DNA of 64,000 nucleotides from Arthrobacter sp. ERGS1:01 (GTDB lineage: Bacteria; Actinomycetota; Actinomycetes; Actinomycetales; Micrococcaceae): NCBI RefSeq assembly GCF_001281315.1, contig NZ_CP012479.1:310001-374000 (forward strand). Direction: 5' to 3'. Below are positions 1 to 64,000 of the stretch, piece after piece. A program made the translations under genes and the position numbers. The notes beneath the pieces are model-generated. The model worked only from the letters and a program-made list of their open reading frames with translations. It ran no database searches and was not told the DNA's origin. The first letter of the stretch is position 1. Each line of letters opens with the position of its first letter.

Positions 1-253
1 ATGAGCCATGCGGTCAAGAAATTAACGCAATGTGGGTCAAAGTTGAGACTTTGCCTTAATGTACAGCGGCAAATGCGACGACAGTTCCGGCCGGTTTGCT
101 GTCACGTTGGGCGTGTTATGCGGATTCAGCCTACGGTTCGCCTCGAAGTTTGCAAAATATTTGTTGATTTTGTTCGTTTATTACGAGCCTCAATATTTGC
201 TGACCCCGACGCACGGCAAATCGATGCGCACGGCAAGTTGCCGCGGACAGCAA
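1..253. other. No gene recognised; AT-richer stretch
   Basis: The first 250 bases are clearly less GC-rich than the rest of the window. The open frames here have no ribosome binding site and no recognisable protein features. The stretch may be the regulatory end of a gene lying outside the window. I see no RNA gene in it. Confidence 0.5.
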
Positions 254-286
254 ACGGCCCCGCCCGGCAAGGCCGGGCGGGGCCGT
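254..286 (-). terminator. Hairpin downstream of the carbonic-anhydrase-like gene
   Basis: A perfect 15-bp inverted repeat (254-268 with 272-286) around a 3-nt loop lies about 20 nt past the stop codon of the leftward gene. The run after it on the minus strand is only TTTGCTG, so the U-tract is weak. GC-rich stems with weak U-tracts are common in this group. Confidence 0.75.
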
Positions 287-304
287 GAGGTTGACTGTGG
301 CGGT

Positions 305-826
305 TTAGCCGTGGATGTCCTTGTGCTTGCGCGCCAGCTGAACATAGTTCTCGGCATTTTCACGCACCGCGGCGATTTCCTCGGCGCCCAGTTCGCGGCG
401 CACCTTGGCCGGGACTCCGGCGACGAGGGAGCCGGGCGGAATGACGGCCCCTTCCAGGACCACGGCGCCGCCGGCTACCAGGGATCCGGCGCCGATCACG
501 GCGCCGTTCATGATGGTGGCGCCCATCCCGATCAGGCAGTTGTCCTCGACGGTGCAGCCGTGGACCACGGCTCCGTGGCCCACGCTGACGCCGTCGCCAA
601 TTGCAGTCGGAAAGCCGGGATCGGCGTGGAGCACCACGTTGTCCTGGAGGTTGCTGCCGGCCCCGACGCTGATGGTGTTCGTGTCGCCGCGCACCACCAC
701 GCCGTAGAACGCGCTGGAGTCGGCGCCCAGGGACGCCTGGCCGATCAGTGTCGCCGTGGGTGCCACGAACGCGCTGGGGTGCACCGAGGGCGCGTGGCCG
801 TCAAAAGTAATCAGCTGCTTCATCAT
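305..826 (-). CDS. Gamma-carbonic-anhydrase-like hexapeptide-repeat protein
   Basis: A 173-residue left-handed beta-helix protein of the gamma carbonic anhydrase/PaaY/YrdA family. Hexapeptide repeats run from about residue 15 to 140 and include the family segment VVVRGDTNTISVG. Histidines suited to metal binding lie in VVLHAD, VGHGAVVHG and nearby turns. The sequence starts with two ATG codons. AAGGA lies only 3 nt before the first but about 6 nt before the second, so translation may begin at 823. It is divergent from davA, whose partner davB releases CO2, which is a suggestive but unproven link. Members also act as acyltransferases or thioesterases, so the reaction is not certain. Confidence 0.85.
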   Translation of the reverse strand: MMKQLITFDGHAPSVHPSAFVAPTATLIGQASLGADSSAFYGVVVRGDTNTISVGAGSNLQDNVVLHADPGFPTAIGDGVSVGHGAVVHGCTVEDNCLIGMGATIMNGAVIGAGSLVAGGAVVLEGAVIPPGSLVAGVPAKVRRELGAEEIAAVRENAENYVQLARKHKDIHG

Positions 827-1042
827 GGTTCCTTAATCGTCGGGGGGCGGGGCCTGGCCGCAGGCGCAGGGATCCCCTTTTGCCCGATGCTACCGAAGAC
901 CGTGCGGTGCAACGGACAAATCGTCCCGAATTGGCCCGCGTGTGGTGGCTTTGCCCCGGCGGAGCCACATTGCCCCGGGCTATCGTGGACGTAAAGGACG
1001 CCGTGCCGCCATGACGTGGCGCGCCAACAAGGAGGAACAACA

Positions 1043-1840
1043 ATGCTGGTGGCGCTGCTGCAGGCCAATGCCACGCCCCTGGACGTGCGGGCAAACCTGG
1101 CGACCATTGAAGCTGCGGCCGTTGAGGCCGCGGCTGCCGGTGCCGATGTGCTCGTGACGCCGGAACTGTTTCCGCTCGGCTACGACCCCCTGGGCATTGA
1201 CGCGGCTTTCGACGCCGGGAGCCTGCCCCAGCTCCGCCGCGAGCTGGCCGCACTGGCGGCACGTCACGGGATCGGCCTGCTGTACAGCGTCCCCCGCCCG
1301 GACGGGGCGGGGCGGCTGAACATTTCCGCGACCCTGCTCGACGCCGCGGGACGCGAGGTCCTCAACTACGGCAAGGTGCACCTTTTTGGTGCCGAGGAAC
1401 GGACCGCATTCGTCGGCGCAACGGAGCCTCCCGGCGTCGTCAGCTTTTGCGGCGTGAACGTGGCCATGGTGATCTGCTACGACGTCGAATTCCCCGAAAC
1501 GGTGCGTGCGGCTGCGCTGCGGGGCGCCGACGTCGTACTGGTTCCCACGGCCCTGGCGCACGGTTTTGACGAGGTCCCGCAGCTGCTGGTGCGGGCCCGG
1601 GCCCTGGAAAACCACGTTGCCGTCGCGTATGCGAACCATTGCGGCACGGAGGCGGGCGTCGCCTTCGGCGGTGGCAGCGTCATCGCCGGGCCCGACGGCG
1701 CCCTGCTGGCCTCCGCCGGACCGGGCCCCGAACTGCTGTACGCCCGGCTCGACGCCGACGCCATCCGGGCCACGCGTGCCGACGTGCCGTACCTCGCCGA
1801 GCGCCGTCCGGACCTCTATGCCCGCTGGGCCCGGGAGTAG
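1043..1840 (+). CDS. davA: Carbon-nitrogen hydrolase, probable 5-aminovaleramidase (DavA)
   Basis: A 265-residue nitrilase-superfamily amidase. The catalytic triad is visible as Glu41 (VTPELF), Lys111 (NYGKVHLFG) and Cys145 (VICYDVEFPE). Length and motif spacing match Pseudomonas DavA (264 residues), which hydrolyses 5-aminovaleramide to 5-aminovalerate and ammonia in lysine breakdown. A close DavB homologue lies 4.5 kb downstream, which supports this over a generic omega-amidase. The start was set at 1043 because AAGGAGG at 1029-1035 is 7 nt upstream; an in-frame ATG at 1016 lacks a site. It is separated from davB by two leftward genes, so the two are not one operon. Confidence 0.8.
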   Translation: MLVALLQANATPLDVRANLATIEAAAVEAAAAGADVLVTPELFPLGYDPLGIDAAFDAGSLPQLRRELAALAARHGIGLLYSVPRPDGAGRLNISATLLDAAGREVLNYGKVHLFGAEERTAFVGATEPPGVVSFCGVNVAMVICYDVEFPETVRAAALRGADVVLVPTALAHGFDEVPQLLVRARALENHVAVAYANHCGTEAGVAFGGGSVIAGPDGALLASAGPGPELLYARLDADAIRATRADVPYLAERRPDLYARWARE

Positions 1841-1884
1841 TTGCGCGGGTGTCGGAGCCGGATCTCGACAGGCTCGATCACCGT

Positions 1885-3492
1885 CTACGCATATTGCAGG
1901 GCGATCCAGAGGTCCGCGCGGGTTTGGGCGTCGTTGAGGTCACGGTCCAGGAGTTCGCCGACGACGCCGATCTGCCGCCGGACACTGTTGCGGTGCAGGC
2001 CCAGTTCCTTGGCAGTGGCGTCCCAGTTGCCGTTCTGCGCGAGCCAGCCGCGCAATACGGACAGCAGGGGTTCGTGCCGTTCCGGTCCCAGTTCCAGCAG
2101 CGGTCCCAAGACTTGTTCGGCCAGCATGGTGCCGGCTTCGCGGCCCAGCAGGCCCGTGACGGACCAGGTGACGGAGTCCACCCGGAGTGTCTGCGCCGTT
2201 GCGCGCACGCGGGCCCGCAACGAACCGGCGCGCTGGTAGGCGGCGGGGAGGTCGTTGGGCTCCACGGGGTCGCCCACCACGAGCCGCCAGCCCAGCCGTT
2301 CCACCTCGGCGACGGCGGTGTCGTCCACCTTCAACCGGGTCACGGCGGCGAAGCCGTATTCGGTGATTTCCACCAGTTTCGTGTCAAAGATGCGCCGCCA
2401 CTGCAGCAGTTCGCGGACGGGGCTGTCGGAGCTGCGCCACTGCGGGGCATCCACGTTCACGCCCTGCACCACCCGCATGGGCGCGGAGCGGGTGGAGGAG
2501 ATGCTTTGCGCCAGCAGGTCCTTCGCCGCGGAGACCTGCCTGGATGTGCCGCCGGCCAGCGTCTCCGGGTGCAGCAGCAGCGCGGTGGCGAGCTGGCTGG
2601 GGGCGAGCGAACCGCTGGTGCGTTGGCGGGACAGCAGTTCCAGCAGTCCGACGGCGGCGGAGACGATGTTGTTGTGCGCCGGGGCCAGCCGCTCGGCGGA
2701 GCCGATCACGAGGGCGCCCAGGTTCACGTCGCGGGAGCTGCGCAGCGGATGCCCCACCACGAATTCGGATCCGGGCGCCGGGTAGCTGTCCAGTTCGATG
2801 CGCGGTCCCGAGCCCGAGAACAACCGCTCCAGCAGCGGCCCCAGCACCCCCAATTCCGCCGGGTTGGTGCCGGCCCGGGCCCGCACCTTGCCGTCCGCTC
2901 CCACCAGGGCGGCCCAGCACGGCACCCGTTGCACCAGCGTGCCCAGGACCTCATGGTCCGGGCGGGCGGAAAGCACCGCACGCATAAGCAGCCGGTTCGT
3001 CTCGGCCAGCCGGCGGAACACCTTGGCGGAGTCGGATTCCAGCAGCTGTGCGAACTGCAGCCCGATGGCCGCGAACGGCACCGACGGCGGAACCTCCACG
3101 AGGGTCAGCCCGTGCCGGCGGCACGACGCGGCGAGGGCCGGGGGAACCTCGTCGTGGTACGGGGTCAGGCCGAACCCCAGCGCGCACACCTTGGCCCCGG
3201 CCAAGCGCCCAACATACTCGTCGATGGCGTCCGCCGTGCCGCCGTCGCCCAGCAGGGGTAATCCCGCCGTCAAGACGAATTCGCCGTCCATCAGGTACGG
3301 CGTGGGATCGGCCAGTTCGCTCGGTTCCACCCAGCGCAACCGGGCGTCGAGGTCGGCGTCGTGCAGGATCTTCACGTCGTCGGGAAGTTCGGCCAGGAAT
3401 TGGGCCAGCGTGACCGAACGGAACCGCGACTCCACCTCTTCGTCTGACAGGGGGAGGGCGCGGACCCGGTCGCCGGCGGAGTTAACGGCCAT
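1885..3492 (-). CDS. PucR/CdaR-family transcriptional regulator
   Basis: A 535-residue protein with an N-terminal PucR-type sensing domain (about residues 20-140), a middle GGDEF-like region, and a C-terminal PucR helix-turn-helix near residues 470-530 containing NWDATAKELGLHRNSVRRQ. Such proteins usually activate purine or amino acid catabolic genes in response to small ligands. The ATG at 3492 overlaps the end of the upstream racemase gene by 11 bp, so the two are probably translationally coupled. The open frame extends further upstream but that part is out of frame inside the racemase gene. Its position suggests control of the lysine locus, which is inference. Confidence 0.8.
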   Translation of the reverse strand: MAVNSAGDRVRALPLSDEEVESRFRSVTLAQFLAELPDDVKILHDADLDARLRWVEPSELADPTPYLMDGEFVLTAGLPLLGDGGTADAIDEYVGRLAGAKVCALGFGLTPYHDEVPPALAASCRRHGLTLVEVPPSVPFAAIGLQFAQLLESDSAKVFRRLAETNRLLMRAVLSARPDHEVLGTLVQRVPCWAALVGADGKVRARAGTNPAELGVLGPLLERLFSGSGPRIELDSYPAPGSEFVVGHPLRSSRDVNLGALVIGSAERLAPAHNNIVSAAVGLLELLSRQRTSGSLAPSQLATALLLHPETLAGGTSRQVSAAKDLLAQSISSTRSAPMRVVQGVNVDAPQWRSSDSPVRELLQWRRIFDTKLVEITEYGFAAVTRLKVDDTAVAEVERLGWRLVVGDPVEPNDLPAAYQRAGSLRARVRATAQTLRVDSVTWSVTGLLGREAGTMLAEQVLGPLLELGPERHEPLLSVLRGWLAQNGNWDATAKELGLHRNSVRRQIGVVGELLDRDLNDAQTRADLWIALQYA

Positions 3493-4657
3493 GCGTGTAC
3501 ACCCGCTGGAGCCGGGGTGCGATCCGGTTGATGATTTCGTCACCGTGGCTGTTGATGGCCGAGCCCCAATCGTCGGCGCTGGCCGCCCCGGCCTGCGGGT
3601 CGCCAAACAGCAGTGCGGCATCGCCCACCCGGACGGCCGTCTCGTGGCCCAGGTCCACCATGAACTGGTCCATGCAGACCTTGCCGATCACGGGAACCTT
3701 GTGGCCGCCCACCATGACGATGCTGCTGCCGGAGATGCCCTTGGGAATGCCGTCGGCGTAACCGAGCGGGATCAGGCCCAGGTACCTGGATTCGTGCGTG
3801 ATGGCCTGGTGTTCGTAACTGACGCCGGTACCGGCCGGCACCTGCTTGACCAGCACCACGGGGGCGGAGACGGACAGGGCCGGGCGCAGGCCGAAATCGG
3901 CGGGGTCCAGGTGGTCTGCGGGGGACAAGCCGTACATGGCCAGTCCGGCGCGGACCATGTCGAAGTGGAATTCCGGCCGGGCCAGGATGTTCGCGGAGCT
4001 GGAGACGTGCCGCAACGCGGGGTTCAATCCGGCGTCGCGGGCCTCCTGCACGGACGTTTCAAAGTCGGCGACGGCGGCCGTGTTGGCGGGGTGTGCCGGC
4101 ACGTCGGCCCAGGCCAGGTGCGTCCAGACACCGCGGACCGTGACCGCCCCCGCCAGCTCTGCCGCCCGCGCCGCGGCCACGAGGGCGGGCCAGTCTTCGC
4201 GACGGGCGCCGCCGCGGCTCAGGCCGCTGTCCAGCTCCAGGTGGATGAACGCCGTCCGGCCCAATGCCGTGGCGGTGCCGGCCACCACATCAAGCTGGGC
4301 CACGCTGCCCAGGGAGACGTCGATGTCGTGCTCGACGGCGTCCGTGATGGCGCCGCCCGAGGTGGTGGCCAGGTACAGCCACGCCAGGATGGGGGTGGTG
4401 ATGCCGTTGGCCCGCAGCGCCAGGGCCTCCGACAGCTGGGCCGTGCCAAGCCAGTCCGCACCGGCGGCGACGGCGGACCTGGCCGTCTCCAGCAGGCCGT
4501 GGCCGTAGGCGTTGCCCTTGACCACGGCCATGAAGTGCGGCGCCCGGGTGCGCTTGCGCAGGATCGCCACGTTGTGTTCGATGGCATCCAGGTCGACGCT
4601 GACCGTGCCGGTGGTAAGCTCCGGCTGTCCGGACTTCAATGGTGCATTTTGTCTCAT
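3482..4657 (-). CDS. alr: Alanine racemase family protein
   Basis: A 391-residue PLP-dependent racemase with the alanine racemase fold. The PLP lysine is Lys47 in VVKGNAYGHG, where most Alr proteins have Ala or Asp/Ala in place of the Gly-Asn. The second catalytic base is Tyr281 (GVSYEHQ), and the VCMDQFMVDL motif follows. D-alanine synthesis for peptidoglycan is the default role. Because it is co-transcribed with a PucR regulator and lies opposite a lysine permease and monooxygenase, a role in racemising a catabolic amino acid such as lysine is possible. No signal peptide is present, unlike periplasmic broad-spectrum racemases. The start was taken at the ATG (MRQN) at 4657. Confidence 0.85.
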   Translation of the reverse strand: MRQNAPLKSGQPELTTGTVSVDLDAIEHNVAILRKRTRAPHFMAVVKGNAYGHGLLETARSAVAAGADWLGTAQLSEALALRANGITTPILAWLYLATTSGGAITDAVEHDIDVSLGSVAQLDVVAGTATALGRTAFIHLELDSGLSRGGARREDWPALVAAARAAELAGAVTVRGVWTHLAWADVPAHPANTAAVADFETSVQEARDAGLNPALRHVSSSANILARPEFHFDMVRAGLAMYGLSPADHLDPADFGLRPALSVSAPVVLVKQVPAGTGVSYEHQAITHESRYLGLIPLGYADGIPKGISGSSIVMVGGHKVPVIGKVCMDQFMVDLGHETAVRVGDAALLFGDPQAGAASADDWGSAINSHGDEIINRIAPRLQRVYTHGR

Positions 4658-4777
4658 GCGATTACAGTACAGGATGTTTTGCACCGCAAAGAGACGCGCG
4701 TCACAGTCGTATCGTTGAAGGACTTGGGACGCCACCTCCCGCATTCGCGGGACTACAGCAGATTGGGATCAAAGAGG

Positions 4778-6418
4778 ATGACAGTACGTGATCAGCTCAG
4801 CCCGCGGTCAAAGGCGACCGCACCCGGCGGTGTTCCGCAAGGGCGCGGGCCCGCCGTCGGGCTTGGCCGGCAGCTTCTCCGCCGCAAGCCACTGGGGCAA
4901 ATGCTCCATGAGGCCGGCAACGGTTCCGACGGCCGCAAGCTGGTGCGCAGCTTTGGCGTGCTCCAGCTGACCATGATCAGCGTTGGGGCCACCCTCGGCA
5001 CCGGCATCCTGGTGATCCTGGGCGATTCCATTCCGCTGGCCGGGCCGGCCGTGTTCATCTCCTTCCTGATCGCCGGCATCGCCGCGTTGTTGTCGGCGGT
5101 TTCCTACGCCGAGATGGCGGGCATGGTGCCGGTCTCGGGATCCAGCTATTCCTACACCTACGTCACCCTGGGTGAGGGCATGGCCTGGATCTGCGGCTGG
5201 TGCCTGGTCCTCGAATACGCCGTCTCCGTGGCCGCCGTGGCCGTCGGAGCCGGACAGTACATCAACGAATCCGTGGCCGGATTCGGCTGGGCACTCCCCG
5301 ATTTCATCTCCCAGCCGCCGGGCTCCGGCGGATTCCTGAACCTGCCGGCCATGGCCATCGTGCTCCTGGCCATGTTCCTGTTGGTGCGCGGCGCCAAGGA
5401 AAGCGCCATCATCAACACCGTGATCGTGCTCGTGAAGATCGTGATCCTGCTGTTCTTCTGCGCCATCGCCTTCACTGCGTTCAACGCCGGCAACTTCAGC
5501 CCGCTCATGCCCATGGGGGCCGCCGGCGTTTCCGCCGCCGCATCCCGCGTGTTCTTCTCCTACATCGGCTTCGACGCAGCCTCCACCGCCGGCGAGGAGG
5601 CGAAGAACCCGCAGCGCGACCTGCCCCGGGCCATCATGCTCTCCATGCTGATCGTCACGAGCTTGTACGTCCTGGTGGCCGTGGCCGCCGTCGGCGCCCG
5701 CCAGTGGACCTGGTTTGCCGGCACGCAGGCCGCCCTGGTCCAGATCCTGCTCGAGATCACCCACCAGCCGTGGATGGGCCTGGTGTTCTCCGTGGGCGCC
5801 GTGCTCGCCATCGCCAGCATTGTGCTGACCGTGCTGTACGGCCAGACCCGGATCCTGATGTCCATGTCCCGCGACGGCCTGGTGCCGAAAATCTTTGGCC
5901 GCATCTCCGAAAAGCGCGGAACCCCCGTGGCCGGCACGCTGATCGTTGGCGTCGCCGTCGCCCTGACGGCCGGGCTGATCCCGCTCGGGGCCCTGGCGGA
6001 CGCAACGAGCATCGGCACCCTGTTCGCCTTCGCGCTCGTGAACATCGCGGTGATCTACCTGCGCCGCAAGCGCCCCGAACTCAAGCGCAGCTACCGGGTG
6101 GCGTTCTACCCCGTCACGCCCATCCTCGGCTCGCTCATGTGCATCTACCTCATGGCCAACCTGGGCGGCGTCACCTGGATCGTGTTCATCGCGTGGATGC
6201 TGGTGGGCCTGCTCGCCTACTTCGGCTACGGCCGCCGCAACTCCCGCGTGGCCGCGCTGACCGAGGCCGAATACCAGGAGCTGTCCGCCCGGCCCCTTGA
6301 GCCCAGCGATTTTGATTCCACCGACTTTGACTCCACCGACTTAGATTCCACCGACATGCCCGACGCCACAGCAGCCGTCGCATCGGGCCCCACGACGAAA
6401 GCCACGCGCCATGACTGA
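4778..6418 (+). CDS. APC-family amino acid permease, probable lysine importer
   Basis: A 546-residue transporter with about 12 hydrophobic segments and the N-terminal pattern RRKPLGQML followed by ISVGATLGTGI, typical of the cationic amino acid transporter branch of the APC superfamily. Its end overlaps the start of davB by 8 bp, so uptake and oxidation are coupled and lysine is the likely substrate. The start is uncertain: ATG at 4778 has AAAGAGG immediately against it, and the conserved N-terminal motif rules out starts beyond about 4890. The last 30 residues carry a DSTD repeat encoded by 15-bp tandem units, and codon 522 is the rare Leu codon TTA. Confidence 0.85.
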   Translation: MTVRDQLSPRSKATAPGGVPQGRGPAVGLGRQLLRRKPLGQMLHEAGNGSDGRKLVRSFGVLQLTMISVGATLGTGILVILGDSIPLAGPAVFISFLIAGIAALLSAVSYAEMAGMVPVSGSSYSYTYVTLGEGMAWICGWCLVLEYAVSVAAVAVGAGQYINESVAGFGWALPDFISQPPGSGGFLNLPAMAIVLLAMFLLVRGAKESAIINTVIVLVKIVILLFFCAIAFTAFNAGNFSPLMPMGAAGVSAAASRVFFSYIGFDAASTAGEEAKNPQRDLPRAIMLSMLIVTSLYVLVAVAAVGARQWTWFAGTQAALVQILLEITHQPWMGLVFSVGAVLAIASIVLTVLYGQTRILMSMSRDGLVPKIFGRISEKRGTPVAGTLIVGVAVALTAGLIPLGALADATSIGTLFAFALVNIAVIYLRRKRPELKRSYRVAFYPVTPILGSLMCIYLMANLGGVTWIVFIAWMLVGLLAYFGYGRRNSRVAALTEAEYQELSARPLEPSDFDSTDFDSTDLDSTDMPDATAAVASGPTTKATRHD

Positions 6419-8060
6419 AGCCATCACCATGCTGAACCCGGACTTCCCGTTCAGCTACGACCACTACCTCGCCCACCCAGCCGGCCTGGGCAGCATCCCC
6501 GACGCCGCCCACGGCACAGAGGTCGCCATCATTGGCGCCGGGCTCTCGGGGCTGGTGACAGCCTACGAGCTCATGAAGCTTGGCTTGAAGCCTGTCATCT
6601 TCGAATCCGAACAAATTGGCGGACGGTTGCGGACCGCCGGATTCCTCGGGGCGCCGGAGGTCACGGCGGACCTGGGCGGCATGCGGTTCCCAGTCTCCGG
6701 GCGCGCCTTCTACCACTACGTGGACAAGCTGGGGCTGGCAACGGCCGAGTTCCCCAACCCGCTTTCCGCCGCCACCTCCAGCACCGTCATTGAATTGGCA
6801 GGGGAATCCCACTACGCCACCACCGAAGCCGAGCTTCCCGAGTTCTTCCACGAGGTGGCACGGGCGTGGCGGGCCGCCGTGAACGACGGGGCATCCTTCA
6901 CGCAAATGCAGGACGCCATCCGAGCCCGGGACACGGCGCGCATCAAGGAGCTATGGAACGCCCTGGTCCCGGAACTGGACGAGCAGACGTTCTACGGATT
7001 CATTGCCGCCAGCAAGGCCTTCAAGGAGGCCGGCTTCGGGCACCGCGAGGCATTCGGGCAGGTGGGCTTCGGCACGGGCGGCTGGGACACCGACTTCCCC
7101 AACTCCATCCTGGAGATCCTGCGCGTGGTCTACACCGACGCCGACGACGCCCACCGCAGCATCGTGGGCGGGGCGCAACGGCTCCCCGAGGCGCTGTGGG
7201 AGGATGCGCCGTCGAACCCGGTCTTCTGGCCGGAAGGCACCTCGCTGAAATCACTCCACGGCGGCACCCCGCGCGGGGCCGTGGCCAAGATCGCCCGCGC
7301 CGCGGACGGGTCGCTGGAGGTCACGGAGCGCTGGGGCAAGGTGCGGCGTTTCCCCGTGGTCATCAGCACCTGCCAGTCCTGGCTGCTCTCCACCCGCATC
7401 AACACGGAGGAGTCCCTGTTCGCCGCTCCCATGTGGACGGCCATCGAACGTTCCCACTACATGCAGTCCTCCAAGACGTTCGTCATGGTGGACCGGCCGT
7501 TCTGGAAGGACATCGACCCGGCCACGGGGCGCGAGGTCATGTCGATGACGCTCACTGACCGGCTCAACCGGGCCACGTACCTGCTCGACGACGGCCCCGA
7601 CAAGCCCGCCGTGATCCTGCTGTCCTACACCTGGAACGACGACGCCCTGAAGTGGCTCTCGCTGGACGCCGAGGAACGGGTGGAACTCATGTTGCACTCG
7701 CTGGCGCAGATCTACCCCGGCGTGGACATCGCCTCGCACATCGTCAGCGCGCCCATCACCGTCTCCTGGGAGGCGGACCCGAACTTCATGGGAGCTTTCA
7801 AGGCTAATCTGCCGGGCCACTACCGCTACCAGCAGCGACTGTTCACGCACTTCGACCAGGCGGACCTGCCGGAGAGCCAGCGCGGCATCTTCCTGGCCGG
7901 CGACGACGTCTCCTGGACCGCCGGCTGGGCCGACGGCGCCGTCACGACGGCCCTGAACGCGGTCTGGGGCGTGGTCAAGCATGTGGGCGGCGCCGCTGCG
8001 CCGGCCAACCCGGGCCCGGGCGACAAACTGGCCGAGTACGGCCCCATGACCCTGGACTGA
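6411..8060 (+). CDS. davB: L-lysine 2-monooxygenase-like flavin amine oxidase (DavB)
   Basis: A 549-residue FAD enzyme of the amine oxidase family. The Rossmann motif VAIIGAGLSGLVTAYEL lies near residue 38, followed by GGRLR and LGGMRFPVS, and the C-terminal FAD segment is GIFLAGDDVSWT. The opening MLNPDFPFSYDHYLAHPAGL, the stretch GQVGFGTGGWD, ADPNFMGAFK, and the ending PGPGDKLAEYGP all match Pseudomonas DavB as I recall it. DavB decarboxylates and oxidises lysine to 5-aminovaleramide, CO2 and water. Tryptophan and phenylalanine 2-monooxygenases are related but less similar. It is coupled to the permease gene, and davA would take the amide onward. Confidence 0.88.
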   Translation: MTEAITMLNPDFPFSYDHYLAHPAGLGSIPDAAHGTEVAIIGAGLSGLVTAYELMKLGLKPVIFESEQIGGRLRTAGFLGAPEVTADLGGMRFPVSGRAFYHYVDKLGLATAEFPNPLSAATSSTVIELAGESHYATTEAELPEFFHEVARAWRAAVNDGASFTQMQDAIRARDTARIKELWNALVPELDEQTFYGFIAASKAFKEAGFGHREAFGQVGFGTGGWDTDFPNSILEILRVVYTDADDAHRSIVGGAQRLPEALWEDAPSNPVFWPEGTSLKSLHGGTPRGAVAKIARAADGSLEVTERWGKVRRFPVVISTCQSWLLSTRINTEESLFAAPMWTAIERSHYMQSSKTFVMVDRPFWKDIDPATGREVMSMTLTDRLNRATYLLDDGPDKPAVILLSYTWNDDALKWLSLDAEERVELMLHSLAQIYPGVDIASHIVSAPITVSWEADPNFMGAFKANLPGHYRYQQRLFTHFDQADLPESQRGIFLAGDDVSWTAGWADGAVTTALNAVWGVVKHVGGAAAPANPGPGDKLAEYGPMTLD

Positions 8061-8069
8061 TCCCCAGGT

Positions 8070-8140
8070 ATCTATGTTGCAGTTGTTGGACGAAAAACGC
8101 CGAAAATCAGTGAAATCGGTCCAATAACTGCAACATAGAT
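8070..8140. terminator. Long inverted repeat between convergent davB and purU
   Basis: Two 22-base arms (8070-8091 and 8119-8140) pair throughout with a single G-U. They enclose a 27-base loop and sit between two converging stop codons. The arms are unusually AT-rich for this genome. A bidirectional terminator role is the simplest reading. Confidence 0.65.
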
Positions 8141-8146
8141 TTCGTA

Positions 8147-9016
8147 TTAGTCGAAGACCACCGTGCGGGTGCCGTCCAGGAGCACGCGATGTTCGGCGTG
8201 CCACTGCACGGCCTGGGCCAGGGTACGGGCCTCCACGGCACGGCCCACGGACACGAACTTTTCCACGGAGTGCCCGTGGGCCACCCGGATCACTTCCTGT
8301 TCGATGATGGGTCCCTCATCCAGCGCCGCGGTCACGTAGTGTGCCGTGGCGCCAATGATCTTCACGCCGCGGGCATGCGCCTGGTGGTAGGGCTTGGCGC
8401 CCTTGAAGGACGGCAGGAAGGAGTGGTGGATGTTGATGGCCTTGCCGGCCAGGTGCTTGCACAGATCGTCGGAGAGCACCTGCATGTAGCGGGCCAGGAC
8501 CACCAGCTCGACCTCGTGCTCGGCCACGAGCGCCAGCAGCTCCGCCTCGGCGTCGGCCTTCGTCTCCGGTGTGACCGGGATGTAGTAGAAGGGGATGCCG
8601 TAGAAATTGGCCAACGGCTCAAGGTCCCGGTGGTTGGAGACGATGGCGGGAATCTCAATGGGCAGGGTGCCTGAGCGCTGCAGGAACAGCAGGTCGTTGA
8701 TGCAATGCGCGGCCTTGGACGCCAGGATCAGGGTGCGCACCGGGGCGCCGGCGCGGTGCAGCTGCCAGTTGAGCCCAAACTGCCCGGCAACACTCTCGAG
8801 GTGCTCGCGGAGCCGGCTGAACGACGTCGAGGTTTCCACGGCAACGCGCATGAAGAATGTTCCGGTGTCCGGGTTGCCGTACTGCTGGGAGTCGGTGATA
8901 TTGCACCCGGCCTCCAGGAGCGAGCCGGAAACGGCGTGGACAATGCCGGGCTGGTCGGCGCAGGAAAGCGTCAACACAAAACCGGTGGGGAGGCCTGGGA
9001 ATGTCGTGTCAGTCAC
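8147..9016 (-). CDS. purU: Formyltetrahydrofolate deformylase
   Basis: A 289-residue enzyme that hydrolyses 10-formyl-tetrahydrofolate to formate and tetrahydrofolate, balancing one-carbon pools. An N-terminal ACT domain (LTLSCADQPGIVHAVSG) is followed by a formyltransferase domain with the catalytic Asn-His pair in INIHHSFLPSF and Asp in ALDEGPIIEQ. The GTG start at 9016 fits the usual length of about 285. It has TAACCT ending 7 nt upstream and little Shine-Dalgarno match, so it may be leaderless. It is divergent from the riboswitch-glyA-folD unit, which belongs to the same pathway. Confidence 0.93.
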   Translation of the reverse strand: MTDTTFPGLPTGFVLTLSCADQPGIVHAVSGSLLEAGCNITDSQQYGNPDTGTFFMRVAVETSTSFSRLREHLESVAGQFGLNWQLHRAGAPVRTLILASKAAHCINDLLFLQRSGTLPIEIPAIVSNHRDLEPLANFYGIPFYYIPVTPETKADAEAELLALVAEHEVELVVLARYMQVLSDDLCKHLAGKAINIHHSFLPSFKGAKPYHQAHARGVKIIGATAHYVTAALDEGPIIEQEVIRVAHGHSVEKFVSVGRAVEARTLAQAVQWHAEHRVLLDGTRTVVFD

Positions 9017-9059
9017 CCGTCCAAGGTTACCGTCCCGTCGCGGCCCTGTACTACAATTG

Positions 9060-9145
9060 GCCGTGTTGCAACTGGCGATGAGGTGGGACACCACCGGGGA
9101 GTAACACGAGCGAAGACCTCACGATCGTACGCCTGGGACGAGAGG
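9060..9145 (+). ncRNA. Probable ZTP/ZMP (pfl) riboswitch upstream of glyA
   Basis: Features recalled for the pfl motif are present. A pairing GTTGC/GTAAC (9065-9069 with 9101-9105, one G-U) encloses ACTGGCGA, a hairpin 9082-9086/9091-9095 and the run CGGGGAG. After a linker the conserved 3' segment GCCTGGG lies at 9131-9137. glyA and folD are classic targets of this riboswitch, which senses the purine intermediate ZMP/ZTP when 10-formyl-THF is scarce. The downstream arms GGTGGAGG (9171-9178) and CCTCCACC (9248-9255) could pair as an expression platform. A covariance-model search would be decisive. Confidence 0.72.
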
Positions 9146-9308
9146 TCACGAACGCCAATGAATGATTGGCGGTGGAGGAAACCCGCACGCACTGCGGTGG
9201 AACATTACACAGGGTTTCACACAGTGGGCACACCAAGCATGGGCACGCCTCCACCGGATAATCTGGCCTAGAAGAGTTTGTTCGTGTCGTCCATCCAGGA
9301 GTCTTGAC

Positions 9309-10595
9309 GTGTCTTTTACCCCCACCCAGTCCGTGACCAATGCCCCGCTCTCCGAGCTGGACCCCGAGATCGCCGCCGTCCTGAAGGACGAGTTGGGCCG
9401 CCAGCGCGACACGCTGGAAATGATCGCTTCCGAAAACTTTGCCCCCCGCGCCGTCCTTGAGGCCCAGGGCTCCGTGCTGACCAACAAGTACGCCGAAGGC
9501 TACCCGGGACGCCGCTACTACGGCGGCTGCGAATACGTCGACGTCGCCGAGAATCTGGCGATCGAGCGCGTGAAGAGCCTGTTCGGCGCCGAGTACGCCA
9601 ACGTCCAGCCGCACTCCGGCGCCCAGGCCAACGCCGCCGCCCTTGCCGCCATGATCAAGCCGGGCGAGAAGATCCTTGGCCTGTCGCTGGCGCACGGCGG
9701 CCACCTGACCCACGGCATGAAGCTGAACTTCTCCGGCAAGCTGTACGACGTCGCCGCCTACCAGGTCGAGGAAGACACCTTCCGCATCGACATGGACAAG
9801 CTGCGCGAGCAGGCCATCGCCGAGAAGCCCCAGGTCATCATCGCCGGCTGGTCCGCCTACCCGCGCCATCTGGACTTTGCCGCGTTCCGCTCCATCGCCG
9901 ACGAGGTTGGCGCGCTCCTGTGGACGGACATGGCCCACTTTGCCGGCCTGGTCGCCGCCGGCCTGCACCCGTCACCGGTGCCGTACTCCGACGTCGTCAC
10001 CTCCACGGTGCACAAGACCCTTTCCGGCCCGCGCTCCGGCGTGATCCTGGCCAAGCAGGAATGGGCCAAGAAGCTGAACTCCGCAGTCTTCCCGGGACAG
10101 CAGGGCGGACCGCTCATGCATGTCATCGCCGCCAAGGCCGTGGCCTTCAAGGTTGCTGCCGGTGAGGAATTCGCCGAGCGCCAGGCCCGCGTCCTGGAAG
10201 GCGCCAAGATCATCGCCGAGCGCCTGAACGCCGCCGATGTTGCCGAGGCCGGCGTGTCCGTGCTGACCGGTGGCACCGACGTGCACCTGGTGCTCGTCGA
10301 CCTGCGCAACTCGCAGCTGGACGGCCAGCAGGCCGAGGACCTCCTGCACAGCGTCGGCATCACCGTGAACCGCAACGCCGTCCCGTTCGACCCCCGCCCG
10401 CCGATGGTCACCTCCGGCCTGCGGATCGGCACCCCGGCCCTGGCCACCCGCGGCTTCGGCGCAGCGGAGTTCACCGAGGTTGCCGAGATCATCGCCGCAG
10501 CTCTGAAGGGCGGCGCCGACGTCGACGCCCTCAGCGCCCGCGTCAAGGCCCTCGCCGCCGACTTCCCGCTCTACCCCGGTCAGGAAGAATGGTAA
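9309..10595 (+). CDS. glyA: Serine hydroxymethyltransferase
   Basis: A 428-residue PLP enzyme that converts serine and tetrahydrofolate to glycine and 5,10-methylene-THF. The PLP lysine is Lys236 in [13 protein letters not shown]. The segments [24 protein letters not shown] and [12 protein letters not shown] are family hallmarks. The GTG start at 9309 has AGGAG about 8 nt upstream and gives the normal length. It heads the glyA-folD operon and is preceded by the candidate ZTP riboswitch. The next gene begins within its last codons. Confidence 0.96.
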
Positions 10596-11473
10596 GCGTG
10601 GCACAAGCACAAATCCTTGACGGCAAGGCAACCGCCGCCGCCATCAAGGCCGAATTGACCACCCGCGTCGCGGCCCTGGCTGCCCGCGGGATCACGCCGG
10701 GCCTTGGCACCATCCTGGTGGGCTCGGACCCGGGCTCCCAGTGGTACGTGGCCGGCAAGCACAAGGATTGCGCCGAGGTGGGCATCAACTCGCTCCGCGT
10801 CGACCTGCCCGAAACGGCCACCCAGGACGAGGTCTTGGCAGCTGTTCGCCAGCTCAACGAGGACCCCGCCTGCACCGGCTACATCGTCCAGCTTCCGCTG
10901 CCGGCGCACATTGACCAGGACGTGGTGCTCGAAGCCATCGACCCGGCCAAGGACGCCGACGGCCTGCACCCGATGAACCTGGGCCGCCTGGTGGCGAACG
11001 TGAACCGCCCCATGACGTCCCCGCTGCCGTGCACGCCCAAGGGCTGCATCGTGCTGCTGGAACGCCACGGCATCACGCTCAACGGCAAGCACGTGCTGGT
11101 GGTGGGCCGCGGCGTCACGATCGGCCGGCCCATGGGCCTGCTGCTGACCCGCCGCGACGTCAACGCCACCGTGACCCTGGCCCACACCGGCACGCAGGAC
11201 CTGGCCGCCGAACTGGGCCGGGCCGACGTGGTCATCGCCGCCGCCGGGCAGCCGCACATGATCAAGGCCGCCGACCTCAAGCCGGGCGCCATCGTGCTCG
11301 ACGTCGGTGTCAGCCGCGTCGACGACGGCAACGGCAAGGCCGTGGTCACCGGTGACGTGGAGCCCGCAGCCGCCAACGTGGCGAGCTGGATCTCCCCGAA
11401 CCCGGGCGGCGTGGGTCCCATGACCCGCGCCATGCTGCTCGCCAACGTGGTCGAGGCCGCCGAGCGCGCCTAA
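10589..11473 (+). CDS. folD: Methylene-THF dehydrogenase/cyclohydrolase
   Basis: A 294-residue bifunctional enzyme that oxidises 5,10-methylene-THF and hydrolyses the product to 10-formyl-THF. The catalytic Lys57 sits in YVAGKHK. QLPLP, PCTPKG and the Rossmann turn [13 protein letters not shown] are clear. The ATG at 10589 overlaps the last codons of glyA by 7 bp. A GTG at 10598 (spaced about 9 nt from AGGAAG) is an equally good start and would leave a 2-nt gap. Together with glyA it turns serine into 10-formyl-THF for purine synthesis. The 3' end of this gene has a degenerate copy about 420 bp downstream. Confidence 0.95.
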
Positions 11474-11550
11474 AGAAGAACATCATCACGCACCACCGCA
11501 GTCGCCCGCACTCCCTCGGAGTGCGGGCGACTGCGCGTTGGGCGGTGATG
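11455..11550 (+). repeat. Direct repeat copy 1: folD tail plus hairpin terminator
   Basis: This segment spans the last folD codons and an 18-bp perfect hairpin (11497-11514 with 11518-11535, 3-nt loop). A second copy lies at 11880-11975. The hairpin probably terminates glyA-folD transcription. Confidence 0.8.
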
Positions 11551-12007
11551 GGGCGTTGGCGGAGCGTGCGCCGGCGTCCCGCGGAGGACGTGGCAGGCGC
11601 GAACAGAGCCGAACGGCCGGGCCGGCCGCCGCGAGAACTGGCTATGCCACCGAACCCTGACGAATTGCACCAGTTGGGCGCCCAAGGGACAGTTCTCGGC
11701 ACAGAGTTCAGGTCTCGGCGCGAAATGCAGTTCTCGAGCGCTGCCGTTTCAGCCGTGCGCCGGCCCCGGGACGGATCGAGAGCCGGCGGGTTTCGGGAGT
11801 CCCGCGCGGAAAACATACTCAAATCCGCGCCACTGTGAAAGTGGCGCGGAGTTGCCGGCAAACTCTGCGCAGGACTCGCGGCCGCCGGGCGTGCCTAAAG
11901 AAGAACATCATCACGCACCACCGCAGTCGCCCGTACTCCCGCCGGAGTACGGGCGACTGCGCGTTGGGGGTGATGTGCGCGGCGGCGGCGCGGATTACGC
12001 TCGTCTC
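11474..12007. other. 534-bp gene-free stretch between folD and the sensor kinase
   Basis: Open frames here have no start signals and no family features. The stretch holds two copies of the folD-tail/terminator repeat at its ends. Between them is a 10-bp hairpin at 11824-11833/11841-11850, and GAGAACTG at 11632 with two inverted copies CAGTTCTC at 11690 and 11727. It looks like the residue of a local duplication. Confidence 0.6.
11880..11975 (+). repeat. Direct repeat copy 2: folD tail remnant plus hairpin
   Basis: This copy is nearly identical to 11455-11550, including the TAA and the following 40 bases. Its hairpin (11922-11939 with 11944-11961) differs from copy 1 by a C-to-T in one arm matched by a G-to-A in the other, so pairing is kept. 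It ends about 30 bp before the sensor kinase start. Confidence 0.8.
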
Positions 12008-13156
12008 ATGAGAAGTGCGCGCAGGGGTCCGCCAATAGGCGTCGTGGTGGTGCTTGCCGCGCTCATCCAACTCGGGGGCACCCATGTGGCGGCGACCCAC
12101 CAACCGCTCGCGCACCGGCTGGACGGGCTCGCCTACGCGCTCCTGCTGGCCGGGCCGCTGCTGCTGCTCCTGCGGCGCAGGGCCCCGGAGGCCATGCTCG
12201 GGGCCGTGGCCCTCGTGACGGGCGCCTATTTCGCGCTCGGCTACCCTTTGGGGCCGGCGCCGCTGTCCCTGGCCCTGGCCATCATCCTGGCCACGGCCGC
12301 CCGGCGGCGCGTCTTCAGCTGGTCGGTGACGGCCGCCGTCGTCGTTGCCGTGTTCACCTGGGCGCTGCTGCACGGCGGCGAGCAGGGACTCATCCCGGCC
12401 ACGGCGGCGGCCGCCTGGCTGGTGATCATGGTGCTGATCGGTGAGGCCGTGCGCGCTAACCGGGAGCGGCAGGCAACCCGGCGCGCCCAGGCGGAGGCGC
12501 GCAAGCTGCGCGCCCAGGACGAGTACCGGCTGGCCCTGGCCCGGGACATCCACGACGTCGTGGCGCATTCGCTGTCCATGATCAACGTCCGGGCGTCGGT
12601 TGCACTGCACTTGGCGGACCGGGATCCAGAGCAGTTGCGCCCGGCCCTGGAGGCGATCAAGACGGCCAGCAAGGAGTCCCTGGTCCAGGTGCGCGAACTG
12701 TTGGGCGTGCTGCGCGAGGACGCCCCGCTGTCGCCGCAGCTCACCCTGGCGCAGCTGCCGGAACTCATCGCGGAGGCGCGGCACAGCGGCCTGGACGTGA
12801 CGCTGGCGTACGACGGCGACGCCGCGGCCCTGTCCGCCAGGCTCGGCCCGGAGCGGCAGGCCGTCATCTACCGGGTGGTCCAGGAAGCGGTCACGAACGC
12901 GATCAGGCATTCCGGCGGCGCGCACATCGCGGTCCGGCTGGGGCCGGCCGTGCGGGACACGCTGAACATTGCGGTGGACGACGACGGCGACGGCCGGCAA
13001 GGCGCGCCCGAGGGCAACGGGCTGCGCGGGCTCCGCGAACGCGTGGAAGGCGTGGGCGGAAGCGTTGATGTGGTGGAACTGAACCCCGGCCTTGGCATTC
13101 GTGTGGCCGTGCCGCTGGGCTCGTCATTGGGCGCGCCGGAAGCGGGCCGGCCGTGA
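12008..13156 (+). CDS. Two-component sensor histidine kinase, NarL/DesK type
   Basis: A 382-residue membrane kinase. Hydrophobic segments fill residues 5-150 with very short outside loops. A HisKA_3 dimerisation domain follows with phosphoacceptor His182 in ARDIHDVVAHSLSMI, then an HATPase domain with NAIRHSGG (N box) and GNGLRGLRERV. The signal is not evident from the sequence. The ATG at 12008 has TACGCT ending 6 nt upstream and no Shine-Dalgarno site, so it may be leaderless. It overlaps its response regulator by 4 bp (GTGA). Confidence 0.9.
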   Translation: MRSARRGPPIGVVVVLAALIQLGGTHVAATHQPLAHRLDGLAYALLLAGPLLLLLRRRAPEAMLGAVALVTGAYFALGYPLGPAPLSLALAIILATAARRRVFSWSVTAAVVVAVFTWALLHGGEQGLIPATAAAAWLVIMVLIGEAVRANRERQATRRAQAEARKLRAQDEYRLALARDIHDVVAHSLSMINVRASVALHLADRDPEQLRPALEAIKTASKESLVQVRELLGVLREDAPLSPQLTLAQLPELIAEARHSGLDVTLAYDGDAAALSARLGPERQAVIYRVVQEAVTNAIRHSGGAHIAVRLGPAVRDTLNIAVDDDGDGRQGAPEGNGLRGLRERVEGVGGSVDVVELNPGLGIRVAVPLGSSLGAPEAGRP

Positions 13157-13815
13157 TCCGGGTGTTGATCGCCGACGACCAGACGCTCATCCGGGCCGGC
13201 TTCAAGGCGCTCCTGAACGCCGAGCCGAACATGGAGGTGGTGGCCGAGGCGGGCACGGGCCGGGACGCCGTGGCGATGGCGAAGGCGCACCGTCCCGACG
13301 TCATCCTGATGGACATCCGCATGCCGGACGGTGACGGGCTGGCCGCCGCCGCGCAGATCCTCGGGGACCCGGCCCTGCCCGGCACCCACGTCATCATCCT
13401 GACCACCTTCGAGCTCGATGAATACATCATCGAGGCCGTGCGGGCCGGGGCCGCCGGCTTCCTGGTCAAGGACACCGAGCCGGAGGAGCTGATCCGCGCC
13501 GTCCGGGTGGTGCACGACGGCGACGCACTGCTCTCGCCGTCCGTGGCCCGAAAGATCATGGCCCGGCTGGCCGCACAAACCCGGATCGTCACACCGCCGC
13601 CGGAGCTGGCGCAAGTCACCGAGCGTGAACGCCAGGTCCTGGCGCTCGTGGGGGAGGGGCTGAACAACGCCGAGATCGCGGCCCGGCTGTTCATCACCCC
13701 GCTGACCGCAAAAACGCACGTATCCCGCATCATGACGAAACTCATGGTGCGGGACCGTGCGCAATTGGTGGTGCTGGCCTACGAGTCCGGACTCGTCCGC
13801 CCGGGCTGGACGTAA
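13153..13815 (+). CDS. NarL/FixJ-family response regulator
   Basis: A 220-residue regulator with a receiver domain (phosphoacceptor Asp54 in ILMDIRMPD, Lys in FLVKDTEPEE) and a C-terminal LuxR-type helix-turn-helix (TERERQVLALVGEGLNNAEIA, split here by family convention near residue 155). It is the partner of the kinase, with which it shares the bases GTGA. The targets cannot be read from the sequence; the neighbouring amine-use genes are candidates only by position. Confidence 0.92.
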   Translation: MIRVLIADDQTLIRAGFKALLNAEPNMEVVAEAGTGRDAVAMAKAHRPDVILMDIRMPDGDGLAAAAQILGDPALPGTHVIILTTFELDEYIIEAVRAGAAGFLVKDTEPEELIRAVRVVHDGDALLSPSVARKIMARLAAQTRIVTPPPELAQVTERERQVLALVGEGLNNAEIAARLFITPLTAKTHVSRIMTKLMVRDRAQLVVLAYESGLVRPGWT

Positions 13816-13881
13816 TACGCGGAGACGTGGGTCCACACCGGGCCCACGCTGGGCCCACGCTGGGCCCACAGGCGCGAGGGA

Positions 13882-13915
13882 CCCATGTGAAGCCGCGCCA
13901 GCGGGTTCACATGGG
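13882..13915. terminator. Hairpin between convergent response regulator and permease
   Basis: Arms 13882-13891 and 13906-13915 pair perfectly over 10 bp around a 14-nt loop. Just before it, an 11-bp unit (GGGCCCACGCT) is repeated about 2.7 times at 13840-13869. The position between converging genes suggests bidirectional termination. Confidence 0.5.
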
Positions 13916-13927
13916 AGCGCCTGGGGA

Positions 13928-15364
13928 CTAGGACACGTTGAGCGGGATGCGCTTGAAGTAGGGGCTGCCCTTGCGCCAGTAGATGAACATCGGGATCAGG
14001 CCCAGGGCTAGGGTCCCGAGGCCGATCGAGACCACCACAGGGCCGAGCTCGGGGATGGAGACCACGAAGATCCAGCCCATGAACACCGCCCCAAGCCCGG
14101 GCCACAGGCCGATGAAGATGAAGTTCTTCCACGACTTGAAGATCAGCTTGCGGTAAGCGACCACCACGGCCAGTGCGGCGAGGCAGTAGTAGAAGGCGAT
14201 CTGCAGGCCGATCGAGCTGATGGCGTCGGAGAGGATGTCCCCAACGCTGCCCAGGAAGTTGGAACCGATGAACAAAACGAGCGAGACAAGCGCAACGATG
14301 GCTGTGGCGAACGCCGGCGTCTGCCACTTCTTGTGGGCCCGGCCGAACGCGGCCGGCAGGGTCTTGTCCCGGCCCATGGCGAACAGCGAGCGGGTCACCT
14401 GGATCAGCGTGGTTTCCAGGGTGGCGATCGTGGAGAGCATGACGGCGATGATCAGGATCTTTCCGCCGAGGCCGGGCCAGATGACCTCGCCCAGTGCTCC
14501 GAGCACGTTGTCGCTGTTTGCCGCAATCTGGTCACCGGTCATCATGACGTTGATGCCGATCGTGAACACCTCGAACAGGAGGAACACGATGACGACGCCG
14601 AGGATGCCGCCCAGGCCCGAGCTCTTGTGCGCGTTGTCGGTCTCCTCGCTCAGGTTGGCGCTGACGTCCCAGCCCCAGTAGTAGAAGGCGGCAATCAAGG
14701 CGGCGGCGACGAACCCTCCCATGCCTTGGAAGTGGTTGAAGGCGAACCAGTCCCAGGAGAACGACGGCCCGGCATGGGCGCCGGTGCTTGCCTTCACGAT
14801 GGCGATCAGCGCAAACACCACCAGGATCAGCACCTCGATGGTGGACATGATCCATTGCGCCCGCGCCGTGAGCTGGGCACCCAGCATGACGCAGGCCACC
14901 ATGACCAGGAACCAGACGGCACCAATGCCGGTGGCCAGGGCCACGTTGCCGGAGTTCTCCGGACTGAACAGGGCCAGGGTCATGGCTCCGGCCGGCAGTG
15001 AACCGGCCACCATGAAGATGGTCGCCGAGACCACCAGCGCCCAGCCGCACAGGAAGCCGAGTGCCGGGTGCAGCGCCCTGCCCACCCAGGAGTACGCGGC
15101 GCCGGCGTTGACGTCCGCCTTGCCCAGGTAGGAGAACGCCCAGGCGATGCCGATCATGGGCAGCCCGCACCAGAGGAGGGCGGCGGGGCTGGCCAATCCG
15201 GCGGCGGCCACGAGTGCCGCCGTCGTCGCGGCGATGGAGTAGGCCGGCGCGCTGCCGGCCACGGCCATGACGACGGCGCCGGCGGCCGAGATGGCCCCGG
15301 CCTGGAGCTTGTGTTCGGGTTCTCGGTCGGCGGTGGCGCTGGCCTCAGCGAGTGGACGGCTCAT
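13928..15364 (-). CDS. APC-family amino acid/amine permease
   Basis: A 478-residue transporter with about 12 membrane helices. The N-terminal AVAGSAPAYSIAATTAAL is the characteristic first-helix motif of APC permeases. AGGA lies 8 nt before the ATG. It follows the copper amine oxidase gene on the same strand with a 72-nt gap, so it probably brings in the amine that the oxidase attacks, or a related compound. The substrate cannot be assigned from sequence alone. Confidence 0.85.
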   Translation of the reverse strand: MSRPLAEASATADREPEHKLQAGAISAAGAVVMAVAGSAPAYSIAATTAALVAAAGLASPAALLWCGLPMIGIAWAFSYLGKADVNAGAAYSWVGRALHPALGFLCGWALVVSATIFMVAGSLPAGAMTLALFSPENSGNVALATGIGAVWFLVMVACVMLGAQLTARAQWIMSTIEVLILVVFALIAIVKASTGAHAGPSFSWDWFAFNHFQGMGGFVAAALIAAFYYWGWDVSANLSEETDNAHKSSGLGGILGVVIVFLLFEVFTIGINVMMTGDQIAANSDNVLGALGEVIWPGLGGKILIIAVMLSTIATLETTLIQVTRSLFAMGRDKTLPAAFGRAHKKWQTPAFATAIVALVSLVLFIGSNFLGSVGDILSDAISSIGLQIAFYYCLAALAVVVAYRKLIFKSWKNFIFIGLWPGLGAVFMGWIFVVSIPELGPVVVSIGLGTLALGLIPMFIYWRKGSPYFKRIPLNVS

Positions 15365-15436
15365 GGTGGGATTCCTTCGATGGGAGCAAAACGGGGAGCA
15401 AAGCGAACGGGGTGGTGATGCCTTCCATAGGGGTGA

Positions 15437-17389
15437 CTAGTGGCAGGATTCGCCGGATTCGTGGCCGGGACCGGCGTGCCCGGACGGTGACGGGGCCACG
15501 TCCAGGGCGGGGTTCCGGTCGAAGAAGCCGACCGGCTTGAGCCAGAAGGAGACGGTGTCCGCCGGCATGACGGGCCAATCCTCCGGGCGGGTGATGTGGT
15601 GGATCCCGAAGGTGTACCAGAGCACCACGTCGGTGTTTTCGACGGGGCGCCCGGCCCGGACCCATTCGGGCATGCCCAGGCCGCCCTTGCCCTGGTTCAC
15701 GAACTCGCCGGCGGGCCAGCGTTCCTCGGGGTCGTTGGGGGTCACCCACACGGTGTGGCCCACCACCTCGGCCCGCTGGAAGACGGGCGACGCCGGGTCG
15801 AAGAAGGGCGGGAAGGTGCTGGTGGGCACCAGCTTGTACGACGTCGGCAGGCCCAGGCCGTTCAACGAGTTGTCGTTGCTGACCTTCCAGGCGCGCTGGG
15901 TGTCCCAGCTGTAGTCGTCAAAGCCCTCCGTGGTGATGGGCGTGTTCTTCTGCCGCAGGGCAAGCCCCAATGGGTTCTCCGGGCCCATCGGCACCAGCTC
16001 GGTTTCGCTGCGGTAGACGGTGTTTTCCGTGCCGTCGATGTCCAGGTCCATGCGGGCCACCAGGAAGTGCTGGTGGAAGGGGGCATAGGTGCGCTGGTCC
16101 ACGAGGGTGCCGTTGGGATGGTCCTGGCCCGGCGCAAAGTGCGTGGTCACCATGATGCCGGTGGCCCGCACCTCGCACTCGATGTTCCCGTCCTGGTAGA
16201 AGCGCCAGTAGACCAGGTACTCATAGTTGGCCACCGTCACGTGGAAGGAGACCACCAGCCGGCGCATGCGGCGGGTCTCGGTGCCGGCGTCGTGGTCCAC
16301 GTGCTTCCACAGGACGGCGGCGTCCTCCTCATGGATGCACACGGCGTTGGTGATGGTGTACGGCTCGCCGGCCGAATTGTGCATCACGGCGTCCAGGTAG
16401 CGGATCTCGCCCAGGCAGTCGCAGCCAAGCTCCAGCGACGTCGTCATGAAGCCCAGGCCCCACTCGCCGATGTCGAACGCGGTGCGCCGGTAGTGGTCCT
16501 CGCTGGGGTCGCGGTAGGGGACGGCCATCTCGGCGAAGGACAGCCTGTGGGCGATGGGCCGCTCCCGGCCGTGGTCGTTGTAGCTGACCCGGTGCAGCGT
16601 CATGCCCTCGCGGTAGTTGAACCCCACGCGCAGTGACCAGTTCTGCCACTGGATGAAGTTGCCGTCCACCGTGAACGACGGCCCCTCCGGCTGGTGGATC
16701 TCCAACGGCTTGAGCGCCGGCCGGGTGCTGGAGTTGCGCAGCGCCTCCGGGATCAGGTGCGGGACGTACTCGCCCATGATCTCGGGCCGCTCCACCGTGA
16801 ACGTGTCCTCGATTTCCAGCAGCTCCATCGAGTTGATGTCGATGACGCAGTGCAGGCCGTTGACCGGACCCGCATAGGGGTTGGCGCCGGCGGAGGCCCG
16901 CACCCAGGTGTCGGACCAGCCGATCCGCCGGCCCCGGTACTTCTCCGGGATGACGGCGTCCCCGTACGTCCAGGTATCCATGAACACGAGGGACAAATCG
17001 GTGATGCCGCGCTTGGCCAGCGCCGCGACAACATCGGGGTGCGCTCGCAGGGCGGCGTCGGCCTCCTCCCATTCGTCCACCGTGAAGTTCGGCTGTACGC
17101 CCGGGATGTGGGTGAAGGAGACGACGGTGCCGTTTGTCAGCGACAGCCGCGCCTGGTAGGTGGAGTTCGAGGACCGCTCGAAGCAGTTCACCCCGACGAT
17201 CCGATCGGGCACCGCCCCGGTCAACTCAAACGCCGTGACATCGGCCTTCGCCGGTTCAATCAGTTCAATGGCCGCCAGGCGCCAGCCGGGCGCCGTGACG
17301 CCGTGGACGCCGGCCAACAGTGCTGCCGACGCGCGGAACTCATCCGCGGACAACGGGTCAAGCGGGTGGAATCCGGAGGTGATGCCCAC
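15437..17389 (-). CDS. Copper-containing primary amine oxidase
   Basis: A 650-residue quinoprotein that oxidises primary amines to aldehyde, ammonia and hydrogen peroxide. Tyr389 in VANYEY is the precursor of the topaquinone cofactor. Copper ligands are His439 and His441 (FHQHF) and His598 (GIHHITRPEDW). The catalytic base is Asp306 (FDIGEW). Numbering is within 8 residues of Arthrobacter globiformis phenylethylamine oxidase. The GTG at 17389, with GGAAGG about 9 nt upstream, gives the family length; the frame stays open further upstream without support. The preferred amine is unknown. Confidence 0.92.
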   Translation of the reverse strand: MGITSGFHPLDPLSADEFRASAALLAGVHGVTAPGWRLAAIELIEPAKADVTAFELTGAVPDRIVGVNCFERSSNSTYQARLSLTNGTVVSFTHIPGVQPNFTVDEWEEADAALRAHPDVVAALAKRGITDLSLVFMDTWTYGDAVIPEKYRGRRIGWSDTWVRASAGANPYAGPVNGLHCVIDINSMELLEIEDTFTVERPEIMGEYVPHLIPEALRNSSTRPALKPLEIHQPEGPSFTVDGNFIQWQNWSLRVGFNYREGMTLHRVSYNDHGRERPIAHRLSFAEMAVPYRDPSEDHYRRTAFDIGEWGLGFMTTSLELGCDCLGEIRYLDAVMHNSAGEPYTITNAVCIHEEDAAVLWKHVDHDAGTETRRMRRLVVSFHVTVANYEYLVYWRFYQDGNIECEVRATGIMVTTHFAPGQDHPNGTLVDQRTYAPFHQHFLVARMDLDIDGTENTVYRSETELVPMGPENPLGLALRQKNTPITTEGFDDYSWDTQRAWKVSNDNSLNGLGLPTSYKLVPTSTFPPFFDPASPVFQRAEVVGHTVWVTPNDPEERWPAGEFVNQGKGGLGMPEWVRAGRPVENTDVVLWYTFGIHHITRPEDWPVMPADTVSFWLKPVGFFDRNPALDVAPSPSGHAGPGHESGESCH

Positions 17390-17445
17390 GCTGCACTTCC
17401 TTCCAAACGGCACGGGCCATGCGGCGGCCGCGCCAATAAATGAAT

Positions 17446-17458
17446 CTAATTCGTTTAG
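17446..17458 (-). promoter_or_regulatory. CTAA-N5-TTAG operator candidate before the amine oxidase
   Basis: An interrupted palindrome lies in an AT-rich patch 57 nt upstream of the amine oxidase start, where a promoter is expected. No regulator gene is adjacent, so the binding protein is unknown. Confidence 0.35.
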
Positions 17459-17658
17459 TATGTGGTTTGCATCACGTCCAAGGCAATGGTTGGGCCCGGA
17501 AATTTTCCTTTTTACGCCAAACCGGTACTTTGGCCGGCCTCCCGGGGGAGTAGCGGGGCCGGTCAAAGTGCCTCCCCGGGGCGACGCCGTCGAGCCCGCC
17601 GGGGAGAAGAGTTGAGGGACAGCCGAAGGACGGCTGGAAGCAACCTTGGAGGCACCCC

Positions 17659-17928
17659 ATGCTCACCACACTCACCACCCACGCGGCGCTCGCCGCCCCG
17701 TACATGGCCCACGGCTGGGGCGGTCCGTGGTTCCTGATCTTTCCGCTGTTTTGGATTGTGCTGATCGGCCTGTTCATCTTCCTGGGCCCGCGCCGGTGGC
17801 GCCGCAACCACCAATGGCACCAAAGCCAGGGCGCCGAATCGGTGCTGCGCGAACGCTACGCCCGCGGCGAGGTCGACGAAACCGAATTCCGGGCCCGGCT
17901 GGAAGTCCTGCGCAGCCAGGCCGGTTAA
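17659..17928 (+). CDS. SHOCT-domain small membrane protein
   Basis: An 89-residue protein with one membrane helix (WFLIFPLFWIVLIGLFIFL) and a C-terminal SHOCT motif (ESVLRERYARGEVDETEFRA) of about 25 residues. SHOCT domains are short helical modules found at protein ends, often in stress or membrane proteins, with no fixed function. GGAGG lies 6 nt before the ATG. It is divergent from the amine oxidase and is followed by its own hairpin terminator. Confidence 0.85.
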   Translation: MLTTLTTHAALAAPYMAHGWGGPWFLIFPLFWIVLIGLFIFLGPRRWRRNHQWHQSQGAESVLRERYARGEVDETEFRARLEVLRSQAG

Positions 17929-17965
17929 CCACCGGCCACTCGGCTAAACTCAGCGGCCCGGCCGG

Positions 17966-18006
17966 GCCGTCTTCCACCCCTTCGTTCGCCGGTGGTGGAA
18001 GACGGC
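17966..18006 (+). terminator. Hairpin after the SHOCT gene
   Basis: Arms 17966-17978 and 17994-18006 form a perfect 13-bp stem with a 15-nt loop, about 35 nt past the stop codon. No U-run follows. Confidence 0.6.
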
Positions 18007-18040
18007 ACCGGCCGGTGCCCGGGTTTGAGAGAATGGAACC

Positions 18041-18649
18041 ATGACTTCTCTTGGCACCGGCAAAATGTCCAAACCCAACAAATTCACCGGACTGGGCACC
18101 ATTGTCCTGGCGATCGTGTTCCTGGTGGCCATTGTGTTTGCCGCCAACAACAACACGGTCCTGGGCTGGATCATCGCCGTGATCGCCTTTGGCTGGCTCG
18201 CCCTGTCCACGGCCGTCTACATCGGCGTCCACAAGGCGGCCTCGTTCGGCGCCCGCCAGGTTGCCCTGGCCCAGGCGCAGATGGCCCAGGCCAAGGCCGC
18301 CCATGACGCGTCCGACGGCGGCACCCGGCTGGTCTCCGACGACGACGCCGGCTCCCGCACGGCGGCCAAGGCCCGTGAGATGAAGCTGGACCACTCGTTC
18401 AAGATCATCAGCGTCCAGATCGGCGTGGTCAACGAATACCTCGGCAAGGACGACGCCATGGTGGCCCGCGCGCTCGAGACGATCGACATCACCGCCCGCA
18501 ACGGCCGCGGCATGATCAACCCCGACTGGGAGGCCCAGGAAGCCAAGATGGACGCCGCCATGGCCAGGAAAAACGCGGCCCGCGCCGCAGGGAACGATGC
18601 CAACGAAGCCGACGGCGACGAGCCCGTCAGCGGCGTCATCCTCGACTAA
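18041..18649 (+). CDS. Hypothetical two-helix membrane protein
   Basis: A 202-residue protein of unknown function. Two hydrophobic helices (about residues 18-35 and 42-60) are followed by an Ala/Gln-rich, probably coiled segment and a soluble domain around EMKLDHSFKIISVQIGVVNE. The tail is acidic. I recognise no family domain. It has GAGAAT ending 6 nt before the ATG and lacks a clear Shine-Dalgarno site. Confidence 0.75.
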   Translation: MTSLGTGKMSKPNKFTGLGTIVLAIVFLVAIVFAANNNTVLGWIIAVIAFGWLALSTAVYIGVHKAASFGARQVALAQAQMAQAKAAHDASDGGTRLVSDDDAGSRTAAKAREMKLDHSFKIISVQIGVVNEYLGKDDAMVARALETIDITARNGRGMINPDWEAQEAKMDAAMARKNAARAAGNDANEADGDEPVSGVILD

Positions 18650-18751
18650 ACCCCGCACCCGGACGCGGCCACAAGCCCGGGCCGCCGGCCGGCGTCGGAC
18701 GCAACACAACATGCCACGGGGATTGAACCTCCAAACAGGTAAGGTGAACAG

Positions 18752-19594
18752 GTGAGCTACGCAACCAAAAACGGTCACTTGAGGATCGCAAGCGTCAATG
18801 TCAACGGCATCCGTGCCGCCTACAAGAACGGCATGGCCGACTGGCTGGCCGATCGAGACGTGGACATCCTGTGCCTGCAGGAAGTGCGCGCACCCGATGC
18901 GATCGTGCACGGTTTCCTGGGCGAGGACTGGCACATCCTGCACGCCGAGGCCGAGGCCAAGGGGCGTGCCGGCGTGGCCATCGCGACCCGCAAATCATCC
19001 CTGGAGCCGGCGGCCACCCGCATCGGCATCGGCGAGGAATACTTTGCCACCACGGGCCGCTGGGTCGAGGCCGACTACGTGCTCAAGGGCTCCGACGGGG
19101 CCGACACCACGCTGACCGTGGTCAGCGCCTACGTCCACTCCGGCGAGGTGGGCACCCCCAAGCAGGACGATAAATTCCGCTTCCTGGACACCATGATCGC
19201 CAAGCTGCCGGAACTGGCCGCCGCAAGCGACCACGCCCTGGTGGTGGGGGACTTGAACGTTGGCCACACGACCCTCGACATCAAGAACTGGAAGGGCAAC
19301 GTCAAGCGCGCCGGCTTCCTGCCCGAGGAACGCGCCTACTTTGACCGCTTCTTCGGCGAGGAGATTGGCTGGAAGGACGTGGCCCGGGAGATGGCCGGCG
19401 ACGTCGAGGGGCCGTACACCTGGTGGTCGAACCGCGGCCAGGCGTTCACGAACGACACCGGTTGGCGCATCGATTACCACATGGCCACGCCGGGCCTGGC
19501 AGCCCGGGCCACCACCGCCGTCGTGGACCGTGCCGAGTCGTACGAAGCCCGTTTCTCCGACCATGCCCCACTGGTCGTCGACTACAAGTTCTAA
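18752..19594 (+). CDS. xth: Exodeoxyribonuclease III/AP endonuclease
   Basis: A 280-residue endonuclease/exonuclease/phosphatase-fold enzyme that cuts DNA at abasic sites in base excision repair. Key motifs are [13 protein letters not shown] (metal Glu), VVGDLNVGH and the terminal SDHAPLVVD with catalytic Asp-His. The GTG start at 18752 has TAAGGT ending 6 nt upstream. That can be read either as a -10 of a leaderless message or as a poor Shine-Dalgarno site. trpS follows after 17 nt. Confidence 0.93.
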
Positions 19595-19611
19595 AGGATT
19601 TCCCTCACATC

Positions 19612-20640
19612 ATGACTGAGACCGTTTCCCGCCCCCGCGTCCTTTCCGGCATGCAGCCCTCCGGGGACTCCCTGCACCTGGGCAACTACCTGGGGGCCCT
19701 GGTGAACTGGGTGAAGACCCAGGACGACTACCAGACCCTGTTCTTCATCCCCGACATGCACGCCATCACCGTCGCCTACGATCCCGCCGAACTGCGCGAA
19801 CGCACCCGGAAGACGGCCGCGCAGTACATTGCCGGCGGCATCGACATCGAAAAGTCCACCCTGTTCGTGCAGTCGCACGTGCCCGAGCACGCGCAGCTGG
19901 CCTGGGTGCTCAACTGCATCACCGGTTTCGGCGAGGCGTCCCGGATGACCCAGTTCAAGGATAAGTCGGCCAAGGGCGGGGCCGACATGTCCAGCGTGGG
20001 CCTGTTCACCTACCCGGTGCTGATGGCCGCGGACATCCTGCTGTACCGCCCGCAGGGCGTGCCGGTGGGCGACGACCAGCGCCAGCACGTGGAACTGGCC
20101 CGCGACCTGGCCAAACGCTTCAACCACCGCTTTGGCGAGACGTTCACCATACCGGAGGCCTTCATCCAGAAGGAGGGCGCACGCATCTACGACCTGCAGA
20201 ACCCCACCTCCAAGATGTCCAAGTCCTCCTCCGGGCCCAACGGGCTGATCAACCTGCTCGACGATCCCAAGGTCACGGCCAAGCGCATCAAGTCCGCGGT
20301 GACCGACGCCGACACCGTCATCGCCCATGACCGCGAGGCCAAGCCCGGCGTGACCAACCTGCTGGAGATCCTCTCCACGCTGACCGAGAAGCCGGTGGCC
20401 ACGCTGGTCAGCGACTACGAGGGCAAGATGTACGGGCACCTGAAGGTCGACGTGGCCGACGCCGTCGTGGCCCGGATCGAACCGATCCGTACCCGCACGC
20501 TGGAACTGCTCGACGACCCCGCCGAACTGGACCGGCTGCTGGCCCGCGGCGCCGCGAAGGCCCGCGAGATCGCCTCCGTGACCCTGGCCGACGCCTACGC
20601 CAAGGTGGGCTTCCTGCCACCGCGCGGGACGGTCGGGTAA
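19612..20640 (+). CDS. trpS: Tryptophanyl-tRNA synthetase
   Basis: A 342-residue class I synthetase that charges tRNA-Trp. The HIGH-type motif is HLGN at residues 22-25 ([14 protein letters not shown]) and KMSKS is at 201-205. [13 protein letters not shown] is also typical. The ATG at 19612 follows AAAGGA by about 13 nt. It appears to be in one transcript with xth upstream and the ligase-like gene downstream. Confidence 0.96.
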
Positions 20641-20642
20641 CC

Positions 20643-21200
20643 ATGCCCGGGATCGGCCAGAGCGGGGCGTCCCCCGCGCCCCACCTCGACAGCCTCGGCG
20701 TCATCATCTCGATGCCGCCGGGCCTTGCCACCGAATTGAACAGGTGGCGGGAGTCCTTCGCCGGCCCCGGCGCCGCGGCCGTGCCCCCGCACATCACGCT
20801 CGTGTCCGGGCGGTCCAACGGCTCCTGGAACAAGGCGGCCGAGCATGTGCGCACCGTTGCGGCGTCGGGGAAGCCCTTCACCGTATCGCTGCGCGGGACC
20901 GGCACGTTCGCGCCCCTGTCCCCGGTGGTGTTCCTGAACCTGGAAGCCGGCGTCGAGGAATGCGTCACGCTGCACGAGGAACTGCTGGCCGGACCGGTGG
21001 AGCACCTTCCGGACTTCGACTTCCGCCCGCACCTGACGGTGGCCCACGACCTCGACGACGACGCCATGGCGCGGGCCGAATCGGAGCTGGCCGACTTCAG
21101 CGCGGACTTCACGGTTAGAAGCATTGGCCTGTACGACTATTCGCAAGGCGGCTGGGCGTTGCGGGAGGAGCTGACTCTTGGGGGAGACGGACAGCAATAA
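20643..21200 (+). CDS. 2'-5' RNA ligase/cyclic phosphodiesterase-like protein
   Basis: A 185-residue member of the 2H phosphoesterase superfamily. Both signature motifs are present (PHITLVSG and PHLTVAHD). Family members hydrolyse or transfer 2',3'- and 2',5'-phosphodiester bonds, for example in tRNA or nucleotide by-product processing. The ATG lies 2 nt after the trpS stop codon, so the two are probably coupled, which hints at tRNA-related work. Confidence 0.85.
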   Translation: MPGIGQSGASPAPHLDSLGVIISMPPGLATELNRWRESFAGPGAAAVPPHITLVSGRSNGSWNKAAEHVRTVAASGKPFTVSLRGTGTFAPLSPVVFLNLEAGVEECVTLHEELLAGPVEHLPDFDFRPHLTVAHDLDDDAMARAESELADFSADFTVRSIGLYDYSQGGWALREELTLGGDGQQ

Positions 21201-22272
21201 GGCAAGCGCCGCCCCTGCCCACTTTCCCGGGACGGTGGCCCCCGGCGTGCGCGCCAAACGGTCCCTGGCCGCGCCCGCCACGCCGCCGCCCAGCCCCCTG
21301 GACAAGCGGGCGCTGGCCGCCCGGGCCGGGGCCAAACAGGCGGCCTTCATCGCGGCGCGCGACGGCGGATCCCTCCTCAAGCGCCTCCTGGCCGCCTTCC
21401 AGTGGCTCAACGCCTGGTCCGCGCAGCTCTTTCCCGTGCGCATCTGGAACCTGTACACGCGCCGCCGCGGACCCCTGCTGGCCGCCGGGAACGCCTACCT
21501 CATGTTCTTCTCGGTCGGTGCCATGCTGGTGGCCGGCTTCGCGATCTTCGGCCTCGTGGCCGCCGACAATAAGGTGCTGCGCGACGCCGTGATCGACGTC
21601 GTCGCCGGTACCACCCCTGGCCTCATCGACACCGGCAACGGGGGGCTCGCCACCCCCGAGCAACTGCTCGGCACCGGCAGCGGGTTCGGGCTGACCCTGG
21701 TGATTTCGCTGGCGGCGCTGCTGGTGACGGCCATGGGCTGGATCAACGGCCTGCGCGAAGGCATCCGCTCAGTGCTGGGCCTGGCCCGCGACCGCACCAA
21801 TCCAATCCTGTCCAAGGTCCGCGACGCCGGCACCCTGGCCGTACTGGCCGTGGCGTTGGTGCTCACGAGCGCCCTGGGCATAGTGAACACGACCGCCATC
21901 GACACCATCAGCGACCGGCTGGGCTGGGGCACGTTGCTGACCGGCGCCGCGGTTCGGATCGCCTCCGTGGCGCTGATGCTCATCCTTGACGTGTCGGTGG
22001 CCCTGGTCATGTTCAGCCTGGCGTCCCGGGTGCGCATGCCGCTGCGGGTGCTGCTGCTGGCCGCCGCCTTCTCCGGCGCCGGGGCCACGGTCTTGCGGTA
22101 CTTCAGCGCCGTGCTGCTCAACGGCATCACCAACAACGCACTGCTGGCGCCCTTTGCCGTCATCCTGGGCCTGTTTGTCTGGTTCTACCTGCTCAGCCAG
22201 GTGTACCTGATTGCGGCGGCCCTGGCGGCCGTGCGGGCCGCCGACCTGAAGGCCCGAACCCGCCGAGTCTGA
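21178..22272 (+). CDS. YihY/virulence factor BrkB family membrane protein
   Basis: A 364-residue protein with a Pro/Ala-rich cytoplasmic N-terminus of about 85 residues and six membrane helices. The layout matches YihY/BrkB proteins, once misannotated as RNase BN. The function is unsettled. The start is a TTG at 21178, supported by GGGAGGAG about 8 nt upstream inside the previous gene, which it overlaps by 23 bp. It is the last gene of the xth-trpS cluster. Confidence 0.82.
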   Translation: MGETDSNKASAAPAHFPGTVAPGVRAKRSLAAPATPPPSPLDKRALAARAGAKQAAFIAARDGGSLLKRLLAAFQWLNAWSAQLFPVRIWNLYTRRRGPLLAAGNAYLMFFSVGAMLVAGFAIFGLVAADNKVLRDAVIDVVAGTTPGLIDTGNGGLATPEQLLGTGSGFGLTLVISLAALLVTAMGWINGLREGIRSVLGLARDRTNPILSKVRDAGTLAVLAVALVLTSALGIVNTTAIDTISDRLGWGTLLTGAAVRIASVALMLILDVSVALVMFSLASRVRMPLRVLLLAAAFSGAGATVLRYFSAVLLNGITNNALLAPFAVILGLFVWFYLLSQVYLIAAALAAVRAADLKARTRRV

Positions 22273-22335
22273 CGGAGCGTTGCGAACCACACGTTGCGCA
22301 ACGTCTCCTTCGACACGTCTGCGTCAGACTCGGCG
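22261..22335. terminator. Palindrome spanning the end of one gene and facing the next
   Basis: Perfect 14-bp arms lie at 22261-22274 and 22322-22335. The left arm contains the TGA of the YihY gene, and the right arm ends 3 nt before the stop codon of the convergent DUF559 gene. The 47-nt loop holds the further palindrome CGTTGCGCAACG. It is likely a shared terminator. Confidence 0.65.
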
Positions 22336-22338
22336 TCA

Positions 22339-23340
22339 CTAGCCCAGCGCGGCGAGCACGCGGGCCTTGAACGCAGCCTCGTCGAACAGGTCCCTCCACT
22401 CGATCCTCAGCACCGTCCAACCCGACTCGATAAGTGCCACTTCGCGTTTTCGTTCCCGGTAGATGGCCTCATCGGTGGGCCGGTAGTCGAAGTACTTGCC
22501 CTTGCCGTCGAACTCAAGCACCACCCTCCGCTTCACCCACGCGAAGTCGACCCTGTGCCTGCCAAGCCGGGTGGTGATCCAGAGCTGGAGTTCAGGCATT
22601 TCGAACAACAACTCACGCAGGAGATCACGCGTTAACGTCTCCCCGGGGGACTCGGAGCGGGGATCGGCAAACCGCAGCACCCTGCGCAGCGTCCGGATGC
22701 CCCGGTGGCTGGCCAGTCTGCCCGCCGCGGCCAGGAGTTTCGGCAGCGAGGCGCCCAACCGCAGGGCATGGTCGGCGATGATCAGCGCCTGCTTGTACGG
22801 CAGCGTCAGGGCACAGTCGATCACGGTGCGTTCCAGTGAGGTCACCTTGGTGCGCCCCAGTTCGACGACGTCGCCCTCGGCCAGCGCCCGCGTGTGGACG
22901 GCGGTGTCCTTGCCGCAACCGGCCCGGGACGGCTTCGACTCTTGCGTGACATGGACCAGCTCGTCAACGTGCCACAGGTACAGGCCGTGAAGGCTGGCTG
23001 CGGACGTGTGGCTGTACACATAGCCCCTGGCCGAGGTGGTGAGGGTTGCGAATCCGTGCAGCAGGACCCTGTTGCGGCGCCGGCCATCATCCGAGAGCCG
23101 GTTCCACCAAGCCGAGCGGACGTAACAGCCCGGCCGCAGCCGCAACAGCGTGCCGTCCTCGACCAGGCGGCGGACGGCTCGTGGACCGAGCCCTCCCTCC
23201 CGCAACTGGGCGGTCCGGTACGCCACCTTGCCAGCGGGAAATGCCGCCGCCAAATGTGCCTGGTCGGGAGAAATGTCCGGAGGGCGGCCGCCCGGGGTGG
23301 CGACGGCGTCGTCCTTGAAAAAGCTTGCGGAGGTGCCCAT
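22339..23340 (-). CDS. AbiEi antitoxin-like wHTH fused to DUF559 endonuclease-like domain
   Basis: A 333-residue protein. Residues 40-80 (TAQLREGGLGPRAVRRLVE) form the winged helix seen in AbiEi type IV antitoxins. Residues 225-333 are a DUF559/Vsr-like PD-(D/E)XK domain: VDFAWVKRRVVLEFDGKG carries Asp and the ExD/K pattern, then ALIESGWTVLRIEW. The fusion is widespread in actinobacteria, and its role (defence, repair or transcription control) is not established. No toxin gene is adjacent. The ATG at 23340 has no evident binding site. Confidence 0.78.
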   Translation of the reverse strand: MGTSASFFKDDAVATPGGRPPDISPDQAHLAAAFPAGKVAYRTAQLREGGLGPRAVRRLVEDGTLLRLRPGCYVRSAWWNRLSDDGRRRNRVLLHGFATLTTSARGYVYSHTSAASLHGLYLWHVDELVHVTQESKPSRAGCGKDTAVHTRALAEGDVVELGRTKVTSLERTVIDCALTLPYKQALIIADHALRLGASLPKLLAAAGRLASHRGIRTLRRVLRFADPRSESPGETLTRDLLRELLFEMPELQLWITTRLGRHRVDFAWVKRRVVLEFDGKGKYFDYRPTDEAIYRERKREVALIESGWTVLRIEWRDLFDEAAFKARVLAALG

Positions 23341-23507
23341 GCTTCAAGCGTGCGGCACAAACAGCGGCCCGAACGGGGCAATGTCCAATCTGTGGATAAC
23401 CCGGAAATCGCCGAGACCGACGGAAGCGTGCCGAATCCGATGATGCGCAACGTCAGGCTCGGCACGCTCCATCGACCTCGGCGAAAAGCGCGGGCCCGGG
23501 CAAGCAA

Positions 23508-23540
23508 AAGGCGCCGCCCCCACGAGGGGAGCGGCGCCTT
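23508..23540 (-). terminator. Terminator of the sdh operon
   Basis: A 10-bp stem (23508-23517 with 23531-23540) extends by three more pairs. On the minus strand it is followed by TTTTG, giving a normal intrinsic terminator 19 nt past sdhB. Confidence 0.8.
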
Positions 23541-23558
23541 GAGACAATCAGGATCCGA

Positions 23559-24359
23559 TTAGATCTGGCGGGCCAAGATGGCCTGCTTGACCTCGGCGAT
23601 GGCCTGGGTGATCTGGATGCCGCGGGGGCATGCTTCCGAACAGTTGAAGGTGGTGCGGCAGCGCCACACGCCTTCCTTGTCGTTGAGGATCTCCAGGCGC
23701 ATGTCGCCGGCATCGTCGCGTGAATCGAAGATGAAGCGGTGCGCGTTCACGATCGCTGCCGGGCCGAAGTACTGGCCGTCGGTCCAGAACACGGGGCAGG
23801 AGGACGTGCACGCGGCGCACAGGATGCACTTGGTGGTGTCGTCGAAACGCTCGCGGTCCTCGGCGGACTGCAGGCGCTCCTTGGAGGGCTCGTGGCCGCG
23901 GTTGACCAGGAACGGCATGACCTCGCGGAAGGACTGGAAGAACGGTTCCATGTCCACGATGAGGTCCTTCTCCACCGGCAGGCCCTTAATGGGTTCAACC
24001 GTGATGGGCTTGGTGGTGTCCAAGTCCTTCAGGAGCGTCTTGCAGGCCAGGCGGTTGCGGCCGTTGATGCGCATGGCATCGGAACCGCACACGCCGTGCG
24101 CGCAGGAGCGGCGGAAGGTCAGCGAACCGTCCTGCTCCCACTTGACCTTGTGCAGGGCGTCCAGCACGCGGTCCGTGCCGTACATGGTCATGGTGAAGTC
24201 TTCCCACGTCGACTCCGAGGAGACCTCGGGGTTGTAGCGGCGCACGCGCAAGGTGACGTTGAACGTGGGGATTTCCCCGCCGCCGCCACCCAAGTGTGCG
24301 GGCAGTTCAATCTTCGACGCCGGCTCGGGAGCGGTTTCGGCGGTTTCTATGGTGCTCAT
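23559..24359 (-). CDS. sdhB: Succinate dehydrogenase iron-sulfur subunit
   Basis: A 266-residue subunit of respiratory complex II carrying three iron-sulfur clusters that pass electrons from FAD to quinone. The Cys sets are CAHGVCGSDAMRINGRNRLAC (given as separate cysteines near residues 80, 85, 88 and 100), CILCAACTSSCP and CSEACPRG. Its ATG directly abuts the sdhA stop codon. It is the last gene of sdhCDAB. Confidence 0.97.
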   Translation of the reverse strand: MSTIETAETAPEPASKIELPAHLGGGGGEIPTFNVTLRVRRYNPEVSSESTWEDFTMTMYGTDRVLDALHKVKWEQDGSLTFRRSCAHGVCGSDAMRINGRNRLACKTLLKDLDTTKPITVEPIKGLPVEKDLIVDMEPFFQSFREVMPFLVNRGHEPSKERLQSAEDRERFDDTTKCILCAACTSSCPVFWTDGQYFGPAAIVNAHRFIFDSRDDAGDMRLEILNDKEGVWRCRTTFNCSEACPRGIQITQAIAEVKQAILARQI

Positions 24360-26159
24360 TTAGTACTTCCTCACCATCGGCTGGTAGCGGGTGACGACAA
24401 CAGGCTTGGTTTCCAGGCGGATGCCGGCGATGGACTCCTCGGAGCTTTCCACCGTGACGTTTGCATCGAGGTACGCCATGGAGTGCTTCATGAAGTTCTC
24501 ATCGTCGCGGTCCGGGAAGTCCTCGCGGTAGTGTCCGCCACGGGATTCCTGGCGGTGCAGTGCGGCAACCGTCATGACCTTGGCCAGTTCCAGCAGGAAG
24601 CCCAGTTCCACGGCCTCGAGCAGGTCCAGGTTGAAGCGCTTGCCCTTGTCCTGGACGGTGATGCGGGAGTAGCGCTCCTCGAAGGAGGCAATGTCCGCCA
24701 GCACCTTGTCGATGGACGTGGCCGTGCGGAACACCTGCATGTTCGCATCCATGGTGTCCTGCAGGTCCTTGCGGATCAGCGCAACCTTCTCGCCGCCGTC
24801 GGAGGTGCGGACGTGGTCCAGCAGTGCGACGGTGTCGGCCTCCGGGTTCTCCGGAAGTTCCACGAAGTCGGCCGTCTTGGCGTATTCGGCAGCGGCCACA
24901 CCGGCGCGCTTGCCGAAGACGTTGATGTCCAGCAGCGAGTTGGTGCCCAAACGGTTGGAACCGTGGACGGAGACGCAGGCAACCTCGCCGGCGGCGTACA
25001 GGCCCGGGATGATGGTGTCGTTGTCCTGGAGGACCTCGGTGGTGATGTTCGTGGGAACACCGCCCATGGCGTAGTGGGCCGTGGGGAACACCGGGACGGG
25101 CTCCGTGTACGGCTCCACGCCCAGGTAGGTGCGGGCGAACTCGGTGATGTCCGGGAGCTTGGCGTCAATGTGCGCCGGCTCCAGGTGCGTCAGGTCCAGC
25201 AGGACGTAGTCCTTGTTCGGGCCACAGCCGCGGCCCTCGCGGACCTCGTTGGCCATGGAACGGGCCACGATGTCACGGGGTGCGAGGTCCTTGATGGTGG
25301 GGGCGTAACGCTCCATGAAGCGCTCACCGTCCGAGTTGCGCAAGATGGCGCCCTCGCCGCGGGCGGCCTCGGAGAGCAGGATGCCCAGACCGGCCAAACC
25401 TGTCGGATGGAACTGGAAGAACTCCATGTCCTCCAGCGGGATGCCCTTGCGGAAGGCGATGCCCATGCCGTCACCGGTGAGGGTGTGGGCGTTGGAGGTG
25501 GTCTTGAAGACCTTGCCCGCGCCGCCGGTGGCCAGGATGACGCTCTTGGCCTGGAAGACGTGCAGTTCGCCGGTGGCCAGGTCGTAGGAGACGACACCGG
25601 CAATGCGCTTCTGCAGGTAGATGGTGCCATCCTCGCGGGTGGCTTCCTCGTCAACCGTGAGCAGGTCCAGGACGTAGAACTCGTTGTAGAACTCGACGTT
25701 GTGCTTGACGCAGTTTTGGTACAGGGTCTGCAGGATCATGTGTCCGGTGCGGTCCGCGGCGTAACAGGCACGGCGCACGGGCGCCTTGCCGTGGTCGCGG
25801 GTGTGCCCGCCGAAGCGGCGCTGGTCAATGCGGCCCTCGGGCGTGCGGTTGAACGGCAGGCCCATCTTTTCCAGGTCGATGACGGCGTCGATGGCTTCCT
25901 TCGCCATGACCTCGGCGGCGTCCTGGTCCACCAGGTAGTCGCCACCCTTGACGGTGTCAAAGGTGTGCCACTCCCAGTTGTCTTCCTCCACGTTTGCCAG
26001 TGCGGCGCACATGCCGCCCTGGGCGGCACCCGTGTGGGAGCGGGTGGGGTAGAGCTTGGTCAGTACGGCCGTGCGCGCACGCTGGCCTGATTCAATGGCG
26101 GCACGCATTCCTGCGCCACCGGCCCCGACGATGACGACGTCGTATTTGTGGACCTGCAT
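24360..26159 (-). CDS. sdhA: Succinate dehydrogenase flavoprotein subunit
   Basis: A 599-residue catalytic subunit that oxidises succinate to fumarate. The N-terminal Rossmann motif VVIVGAGGAGMRAA binds FAD. The His for the covalent flavin lies in RSHTGAAQGG. Active-site residues are in FFQFHPTG, HYAMGGVPTN and SNRLGTNSL. The length is normal. It is followed without a gap by sdhB and lies 89 nt after sdhD. Confidence 0.97.
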   Translation of the reverse strand: MQVHKYDVVIVGAGGAGMRAAIESGQRARTAVLTKLYPTRSHTGAAQGGMCAALANVEEDNWEWHTFDTVKGGDYLVDQDAAEVMAKEAIDAVIDLEKMGLPFNRTPEGRIDQRRFGGHTRDHGKAPVRRACYAADRTGHMILQTLYQNCVKHNVEFYNEFYVLDLLTVDEEATREDGTIYLQKRIAGVVSYDLATGELHVFQAKSVILATGGAGKVFKTTSNAHTLTGDGMGIAFRKGIPLEDMEFFQFHPTGLAGLGILLSEAARGEGAILRNSDGERFMERYAPTIKDLAPRDIVARSMANEVREGRGCGPNKDYVLLDLTHLEPAHIDAKLPDITEFARTYLGVEPYTEPVPVFPTAHYAMGGVPTNITTEVLQDNDTIIPGLYAAGEVACVSVHGSNRLGTNSLLDINVFGKRAGVAAAEYAKTADFVELPENPEADTVALLDHVRTSDGGEKVALIRKDLQDTMDANMQVFRTATSIDKVLADIASFEERYSRITVQDKGKRFNLDLLEAVELGFLLELAKVMTVAALHRQESRGGHYREDFPDRDDENFMKHSMAYLDANVTVESSEESIAGIRLETKPVVVTRYQPMVRKY

Positions 26160-26248
26160 ACTGGATGCTCTTTCTCTCTTTACTGCACAAAAAACTGGTG
26201 TTCACTTCTGCTCCCGGACCGCCGTGGCGGGCCGGGAGGTGCATCCAA

Positions 26249-26716
26249 TTACGGGACGGGGCAGAAGGACGGGAGGTCGATGACTGCACCGGCCGGGCAC
26301 GGATCAAACGTGAAGATCACCAGGGTGCCGAGCACGATGATGACGGCGGAGGCAACGTATAGCACGGTCTTGAGCGTCATGCGGGTGCCATTGCGCTCGG
26401 CGTAGTCGTTGATGATGGTGCGCACGCCGTTGGTGCCGTGCAGCATGGCCAGCCACAGCATGATCAGGTCCCAGACCTGCCAGAACGGGCTGGACCACTT
26501 GCCGGCCACGAAGCCGAAGTCGATCGCGTGGATGCCCTGGCCCACCATCAGGTTGACGAACAGGTGGCCGAAGATCAGCACGATCAGCACGACGCCGGAG
26601 AGGCGCATGAACAGCCAGGCGGCCATTTCAAAGCTGCCGCCGGAACCCTTGCCGCGCTTGTACTTCGGTGACTGGGCGCTGTTGGAGCGCGGGGAGTCGA
26701 TGACGTTGGAACTCAT
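26249..26716 (-). CDS. sdhD: Succinate dehydrogenase membrane anchor subunit
   Basis: A 155-residue anchor with three membrane helices. RLSGVVLIVLIFGHLF and AMLHGTNGVRTIINDY carry the conserved residues that help bind haem b and quinone. Its ATG directly follows the sdhC stop codon, so the two anchors are translationally coupled. The first 28 residues are polar and unstructured. Confidence 0.93.
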   Translation of the reverse strand: MSSNVIDSPRSNSAQSPKYKRGKGSGGSFEMAAWLFMRLSGVVLIVLIFGHLFVNLMVGQGIHAIDFGFVAGKWSSPFWQVWDLIMLWLAMLHGTNGVRTIINDYAERNGTRMTLKTVLYVASAVIIVLGTLVIFTFDPCPAGAVIDLPSFCPVP

Positions 26717-27109
26717 TTAGTGCCCCCCGAAGAAATTGGAGAAGACAATGGTGAGGTGGCGGATCAGGAACGGGACCATCACGATGACCCACAGGCCCAG
26801 CACGCCCCACAGCATTTGACGCTGGTACTTGGGGCCCTTCTTCCAGAAGTCGATGGCAATGATGCGCAGGCCGTTAAAGGCGTGGAACACGATTGCTGCG
26901 ACGAGGGCGGCCTCGCCCAAACCCATGATGGGGTTCTTATACGCCCCAATGACTGCTGTGTACGCTTCCGGAGACACTCGCACCAAGGAGGTGTCCAGAA
27001 CGTGCACCAACAAGAAAATGAAAATCACCACACCGGTAATCCGGTGTCCCACCCAGGACCACATGCCTTCTCGGCCGCGGTACAGAGTGCCAGCTGGTTT
27101 TGTCGGCAC
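26717..27109 (-). CDS. sdhC: Succinate dehydrogenase cytochrome b556 subunit
   Basis: A 130-residue membrane anchor with three helices. WSWVGHRITGVVI and FHAFNGLRIIAIDFW are the SdhC signature segments with a haem-ligand His. The start is a GTG at 27109 with GGAAGG about 8 nt upstream. It heads the sdhCDAB operon, whose promoter region faces manC and contains a 14-bp palindrome. Confidence 0.93.
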   Translation of the reverse strand: MPTKPAGTLYRGREGMWSWVGHRITGVVIFIFLLVHVLDTSLVRVSPEAYTAVIGAYKNPIMGLGEAALVAAIVFHAFNGLRIIAIDFWKKGPKYQRQMLWGVLGLWVIVMVPFLIRHLTIVFSNFFGGH

Positions 27110-27420
27110 TGAATAAACCTTCCTGCATCACCGTGACGCTGGCGTGGTTCCACGCGGGGAAACGCACACGGCGTGAGCACTCATAACTTTGCCTAAATTT
27201 AGGCTTCGCTCACAGCATATTCAACTTAGGCGCTCCTTGCCCTATGCGACAAATCACAGACGTGTTTCGGGGGCATGGTGTAAGGGCCGAATTTGCCGCC
27301 GCGGGGCCGTGGTTCCGGACTCCTTCGAAAGGACGACGCCGGAGCGCCCGCCTCCTCCCGTGGGTTGAGTTTTCGCGGAAAATCGCGGTTCTTCCGCACC
27401 CATCACATAGGGTGGGGGTG
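27110..27420. other. Divergent promoter region of sdhC and manC
   Basis: A 311-bp gene-free region. It holds the perfect palindrome at 27191-27204 and an extra TTAGGC half-site at 27226-27231. The sdhC-proximal half is AT-richer and should contain the operon promoter. I saw no riboswitch-like structure. Confidence 0.55.
27191..27204. promoter_or_regulatory. Perfect palindrome GCCTAAATTTAGGC, operator candidate for sdhCDAB
   Basis: This 14-bp palindrome lies 82-95 bp upstream of the sdhC start, with a further TTAGGC 22 bp away. It resembles the half-site bases of iron-dependent DtxR/IdeR operators, but the arms are in the opposite order to the usual site, so the regulator is open. Confidence 0.45.
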
Positions 27421-28566
27421 ATGACTACGCTAAATTCGCCCGTGCCCGCCGCGCCTGCAACGGACCCTCTTGAGAAGTTCTTTGCCGTTATCCCCGCCGG
27501 GGGTGTCGGGACCCGGTTGTGGCCGCTCTCACGCGCCGCGGCGCCGAAGTTCCTCCATGACCTCACCGGCAGCGGCAGCACGCTGATCCGTGCCACCTAT
27601 GACAGGTTGGAGGCGCTGAGCGGAAACAACGTGATGGTGGTGACCGGCGACGCCCACCGCGACGCCGTCTGCCGACAGCTGCCCGAACTCAGCGACGACG
27701 ACCTGGTGCTCGAGAGCGAGCCCAAGGATTCCGGTGCGGCGATCGGGCTGGCGGCAGCCATCTTGTACCTGCGCGATCCGGCCACCATCATGGGCTCCTT
27801 CGCCGCGGACCAGGTCATCAGCCCCGTGGAGACCTTCCAGGACGCCGTCCGGGAGGCCATCTACACCGCCGCGACCGGGAAGATCGTCACGATCGGCATC
27901 AAGCCCACGCACGCGTCCACCGGCTTTGGCTACATCCGCACCGGCGCATCCCTTGACGTTCCCGGGGCGCCGAGCGCGCACGCCGTCGTGAAGTTCGTGG
28001 AGAAGCCCAGCGAGGAAGTCGCCGAACAATACCTGGCCAGCGGCGACTACAACTGGAACGCCGGCATGTTCGTGGCCCCCGTGGAACTGATGCTGCGCCA
28101 CTTGAAGGCCAACGAGCCGGTCCTGTACGACGGCCTCATGGAGATCGCCCGGGCCTGGGACACCCCCGACCGGGTGGCCGTGAAGAACCGGATCTGGCCC
28201 ACGCTGCCCAAGATCGCCATCGACTACGCCGTGGCCGAGCCCGCGGCCGACGCCGGCGACGTCGCCGTGATCCCCGCCAACTTCAGCTGGGACGACGTGG
28301 GAGACTTCGCCGCGATCGCCCGGCTGAACAACGCCCGGGAAGTCGACGCCGTCACCGTCCTGGGCGAGGTGGGCCGCGTGTTCACCGAGGACAGCAGCGG
28401 CATCGTGGTCACCGACACCAAGCGCGTGATCGCCCTGATCGGCATCCAGGACGTGGTGGTCGTGGACACCCCCGACGCCCTCCTGGTGACCACCCGCGAG
28501 CACTCCCAGCTCGTGAAGAAGGCCGTGGACGGCTTGAAGGCCAAGGGCCAGACCGACGTCCTGTAG
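27421..28566 (+). CDS. manC: Mannose-1-phosphate guanylyltransferase
   Basis: A 381-residue nucleotidyltransferase that makes GDP-mannose from GTP and mannose-1-phosphate for cell-wall glycans and lipomannan. The signature AGGVGTRLWPLSR begins at residue 26. FVEKPSEEVAEQYL and WNAGMFV are also typical. There is no fused isomerase domain. The ATG at 27421 is preceded by AGGGTGGGGG. Its TAG stop codon is the first triplet of a recurring terminator element. Confidence 0.88.
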   Translation: MTTLNSPVPAAPATDPLEKFFAVIPAGGVGTRLWPLSRAAAPKFLHDLTGSGSTLIRATYDRLEALSGNNVMVVTGDAHRDAVCRQLPELSDDDLVLESEPKDSGAAIGLAAAILYLRDPATIMGSFAADQVISPVETFQDAVREAIYTAATGKIVTIGIKPTHASTGFGYIRTGASLDVPGAPSAHAVVKFVEKPSEEVAEQYLASGDYNWNAGMFVAPVELMLRHLKANEPVLYDGLMEIARAWDTPDRVAVKNRIWPTLPKIAIDYAVAEPAADAGDVAVIPANFSWDDVGDFAAIARLNNAREVDAVTVLGEVGRVFTEDSSGIVVTDTKRVIALIGIQDVVVVDTPDALLVTTREHSQLVKKAVDGLKAKGQTDVL

Positions 28567-28633
28567 TCCCCACCTGCTCCCCAATTCCAGCCGCTGGCGC
28601 GTCTGAAATTGGGGCCCCTCGCAGGCGTGGGCC
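28564..28633 (+). repeat. TAG-anchored terminator element, copy A
   Basis: The element begins at the manC stop codon with TAGTCCCCA, a 4-nt spacer (CCTG), then CTCCCCA. Further on come GGGGCCCCTCG and CAGG, which complements the spacer. It can fold into a two-part stem. Similar elements are at 47135 and 50553. Confidence 0.6.
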
Positions 28634-28728
28634 CAACCGCCGGCGGGCACAACCATCGGCAGGCTCGGAAAAGTAACGCAGCGCCGCTAATGACGCTCCT
28701 GCGTGGTGACATGACTAGAGTTTGGGAT

Positions 28729-29934
28729 GTGCGCAACTATTCGCTGGAAACAGAACCGACAGAGCTGGTAGGGCCCTGGCTGGAACCGCTGATCGAGGAG
28801 GTCATCGCGTTCCGACGTGACATCCACGCCCACCCGGAACTGTCCTTCCAGGAACACCGCACCACGGGCGTGATCTTCGACCGGCTCACGGCTGCCGGGC
28901 TCGCCCCGCGCCGACTGGAAGGCACCGGCGTGATCGTCGACGTCGGCGAAGGCCCCATTGCGACCGCGTTGCGCGGGGACATCGACGCCCTGCCCATCAT
29001 CGAAGAGACGGGCCTGCCGTTCGCCTCCCGCAATCACGGGGTGACCCATGGCTGCGGCCACGACTTCCACACCGCCAGCATGCTCGGCATCGCACTGGTG
29101 CTGGCCGCCATGCACAATGACTCCCCGCTGGGCGGCACCGTGCGGATCATCTTCCAGCCCGCAGAGGAAACCATGCCGGGCGGGGCATTGTCCTGCATCG
29201 CCCAGGGCGCCCTGGAAGGGGTGCCGCGCATCATGGCCCTGCACTGCGACCCGCGCGTGGAACTGGGCAAGATCGGCACCCGGATCGGGCCCATCACAAG
29301 CGCCTCGGACACCATCAAAATTGAACTCTCCGGCCGCGGCGGCCACACCTCGCGCCCGCACCTGACCGAGGACCTCGTGTTTGCGCTGGCCCAGATCGCC
29401 GTCAACGTCCCGGCCGTGCTGTCCCGCCGCATCGACGTGCGCAGCGGTGTGTCAGTGGTCTGGGGACAGATCAGCGCCGGCTCCGCGCCGAACGCCATCC
29501 CCAGCAGCGGCGTCATGAGCGGCACCATGCGCTGCCTGGACCGCGAGGCCTGGCATGCGGCCGGCGAACTGCTCGACGACGTCGTCCAGCAGGTGGCCGC
29601 CCCCTACGGCGTCGACGTGAACCTGGAACACACCCGCGGCGTCCCGCCCGTGGTGAACTCCGAACACGAGACGGCCCTCATCGAAGCCGCGGCCCGCGCC
29701 GAACTGGGGGAGGACTCGGTCGTCCTGGCCCCCCAGTCAATGGGCGGGGAGGATTTCGCCTGGTTCCTGCAAGGCGTCCCCGGCTCCCTCATGCGGCTGG
29801 GCACCCATGTCCCGGGTGGGGAGGAGTACGACCTGCACCGCGGCGACTACATCGTGGACGAACGGGCGCTCTCCGTGGGCATCAGGGTCCTGTGCGCGGC
29901 CGCGCTGCGCACCCTGCGAACGGTGGCCCCCTGA
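28729..29934 (+). CDS. M20-family amidohydrolase/carboxypeptidase
   Basis: A 401-residue metallo-amidohydrolase of the M20D type (hippurate/IAA-amino-acid hydrolase-like). Metal-binding motifs are HGCGHDFHT and QPAEET, with MALHCDP and a late MGGEDFAWF. It would remove an acyl group from N-acylated amino acids, or cut a related amide. The GTG at 28729 has TAGAGT ending 7 nt upstream, fitting a leaderless message. An in-frame ATG at 28711 is the alternative. The substrate is unknown. It lies between manC and the nucleoside transporter genes without obvious coupling. Confidence 0.85.
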   Translation: MRNYSLETEPTELVGPWLEPLIEEVIAFRRDIHAHPELSFQEHRTTGVIFDRLTAAGLAPRRLEGTGVIVDVGEGPIATALRGDIDALPIIEETGLPFASRNHGVTHGCGHDFHTASMLGIALVLAAMHNDSPLGGTVRIIFQPAEETMPGGALSCIAQGALEGVPRIMALHCDPRVELGKIGTRIGPITSASDTIKIELSGRGGHTSRPHLTEDLVFALAQIAVNVPAVLSRRIDVRSGVSVVWGQISAGSAPNAIPSSGVMSGTMRCLDREAWHAAGELLDDVVQQVAAPYGVDVNLEHTRGVPPVVNSEHETALIEAAARAELGEDSVVLAPQSMGGEDFAWFLQGVPGSLMRLGTHVPGGEEYDLHRGDYIVDERALSVGIRVLCAAALRTLRTVAP

Positions 29935-30098
29935 CCCCGGCGGGACACTCAATGCCGGCACGCGAAGCTTAGGTGCCCGAAGGACTTATGTAACGGTTCA
30001 CCAACGAAAGCCGGTGAAACGCACTTCCGCCTACCCGTGGGCAAAATCTCATATTAGGGTTGTGACAACAGCGCAACGCAGCGGGTGTTTCTTCGAGA

Positions 30099-30161
30099 TG
30101 GCCGAAACAGTTGTGTACCAGAGGCGGGGGGTCTTGGTTGGTGCACACAGGTTTTCGGCCA
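30099..30161 (+). ncRNA. Structured leader before the BMP lipoprotein gene
   Basis: Two stacked stems are visible: 30099-30107 (TGGCCGAAA) with 30153-30161, and inside it TGTGTACCA with TGGTGCACA (nine pairs, one G-U). An 18-nt G-rich apical loop closes the structure. No U-run follows, so it is not a simple terminator. It matches no riboswitch class that I recognise. Confidence 0.45.
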
Positions 30162-30215
30162 CTTCTATGTCGTGGAACTTCTCTGCGGGGCTCTTACTCA
30201 AACCCTGGAGGAATT

Positions 30216-31334
30216 TTGAAGAAAATGATTTTCGGCTCGCTTAAGCGTTCCGCTACGGTCGGGACCGTGGCACTGGGGGCAACGGCGCTCCTGTTGACAG
30301 GCTGCGGCCAGGCTCCGGCACCCGCCGGTGGCGGCAGCAACAGCACTGACAACGCCAAGGCCGCCAACTACCTCGGCTGCATCGTCTCCGACGCCGGCGG
30401 TTTCGATGACCGCTCGTTCAACCAGTCCTCCTACGAGGGCATGGTGCAGACGAAGAAGGACCTCGGCATCAAGATGAAGGAAGCCCAGTCGACGGCTCCC
30501 TCCGACTTCGCCCCGAACCTGAGCCAGATGGCCAACGCCGGCTGCAACCTGACCTTCACGGTCGGCTTCATGCTCGCCGACGCCACGAAGGCGGCCGCCA
30601 CGGCCAACAAGGACCTGCACTACGCCATCATCGATGACAACAGCATCAAGCTGCCCAACGTCAAGCCGGTTGTGTACGACACGGCGCAGGCCGCGTTCCT
30701 GGCCGGTTACACGGCGGCCTCGGTCTCCAAGACCGGCAAGGTTGGCACCTTCGGTGGCATCAACATCCCCACCGTGACGATCTTCATGGACGGCTTCGCC
30801 GACGGTGTTGCGTACTACAACCAGAAGAACAGCAAGAACGTCCAGCTCCTTGGCTGGAACAAGGCAACCCAGCAGGGCCTGTTCGCCAACACCTTCGACA
30901 TCATCCAGGAAGGCACCAAGGCCACGAACAACCTCATCGGCGACGGCGCCGACGTCGTGATGCCGGTTGCCGGCCCGCTCGGCACGGGTGCCGGCGACGC
31001 CATCCTGGCCGCCAACAAGGCCGGCAAGGACGTCAAACTGGTGTGGGTTGACTCCGACGGTTACCTGACGGCCCCCACCTACAAGTCCATCCTGCTGACC
31101 TCGGTCATCAAGACCATGGGCGTTGCCGTGGAGAACATCGTCAAGGACGACATCGCCGGCAAGTTCGAGAACACCCCGTACGTCGGTACCCTCGACAACG
31201 GCGGCGTGGCAATTGCCCCGTTCCACGACCTTGATTCGGCCGTGAGTGCGGACACGAAGACGCAGCTGGATGCCATCAAGAAGGGCATCATCGACGGCTC
31301 CATCAAGGCCGAGTCCAAGGCCAGCCCCAAGTAA
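30216..31334 (+). CDS. BMP-family nucleoside-binding lipoprotein
   Basis: A 372-residue solute-binding lipoprotein of the BmpA/PnrA family, which capture purine nucleosides for an ABC importer. The signal peptide ends in lipobox LLTGC with Cys30 as the lipidated residue. SDAGGFDDRSFNQ, VGFMLADATK and WVDSDGY are family segments. The TTG at 30216 has GGAGG 4 nt upstream. The ATG at 30225 is spaced 13 nt and less likely. The gene is followed by a strong hairpin and then the ATPase and permease genes, so it is probably expressed above them. Confidence 0.9.
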   Translation: MKKMIFGSLKRSATVGTVALGATALLLTGCGQAPAPAGGGSNSTDNAKAANYLGCIVSDAGGFDDRSFNQSSYEGMVQTKKDLGIKMKEAQSTAPSDFAPNLSQMANAGCNLTFTVGFMLADATKAAATANKDLHYAIIDDNSIKLPNVKPVVYDTAQAAFLAGYTAASVSKTGKVGTFGGINIPTVTIFMDGFADGVAYYNQKNSKNVQLLGWNKATQQGLFANTFDIIQEGTKATNNLIGDGADVVMPVAGPLGTGAGDAILAANKAGKDVKLVWVDSDGYLTAPTYKSILLTSVIKTMGVAVENIVKDDIAGKFENTPYVGTLDNGGVAIAPFHDLDSAVSADTKTQLDAIKKGIIDGSIKAESKASPK

Positions 31335-31354
31335 CATCCCCAGACCGGCACTGA

Positions 31355-31392
31355 TGCGCCGTACCGACAGCTTTGGCTGGCGGTGCGGCGCA
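31355..31392 (+). terminator. Attenuating hairpin between lipoprotein and ATPase genes
   Basis: A 16-bp stem with one mismatch and one G-U (31355-31370 with 31377-31392) and a 6-nt loop. It lacks a U-run, so it likely stabilises or partly terminates the lipoprotein message while allowing some read-through. Confidence 0.6.
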
Positions 31393-31445
31393 CAGTCCGT
31401 TTGGCCCCAACTTCCTTTCAAATTTTCCACAAGACGGGTTAATCC

Positions 31446-33013
31446 TTGAAACTAGAACTCAAGGGCATCACCAAAAGCTTTGGTGCCCTGGTAGCCAACG
31501 ACCATATTGATCTGGTGGTTGAGTCTGGTGAGATTCACAGCCTCCTGGGCGAAAACGGCGCCGGCAAATCCACCCTCATGAACGTCCTCTACGGGCTGTA
31601 CGAGCCCACCGCGGGCGAAATCCTCATCGACGACAAGCCCGTGAAGTTCTCCGGCCCGGCCGACGCCATGGCCGCCGGCATCGGAATGGTGCACCAGCAC
31701 TTCATGCTGGTCCCGGTCTTCACGGTCGCCGAGAACGTCGCCCTGGGCGGGGAGTCCACCACCTTCGGCGGCATCCTGAACCTGGAGGACACCCGCCGGA
31801 AGATCCGCGAGATTTCCGCAAAGTTCGGCTTCGACGTCGATCCCGACGCGCTGGTCGAGGACCTGCCCGTGGGCGTCCAGCAGCGCGTGGAAATCATCAA
31901 GGCCCTGGTCCGCAACGCCAAGATCCTGATCCTCGACGAGCCCACCGCGGTACTCACCCCGCAGGAGACGGACGAGCTCATGGACATCATGGGGCAGCTG
32001 CGCTCCAACGGCACCTCCATCGTGTTCATCTCCCACAAGCTGCGCGAGGTCAAGGCCGTCTCCGACACGATCACCGTGATCCGCCGCGGCAAGGTGGTGG
32101 GCAGCGCCGACCCGGCAGCCGCCACCACCGAACTGGCCTCCATGATGGTGGGCCGCTCCGTCAGCCTCAACCTGAACAAGACCGACGCCGAACCCGGGGA
32201 CGTCGCCCTGACGGTGGAGAACCTCAGCGTCATGAACGACACCGGGCTGCGACTGCTCGATGACGTGAGCTTCTCCGTCGCCAAGGGTGAGATCCTCGCC
32301 GTCGCCGGCGTCCAGGGGAACGGCCAGACCGAACTGACCCAGGCAATCCTGGGCCTGCACAAGCACGTCCAGGGCTCCATCAAGTTGGGCGGCCACGAAC
32401 TCGTGGGCAAGAGCGTGCGCCAGGTGCTCGACGCCGGCGTCGGCTTCGTGCCCGAGGACCGGCAGGACGACGGGCTGGTGGGGGAGTTCTCCATCGCCGA
32501 AAACCTGATCCTGGACCTGTACTCGAAGCCGGAATTCTCCCGCGGCGGCAGCCTGAACCGGGCAGCCATCGCCAAGAACGCGGTGGCAAAGGTCGAGGAA
32601 TTCGACGTCCGCACCCAGTCCGCACAGGACGCCGTGTCGACGTTGTCCGGCGGTAACGCACAAAAAGTGGTGCTGGCCCGGGAACTGTCCCGGCCCTTGA
32701 AGCTGTTCATCGCCTCCCAGCCCACCCGCGGCGTCGACGTCGGATCCATCGAGTTCCTGCACAAGCGCATCGTCGCCGAGCGGGACGGCGGCACGCCCGT
32801 CATCATCGTCTCGACCGAACTCGATGAGGTGATGGAGCTCGCCGACAGGATCGCCGTACTCTTTGCCGGAAAGCTGATGGGCGTTGTCCCCGGCAAATCG
32901 AGCAGGGACTTGTTGGGCCTGATGATGGCCGGACTTAATGCCGAGGAGGCTCGGGCGCATCTGGATGCGGCCGCAACTGACGGTGCCGACGGCACAAACG
33001 AAGAGGAAATGGC

Positions 33014-33017
<4 letters not shown>
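31446..33017 (+). CDS. Nucleoside ABC importer, ATPase subunit
   Basis: A 523-residue protein with two ABC ATPase domains, as in the RbsA/NupO type. Domain 1 has Walker A GENGAGKST (residues 35-43) and Walker B LILDEPTAVLTP. Domain 2 has a degenerate Walker A (GVQGNGQTEL), signature LSGGNAQK and an altered Walker B ASQPTRGVD, a pattern normal for this family. The start is a TTG at 31446. It overlaps the first permease gene by 4 bp (ATGA). Confidence 0.93.
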
Positions 33018-34221
<1,204 letters not shown>

Positions 34222-34225
<4 letters not shown>

Positions 34226-35514
34226 GCGCCGCCACCCTAGAAAAGCCCAGCCTGGACAACCGGCTGGCAATCCGCAGCTGGCGGACCCCTGCCCTGCTCG
34301 GTGTCCTGGCCCTTGTTGCGCTGGTCGCCTTCGCCATCTTCGGCCCCGGCGGCAACGCCACCTTCCGCATCTCGCAGGACAACGACGCCTGGCAGGTGCC
34401 CAACCTGGTGCTGCCGGCCAAGGCCTTCGGCTGGGTCGCGGCGCTGATCTGCATCGCCCTGGCGGTGCTGGCCTATTTGCAGATGAAGAACGAGGCCCGC
34501 GTCGCCAAATGGGTGACCATGACGTTCTCCATCGTGTTCGTGGTGGGCCTGCTCGTCTGGATCATCGGCGGCACCACCACCCAGAACATCACCCTGGTGG
34601 GCCTGTTCACCGGCGCCATGCTGATCACCACCCCGCTGGTCTTCGGCTCGCTCTCGGGCGTGCTGTGTGAGCGTTCCGGCGTCGTCAACATCGCCATCGA
34701 GGGCCAGCTGCTGGCCGGCGCGTTCACGGCGGCCCTCGTGGCCTCCATCACGAACAACGCCTTCGCGGGCCTGTTCGCGGCCGCCGTCGCCGGTGTGCTG
34801 GTGTCCTTCCTGCTGGCCGTGTTCAGCATCAAGTACGTGGTCAACCAGATCATCGTCGGCGTGGTGCTCAACGTGCTGGTCTCGGGCCTGACGGGCTTCC
34901 TGTTCGAAAAGATCATGAAGACCACTGTCAACGGCTCGGCCATCTACAACCAGCCGGCCCACCTGCCGGACCTGCCCATCCCGCTCCTGTCCGAGATTCC
35001 GATCCTCGGGCCCACCCTGTTCCGCCAGTCCCTGATCGGGTACCTGATGATCGTGCTGGTCATTGCCATCTGGTTCGGCCTGTTCCGCACCCGCTGGGGC
35101 CTGCGCATCCGCGCCGTCGGCGAGCACCCCAAGGCCGCCGACACCGTGGGCATCAACGTCAACCGCACGCGCTTCTTGAACGTGCTGGCCGGCGGTGCCA
35201 TCGCCGGCGTCGGCGGGGCCTACTTCACCCTCGTGGCCGTGAGCAGCTTCAGCAAGGACATGACGGGCGGCCTGGGCTTCATCGCCCTGGCGGCACTGAT
35301 CTTCGGCCGCTGGAACCCGATCGGTGCGGCCCTCGCGGCCCTGCTGTTCGGCGTCGCCGGCAACCTGCAGAGCATCCTGTCGCTGGCCGGCACGCCCATC
35401 GACGGGCAGTTCCTGGCCATGCTGCCGTACGCGCTGACCATCCTGGCGGTCTCCGGGTTCGTGGGCAAGTCCCGCGCACCAGCCGCCGATGGCGAACCCT
35501 ACATCAAGGGCTAG
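34222..35514 (+). CDS. Nucleoside ABC importer, permease subunit 2
   Basis: A 430-residue partner permease of the same family (NupQ-like). ERSGVVNIAIEGQLLAGAF and IRAVGEHPKAADTVGINV are the matching signature segments. It has extra helices at the N-terminus compared with permease 1. cdd starts 9 nt after its stop codon, tying transport to pyrimidine salvage. Confidence 0.92.
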
Positions 35515-35523
35515 GGGCCGGTC

Positions 35524-35934
35524 ATGACTACTGAGATCGACGACGTCGTCTGGGAGTCCCTGCGCGAGGCCGCCACGGCGGCCATGGCAAGGTCCTACTC
35601 GCCGTACTCGAAGTTCCCGGTGGGCGCGGCCGCGCTGCTCGAGGACGGCCGCGTCATCAGCGGCTGCAACGTGGAGAACGCCAGCTACGGGCTCACCCTG
35701 TGCGCCGAATGCACCCTCGTGGGTGCGTTGCAGATGGGCGGGGGCGGGCGGATCCGCGCATTTTATTGCGTGGATGGCGCCGGCGCCGTGCTCATGCCGT
35801 GCGGGCGCTGCCGCCAGCTCCTGTACGAATTCCGGTCCCCGCAGATGGTGCTCATGACCAGCCACGGGATCAAGACCATGGACGAAGTCCTGCCCGACGC
35901 CTTTGGCCCGGAGAATTTGGAGAACCAGCAATGA
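35524..35934 (+). CDS. cdd: Cytidine deaminase
   Basis: A 136-residue zinc enzyme that converts cytidine and deoxycytidine to uridine and deoxyuridine. Zinc ligands are Cys60, Cys93 and Cys96, with catalytic Glu62 (LCAEC and MPCGRC). NVENASYG binds the ribose. Its stop codon overlaps the deoA start by 4 bp. It is the first salvage enzyme after the importer genes. Confidence 0.95.
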   Translation: MTTEIDDVVWESLREAATAAMARSYSPYSKFPVGAAALLEDGRVISGCNVENASYGLTLCAECTLVGALQMGGGGRIRAFYCVDGAGAVLMPCGRCRQLLYEFRSPQMVLMTSHGIKTMDEVLPDAFGPENLENQQ

Positions 35935-37262
35935 GCGCAAGCTATGGGACCCGTTACGCGGGGCCGGCCTTCGACGCCGTCGACATCATTATGACCAAGC
36001 GGGACCGCGGCACGCTCAGCGCCGACCAGATCGCCTGGACCATCGACGCCTACACGCACGGGGCCATCGCCGACGAGCAAATGGCCGCCCTGAACATGGC
36101 GATCCTGCTCAACGGCATGGACCGGGCCGAGATCGCCCAGTGGACGGCGGCCATGATCGATTCGGGGGAGCGGATGGACTTTTCCGGCCTTCGCACGCCG
36201 GCCGGCGCGCCCATGCGCACCACCGACAAGCACTCCACGGGTGGTGTGGGCGACAAGATCACCTTGCCGCTGGCACCCCTGGTGGCCGTGTTCGGCGTGG
36301 CCGTCCCGCAGCTTTCGGGCCGCGGGCTGGGCCACACCGGCGGCACCCTGGACAAGCTCGAAGCCATCCCCGGTTGGCGGGCGGACCTCAGCAACGAGGA
36401 CATGATGCGCCAGCTCTCCGAGGTTGGCGCCGTGATCTGCGCCGCCGGTGCCGGACTGGCTCCCGCCGACAAGAAGCTCTACGCGCTGCGCGACGTCACG
36501 GGAACCGTCGAGGCGATCCCGCTGATCGCCTCCTCGATCATGAGCAAGAAGATCGCCGAGGGCACCGGTGCGCTGGTCCTCGACGTCAAGGTGGGCTCGG
36601 GAGCGTTCATGAAGGACGCCGACATGGCCCGCGAACTGGCCCGCACCATGGTGGCGCTGGGCAAGGACGCCGGTGTCAACACCGTCGCCCTGCTCACCGA
36701 CATGTCCGCCCCGCTGGGGTTGACCGCCGGAAACGCCATCGAGGTCGAGGAGTCGGTGGAGGTGCTCGCCGGCGGCGGCCCGGCCGACGTCGTCGAACTC
36801 ACGGTGCGCCTGGCCGAGGAAATGCTGGCGGCCGCCGGCATCAACGACGCCGACCCCGCCGCAGCGCTCAAGGACGGCAGGGCCATGGATGTTTGGCGCC
36901 GGATGATCTCCGCCCAGGGCGGCGACCCCGACGCCGCGATGGCCGTGGCCAGGGAGTCCGAGGTCGTCTACGCTCCGGCCGACGGCGTGCTGGTGGGCCT
37001 GGACGCACTGGGCGTGGGCGTCGCAGCCTGGCGCCTGGGCGCCGGCCGCGCCCGCAAGGAAGACATCGTCCAGGCCGGGGCCGGCGTGCGCATGCACGCC
37101 AAGCCCGGCGACACCGTCCGTGCCGGACAGCCGCTCATGACGCTGCTGACCGACACCCCGGAGAAGTTTGACCGGGCCAAGGAGGCGCTGGCGGATGCCG
37201 TCACGATCGCCCCCGAGGGATCCCGCCCGGCGACCCGGTTGATCATCGACCGGATCTCCTAG
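35931..37262 (+). CDS. deoA: Thymidine/pyrimidine-nucleoside phosphorylase
   Basis: A 443-residue enzyme that cleaves thymidine or deoxyuridine with phosphate, giving base and deoxyribose-1-phosphate. The signature SGRGLGHTGGTLDKLE is present, as are HSTGGVGDK and SSIMSKKIAEG. It is the last gene of the importer-cdd-deoA operon; a repeat array lies just beyond. Confidence 0.95.
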   Translation: MSASYGTRYAGPAFDAVDIIMTKRDRGTLSADQIAWTIDAYTHGAIADEQMAALNMAILLNGMDRAEIAQWTAAMIDSGERMDFSGLRTPAGAPMRTTDKHSTGGVGDKITLPLAPLVAVFGVAVPQLSGRGLGHTGGTLDKLEAIPGWRADLSNEDMMRQLSEVGAVICAAGAGLAPADKKLYALRDVTGTVEAIPLIASSIMSKKIAEGTGALVLDVKVGSGAFMKDADMARELARTMVALGKDAGVNTVALLTDMSAPLGLTAGNAIEVEESVEVLAGGGPADVVELTVRLAEEMLAAAGINDADPAAALKDGRAMDVWRRMISAQGGDPDAAMAVARESEVVYAPADGVLVGLDALGVGVAAWRLGAGRARKEDIVQAGAGVRMHAKPGDTVRAGQPLMTLLTDTPEKFDRAKEALADAVTIAPEGSRPATRLIIDRIS

Positions 37263-37603
37263 CCACCGACGCCGTATCACTTTTGGCGCCCTTTTCGCCG
37301 ACGACGTATCACCTTTGGTGGGCTTTTGGCCGACCCTTGGTGATACGGCGTTGGTTCTGGGTGAGCCAAAAGTGATACGGCGTAGAGCCAGGGTGTGCCA
37401 AAAGTGATACGGCGTTGGTTCAGGGTGCGCCAAAAGTGATACGGCGTTGAGCCAAGGTGTGCCAAAAGTGATACGGCGTGGGGGACGTCATCCCGTGGTG
37501 TGAGGGCGCGCGGCAAATGTCGCCCGCAAGATGGATACCCGGACCCCCTGCGGCGTGGGAAACTAGTGAATGACACCCCGCCAGAGGAGAGGAACCATCC
37601 CCG
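37263..37603. other. 341-bp intergenic region, mostly repeats
   Basis: No gene is seen. The first 216 bp are occupied by inverted and direct copies of a 17-bp core. The remainder leads to the ribosome binding site GAGGAGAGG of the DedA gene. Confidence 0.7.
37270..37478 (+). repeat. 32-bp tandem repeat array with inverted outer copies
   Basis: The core CCAAAAGTGATACGGCG occurs exactly at 37366, 37398, 37430 and 37462, each 32 bp apart, with a diverged unit at 37334. Two reverse-complement copies precede them, one exact at 37270-37286 and one diverged near 37305. The 15-bp segments between cores are similar to each other (TTGGTTCAGGGTGCG-like), so they are not spacers. A transcript could fold the left copy against any of the right copies. 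Confidence 0.9.
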
Positions 37604-38452
37604 GTGGATTTTTTGCACATCATCGATCAGATCAATTTTGTCATTGCTCATTCTTCAGCCCAGTGGTGGATCATCCCCCTGGTCAGCTTGTTTTGCCTGA
37701 TCGACGGTTTCTTCCTCTTCCTGCCCAGCGAAACCGCCATCGTGGCGCTGGCCTCCATCTCGGCCCGGACCGGCTCGCCCAACATTTGGCTGCTCATTAT
37801 CGGGGCAACGATCGGCGCCATGATTGGCGACAACATCGCCTACTACATGGGCCGGAAATTGGGCACGACCCGGTTCAAGTGGATGCGCAAACCCCGCGGC
37901 GCCAAGGCATTCTCCTGGGCCGGCCGGGAACTTGAGAAGCGCGGGGCGATCCTGATCTTCACGGCCCGCTACATTCCCGTGGGCCGCATCGCCGTCAACT
38001 TCACCGCCGGCGCCACCGGGTTCCCGTGGCGGCGCTTCGTGGCGCTCGACGGCGTGGCCGTGGTGACCTGGGCCTGCTATTCGGTGGCCGTGGGCACCTT
38101 TGCCGGCCGCTGGGTGCACCACAACCCCCTGCTGGGCGTGGGCATCGCCATTACCTTTGCCATCGTGATCGGCTTCATCGTGGACCACGCCATGAAATTC
38201 CTGCACCACGAGCTGGAAAAGCGCGGCAAGCTGGCCCCGCGCGCAGAGCCGGGCGTCACCGCCGCACAGCTCGCCGCCCAGGCCCGAGAGACGGCGGAGC
38301 CGGCCACGGCCGCACGGCCGCCCGTCGCCCAACCGGGCACCGACGGAGCCGGCCCCTCAACGGCGGGCGAGGAGGCCGACGTCGCGCCTTCCACCAAAAC
38401 GGCGCCGGGGGCAACGGATACGCCCATAGCGCACGGGACCGTCCAGAACTAG
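37604..38452 (+). CDS. DedA-family membrane protein
   Basis: A 282-residue protein of the DedA/VTT family, which includes lipid scramblase-like membrane proteins. FLFLPSETAIVALAS, GDNIAYYMGR and ARYIPVGRIAVNFTAG are the conserved segments, with the essential acidic and Arg residues. The last 75 residues are a low-complexity Ala/Pro/Thr tail. The GTG at 37604 has GAGAGG about 11 nt upstream. The link to nucleoside genes is positional only. Confidence 0.88.
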   Translation: MDFLHIIDQINFVIAHSSAQWWIIPLVSLFCLIDGFFLFLPSETAIVALASISARTGSPNIWLLIIGATIGAMIGDNIAYYMGRKLGTTRFKWMRKPRGAKAFSWAGRELEKRGAILIFTARYIPVGRIAVNFTAGATGFPWRRFVALDGVAVVTWACYSVAVGTFAGRWVHHNPLLGVGIAITFAIVIGFIVDHAMKFLHHELEKRGKLAPRAEPGVTAAQLAAQARETAEPATAARPPVAQPGTDGAGPSTAGEEADVAPSTKTAPGATDTPIAHGTVQN

Positions 38453-38485
38453 CGCGGGCGCCGCTTCGATCCCTAAAGTGGGGAT

Positions 38486-39640
38486 GTGACTAACCTAACT
38501 GAGCCCCAGTCGTCCAATTCCGCCCCCACCGTGGACCTGAAATCCCTGCCCAAGGTCTCCCTGCACGACCATCTTGACGGCGGCTTGCGACCGGAAACCA
38601 TCATCGAGCTCGCTGCCGAGGTGGGCCACACCCTGCCGGCCACCGATCCCGAGGAATTGCGCCAGTGGTTCCTGGACTCCGCCGACTCCGGGTCGCTTGT
38701 GCGCTACCTGGAAACGTTTGACCACACGATCGCCGTCATGCAGACCCATGACGCGCTGGTGCGTGTGGCCCGCGAGTTTGTCGAGGACCTGGCCGACGAC
38801 GGCGTCGTCTACGGCGAGGTGCGCTGGGCACCCGAGCAGCACCTGAGCAAGGGCTTGAGCCTCGACGACGCCGTCGAAGCCGTCCAGGAAGGCCTGGAAG
38901 CCGGCATGGACGCCGTCGACGAGGCCGGCGGCTACATCGAGGTGGGCCAGCTGGTCACGGCCATGCGCCACGCCGACCGCGGCTCCGAGATCGCCCAGCT
39001 GGCCGTGCGCCACCGCGACAACGGCGTGGTGGGCTTTGACATTGCCGGCGCCGAGGACGGCTTCCTGCCCTCCCGCTTCACCGAGGCGTTCACCTACCTG
39101 GCCGAGAACAACTTCCCCGCCACGGTCCACGCCGGCGAGGCCGCGGGCCTGGACAGCATCCAGGACGCGCTGGTGCACGGCCGGGCGCTGCGCCTGGGCC
39201 ACGGCGTGCGCATCGCCGAGGACATCCACCTTGACGTGCAGGAAGAGGACGGGCACGACGTCGGCACCGTCAGCCTGGGCGATTTGGCCCAGTGGGTGCG
39301 TGACCGGCAGATCCCGCTGGAGCTGTGCCCGTCGTCGAACCTGCAGACCGGCGCGATCTCCGCGTTCGGCACCACCATTTCCGAGCACCCGATCGACCTG
39401 CTGCACCAGCTCGGCTTCAACATCACGGTCAACACCGACAACCGCCTCATGAGCGGCGTGACCCTGACCGGCGAATTTGAGCTGCTGCGCGACACGTTTG
39501 GCTACGACCTGGAAACCATTCTGGAGCTCACGCTGAACGCCGTGCACGCGGCCTTCCTGCCGATCGAGGCCCGCGAACAGCTGGCCGACTACATCATCGA
39601 GTGCTACGACGACGTCCTGGACGTTGATGACGAGGACTGA
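38486..39640 (+). CDS. add: Adenosine deaminase
   Basis: A 384-residue zinc enzyme that converts adenosine to inosine. Zinc-binding LHDHLDGG begins near residue 30. HAGEAAGLDSI, the CPSSNLQTGA segment and NTDNRLMSG complete the active site. It extends the purine branch of the nucleoside salvage block. The GTG at 38486 has TAAAGT ending 6 nt upstream and no Shine-Dalgarno site, so a leaderless transcript is likely. Confidence 0.93.
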   Translation: MTNLTEPQSSNSAPTVDLKSLPKVSLHDHLDGGLRPETIIELAAEVGHTLPATDPEELRQWFLDSADSGSLVRYLETFDHTIAVMQTHDALVRVAREFVEDLADDGVVYGEVRWAPEQHLSKGLSLDDAVEAVQEGLEAGMDAVDEAGGYIEVGQLVTAMRHADRGSEIAQLAVRHRDNGVVGFDIAGAEDGFLPSRFTEAFTYLAENNFPATVHAGEAAGLDSIQDALVHGRALRLGHGVRIAEDIHLDVQEEDGHDVGTVSLGDLAQWVRDRQIPLELCPSSNLQTGAISAFGTTISEHPIDLLHQLGFNITVNTDNRLMSGVTLTGEFELLRDTFGYDLETILELTLNAVHAAFLPIEAREQLADYIIECYDDVLDVDDED

Positions 39641-40331
39641 TCCGCCGCTCTTTGCCGACTCGCCCGCCGACGCATCCGCGTCGGCGGGCGAGTCCGTCGA
39701 ACGGCTGGTGGCCGTCATCGCCGAGCTCCGCGAACACTGCCTCTGGACCGCTGCGCTGACCCACGAATCCCTCATCACGTACCTGATCGAGGAATCGTAC
39801 GAGCTCGCCGACGTGGTGGAATCCGACGGCCCGGCGGACATGGCCGAACTCAAGGGTGAACTGGGCGACATCCTCTACCAGGTGGTGCTGCACTCGACCC
39901 TGGCGGAGGAGTCAAAGGCGTTCACGCTCGCGGATGTCGCCGACCACCTGCGGAACAAGCTGGTGCGCCGCAACAGCCACGTTTTCCGCCCCGACGGGTC
40001 CCTGCAGGATTCGTTTCCGAAGACCATCGCCGAGATCGAACGCAACTACGCCGCGGCCAAGGCCGCCGAGCGGCCCGGGATTCCTGACGTTTCGGCAGGC
40101 GTCTTTGACAGCCTGCCGGCGTCGCTGCCCGCCCTTGCCCTGGCGGCCAAGACCCTGGACCGGGACCCGGGCCTCGACAAGTCCGGCCCCCGCTCGTCTG
40201 GTGAGAACCCGCAGACCGAGGCCGAGCTCGGGGAGCTGCTGTTCGACGTCGTCCGGGGCGCCCATTCCCGTGGCCTGGACCCGGAACGTGCCCTGCGCCT
40301 GGCGGTGCGCCGCTTCCAGGAGGGGCACTAG
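39627..40331 (+). CDS. mazG: MazG-family nucleoside triphosphate pyrophosphohydrolase
   Basis: A 234-residue house-cleaning enzyme that hydrolyses NTPs to NMP and pyrophosphate. The metal-binding helix pair shows LIEESYELADVV and ELGDILYQVVLHS. Only one full MazG domain is evident, with a shortened second half, as is usual in this group. The ATG at 39627 overlaps add by 14 bp; a TTG just before it is an alternative. A perfect 17-bp hairpin lies inside codons 11-23. Confidence 0.85.
   Translation: MTRTDPPLFADSPADASASAGESVERLVAVIAELREHCLWTAALTHESLITYLIEESYELADVVESDGPADMAELKGELGDILYQVVLHSTLAEESKAFTLADVADHLRNKLVRRNSHVFRPDGSLQDSFPKTIAEIERNYAAAKAAERPGIPDVSAGVFDSLPASLPALALAAKTLDRDPGLDKSGPRSSGENPQTEAELGELLFDVVRGAHSRGLDPERALRLAVRRFQEGH
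39657..39694 (+). repeat. Perfect 17-bp hairpin inside the 5' end of mazG
   Basis: Arms 39657-39673 and 39678-39694 enclose ATCC. The hairpin lies 17 nt past the add stop codon and within the mazG reading frame, so it could end most add transcripts or reduce mazG translation. Confidence 0.75.
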
Positions 40332-40336
40332 ACGCG

Positions 40337-40403
40337 CGAGGGGGCCGTTGTGGTGATTCGCCCACGGTGCACCATGGGGCGAATCACCACAACGGCCCCC
40401 TCG
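40337..40403. terminator. 27-bp hairpin between convergent mazG and padR
   Basis: Arms 40337-40363 and 40377-40403 are perfectly complementary over 27 bp with a 13-nt loop. This is among the longest perfect stems in the window and fits a two-way terminator. Confidence 0.8.
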
Positions 40404-40423
40404 TGCCGTGCTGGAGCTGTGAT

Positions 40424-41197
40424 CTAGTCCGACAGTAGCTTGTAAATGGTGCGCCGGGCGGTGTCGAGCGCCTCGGTGGCGGCCTTGACCTGCTCCTCCG
40501 TACCGCCCATGCCGATTTGTTGCACGGCACCGACGAGCTTGCGGACGCTTTGGCGCAGATCGCTGCCGGCACCCGCCTCCTCGCTGACGTCCGCCCAGAC
40601 GGCGGCCATCTCGTCGGCGTGCGTGGAGACGTACTCGCGGCCGGCCTCGGTCAGGCCAAATTCGGTGCGCTTGCCTTTGCCGGTCGACTCAATGAGTCCC
40701 TCGGCCTGCAGGGCTGCCAGGGCCGGGTAGACGGAGCCCGGGCTGGGCCGCCACGCGCCGTCGGTGTGCATGGCGATGGCGCCGATCAGGCCATAGCCGT
40801 TGAAGGCGTGCTGGCTCAGCAGCGAGAGGATGGCGCTGCGGACATTGCCCTTGCGCACCCGCCCGCCGCGGCCAAAGCCGCCCCGACCGCCGGGACCAAA
40901 TCCGGGGCCGAAACCGCCCGGACCAAATCCCGGACCGAATCCGCCGCCGCCAAAGCCGCCGCGTGATCCCGGCCCGCGTCGGCCAAAGCCGCCAGGACCG
41001 AAACCGCCCTCGCCCCGGTCGCCGGGGCCGAAACCGCCGTCGCCAAATCCGCCCTCTTCGGGGCCGCCGTGGTGGTGTTCGTGGTGGTCATGGCCGGATT
41101 CGCCGGGGAATCCGCCGTGTCCGCCGTGGGCATCGCCGGGCCCGTGGCCGGGGTGAGGGGAGTGGCCGGAGTCGTCGTGTTCATTGAAGTTTTTCAT
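40424..41197 (-). CDS. PadR-family regulator with His/Gly-rich N-terminal region
   Basis: A 257-residue regulator. Residues 1-116 are low complexity. The first 43 contain 12 histidines (HDHHEHHH cluster), then come GFGPG-type repeats with Phe and Arg. The winged-helix PadR domain (about 117-200) contains ILSLLSQHAFNGYGLIGAI and SPGSVYPALAALQAEGLI. A C-terminal helix follows. PadR proteins repress transporters or catabolic genes on ligand binding. The His cluster could bind metal. AGGAA is 8 nt before the ATG at 41197. A PadR-like operator lies in its own promoter, suggesting autorepression. Confidence 0.88.
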   Translation of the reverse strand: MKNFNEHDDSGHSPHPGHGPGDAHGGHGGFPGESGHDHHEHHHGGPEEGGFGDGGFGPGDRGEGGFGPGGFGRRGPGSRGGFGGGGFGPGFGPGGFGPGFGPGGRGGFGRGGRVRKGNVRSAILSLLSQHAFNGYGLIGAIAMHTDGAWRPSPGSVYPALAALQAEGLIESTGKGKRTEFGLTEAGREYVSTHADEMAAVWADVSEEAGAGSDLRQSVRKLVGAVQQIGMGGTEEQVKAATEALDTARRTIYKLLSD

Positions 41198-42805
<1,608 letters not shown>

Positions 42806-42816
42806 ATAACGCAGGG

Positions 42817-42868
42817 CGGCCGGCAACTGGCTAAGGTGGGTTACACACCAAAGCCGAGTTGCCGGCCG
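42817..42868 (+). terminator. Hairpin after eno
   Basis: Arms 42817-42828 and 42857-42868 give a perfect 12-bp stem with an inner GGTG/CACC pair, followed by TTCCGTTTAA. It should lower transcription from eno into ftsB. Confidence 0.65.
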
Positions 42869-42916
42869 TTCCGTTTAAGCCAACGGGGCAGCCGCAGCTG
42901 AAGTACCAGGAGAATC

Positions 42917-43786
42917 ATGGCCACGCGTCGTCCCAAAGTGCCCAGCGCACAGTTCAGCGCCGGGACGAAGAACACGCCCGCCGTCCATGACGCCGGGCCC
43001 GCATCAACAGGCCGGACGACGCCGGACCACGGCCCGGGTGCCCCCGTCACCGCCGCGTCAGGCAAGTCAGCTGCCGGAAAACCGGTGACAGGCAAGCCGG
43101 CCGCAGGGAAGCCGGCGTCGGTTCACAACGAGCCGGGACGCCACGGCCACAGGAACAACGCCCACCCCGCCGCCGGAACAAACGCCGCCGGATCAAACTC
43201 TGCCGGAACGAACTCCACGGCCAAAGCCGCCAAACCGGCGGCGGAGGCCGACGGGAACCGGCGCAGCCACCGCGAGGGCGTCATCCACGGCACCGCGGGC
43301 ACGCCGGTCCCGGCCCGCTCGTTTTCCGGCCGGCTCCTGGTGGTGGGCCTGGCCATGGCGGCCATTACCGTCATGCTGGCCCCCAATGTGCACACGTTCC
43401 TGGAACAGCGCGCGGAAATCTCCGACCTCAAGGCGAGCATTGCCGCCGAATCGGCCCAACAAGGGGCGTTCAAGTCGGAATTAGCCCGCTGGGACGACCC
43501 CGCCTATGTCAAGCAGCAGGCCCGTGACAGGGTGAGCATGCTGATGCCGGGGGAGACCGGCTACTGGGTCTACGGCGCCGACGGCGTGGAGTCCACCGGC
43601 AACCCCGCCGACGCCGCCAAGGTTGCCGCATCCGCGGCGAGCTCGGCCAAGAACGCCACCGAGGTGACCACCGAACCCTGGTTGGACGCACTGTGGACGT
43701 CCATCGAGAAGTCCGCCGAGGTCAAGACCGCGCCTTCCCCAGCCGCAGCCAAGCCCAATGGAAGCTCCACCTCAACCGGGAAATAG
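42917..43786 (+). CDS. ftsB: Septum formation initiator (FtsB/DivIC) family protein
   Basis: A 289-residue cell-division protein. A long low-complexity cytoplasmic region (1-130, Ala/Gly/Lys/Pro-rich with repeated AGKP units) precedes one membrane helix (about 138-158). A coiled coil follows (FLEQRAEISDLKASIAAE), then the conserved DPAYVKQQARDRVSMLMPGE. FtsB links FtsQ and FtsL in the divisome. AGGAG is close to the ATG. Codon 189 is the rare TTA. Confidence 0.87.
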   Translation: MATRRPKVPSAQFSAGTKNTPAVHDAGPASTGRTTPDHGPGAPVTAASGKSAAGKPVTGKPAAGKPASVHNEPGRHGHRNNAHPAAGTNAAGSNSAGTNSTAKAAKPAAEADGNRRSHREGVIHGTAGTPVPARSFSGRLLVVGLAMAAITVMLAPNVHTFLEQRAEISDLKASIAAESAQQGAFKSELARWDDPAYVKQQARDRVSMLMPGETGYWVYGADGVESTGNPADAAKVAASAASSAKNATEVTTEPWLDALWTSIEKSAEVKTAPSPAAAKPNGSSTSTGK

Positions 43787-43935
43787 CCGGGAAAAAACGG
43801 GCGCGAAATCGGTGGGAGCCTGCGCACGGTAAAATGGATGGTTGAACAGTCCGGCCATCCGCGCACCTGCGTCGCTTAATTGCGGCCCGCAGTCGCACGG
43901 GGCCGGCCACGAAGAATTCCCATGGAAGGACGCCG

Positions 43936-44544
43936 GTGCCCGCATCAGCAAGCTCCGCGACAAGCGGGCGCGTACCCTCGCAACACGATCTCGACACCCT
44001 CAGCCGCCAGCTCCACCGGCCGGTGCGCGACGTCGTTGAAATCCCGGCACGCTGCGTGTGCGGCAACCCGCTCGTGGCCGCAACGGCCCCCCGGCTCAGC
44101 AACGGGATCCCGTTTCCCACCACGTTCTACCTCACGCACCCGGTCCTGACGGCCGCGGCTTCCCGCCTCGAGGCCGCCGGCATGATGAACGACATGACGG
44201 CACGCCTGGCCGAGGACACCGACCTGGCCGCGGCCTACCAAAAAGCCCATGAGGCCTACATCCAGGCACGCACCGAGATCGGCGACCGCGCCGGCACCGG
44301 TCCCGTTCCCGAAATTGCCGGCATCTCCGCCGGCGGCATGCCCACCCGCGTGAAGTGCCTGCACGTATTGGTGGGCCACGCCCTGGCCGCGGGCCCCGGC
44401 GTGAACCCGCTCGGCGACGAGGCCCTTGCCGCGCTGGAGCCCTGGTGGACCGCGGAAAAGTGCTACTGCGACGGCGCCTGGGATGACGCCGCGCCGGTGC
44501 CGAACAAGGATCTCAGCCGCCACGTCAAGCACCTCAACGCCTAA
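43936..44544 (+). CDS. DUF501 family protein
   Basis: A 202-residue protein of unknown function conserved next to ftsB and ppx in actinobacteria. Conserved features include RCVCGNPLVAATAPRL, FPTTFYLTHP, GGMPTRVKCLHVLVGH and a C-terminal WTAEKCYC. The Cys and His residues could bind metal. The GTG at 43936 has AAGGA 6 nt upstream. ppx follows after 20 nt. Confidence 0.88.
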   Translation: MPASASSATSGRVPSQHDLDTLSRQLHRPVRDVVEIPARCVCGNPLVAATAPRLSNGIPFPTTFYLTHPVLTAAASRLEAAGMMNDMTARLAEDTDLAAAYQKAHEAYIQARTEIGDRAGTGPVPEIAGISAGGMPTRVKCLHVLVGHALAAGPGVNPLGDEALAALEPWWTAEKCYCDGAWDDAAPVPNKDLSRHVKHLNA

Positions 44545-44564
44545 GCCCAGGGAAGGTCTCACCC

Positions 44565-45524
44565 ATGCGCGTAGCCGCCATCGACTGTGGAACAAACTCC
44601 ATCCGCCTGCTGATCGCCGACGTTGACACGTCCGACGCCGGCGTCACGACGCTGACCGATGTGCACCGCGAAATGCGCGTGGTGCGGCTGGGTGCCGGCG
44701 TGGACGCCACGGGAATGCTGGCCCCGGAAGCGTTGGAGCGCACCTTCGCGGCCACCGAAGACTACGCCGCGACCATCCGTGCCAACGCCGTGGAGCGGAT
44801 CCGCTTCGTCGCGACGAGCGCCACGCGCGACGCCGGCAACCGGGCCGTGTTCGTCGACGGCATCAAGGCCCGCCTCGGCGTGGAACCGGAGGTCGTCTCG
44901 GGCGCCGAAGAAGCAGGGCTCTCGTTCGCCGGGGCCGCCAGCGTACTCCCCGTGCTCGACGACGGCCTTGTCCTCGTGGTCGACCTGGGCGGCGGCAGCA
45001 CCGAATTCGTGGTCGGAAACGCCCGCGGGGTCCAGGCCGCCCTCAGCACCGACATGGGCTGCGTGCGGTTTACCGAGCGCTACCTGAAGAGCGACCCGCC
45101 CACGGCTGCCGAAATTGCGGCCGCCGAGGCCGCCGTCGAGGCAAAATTGACGGAGGTCCTCGCCGAGGTTCCACTGGCGGACGTGACCGAGGTGGTCGGC
45201 GTGGCCGGCACCATCACCACCATCACGGCCCGCGCCCTCGGCCTGGCGACCTACGAACGGGACGCGATTCATGCCGCCGTCGTACCCCTGGATACGCTGG
45301 AACGGGCGGCGGGCGATCTGCTGGCCATGACCCGCGAGCAACGCGCCGCACTGGGGTATATGCACCCCGGCCGGGTTGACGTGATTGGCGCCGGGTCGCT
45401 CATTTGGCGGACGGTGCTGCGCAGGCTGGCCGTGCTGACCGGGGGAGCTCTGGAATCGGCAACCACCAGCGAGCACGATATTCTGGATGGAATCGCACTA
45501 GGCGCGGCCGGAGGAACTAACTGA
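44565..45524 (+). CDS. ppx: Exopolyphosphatase/pppGpp phosphohydrolase family protein
   Basis: A 319-residue protein of the Ppx/GppA branch of the ASKHA superfamily. AIDCGTNSIRLLIAD and VVDLGGGSTEFVVG are the two phosphate-binding motifs. The short form lacks the C-terminal HD-like domain of E. coli Ppx, as is usual in actinobacteria. It degrades polyphosphate, or possibly pppGpp. GGGAAGG precedes the ATG. Confidence 0.92.
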   Translation: MRVAAIDCGTNSIRLLIADVDTSDAGVTTLTDVHREMRVVRLGAGVDATGMLAPEALERTFAATEDYAATIRANAVERIRFVATSATRDAGNRAVFVDGIKARLGVEPEVVSGAEEAGLSFAGAASVLPVLDDGLVLVVDLGGGSTEFVVGNARGVQAALSTDMGCVRFTERYLKSDPPTAAEIAAAEAAVEAKLTEVLAEVPLADVTEVVGVAGTITTITARALGLATYERDAIHAAVVPLDTLERAAGDLLAMTREQRAALGYMHPGRVDVIGAGSLIWRTVLRRLAVLTGGALESATTSEHDILDGIALGAAGGTN

Positions 45525-45556
45525 CTTACCGACGCCCTCGACGGAAACGAGCTTCC

Positions 45557-47137
45557 ATGCCGGAACTGACACGGTTGCCCAAGAACCGCCTGCCCGCGAC
45601 ACCCCGTGCAACGTCACGCCTGCGCCGCCTTGGTGCCGCCGCGCTGGCCGTTGCCATGGCCGGCTCGATCGCCCTGGTGGCGGCGCCGTCAGCGTCCGCC
45701 GACGACATCCGCAACCGCGAATACTGGCTCGGCCAGTCGGGCATCACGAAGGCCTGGGACGTCTCCCAGGGCGCCGGTGTCAAGGTTGCAGTGATTGACA
45801 GCGGCATCGACTCCAGCCACCAGGACCTCAAGGGCGCCGTGGTGGGCGGTGTCGACATGTCCGGCTCCGGCGACGCCAAGGGCACCAAGGGCGTTGGTGC
45901 CGAACCCGAACACGGCACGCTCGTGGCCACCATGCTGGCCGGGCGCGGCCACAGCGACTCCTCCGCCAGCGCTTCCAGTTCCGCGTCCGCTTCCGCCAAG
46001 GCCAGCGCGTCCGCCAAGAGCAGTGCGACGGCGTCCGCCGGGGCCCCGGGCGTCGGCAACGGCCCCGACGGGGTCATCGGGGTGGCCCCCAAGGCCGAAC
46101 TGCTCAGCATTTCCGTCTGGCTGGGCAGCGAAAACCCGTCCGGTAAGAACATTGACGATCAAATCCCGGCCGCCGTGAAGTGGGCCGTGGACCATGGCGC
46201 CAAGGTCATCAACATGTCCCTGGGCAGCACGTCGACGGCCTGGCCACAGAGCTGGGACGACGCGTTTGCCTACGCCGAAGCCAAGGACGTGGTCATTGTG
46301 GCCGCCGCGGGAAACCGGAAGTCCGGCAGCGAACAGGTCGGAGCCCCGGCCACGATCCCCGGCGTCCTGGCCGTGGGCGGCCTGGACAAGGACGGAACCG
46401 CCAGCGTGGACTCCTCCTCGCAAGGCATCAGCATCGGCGTCAGCGCCCCCGCCGAGGACCTGGCCGGCGGCCTGCCCGGCGGCGGGTACGCGCGGTGGAG
46501 CGGCACCAGCGGCGCGGCCCCCATCGTCTCCGGCGTCGCGGCACTCATCCGCGCCAAGTACCCGGATATGTCGGCCGCCCAGGTCATCAACAGGATCATT
46601 TCCACGGCCAAGCCCAAGGGCGGCCCCGTGCCCAACGCGATCTACGGCTACGGAATCCTCGACGCCAACGCAGCCCTCACGGCCGATGTCCCCCTGGTGG
46701 AGAAGAACCCGCTCGGCAGCATCACCGACTGGATCCGCGTGCACCGACGCGGCCAGGCAGCGCAACCCACGAAAGGTGCGGCCCCGGCCACCACCGTCCC
46801 GCAGCCCAAACCCACCCTGCAGGACCGGGAGGTGCCCCAGGCGCTGCCCGCCGCCGATCTCACGGGCTTCGGACCGGCCGCAATCGTGCTGGGCTTCCTG
46901 GGACTATTGGTGCTGATCGTCGTGGCCGGCGCCACCCACCTCCTGCTGGTCAGGCGCCGCCTCGACGCGGCAGGCCCGGACGACGACGGCGAGGACCCCG
47001 CGGACCCGCCGCGGCCGCCGAAGGGCCCGGGCACGCCGTCGGCCGACCCGGCCACGGATTCCGGTGACCCGGACGCCTACGAACCCGGCGGGGCGCCCGA
47101 ACGCCGCCTGGCCGGAAAATCCGGCCACAAGCACTAG
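45557..47137 (+). CDS. Mycosin-like S8 subtilase, membrane anchored
   Basis: A 526-residue secreted serine protease. A signal peptide ends near residue 48 (SASADD). The triad is Asp81 (VIDSGID), His119 (EHGT) and Ser318 (SGTSGAAP). A Pro-rich linker leads to one membrane helix (about 436-460) and an acidic cytosolic tail, as in MycP proteases of type VII secretion. No ESX genes are nearby. Unusually, a Ser/Ala/Lys low-complexity insert occupies about residues 133-162, between His and Ser within the catalytic domain. It follows ppx by 32 nt. Its TAG stop codon begins a recurring terminator element. Confidence 0.88.
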   Translation: MPELTRLPKNRLPATPRATSRLRRLGAAALAVAMAGSIALVAAPSASADDIRNREYWLGQSGITKAWDVSQGAGVKVAVIDSGIDSSHQDLKGAVVGGVDMSGSGDAKGTKGVGAEPEHGTLVATMLAGRGHSDSSASASSSASASAKASASAKSSATASAGAPGVGNGPDGVIGVAPKAELLSISVWLGSENPSGKNIDDQIPAAVKWAVDHGAKVINMSLGSTSTAWPQSWDDAFAYAEAKDVVIVAAAGNRKSGSEQVGAPATIPGVLAVGGLDKDGTASVDSSSQGISIGVSAPAEDLAGGLPGGGYARWSGTSGAAPIVSGVAALIRAKYPDMSAAQVINRIISTAKPKGGPVPNAIYGYGILDANAALTADVPLVEKNPLGSITDWIRVHRRGQAAQPTKGAAPATTVPQPKPTLQDREVPQALPAADLTGFGPAAIVLGFLGLLVLIVVAGATHLLLVRRRLDAAGPDDDGEDPADPPRPPKGPGTPSADPATDSGDPDAYEPGGAPERRLAGKSGHKH

Positions 47138-47207
47138 TCCCCACGCCCTCCCCAGCCCAGCTCGCCAGAGCGAGCCGGGGTGGGGCCCCTCGGGCGCGGG
47201 GCCCCAC
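47135..47207 (+). repeat. TAG-anchored terminator element, copy B
   Basis: TAGTCCCCA, spacer CGCC, CTCCCCA, then GGGGCCCCTCG and GGCG, which complements the spacer. A 10-bp stem 47180-47189/47198-47207 is part of it. It starts at the protease stop codon. Confidence 0.65.
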
Positions 47208-47310
47208 CACTTGCCGGCCCACCCACGCCCTGCCCACGTCCGCAAAGTGCGTTACGCACGCCTCGTAATGCATTAGTGAATGTTTTCACAAACGGTTGTA
47301 TCATGGAGAT

Positions 47311-48765
47311 ATGGCACTCACTCCCACATTTTCATCCCGTCCGCGAGTCCTCGTTGTAGGTGGCGGTTACGTTGGCCTGTACACGGCTTTCAACCTGCAG
47401 AAGAAGATCGCGAAGTCCGGTGGCATCGTCACCCTCGTTGATCCCCTGCCGTACATGACGTACCAGCCGTTCCTGCCCGAGGTGGCCGGCGGTAACATCG
47501 AGGCACGCCACGCAGTGGTTTCCCACCGCAAGCACCTCAAGGAGACCGAGCTCATCCAGGGCTCCGTCACCAACATCGACCACGAGAACCGCACGGCCGT
47601 GATTGCACCGGCCGACGGCGGCGAGCCGTTCGAGATCCCCTACCACGACGTCGTCGTGGCTGCGGGTGCCGTAACCCGCACCTTCCCCATCAAGGGCCTG
47701 GCGGAGTCCGGCATCGGCCTGAAGACCATCGAGGAAGCCGTTGCACTGCGCAACCAGGTTCTCTCCCTGATCGAGCTGGCCTCCACCGAGACCGACCCCG
47801 AACTGCGCAAGCGTCACCTGACGTTCGTTGTGGTCGGTGGCGGCTTCGCCGGCATCGAGACCATCGCCGAGCTCGAGGACATGGCCCGTGCGGCCGTCAA
47901 GATCAACCCCCGCGTCGAGCAGTCCGAACTGCGCTTCGTGCTGGTTGAGGCCATGGGCCGGATCATGCCCGAGGTCACCGAGAGCCAGGCGCTGTGGGTC
48001 GTCGAGCACCTGCGCGGCCGCGGCGTCGAGGTGCTGCTGAACACCTCCCTCGACAACGCCGAGAACAACAACCTCAAGCTCATCAACCTGCCGGACAAGT
48101 CCGTCGCCCAGGAATTCGATGCAGACACCCTCATCTGGACGGCCGGTGTCATGGCCAACCCGATGGTGCGCTCCACCGACTTCCCGATCGAGCCCCGCGG
48201 CCGCGTCTCCACCAACGTGAACCTGCAGATCACCGGCGAATTCGGCGTCATCCCGAACGCCTGGGCTGCCGGCGACGTTGCCGCCGTGCCGGATGTCACC
48301 GGCGGGCTGCCCGACGGTACCTGTGTTCCCAACGCCCAGCACGCGCTGCGCCAGGCCAAGCGCCTCGCGAAGAACCTGTGGGCCAGCCGCTTCAACAAGC
48401 CGCTGAAGGGCTACAAGCACAAGAACCTTGGCGCCGTCGCCGGCTTCGGCCAGTGGAAGGGCGTTGCCAAGATCATGGGCATCCAGCTCAAGGGTGCACC
48501 GGCCTGGCTGGCACACCGCGGCTACCACGGCCTGGCCATGCCCACCGTGGAGCGCAAGATCCGTGTCCTCATGGACTGGTTCGTCACCATGATCACGAGC
48601 CGCGACCTGGCCCAACTGGAAAACCTGCAGGCCCCGCGCAGCGCCTTCGTCACGGCCGCCACCCCGGCCCCGAAGCCCGCCGCCAAGCCGGCCGAAGCTC
48701 CGGCAGTTCCGGCCGCCGCCCCGGCAGCAGCCGAGGCCAAGCAGGACGCACCCGCTTCGAAGTAG
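47311..48765 (+). CDS. ndh: Type II NADH dehydrogenase
   Basis: A 484-residue FAD-dependent NADH:quinone oxidoreductase at the membrane surface that does not pump protons. FAD and NADH sites are VLVVGGGYVGLYTA and FVVVGGGFAGIET. TLIWTAGVMAN and AWAAGDVAAVP also match. The final 40 residues are Ala/Pro/Lys repeats. The ATG at 47311 has TATCAT ending 6 nt upstream and only GGAG very close, so it looks leaderless. It is a main electron entry point alongside the sdh operon. Confidence 0.92.
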   Translation: MALTPTFSSRPRVLVVGGGYVGLYTAFNLQKKIAKSGGIVTLVDPLPYMTYQPFLPEVAGGNIEARHAVVSHRKHLKETELIQGSVTNIDHENRTAVIAPADGGEPFEIPYHDVVVAAGAVTRTFPIKGLAESGIGLKTIEEAVALRNQVLSLIELASTETDPELRKRHLTFVVVGGGFAGIETIAELEDMARAAVKINPRVEQSELRFVLVEAMGRIMPEVTESQALWVVEHLRGRGVEVLLNTSLDNAENNNLKLINLPDKSVAQEFDADTLIWTAGVMANPMVRSTDFPIEPRGRVSTNVNLQITGEFGVIPNAWAAGDVAAVPDVTGGLPDGTCVPNAQHALRQAKRLAKNLWASRFNKPLKGYKHKNLGAVAGFGQWKGVAKIMGIQLKGAPAWLAHRGYHGLAMPTVERKIRVLMDWFVTMITSRDLAQLENLQAPRSAFVTAATPAPKPAAKPAEAPAVPAAAPAAAEAKQDAPASK

Positions 48766-48786
48766 TGAGCGCGCTCCGGCACGCAC

Positions 48787-48823
48787 GACGGCGGTCCTCC
48801 CCACTTGCGGGAGGGCCGCCGTC
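48787..48823 (+). terminator. Terminator after ndh
   Basis: A 15-bp stem with one G-U (48787-48801 with 48809-48823) and a 7-nt loop, 22 nt past the stop codon, followed by GGCCGTTTAAG. Confidence 0.75.
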
Positions 48824-48957
48824 GGCCGTTTAAGCCCAAACCCGGAACTGCCGGATTCGATGGTGCAGCTAGTGCGGGCCATGTGGGCCGGAGCCCGCAG
48901 GAGCTGCACCGCCGAACCGGGTATTCGGAGCCAGCGACCTCGGAATACACTGGGGCC

Positions 48958-49458
48958 ATGATCATTCGACGCGAAACGGCCGCCGACAGGCCCGAAATCG
49001 AGGCCGTGATCGAGGCCGCCTTCCCCGAACCGGTGGAGGTGCGGCTGCTGCGGGAGCTGTTTGCCACCCGCGAATACATCCCCGAGCTCTCCCTGGTGGC
49101 CGAGGATGCGGACGGGCGCATCGTGGGCCACGTGATCAGCACCCGCGGCTGGATAGGGGAGACCCCGGCGCTGGGGCTTGGACCCATCGGCGTGCTGCCC
49201 GAACTTCAAGGCCAGGGCATCGGCTCGGCCCTGATGCGGGCCAGCATCGACGCCGCCACCGGGCTGGGCGAGCCGGCCATCGTGCTGCTGGGCAGCACCG
49301 AATACTACCCGCGCTTTGGTTTTGTCCCGGCCGACTCCGTGGGCATCATCTCTCCGGACCCGTCCTGGGGCTCGCACTTCATGGCGTTGCCGCTGCCGGG
49401 CTTCCACCCCGGCATTCGCGGGCATTTCAGGTACGCGGAACCGTTCAACGACCTCTGA
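48958..49458 (+). CDS. GNAT-family N-acetyltransferase
   Basis: A 166-residue acetyltransferase. The acetyl-CoA loop is LGPIGVLPELQGQGIGSAL, and LLGSTEYYPRFGFVPA is a further hallmark of the YhbS-like subgroup. The substrate is unknown. The ATG at 48958 has TACACT ending 6 nt upstream and no Shine-Dalgarno site, fitting a leaderless transcript. A tRNA gene follows. Confidence 0.88.
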   Translation: MIIRRETAADRPEIEAVIEAAFPEPVEVRLLRELFATREYIPELSLVAEDADGRIVGHVISTRGWIGETPALGLGPIGVLPELQGQGIGSALMRASIDAATGLGEPAIVLLGSTEYYPRFGFVPADSVGIISPDPSWGSHFMALPLPGFHPGIRGHFRYAEPFNDL

Positions 49459-49526
49459 ACGGCGGTTTTTGCCACCCTCGCCGGGCTAGTAGTGTTAACC
49501 CGGCAGGACGCCACAACCGTCCTAGC

Positions 49527-49599
49527 GCCCCAGTAGCCCAATGGCAGAGGCAGTGGACTTAAAATCCATTCAGTGTCGGTTCGAGTCCGACCTGGGGTA
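49527..49599 (+). tRNA. tRNA with UAA anticodon, class I shape (Leu by anticodon)
   Basis: A 73-nt cloverleaf. The acceptor is GCCCCAG (49527-49533) with CTGGGGT (49592-49598), discriminator A99. The anticodon stem GTGGA/TCCAT holds loop CTTAAAA with anticodon TAA at 49560-49562. The T arm is GTCGG-TTCGAGT-CCGAC. The variable loop is only 5 nt (TCAGT), whereas bacterial tRNA-Leu normally has a long variable arm. The D stem has three good pairs and one mismatch. CCA is not encoded (CCG follows). The amino acid carried is therefore uncertain. Confidence 0.9.
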
Positions 49600-49709
49600 C
49601 CGCATATCGTGCAGCAGTGCCTGCGCAGGGAACCAAACTTAGCGGCCGTTCGTCCTTTATTGGTAGGGTTAGAAGACTATTTACCCCCTAATTTGGAGGA
49701 ATCAGCACA

Positions 49710-50555
49710 ATGGCACTTGGTGGAAACCCGGTCTTTGCCAACAACAAAAACTTCAAGGACTCCCCGGCTGTACAGCGCGGATACTTGAGCGCCGGCACGG
49801 ACACCATGGCCGGAACCGGCCAGTTCTCGGCCGAGCAGTTGCAGGACCTGTACAACAAGCCCTCAGCAACCGCCGGGCAGACCGGCCGCATGACGTACGA
49901 CGACGTCATCATCAAGACCGTGCTGACCCTGGCCCTGGTGCTGGCCGGCGCGGCCCTGGGCTGGATCGTTCCGGTCCTGATGCTTCCGGGCATGATCGTT
50001 GGCCTGGTGCTGGGCCTCGTGAACTCCTTCAAGAAGCAGCCCTCACCGGCGCTGATCCTTTGCTACGCCGCCTTTGAAGGCATGTTCCTGGGCGGCCTGT
50101 CGGGCTTCCTCGAAGGACTGTACCCGGGCATCGTGGTCCAGGCCGTGCTGGGCACCCTGAGCGTGTTCGTCGTGACCTTGGTGCTGTTCCGCAACGGCAA
50201 GGTCCGCGCCACCCCCAAGCTCACCCGCTTCTTCATCATCGCGATGGCCGGTTACGCGCTGTTCTCGCTGATCAACCTAGGCCTGATGCTCTTCGGAGCC
50301 ACCAACAGCCCCTGGGGCATCAACAGCATGCACATCCCCGGCACGAACATCCCGTTCGGCCTGATCCTGGGCCTGCTCGCGATCGGCCTGGCCGCGTTCT
50401 CGCTGATCGTGGACTTCACCTCCATTGAGCAGGGCGTCAAGAACGGCCTGCCCGCCAAGTACTCCTGGACGGCCGCCTTCGGCCTGACCGTGACGCTCGT
50501 GTGGCTGTACGTGGAGATCCTGCGCCTGCTGGCCATCCTCCGCGGCAACGACTAG
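49710..50555 (+). CDS. Bax inhibitor-1/YccA family membrane protein
   Basis: A 281-residue integral membrane protein with seven helices after a 65-residue soluble N-terminus. SFKKQPSPALILCYAAFEGMF and the C-terminal KYSWTAAFGLTVTLVWLYVE match the Bax inhibitor-1/YccA family, members of which can leak calcium or protons. GGAGG lies about 10 nt before the ATG. Its role here is unknown. Its TAG stop codon starts a recurring terminator element. Confidence 0.92.
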   Translation: MALGGNPVFANNKNFKDSPAVQRGYLSAGTDTMAGTGQFSAEQLQDLYNKPSATAGQTGRMTYDDVIIKTVLTLALVLAGAALGWIVPVLMLPGMIVGLVLGLVNSFKKQPSPALILCYAAFEGMFLGGLSGFLEGLYPGIVVQAVLGTLSVFVVTLVLFRNGKVRATPKLTRFFIIAMAGYALFSLINLGLMLFGATNSPWGINSMHIPGTNIPFGLILGLLAIGLAAFSLIVDFTSIEQGVKNGLPAKYSWTAAFGLTVTLVWLYVEILRLLAILRGND

Positions 50556-50630
50556 TCCCCAATCGCTCCCAGGCCTCGTGCCTCGGCCCGGGGCCCTCGC
50601 AATCGGGCCCCGCGGCATTGGGATCGCGTG
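50553..50630 (+). repeat. TAG-anchored terminator element, copy C
   Basis: TAGTCCCCA, spacer ATCG, CTCCCA, later GGGGCCCTCG and CAAT-CGGGCC. It is more diverged than copies A and B and its spacer does not pair as cleanly, but the order and spacing of blocks are the same. Confidence 0.5.
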
Positions 50631-50658
50631 GGCATTTGAGCCCACAGAATGACAAAAC

Positions 50659-50702
50659 GGTCTCGACGGGCTCGACCACCGGTGGTCGAGCCCGTCGAGA
50701 CC
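50659..50702. repeat. Perfect 44-bp palindrome between convergent genes
   Basis: The left half begins GGTCTCGACGG and ends GACCACC, and the right half is its exact reverse complement without a loop. It resembles dispersed palindromes known from Arthrobacter-type intergenic regions. A 23-bp half copy with three differences lies at 1861-1883. It probably also acts as a terminator for the Bax-inhibitor and galK genes. Confidence 0.85.
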
Positions 50703-50723
50703 CTTTCGCGTTAACTCAGGTAG

Positions 50724-51884
50724 CTACGCGATCCGCCGGGCTCCCGGCGCGGGGGAGACGGCGAAGATGTCCGGAGCACTGAATCCGGAGCCGGCAAAGG
50801 CCGCCATGACGGCGTCGCGCACGGCGGTTTCAGCGGCAGCCGGGATCAGCGCAATCGCAGATCCGCCAAAACCACCACCGGTCATCCGGGCACCCAACGC
50901 GCCGTTGGCCAGGGCCGTGTCCACGGCCAGGTCCAGCTCGGGGCAGGAGATCTCAAAGTCGTCGCGCATGGAGGCGTGGCTTGCCGTGAGCAGCTCGCCG
51001 ATCGCGGCCGGCCCCTCACTGCCCAGCACGGCAACGGTGTCCAGCACGCGCTGGTCCTCGGTCACGATGTGGCGCACCCGGCGGTACGTCTCGGCGTCGA
51101 GCAACCCGGCGGCCTCGGCGAGGTCCGCGGCAGCGACGTCGCGCAGGGCGGCCACGCCAAGCACCTCGGCGCCCAGCTCGCAGGACGCGCGGCGCGCCGC
51201 ATATCCGCCCGTGGCGTGTGCGTGCGAAACCTTCGTGTCCACCACCAGGATCAACAGCCCGGAGGCGGCCAGGTCCAGCGGCACCAGGGTGGATTCCTGG
51301 GTGCGGCAGTCGAGGAACACGGCATGGCCGTCCGTGGCCAGCAACGACGCCGACTGGTCAAGGATGCCGGTGGGCGCACCGACCACCTCGTTCTCTGCCC
51401 GCTGGCCGACCAGGACCAGCTCGTTCGCGGACAGCGCGGCACCGCTCAGTTCGTTGAACGCCGACGCAACGGCGCACTCGATGGCGGCCGACGACGACAG
51501 CCCGGCCCCGGTGGGGACGGTGGAATGCAGGTACAGGTCGAAACCGCCGATCTTCACGCCCATCTGGCGCAGCACCCACACCACCCCCAGGGGGTAGGCG
51601 GTCCAGCCGGTCATGGTGTCGTGGCTGAGGGTGTCCAGATCCACCGTGACAACACCCTGGTTGCCGTAGCTGGAGAGCAGGCGCGCCGTGGAGTCGGTGC
51701 GGAGCCGCACCGCCACGCCGGCGGCCCGGTCGATGGCGAAGGGAAGCACAAAGCCTTCGTTGTAGTCGGTGTGCTCGCCAATCAGGTTGACCCGGCCGGG
51801 CGCGGACCACACGCCGTCGGGGGCATGGCCAAAGGCGGACTCAAACGCCGCCGAAATGGAGGCGGCGCTCAGGGATTCGGTCAT
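50724..51884 (-). CDS. galK: Galactokinase
   Basis: A 386-residue GHMP kinase that phosphorylates galactose to galactose-1-phosphate. The galactokinase signature GRVNLIGEHTDYNEGFVLP begins near residue 30. The ATP loop is PTGAGLSSSAAIE, and MTGGGFGGSAIAL closes the third motif. It overlaps galT by 4 bp and is the last gene of the regulator-galT-galK operon. Confidence 0.95.
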   Translation of the reverse strand: MTESLSAASISAAFESAFGHAPDGVWSAPGRVNLIGEHTDYNEGFVLPFAIDRAAGVAVRLRTDSTARLLSSYGNQGVVTVDLDTLSHDTMTGWTAYPLGVVWVLRQMGVKIGGFDLYLHSTVPTGAGLSSSAAIECAVASAFNELSGAALSANELVLVGQRAENEVVGAPTGILDQSASLLATDGHAVFLDCRTQESTLVPLDLAASGLLILVVDTKVSHAHATGGYAARRASCELGAEVLGVAALRDVAAADLAEAAGLLDAETYRRVRHIVTEDQRVLDTVAVLGSEGPAAIGELLTASHASMRDDFEISCPELDLAVDTALANGALGARMTGGGFGGSAIALIPAAAETAVRDAVMAAFAGSGFSAPDIFAVSPAPGARRIA

Positions 51885-53017
51885 GAGACGGAGACTTTCT
51901 TGGCAGTAGGGATGGGCAGCTCCGCGGACACGTCGCGCAGGACGGCTGCCGTTTGTTCCGGGGTGGTGTCGTTGATGAACGCGCCCATGGCGGCCTCGGA
52001 TCCGGCCAGGAACTTCAGCTTGTCGGCGGCCCGGCGCGGGGACGTCAATTCCAGGTGGAAGCGGCCCGCCGGGCGCAGCAGGGAATCCAGCGGCGCCTGG
52101 TGCCAGGCGGCGATGTAGGGCGTCGGGGTGTCGTAGAGATTGTCGAGGCGGCGCAGCACGTCAAGGTACATGACGGCCAGCTCGTCCCGCTCCTCGCCCG
52201 TGAGTGCGGCAAAGTCGGGAACGTGGCGATGCGGGGTGATGTGGATTTCCAGCGGCATGTGGGCGGCGAAGGGCACATAGGCGCTAAAGTGCCGGCCCTG
52301 GGCCACCATGCGTTCGCCGGACTCGGACTCCCTGGCCACGATGGAGCCGAGCAGGGTCTCGCGGCCGTCGTGGGCATCGTAGAACGTGCGGGCGGCGGCG
52401 GCCATGACGGCGCTGCGCGGGGGAACATAGGAGTACGCGTAGATCTGCCCGTGCGGGTGGTGCAGGGTCACCCCGATGTCCTGGCCGCGGTTTTCAAACG
52501 GGAAGACCTGCTTGATCCCGGGCAGCGCACTGAGCGCCTCGGTGCGGTGCGCCCAGGCGTCAATCACGGTGCGGGCGCGTTCGGTGGACAGGGCGCCGAA
52601 GGACCCCGTGTGCTCCGGGGTGAACGCCACCACTTCGCAGCGTCCGAACGCGCGGTCCTTGGTGCCCCACTGTGGGAATTCGCCAATGGCGCCAACGGCC
52701 GGGCCCAGCGACGGGAAGCGGTTTTCAAAGACGGCCACGTCGTAGCTGGAACCGGGAATCTCGGACAGGTTGGCACCCGTGGTGGGGCACAGCGGGCACT
52801 GGTCGGCCGGGGGCAGATAGGTGCGCGTGTTGCGGTGCGCGGCAATGGCAACCCAATCGCCGGTCAGCGCGTCAAAGCGCAGCTCGCCGGTGTTCGCCTC
52901 CGAGCGCGGATCCAGGGGACGGGTGTCGACGGCGGAGTGATCGTGGACGCGGCCGCCGTCGTCGAAGTAGATCAGCTCCCGGCCATCGGCCAGTTGGGTG
53001 GTGGTGGCGATTGTCAT
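51881..53017 (-). CDS. galT: Galactose-1-phosphate uridylyltransferase
   Basis: A 378-residue Leloir enzyme that exchanges UMP between UDP-glucose and galactose-1-phosphate. The active-site His lies in LHHPHGQIYAY, and CPLCPTTGA and HITPHRH hold metal-binding residues. The ATG at 53017 has AGGAAG about 6 nt upstream and overlaps the regulator gene by 4 bp. The frame stays open far upstream but that part belongs to the regulator gene. Confidence 0.94.
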   Translation of the reverse strand: MTIATTTQLADGRELIYFDDGGRVHDHSAVDTRPLDPRSEANTGELRFDALTGDWVAIAAHRNTRTYLPPADQCPLCPTTGANLSEIPGSSYDVAVFENRFPSLGPAVGAIGEFPQWGTKDRAFGRCEVVAFTPEHTGSFGALSTERARTVIDAWAHRTEALSALPGIKQVFPFENRGQDIGVTLHHPHGQIYAYSYVPPRSAVMAAAARTFYDAHDGRETLLGSIVARESESGERMVAQGRHFSAYVPFAAHMPLEIHITPHRHVPDFAALTGEERDELAVMYLDVLRRLDNLYDTPTPYIAAWHQAPLDSLLRPAGRFHLELTSPRRAADKLKFLAGSEAAMGAFINDTTPEQTAAVLRDVSAELPIPTAKKVSVS

Positions 53018-53844
53018 GAAGTCTTCCTGCTTTGGGTTTGGGTCGAGGCGGCCGGTCCGGCGGATACCACGGTGAGCGTGGGGACCTTGGCGGCGAACAG
53101 CTCGCGGGTGGAGGCGCTGACGCCGTCGTCGGTGATGACGGTGTCCACGGCACTCAGCGGGGCAATGGTGGCCAGCGACCTGACCTGGAACTTGGTGCTG
53201 TCGGCCAGGACCACCAGGCGGCCCGTGGATTCGATGAACGCGGCGTTGGTCTCCGCCTCGAGCAGGTTGGGGCTGGTCAGTCCGCGGTCCGCGTCGATGC
53301 CGTGCACGCCCATGAAGCAAAGGTCGGTGTTCAGGCTGCGCAGGGCGCTGCGGGCCACGGGGCCCACGAGGGCCTCCGACGGCGTGCGTTCGCCACCGGT
53401 GACGATGACCTTGCAGTCGGAATTTCCCTGCTGCTGGTACAAAAGGTCCGCCACCTTCAGTGAGTTCGTCACCACGGTCAGGCTGCGGATCTGCTCCAGC
53501 TCGGCGGCCAGGTAAACGGCCAGTTGGTAGGTGGTGGTGCCGCCGGTCATGGCCAGGGTCATGCCCGGCTGGATCAGGGACAGTGCCTCGCGGGCGATGG
53601 CAAGCTTGGCGTCAAGCTCCTTGTCGACGTTCAGCAGGAAGCCCGGTTCCAGGGCGCTGAGCCGGGCCAGGCGCATGGCCCCGCCGTGGATCTTGCGGGC
53701 CAGGCCGTTCTGGTCAAGGGCCTCGATGTCGCGGCGGATGGTCATCTCGCTGACGTTCAGCGTGGCGGCGACATCGGCCACCCGCACCGCCTCATGGAGT
53801 TGAAGTTCCTTCAGAATCCGTGCCTGACGCTCCGGTGCCAACAT
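53014..53844 (-). CDS. DeoR/GlpR-family transcriptional regulator of the gal genes
   Basis: A 276-residue repressor. The N-terminal helix-turn-helix (RVADVAATLNVSEMTIRRDI) is followed by a DeoRC sugar-phosphate sensor domain (MTGGTTTYQLA and GVHGIDADRGLTSPN). These repressors usually bind a phosphorylated sugar. It is the first gene of an operon with galT and galK and is divergent from galM, so control of galactose use is the natural role. Confidence 0.9.
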   Translation of the reverse strand: MLAPERQARILKELQLHEAVRVADVAATLNVSEMTIRRDIEALDQNGLARKIHGGAMRLARLSALEPGFLLNVDKELDAKLAIAREALSLIQPGMTLAMTGGTTTYQLAVYLAAELEQIRSLTVVTNSLKVADLLYQQQGNSDCKVIVTGGERTPSEALVGPVARSALRSLNTDLCFMGVHGIDADRGLTSPNLLEAETNAAFIESTGRLVVLADSTKFQVRSLATIAPLSAVDTVITDDGVSASTRELFAAKVPTLTVVSAGPAASTQTQSRKTS

Positions 53845-53870
53845 GGGAAACCCCTACTCTGTGAACGATT

Positions 53871-53893
53871 AAAAACAATAGTTTCAAACAAAA
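53871..53893. promoter_or_regulatory. Operator candidate in the gal divergent region
   Basis: Two direct AAACAA units (53873-53878 and 53886-53891) lie in an AT-rich patch between the deoR-type regulator and galM. Spaced direct repeats of this kind are common for DeoR-family proteins. Confidence 0.4.
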
Positions 53894-53976
53894 TCTTACA
53901 TTAAGCGGACGGTTTTGGGGGTAACAAAGCTGTGAATTCGCGGAATCCGCGCACGCAAGAAGGTAGCGTAGGCACC

Positions 53977-54909
53977 ATGAGCAGTTCGAACACCACGGAA
54001 GCGGGCCGGGCAGCGACCGGTCCACAGTTCACCCTGCGCCGTGGCGGAGCCGTCGCGATCATCGCCTCGCTGGCCGCCGGAATCCGCCACTATGAGCGCG
54101 ACGGCGTGGAGTTGGTGGAAGGATACGACGCCGCCGCGATCGCCCCGGGCGCAGCAGGCATCACGCTGGCCCCCTTTGCCAACCGCGTCGACGGCGGCCT
54201 GTGGGAGCTCGACGGCGCCGCCCAGCAGTTGGACATCACCGAGGTGGCCCGGAACAACGCGATCCATGGCCTGCTGCGCAACACCGGCTACGCCGTGCTG
54301 GAGTCCTCCGAAGCCCATGTGCTGCTCGAGGCCGTCATCTACCCGCAGCACGGCTACCCGTTCCTGGCCCGGCACCAGGTCCGCTACGAGCTCACGGTAG
54401 AGGGCTCGCTGCGGGTGGCCCAGACCCTCTTCAACGACTCCGCCGCGAAGGCACCCTTCGTGCTGGGCGCGCACCCCTACTTCCGGATCGGCGATACCGC
54501 CCCCGCTGAAGTGCGGATCACGGTGGACGCCGCAACGCGGCTGGCCGCGACCGAGCGGATGATCCCCACGGACGCCGTGCCGGTGGACGGCAAATACGAT
54601 CTGCGCGGCGGCCGGCCGTTGGGGGAGTCCCTCATGGACACCGCCTTCACCGACCTTGCCACGGACGACGGTGTCGCCCGGCACACGCTGTCCGCCCCGG
54701 ACGGGCGCACCGTGAGCTTGTGGCACGACGCCACCGTTTCTTACGTCCACGTCTACGTCACTCCGGATTTCCCCGGCCGGAGCCTGGCCGTGGCCATGGA
54801 GCCGATGACGGGCCCGGCAAACGCCTTCAATTCCGGTGACGGCCTGCGCTGGCTGGAACCCGGTGCGGCGTTCACGATGAACTGGGGCATCGACTCCGAA
54901 CTCGGCTAG
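53977..54909 (+). CDS. galM: Aldose 1-epimerase
   Basis: A 310-residue beta-sandwich mutarotase that interconverts the alpha and beta anomers of galactose or glucose. APFANRVDGG, HGLLRNTGY (general acid His) and LGAHPYFRIG are the key segments, with Glu in MEPMTGPANAFN. The ATG at 53977 has TAGCGT ending 7 nt upstream, so the message may be leaderless. A 9-bp hairpin (54914-54922/54947-54955) follows as a terminator. Confidence 0.9.
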   Translation: MSSSNTTEAGRAATGPQFTLRRGGAVAIIASLAAGIRHYERDGVELVEGYDAAAIAPGAAGITLAPFANRVDGGLWELDGAAQQLDITEVARNNAIHGLLRNTGYAVLESSEAHVLLEAVIYPQHGYPFLARHQVRYELTVEGSLRVAQTLFNDSAAKAPFVLGAHPYFRIGDTAPAEVRITVDAATRLAATERMIPTDAVPVDGKYDLRGGRPLGESLMDTAFTDLATDDGVARHTLSAPDGRTVSLWHDATVSYVHVYVTPDFPGRSLAVAMEPMTGPANAFNSGDGLRWLEPGAAFTMNWGIDSELG

Positions 54910-54913
54910 TTTC

Positions 54914-54955
54914 CGCGCGGCCGGGCCGGTGGCGGACCCCGCGGACGGCCGCGCG
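54914..54955 (+). terminator. Hairpin after galM
   Basis: Arms 54914-54922 and 54947-54955 give a perfect 9-bp GC-rich stem with a 24-nt loop, 5 nt past the stop codon. No U-run follows. Confidence 0.45.
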
Positions 54956-55020
54956 AAAGCTGCCGTCCCGGACCCCTGCGGGGCTGCCAAAATGGACGCG
55001 GTTTTACGTATTTTTGCCCC

Positions 55021-56324
55021 ATGGGGAAGTATTGGGTCATGACGCCCTCGCAGCAGGTACCAGAGCGCCCCCTAGCCACCGCACAACCGGGGGTCCCCGT
55101 TGGCATGCAAGTGGCCGGTGCCTGGGCCTGGCGGGTTGGCGTGATCCTCATCGTGGGAGCCATGCTGATCTGGCTGTTGAGCCAGGTGAGCCTGCTGATC
55201 GTCCCCATCATGGTTGCCGCCTTGTTTGCCGCCCTGCTCCGGCCCGTGGTGAACCGGCTGGCCAAGGCCGGGGTGCCGCGCGGACTGGCCGTGGCCGTCA
55301 CGGAAGTCGGCCTCCTTGCCCTGGTGCTGGGCGGACTGTTCCTGGTGGGCCGGCAGATGGTTTCCGGCATCGCCGATCTGGGCAAGCAGGCAGTTACCGG
55401 CCTGATCCAGGTCCAGGACTGGGTCACCTCCGGCCCACTGGGCATCAGCAACGACCAAATCAGCAAGTACCTCCAGGACGCCCTGGACTCGCTGCAAAAC
55501 AACAGCTCGACGATCTTCGCCAAGGTCTTGGGCATCGGCAGCGGCTTTGGGCATTTCACCGCCGGGCTGTTGCTGACGCTCTTCATCCTGATCTTCTTCC
55601 TGCTGGAGGGGACAAGATCTGGGCTTTCATCGTCCGCTTCTTCCCGCGCCGGGCCCGCCCCGCCGTGGACGGTGCCGGTCGCCGCGGCTGGCTGTCGCTG
55701 GGCAACTACGTGCGCGTGCAGATCCTGGTGGCCGCCGTTGACGCCGTCGGCATTGGTGCCGGCGCCGCGATCATCCAGGTCCCGCTGGCACTGCCGCTGG
55801 GCGTGCTGGTCTTCCTGGGATCGTTCATTCCGGTCGTAGGCGCCCTCGTCACCGGGGCTGTTGCCGTGCTGCTGGCCCTCGTGGCCAACGGCTGGGTCAA
55901 CGCCCTGATCATGCTCGGGATCGTGTTGCTCGTCCAGCAGCTGGAAAGCCACCTGCTCCAGCCCTTCATCATGGGCCGGGCCGTGTCCCTGCACCCCGTG
56001 GCCGTCATCATGGCCGTCGCGGCGGGATCCACCGTCGCCGGCATCCTGGGCGCCTTGTTCGCCGTGCCCGTGCTGGCCGTGGCAAACTCCTTCATCCGCT
56101 ATGTGGCCGGACGCGGTTGGGAACACGATCCCGAGCTCCCCGACGTCTACGGGCTGCCGCGCACCGTTCCCGAAGGCCCGACGGCGGACGGCCCCGCCCG
56201 CGACGATGCCGCCTCCGGTGGTTCCACCACAGCAGCACCGGCTCCCGGAGACACCGCCCCGGGGAGCCCCACCCGGGGCGAGCCCGACGGCGGACCCGGC
56301 CAGCCGGCGTCGTCCGCGCCCTAG
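55021..56324 (+). pseudogene. AI-2E family transporter, interrupted by a one-base frameshift
   Basis: The frame from 55021 codes for the first half (helices, then LGKQAVTG and ILIFFLLEG) and then loses homology after about 55611. The matching second half continues in the next frame from GDKIWAFIVRFFP through LGSFIPVVGALVTG, LVQQLESHLLQPFIMG and a Pro/Ala/Asp-rich tail to 56324. The break is at a run of four Gs (55608-55611). A fifth G would restore one frame of about 435 residues. It may be a real mutation, a phase-variable tract or a sequencing error. The family includes Na+/H+ antiporters and signal exporters. The start could also be the ATG at 55039. Confidence 0.85.
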
Positions 56325-56384
56325 CACAGCGGCACCCCACCAAATTTTTGCACCACCCGACACCCAGAGAAAGAGAAAAGCACC

Positions 56385-57623
56385 GTGAATGCAAGCAGCG
56401 AATTGCCCGTAACCCTTGCCGATGTTGAAGCAGCACGGGAGCTGTTGGCGGACATTACGGCGCTGACCCCCATTGAAAGTTCACGGGCGCTGGGGCGGAT
56501 GACGGGCTCGGAGGTCTTCTTCAAGTGTGAGAACCTGCAGCGCGCCGGCTCCTTCAAGGTCCGCGGCGCCTACGTCCGCATGGCCCGGCTGACGGCCGAG
56601 GAACGCGCCCGCGGCGTGGTGGCGGCCTCTGCCGGAAACCATGCGCAGGGCGTCGCCGTGGCGGCCAAGGCGCTGGGCATCAAGGCCCGGATCTACATGC
56701 CCGTCGGCGTGGCCCTGCCCAAGCTTGCCGCCACCCGCGGGCACGGCGCCGAAGTGGTGCTGCACGGCTACAACGTGGACGAGTCGCTGGCCGAGGCCGA
56801 ACGCTTCGCCAATGAAACCGGCGCCGTGTTTGTGCACCCCTTCAACAACGTGGACGTGGTCTCCGGCCAGGGCACCATCGGCCTGGAAATCCTCGAACAG
56901 GTGCCCAACGTCGACACCATCATCATGGGCGTTGGCGGTGGCGGCCTGCTCGCCGGGGTGGCCGTGGCCGTCAAGGCGCGCGCCAAGGAACTGGGCCGTG
57001 AGATCCGGGTGATCGGCGTGCAGGCCGAAAACGCGGCCGCCTACCCTCCCTCCCTGGCCGCGGACGCCCTGGTTCCGCTGAAAAAGGTCTCGACCATGGC
57101 GGACGGCATCGCCGTGGGCAGCCCCGGCCAGCTGCCGTTCTCGATCATCCGTGAACTGGTGGACGACGTCGTCACGGTCAGCGAGGATTCGCTGGCCCGC
57201 GCCCTGGTCTTCCTGCTGGAGCGCTCCAAGCTCGTGGTGGAGCCGGCCGGGGCCGTGGGCGTTGCGGCGCTCATGGAAGGCAAGATTGAAAACCCGGGCA
57301 CGACGGCGGTGATCCTCTCCGGCGGCAACATCGACCCCATGCTCATGCTCAAGGTGATCCAGCGCGGTCTGGCAGCCGCGGGCCGTTTCATGACGGTGCG
57401 CATGATGCTCAACGACCGTCCCGGCTCGCTCGCCACGATCTCGCGCATCATCGCCGAGAACGACGCCAACGTCACCGGCGTGGACCACACCCGCGTGGGC
57501 GGCTCCATCTCGATGGGCGATGTCTCCATCACCGTGAACCTGGAAACCAAGGGCCACGACCACTGCGAACTGGTCCTCACCGCCCTGCGCGCCGAGGGCT
57601 TCCAACCCATCGTGGTGCACTAA
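56385..57623 (+). CDS. ilvA: Threonine ammonia-lyase
   Basis: A 412-residue fold-type II PLP enzyme that deaminates threonine to 2-oxobutanoate. PLP is bound by Lys58 in GSFKVRGA, and the phosphate-binding loop is VGGGGLL. One C-terminal ACT domain (about 330-412) suggests feedback control; the form is the single-ACT type rather than the two-ACT biosynthetic enzyme. The GTG at 56385 is preceded by the purine run AGAGAAAGAGAAAAG. Confidence 0.93.
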   Translation: MNASSELPVTLADVEAARELLADITALTPIESSRALGRMTGSEVFFKCENLQRAGSFKVRGAYVRMARLTAEERARGVVAASAGNHAQGVAVAAKALGIKARIYMPVGVALPKLAATRGHGAEVVLHGYNVDESLAEAERFANETGAVFVHPFNNVDVVSGQGTIGLEILEQVPNVDTIIMGVGGGGLLAGVAVAVKARAKELGREIRVIGVQAENAAAYPPSLAADALVPLKKVSTMADGIAVGSPGQLPFSIIRELVDDVVTVSEDSLARALVFLLERSKLVVEPAGAVGVAALMEGKIENPGTTAVILSGGNIDPMLMLKVIQRGLAAAGRFMTVRMMLNDRPGSLATISRIIAENDANVTGVDHTRVGGSISMGDVSITVNLETKGHDHCELVLTALRAEGFQPIVVH

Positions 57624-57657
57624 CCCGTACTTCCCGGCAGCGGTTCACCGCAGCGTG

Positions 57658-57690
57658 CCCGGCAGGACCCCTCCCACGGGCCCTGCCGGG
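57658..57690 (+). terminator. Terminator after ilvA
   Basis: A 13-bp stem with one mismatch (57658-57670 with 57678-57690), then AAAACGGCTTCCCTTTTT. It lies 35 nt past the stop codon. Confidence 0.75.
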
Positions 57691-57776
57691 AAAACGGCTT
57701 CCCTTTTTGCCCCCTGCAGTGAATACTTCAAACAGGCCAAGACCGGCCGGACATCAGAGCATAGGGGGACTTTATT

Positions 57777-59111
57777 TTGTTGATGACTACTTTGAGGCGT
57801 TCACGGCGCGGTTTGGCCGCGCTGTCGTTGGCCGGACTCCTCACAGCCACCGCCGGTTTTGCGGCCCTTCCGGCGGCAGCGAATCCGCTGCCGGCAGCCG
57901 ACGCTACGGCCACCGCAAGCGATACGGCTACCGATATGGCAACAGATGCCGCGACCGCCACGGAAGCGGCCACTGATGCAGCCACCGACACGGCCACAGA
58001 TGTAGCTACCGATTCGGCTACGGAGACCTCAACGGCCACCGACACTGCCACGGCCGAGCCGAGCGGGACGGCTGCCCCGGACCTTGCCGTCCAGGATGCC
58101 GGTGGCACCCTGCCCAGCCTGTCCTTCCCGACACCCGGGGCCCTGGTCTCGACCACGCAGGCCTTCAATGGCTCGGCACTGCCCGGGGCCACGGTTCGGA
58201 TGCTCGACACCGCACACAATCCGGTCTGCACCACGACCGCGGATGAGTTTGGCAACTTCCAATGCATTCCCGGGAAGTCATTTGCACTGGGCCCGCTCAC
58301 GCTGACCCCGTCCATGACCCCGACCGAGGGCGCAGCCGTCGAGGGCGATCCCGCCACCTGGACGGTCATTGCCTCTCCCGTCATCACGAGCCCCCAGGGC
58401 GGCGAGGCGATCGGCGACCTGCCGGTCTTCACCGGGACCGGTTACCCGGGCGCCGCCGTTGACATTGTGGGCGGACACAGCGGGCTCTCGCTGTGCTCGG
58501 CAAAGGTCGGGGCGGACGGCACGTTCAGCTGTCCCATGACCCGCAAGTTGCTCGTGGGCAGCCTTGACGTTTTCCCGGCACTGAACTGGGGACAGTTGGA
58601 TTCGGTGAGCGGGATGATGATCACCGTGGACGTGCGGGTCACCCCGAAGATCACCAGCCCCGTCGATGGCGGCACCATGCCCGCCTCTCCCATGATTGAA
58701 GGCGTCGCCGGGGCGTTCTCCACGGTGACCATCCTGGACGAGAACGGCAAGACCGTGTGCACGGTCAAGGCCGACGTCAAGGGCGCTTTTTCGTGCGTCG
58801 CCGCGGCCGATTTCAGCCCGGGCAGCCATTCGCTGACTCCGGTGCAGACAAGTTTGTCCGGCGTCGCCAACACCGGCACCACGGTCCACGTCACCGTGGC
58901 CGGCGCCCCGGCGGCAGTCGTGCCGACGACGGCCGCCGCCGCTCCGAGCGCTAGCCCCTCGGCACCGGCCGTCGTCGAGGTTGCCGTGGCCGGCAGCCTG
59001 GCCAACACCGGCGCCAACGGCGTTGCCGCGGCCGGGCTTGCCGCCGGGACGCTGCTGCTGGCCGGCGCCGGCGCCCTGCTGATGCTCCGCCGTCGCACGC
59101 GCACGCACTAG
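57777..59111 (+). CDS. Sortase-anchored surface protein with Ig-like repeats
   Basis: A 444-residue exported protein. A signal peptide ends near residue 35. Residues 40-90 are a low-complexity ATD/ATE repeat region. Three Ig-like units follow, two opening with ITSPxxGGxxP, each with paired cysteines (CTTTADEFGNFQC type). The C-terminus has LANTG (408-412), a membrane helix and RRRTRTH. That is an LAXTG signal, the type used by class E sortases of high-GC actinobacteria. The TTG at 57777 has AGGGGG 8 nt upstream. Its partner and role are unknown. Confidence 0.85.
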   Translation: MLMTTLRRSRRGLAALSLAGLLTATAGFAALPAAANPLPAADATATASDTATDMATDAATATEAATDAATDTATDVATDSATETSTATDTATAEPSGTAAPDLAVQDAGGTLPSLSFPTPGALVSTTQAFNGSALPGATVRMLDTAHNPVCTTTADEFGNFQCIPGKSFALGPLTLTPSMTPTEGAAVEGDPATWTVIASPVITSPQGGEAIGDLPVFTGTGYPGAAVDIVGGHSGLSLCSAKVGADGTFSCPMTRKLLVGSLDVFPALNWGQLDSVSGMMITVDVRVTPKITSPVDGGTMPASPMIEGVAGAFSTVTILDENGKTVCTVKADVKGAFSCVAAADFSPGSHSLTPVQTSLSGVANTGTTVHVTVAGAPAAVVPTTAAAAPSASPSAPAVVEVAVAGSLANTGANGVAAAGLAAGTLLLAGAGALLMLRRRTRTH

Positions 59112-59122
59112 GGGAGTTAAAC

Positions 59123-59179
59123 CAAAAGTTCCCGCGCTCGGCGCCCGAAGAAATCGGGTGCGGAGCGCGGGAACTTTTG
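59123..59179. terminator. Bidirectional terminator between surface protein and greA
   Basis: Arms 59123-59139 and 59163-59179 pair perfectly over 17 bp and include AAAAG/CTTTT at the base. Both directions therefore end in a short U-run. It is the best intrinsic terminator in the window. Confidence 0.9.
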
Positions 59180-59196
59180 TTTAAGCGTTGGGGGTC

Positions 59197-59688
59197 TTAG
59201 CCCTGGTACGGCGTGGCGGAGAGGATCTCCACGTCGATGGTGCGGCCGTTGGGGGCGACGTAGCTGAGCTTGTCGCCGATCTTGTGGCCCATGATGGCCG
59301 CGCCCAGCGGGGAACGCTCGCTAAAGACGTCCATGTCGTCGGCGCCGACTTCGCGGCTGCCCAGCAGGAACGTGGTTTCGTCGCCCGCGATCGTGGCGCC
59401 CACCACCATGCCCTGTTCCACAATGCCGTCGTCGGCCGGCGATTCACCCACGTGGGCGTCGCGCAGCAGTTCGGTCAGCTGGCGGATGCGGGCCTCGATC
59501 TTGCCCTGCTCGTCCTTGGCCGCGTGGTAGCCGCCGTTTTCCTTCAGGTCACCTTCGGAGCGGGCCTGTTCGATCTTGCTGACGATTTCGGCACGGCCGG
59601 GGCCGGAAAGGTGCGTCAGTTCAGCCTGGAGACGATCATAGGCTTCCTGGGTCAGCCAGGCAGCGGACGCACTGTTAGTGGTAGGCAC
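59197..59688 (-). CDS. greA: Transcription elongation factor GreA
   Basis: A 163-residue factor that rescues backtracked RNA polymerase by stimulating transcript cleavage. An N-terminal coiled coil carries the tip residues Asp47 and Glu50 (GDLKENGGYHAAKDEQG), and a C-terminal FKBP-like domain follows. The GTG at 59688 has GAGGAG 7 nt upstream. The 5' leader is strongly structured and ends in a terminator-like hairpin, which suggests attenuation. Confidence 0.95.
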   Translation of the reverse strand: MPTTNSASAAWLTQEAYDRLQAELTHLSGPGRAEIVSKIEQARSEGDLKENGGYHAAKDEQGKIEARIRQLTELLRDAHVGESPADDGIVEQGMVVGATIAGDETTFLLGSREVGADDMDVFSERSPLGAAIMGHKIGDKLSYVAPNGRTIDVEILSATPYQG

Positions 59689-59707
59689 GGAGTTCTCCTC
59701 GAATGTA

Positions 59708-59822
59708 CATAAAAAGCAAAGACCCCGCTAACGGCGCTTCCAGTGATGGTCCACGGCCGGCGGTCACATCGATCGATGCGCGCCATCCGGGCAAGGAACC
59801 ATCGCAGGTTGACCCAGCGGGG
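59708..59822 (-). ncRNA. Structured greA leader with attenuator-like hairpin
   Basis: On the minus strand an outer pairing CCCCGCT/AGCGGGG (59816-59822 with 59723-59729) and an inner pairing GATGGTTCC/GGACCATC (59795-59803 with 59745-59752, one bulge) frame a leader of about 115 nt. The 3' arm is followed by TCTTTGCTTTTTATG, a terminator-like run ending about 20 nt before the greA start. Confidence 0.55.
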
Positions 59823-59834
59823 AAAAGATAATAA

Positions 59835-59850
59835 TTGACAGTTTAGTCAA
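59835..59850. promoter_or_regulatory. TTGAC-N6-GTCAA palindrome upstream of greA
   Basis: An interrupted palindrome in the AT-rich patch where the greA promoter should lie. It may be a -35 element embedded in an operator. No regulator can be named. Confidence 0.3.
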
Positions 59851-59887
59851 TAAGACGGATAAACCCAAGAATCACATGTGGCGCGTG

Positions 59888-60325
59888 TTACGTCCCGGGC
59901 ACAATCCAGCAGCTGTCCACGACTCCCGTGACGGCCAGGGAGTCGGTGCGGACCTCGCCGCGGACCGTCGTCGTGCGGCCGTTGTCGTCGCCGGTACCGG
60001 TGCCGTTGGGACCCACGGTGAGGACGTTCCAACCCACCACGGCGAAGGAGGAATTCAGAGCCTGGATGGCGCACTGCGCCGTGGCTCCGGGGTCCTTGGT
60101 GATGGCCACATCCACCGTGGTCATAGTGGGATCCGCCACTTGGTAGCTGATCAGTTTTTGGTCCACGCCCGTGTTCCCGCCCAGTGTGGCCCACAAAATC
60201 CAGACCAAACCCACGAGGCCGAGTGAGGACAGCCAAATTATTTTGGCTTTTTTGGAGAGCGCTCGCTTGGGCGTGCCGTATCGATTGGCTACGCTGGTAG
60301 CTGCTGGAGAATCAGAATTTGTCAC
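59888..60325 (-). CDS. DUF4307 family membrane protein
   Basis: A 145-residue protein with a charged N-terminus, one membrane helix (IIWLSSLGLVGLVWILWATL) and an extracellular domain around VDVAITKDPGATAQCAIQALN, matching DUF4307. Its function is unknown. It is found next to mca in many actinobacteria. I chose the GTG at 60325; the frame remains open to an ATG at 60388 that would add 21 residues. Confidence 0.8.
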   Translation of the reverse strand: MTNSDSPAATSVANRYGTPKRALSKKAKIIWLSSLGLVGLVWILWATLGGNTGVDQKLISYQVADPTMTTVDVAITKDPGATAQCAIQALNSSFAVVGWNVLTVGPNGTGTGDDNGRTTTVRGEVRTDSLAVTGVVDSCWIVPGT

Positions 60326-60466
60326 TGCATCCACTGGTGTCTTGTTCCGCGGTTGCGCCGCGGGCTGGCCGCCCCGTGAACGGGGCATCGGACAAGGTCA
60401 AGTTTAGCGTTCATTCCGGCTTACATTTTTTCGCAGGTACTGACCAAAGAATCGAAGGTAGCCGAC

Positions 60467-61375
60467 GTGACCGTCAACCAGGGGCACTCCGCCGAACCGC
60501 TCCGCCTGCTGGCGGTCCACGCCCATCCCGATGACGAGGCCAGCAAGGGTGCCGCCATGATGGCTTCCTACGTCGCAGCAGGGGACCGCGTCATGGTGGC
60601 CAGCTGCACGGGCGGCGAACGCGGAGGCATCCAGAATCCCGCCATGGAGGGCGACGCCCACTCCCTGCGCGACATGGGTGGCGCCCGCCGGCTGGAAATG
60701 GCCCGGGCAGCTGAGATCCTGGGCATTGAGCACCAGTGGCTGGGCTTTACCGATTCCGGCCTGCCCGAGGGCGATCCGCTGCCCGCCCTGCCGGCCAACT
60801 GCTTTGCATTGAAGCCGTTGGAAATCGCCGCGGCGCCGCTGGTGCGCCTGGTGCGCCGTTTCCGCCCGCACGTGATTGTCTCCTACGACGAAAACGGCGG
60901 CTACCCGCACCCGGACCACATCATGGCCCACAAGGTGACGGTGGAGGCCTTCCACGCTGCCGGCGATCCCGAACGCTACCCGGAGGCGGGCCCGGCCTGG
61001 GAGCCGCAGAAGCTGTATTACGACCTGGCGTTCAACCCGCAGCGATTCCGGGCCCTGCACTTTGCGCTGGAGGAGGCCGGGATTGCCTCGCCGTACGCGC
61101 AGCGCCTGGCGGCCTGGCTGGAAGCCGACTCCGAGGGCCACACCCCGCCGGCCGGCACCCACCCCACCACCACTCAGGTTGACTGCGGTGAGTTCTTTGA
61201 AAAGCGTGACGACGCCCTGCGCGCCCATGCCACCCAGGTTGACCCGGAGGGATTCTTCTTCGCCGTCAGCCCCGATATGCAGCGCAAGGTCTGGCCGTGG
61301 GAGGACTATTCGCTCATTGAATCCCGCGTACCCACCTCGTTCCCAGAAAACGATCTGTTTGCTGGCTTACGATAG
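60467..61375 (+). CDS. mca: Mycothiol S-conjugate amidase
   Basis: A 302-residue zinc amidase of the LmbE/PIG-L fold that cleaves mycothiol conjugates during detoxification. The zinc site is HAHPDDE (His20, Asp23) and the later GGYPHPDH (His151). TGGERGGIQNP and VSYDENGGYPHPDH distinguish Mca from the related deacetylase MshB. The GTG at 60467 has AAGGT upstream. It marks the organism as a mycothiol producer. Codon 301 is TTA. Confidence 0.92.
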   Translation: MTVNQGHSAEPLRLLAVHAHPDDEASKGAAMMASYVAAGDRVMVASCTGGERGGIQNPAMEGDAHSLRDMGGARRLEMARAAEILGIEHQWLGFTDSGLPEGDPLPALPANCFALKPLEIAAAPLVRLVRRFRPHVIVSYDENGGYPHPDHIMAHKVTVEAFHAAGDPERYPEAGPAWEPQKLYYDLAFNPQRFRALHFALEEAGIASPYAQRLAAWLEADSEGHTPPAGTHPTTTQVDCGEFFEKRDDALRAHATQVDPEGFFFAVSPDMQRKVWPWEDYSLIESRVPTSFPENDLFAGLR

Positions 61376-61431
61376 GTAGTGGACGTTTCCCGGAGCCACC
61401 TTCCCTGCCGGGATGAAACGAAAGACGAATT

Positions 61432-61770
61432 GTGCATTCACTGATTTTGATCGCCGCCAACACGCCCGTACCGACCCCCTCCCTGCAGGCGGGGCTCACG
61501 GACGATCAGGTGGGCCCCGGATTCCTGGGCTTCCTGGCCATGGCCTTCATTGTCGCGATCATGTTTTTCGTGATCCGCGACATGGTCAAGCGCGTGCGGC
61601 GCGTCCGCTACCGTGCCCAGGTTGAAGAGGCCCACACGGGCGGTTCGCACGGCCCCGACGCCGAGTACATGGGCATTCCCATCAGGAACGACGACGTCCC
61701 CGCCTCGTTCTCGGGCGGCGCACCCCTGGGCCCGGTTTCCGTGGCCGATCCGGACACGGACAAGTCCTAG
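61432..61770 (+). CDS. Small single-helix membrane protein
   Basis: A 112-residue protein with one membrane helix (about residues 30-50, FLGFLAMAFIVAIMFFVIRD), a basic segment MVKRVRRVRYRAQ and an acidic polar tail containing DAEYMGIPIRNDD. It is conserved downstream of mca in actinobacteria, and its function is unknown. The start is a GTG at 61432. The next gene begins 9 nt later, so the two are probably co-transcribed. Confidence 0.75.
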   Translation: MHSLILIAANTPVPTPSLQAGLTDDQVGPGFLGFLAMAFIVAIMFFVIRDMVKRVRRVRYRAQVEEAHTGGSHGPDAEYMGIPIRNDDVPASFSGGAPLGPVSVADPDTDKS

Positions 61771-61779
61771 GCTCCACCG

Positions 61780-63978
<2,199 letters not shown>

Positions 63979-64000
63979 TTCGCTCATCCCGCATCCGTTT

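What the first reader, a model, noticed from the sequence alone, without database searches (positions are those of the whole stretch)
49527..49599. Class-I-shaped tRNA carrying a UAA anticodon
Every arm is sound and the anticodon loop CTTAAAA places UAA at positions 34-36, which reads the Leu codon UUA. Yet the variable loop is 5 nt, while bacterial tRNA-Leu normally has a long variable arm, for example bldA in Streptomyces. UUA is very rare here; I noticed it in the permease (codon 522), ftsB (189) and mca (301). Either leucyl-tRNA synthetase accepts an unusual body, or another amino acid is inserted at UUA, or the tRNA has a regulatory role.
Basis: partly seen in the sequence, partly recalled or inferred. 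Interest (0 to 1): 0.75.

Follow-up and report, generated by a model that had tools for sequence, protein, structure and literature searches.

The report
Leucine tRNA without its long arm
This bacterium reads the rare leucine codon UUA with a leucine tRNA that lacks the long extra arm textbooks expect, and the same short-armed body turns up in many actinobacteria, some other bacteria and many phages.

Summary
Window 49527-49599 (+) is a sound tRNA with anticodon UAA and a 5-nt variable loop, the only UAA tRNA among 52 found in its genome; the other four leucine tRNAs have the long arm. (1) It shares a five-feature core with the genome's four class II tRNA-Leu; none of the other 41 unique tRNAs has it, nor any of 1051 non-Leu tRNAs collected. 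(2) With the anticodon left free, this body matched viral contigs 246 times, always with a leucine anticodon (capped scans). (3) At UUA codons, related proteins carry leucine: 42 of 45 well-conserved columns in its genus. By pattern, 148 of 296 genomes of the class have a short-armed tRNA-Leu(UAA), 43 the long-armed one, none both, 105 neither; 163 match a short-armed tRNA-Leu(CAA) pattern. Phages carry it too. I saw no sign of a changed code; regulation was not tested. Ten open-access searches gave one passing report of a short-looped tRNA-Leu. Charging is inferred, not shown.

The parts
49527..49599 (+). class I tRNA-Leu(UAA), complete; the genomic bases after A73 are C, C, G, so the final A of CCA is not encoded
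   Evidence: ARAGORN, Rfam, sequence
49527..49533 (+). acceptor stem 5' strand (1-7); G1 faces U72
49536..49551 (+). D arm: GCC/GGC stem, C13.A22 mismatch, loop A14 A15 U G18 G19 C20 A20a G
   Evidence: core shared with the four class II tRNA-Leu of the same genome
49560..49562 (+). anticodon UAA (reads UUA), in loop CUUAAAA
49570..49574 (+). variable loop UCAGU, 5 nt (class I); U48 would form the trans-Levitt pair with A15
   Evidence: A15-U48 in 143 of 147 unique sequences
49575..49591 (+). T arm, loop UUCGAGU
49592..49598 (+). acceptor stem 3' strand (66-72)
49599..49599 (+). discriminator base A73, a leucine identity element in E. coli
   Evidence: role from PMC9976931 passages

Best explanation
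It is a genuine leucine tRNA that decodes UUA as leucine, built on a class I body. [quoted passage not shown] the long variable arm is not needed. Correlated changes against class II tRNA-Leu (mostly A9 for G9 and C13 for G13, opposite A22) suggest a core rebuilt to fold with a short loop. Shown here: sole UAA tRNA found, Leu core, Leu at UUA columns, body seen only with Leu anticodons, one bacterial LeuRS gene above cut-off. Inferred: expression, charging by that LeuRS, and need of the tRNA for UUA decoding.
For: This is the only UAA tRNA among 52. Five-feature core (A14 A15; 13.22 unpaired; D loop ending AG; U48; A73) in all five Leu tRNAs and in none of the other 41 unique tRNAs of the genome; over all sources class I Leu 430 of 454, class II Leu 62 of 79, other isotypes 0 of 1051. 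Body searched with the anticodon left free in viral contigs: 246 of 246 matches carry TAA 172, TAG 32, CAA 28, CAG 7, GAG 5 or AAG 2. UUA columns conserved at 80% or more: own genus 42 Leu, 2 Val, 1 Ser; other family members 25 Leu, 1 Ile, 1 Val. One leuS_bact match above cut-off, seven weaker ones below it. E. coli Leu identity uses A73, A15-U48, G18G19 and A20a but not the long arm, and variants missing anticodon arm and long arm stay active (PMC9976931, passages).
Against: No aminoacylation, expression or proteomic data. At UUA sites the majority residue was Leu in 64 of 91 genus sites against 194 of 224 for CTA; this is noisier, perhaps from wrong gene starts, so a minor second meaning is not strictly excluded. 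The alignments scored UUA as Leu, a small bias. Identity rules come from E. coli. [quoted passage not shown]
Confidence: 0.93

Rival explanations
1. UUA is reassigned: another synthetase charges the class I body and inserts another amino acid.
For: A long arm, normal for bacterial tRNA-Leu, is missing; UUA is rare, which would ease reassignment. tRNA-Arg(CCU) of the same genome shares four of the five core features.
Against: Leu dominates UUA columns (122 Leu against at most 3 of any other residue at the 80% level over all sources; 42 of 45 in the genus). The body carried no non-Leu anticodon in 246 viral matches. The main text of the Codetta screen does not contain the word UUA (PMC8629427, find).
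Confidence: 0.02
2. The tRNA is mainly regulatory, like bldA: low or timed supply holds back UUA-containing genes.
For: Single UAA gene, rare codon, as in Streptomyces (bldA facts in PMC4255298, passages).
Against: A UUA occurs in a DivIC/FtsB-like cell division gene. The FEMS review says the broader developmental significance of bldA may not extend beyond Streptomycineae (passage). No expression data here, so not excluded as an added role.
Confidence: 0.05
3. Same function, different origin: the body came from another class I tRNA (for example one like tRNA-Arg(CCU), which also has C13.A22, A15 and U48) whose anticodon and D loop changed, rather than from a class II tRNA-Leu that lost its arm.
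For: tRNA-Arg(CCU) shares four of five core features. Class I Leu differs from class II Leu at 9 and 13 as well as in the arm.
Against: The D loop is identical to that of the class II tRNA-Leu(GAG) of the same genome. No tree was built; 73 nt carry little signal.
Confidence: 0.2

Closest known systems
Class II bacterial tRNA-Leu, including Streptomyces bldA tRNA-Leu(UAA)
   Same: Leu anticodon, A14 A15, G18 G19, A20a, U48, A73; single gene for a rare codon
   Different: variable loop 5 nt instead of a long arm; mostly A9 and C13 instead of G9 and G13
tRNA-Leu(TAG) with a short variable loop in a tRNA gene cluster of two mycobacteria, Mmuc and Mpho type strains (PMC6582537, passage)
   Same: short-looped tRNA-Leu in an actinobacterium
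   Different: a second isoacceptor copy inside a tRNA cluster with an HNH endonuclease gene, beside a normal long-looped one; here it is the sole UAA tRNA. The paper's sequence was not compared
Human mitochondrial tRNA-Leu(UUR)
   Same: leucylated without a long arm through A73 and A14 (PMC9976931, passage)
   Different: organellar, partly unfolded anticodon branch, different synthetase
Nematode nev-tRNAs (PMC4033280, passages)
   Same: mismatch between arm class and anticodon box
   Different: the reverse: long-armed bodies with non-Leu anticodons
[quoted passage not shown]
   Same: Leu anticodon on a body without a long arm
   Different: closest to tRNA-Met and perhaps a silenced pseudogene; here the core is Leu-like and the gene is conserved

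Membership tests
bacterial tRNA-Leu | anticodon for a leucine codon | tested here: met
   UAA at 34-36
bacterial tRNA-Leu | discriminator A73 | tested here: met
bacterial tRNA-Leu | Leu hinge core: A14 A15, unpaired 13.22, G18 G19, A20a, U48 | tested here: met
   0 of 1051 non-Leu tRNAs have the full five-feature core
bacterial tRNA-Leu | codon read as leucine in proteins | tested here: met
   (comparative inference, not mass spectrometry)
bacterial tRNA-Leu | charged by LeuRS | not testable with these tools
   one LeuRS gene above cut-off
class II tRNA | long variable arm (10 nt or more) | tested here: not met
   5 nt
bldA-type regulatory tRNA | sole decoder of a rare UUA codon | tested here: met
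bldA-type regulatory tRNA | growth-phase control of development | not tested
   no expression data
allo-tRNA (8/4 or 9/3 acceptor arm) | acceptor/T arm other than 7/5 | tested here: not met
   7/5 geometry

The most novel reading that the evidence does not exclude
Class I tRNA-Leu is a separate, widely shared leucine tRNA lineage, spread by phages and mobile tRNA arrays with all leucine anticodons, which took over the UUA codon (and in about half of the sampled genomes also UUG) from class II tRNAs in actinobacterial chromosomes. Streptomyces-like genomes would belong to a minority that kept a long-armed UAA tRNA (bldA), while some of their phages bring a short-armed one of their own.
Probability: 0.35. 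Interest if true: 0.65.

Novelty: new variant of a known kind. Interest (0 to 1): 0.5.

Why it matters
Reviews read here in passages give tRNA-Leu a long variable arm, and one states that bacterial tRNA genes lack structural diversity (PMC4033280). These results indicate that many actinobacteria and phages use leucine tRNAs without that arm. They are natural experiments on what LeuRS really reads, a warning for tools that infer identity from arm length, and a contrast for the bldA switch: where a UAA tRNA was detected by pattern in this class, its body was of another class than bldA's in 148 of 191 genomes.

Tried and rejected
Reassignment of UUA: rejected by the codon-column test.

A second, class II UAA tRNA in the genome: none among 52 tRNAs above cut-off; the two sub-threshold hits gave no tRNA in ARAGORN, and the class II pattern finds none in the own genome.

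my pattern was mis-spaced and failed even on the window's own tRNA, so its 0 of 296 means nothing. A corrected pattern was tried on the loci held (found in 30) and a widened form of it was run; that one still misses variants, since 105 of 296 genomes had no match. I tested 35 of those 105, plus two others, with a covariance model. ARAGORN on 50 loci (30 fetched by the tool, 20 by me) showed short-armed tRNA-Leu in 28 of the 35, with anticodon UAA in 16 of the 35 (one of them, L579, has a loop of about 8 nt). In 7 of the 35 (G315, G157, G196, G169, G187, G160, G166) I saw none; only for G157 and G187 did I read the best hit (tRNA-Lys).

Folding the single sequence (z = -2.1) mispairs the D arm and says little. 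The promoter scan found no sigma-70 site near the gene, also uninformative. One search was a script error, rerun as with 131 of 1925 tRNAs dropped in parsing. No phylogenetic tree was made.

Selection bias: most class I sequences were found with patterns fixing part of the D loop (the viral patterns also fix A9, C13 and A22); 67 that those D-loop motifs could not have picked still show A15-U48 in 64 and A73 in 65, but the full core in only 48.

Full report
What is there. The 73 bases at 49527-49599 (+) fold as a cloverleaf with a 7-bp acceptor stem, a 3-bp D stem extended by a C13.A22 mismatch, a 5-bp anticodon stem, a 5-nt variable loop (UCAGU) and a 5-bp T stem; the anticodon is UAA. The gene lies between a GNAT acetyltransferase gene and a Bax-inhibitor-like gene and is the only tRNA ARAGORN finds in the window. 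The genome (4.94 Mb, 3 contigs, completeness 100 by the tool) is probably an Arthrobacter: contig C15 of a same-genus genome, G022, is 506,775 bases long, the length of the Arthrobacter sp. H35-MC1 contig behind locus L206. That is an inference.

Is it the only one. A tRNA model search found 52 tRNAs above cut-off and two weak hits. ARAGORN was run on loci covering all of them. The set has class II bodies for Leu CAA, CAG, UAG and GAG, four Ser and one Tyr, and only this tRNA for UAA. One tRNA got no clear anticodon from ARAGORN (L039, a tRNA-Pro(GGG)-like body). By standard wobble rules (recalled) no other tRNA of the set reads UUA.

What identity does it carry. The review of tRNA identity (PMC9976931, passages) gives for E. 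[quoted passage not shown] This tRNA has all of them. I turned this into five features (A14 A15; 13.22 unpaired; D loop ending AG; U48; A73). In its own genome they occur together in 5 of 46 unique tRNAs: this one and the four class II tRNA-Leu. Over the tRNAs collected they occur in 430 of 454 unique class I Leu, 62 of 79 class II Leu and 0 of 1051 others, after 131 of 1925 were dropped in parsing. Most class I sequences were found with patterns that fix part of the D loop; in the 67 not selectable in that way A15-U48 holds in 64, A73 in 65 and the full core in 48.

The free-anticodon test. I searched IMG/VR viral contigs for the body with the anticodon unspecified, in two forms of the D stem (each stopped at 120 stretches). 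The 240 stretches hold 246 matches: TAA 172, TAG 32, CAA 28, CAG 7, GAG 5, AAG 2, and no other; ARAGORN gives the same but for one tRNA (TAG 31, GAG 6). Near-identical phages were not removed. A body paired with six leucine anticodons, and in this sample with nothing else, is best read as a leucine body.

What UUA means. I took up to 20 kb around the tRNA from 40 relatives, added positions 29001-64000 of the window and 119 other stretches, found genes by mutual similarity and asked what residue relatives have where one gene has UUA. In the genus 91 sites were testable; Leu was the majority in 64 and held 42 of 45 columns conserved at 80% or more (2 Val, 1 Ser). In 18 regions of other family members it was 40 of 52 and 25 of 27. 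Over all sources it was 188 of 280, with 122 Leu columns at the 80% level and at most 3 for any other residue. Control codons behave as expected in the genus: CTA 143 of 144 Leu, TTT 544 Phe against 13 others. UUA is noisier than CTA, perhaps because wrongly extended gene starts add sites. The alignments scored UUA as Leu, which favours Leu slightly.

How far it spreads. A 76-nt search hit 137 of 147 relatives; weak hits there may be other tRNAs. The 30 best loci, own included, are all class I tRNA-Leu(taa). In 296 genomes of the class a two-class pattern matched 191 and the class II form of it 43, each of those 43 having a single match. So by these patterns 148 have the short form (8 nt or less; those I could read nearly all 5-6, the list being truncated), 43 the long form, none both, 105 neither. 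All 27 genomes of family f37, which look like Streptomyces by size and by a bldA-like sequence (recalled), are long-form. In 35 of the 105 unmatched genomes a covariance model (25 sequences) and ARAGORN showed class I tRNA-Leu with UAA, CAA or UAG in 28, UAA in 16; 7 showed none. A pattern for class I tRNA-Leu(CAA) matched 163 of 296 genomes, 8 of the 27 in f37 among them (not all checked with ARAGORN). In the own genome CAA is class II.

Named hosts. A scan of named genomes stopped at 119 stretches. ARAGORN confirmed class I tRNA-Leu(taa) in all 80 listed there, from Mycobacterium, Nocardia, Rhodococcus, Gordonia, Corynebacterium, Bifidobacterium, Microbacterium, Nocardioides, Amycolatopsis, Streptosporangium and others. 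By record title 11 of the 119 are outside the Actinomycetota (Planctomycetota, Rokubacteria, Chloroflexi, Deltaproteobacteria, Cyanobacteria, Chthonomonadales, Acidobacteria) and two are unassigned. Several are metagenome bins whose labels may be wrong; the two cyanobacteria are not labelled as such. In tRNA arrays (L211, L148, L161, L220) class I bodies carry two or more leucine anticodons side by side; L148 also has two class II tRNA-Leu.

Phages. A search of 50,697 phage records gave 91 with a match at E 0.001 or better. Of the 14 stretches fetched, ARAGORN found class I tRNA-Leu(taa) in 10 and class I tRNA-Leu(tag) in the other 4 (Thermobifida P318, Enterobacter F1M1E, Bacillus BcoS-136, Streptomyces LukeCage); hosts include Synechococcus, Prochlorococcus, Myxococcus, Streptomyces, Rhodococcus, Pseudomonas, Lactobacillus, Bacillus and Acinetobacter.

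How it probably works. LeuRS should read A73 and the hinge and not need the missing arm. The genome has one bacterial LeuRS match above the family cut-off and seven weaker ones below it; the best-scoring solved relative is 1h3n, T. thermophilus LeuRS as I recall. The class I bodies differ from class II also at 9 (A in 432 of 454 against G in 77 of 79) and 13 (C in 440 of 454 against G in 60 of 79), as if the core had been rebuilt to fold with a short loop; this is inference. Expression, charging and modification were not tested.

What is known. In ten searches of open-access full texts I found no account of class I tRNA-Leu as a bacterial family. One paper reports a tRNA-Leu(TAG) with a short variable loop in a mycobacterial tRNA cluster (PMC6582537, passage). 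Another names tRNA-Leu-2, 3 and 5 of M. tuberculosis as having long loops (PMC11541572, passage), which is compatible with short-looped others but does not say so. The tRNAscan-SE 2.0 paper discusses an armless human tRNA-Leu-CAA as a likely Met-derived, perhaps silenced gene (PMC8450103, passage), a warning against trusting the anticodon alone. Subscription literature and tRNA databases could not be searched, so prior notice there is possible. I file it as a new variant of a known kind.

Noticed in passing
L584, L585, L588, L590, L591, L600 (family f35) and L601-L603, L610 (family f36): Class I tRNA-Leu(UAA) in these families has C33 instead of the near-universal U33 (loop CCTAAAA), in 10 loci. 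How such a tRNA decodes UUA is unexplained.
   Followed up: partly
L594 (G163) and one search matches in family f37: Streptomyces-like genomes with a long-armed UAA tRNA can have a short-armed tRNA-Leu(CAA): pattern match in 8 of 27 f37 genomes, one read in full.
   Followed up: partly
L275 1501-1575: Streptomyces phage CeilingFan carries a class I tRNA-Leu(UAA) although Streptomyces-like genomes here use a class II UAA tRNA; a possible way round host control of UUA decoding.
   Followed up: no
L211 6477-7937: A Chloroflexi MAG tRNA array encodes four tRNA-Leu (GAG, CAG, UAA, CAA), all with class I bodies.
   Followed up: no
window 9058-9145: ZMP/ZTP riboswitch (Rfam RF01750, 50.0 bits), just upstream of an ORF starting at 9162.
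   Followed up: no
L043 (own genome): tRNA-Arg(CCU) shares four of the five Leu core features, including C13.A22 and A15 with U48.
   Followed up: partly
L279 293-369, L284 301-373, L276 1501-1574: tRNA-Leu genes found by ARAGORN but not annotated in the phage records of LpeD, S-SRM01 and Thermobifida P318.
   Followed up: no
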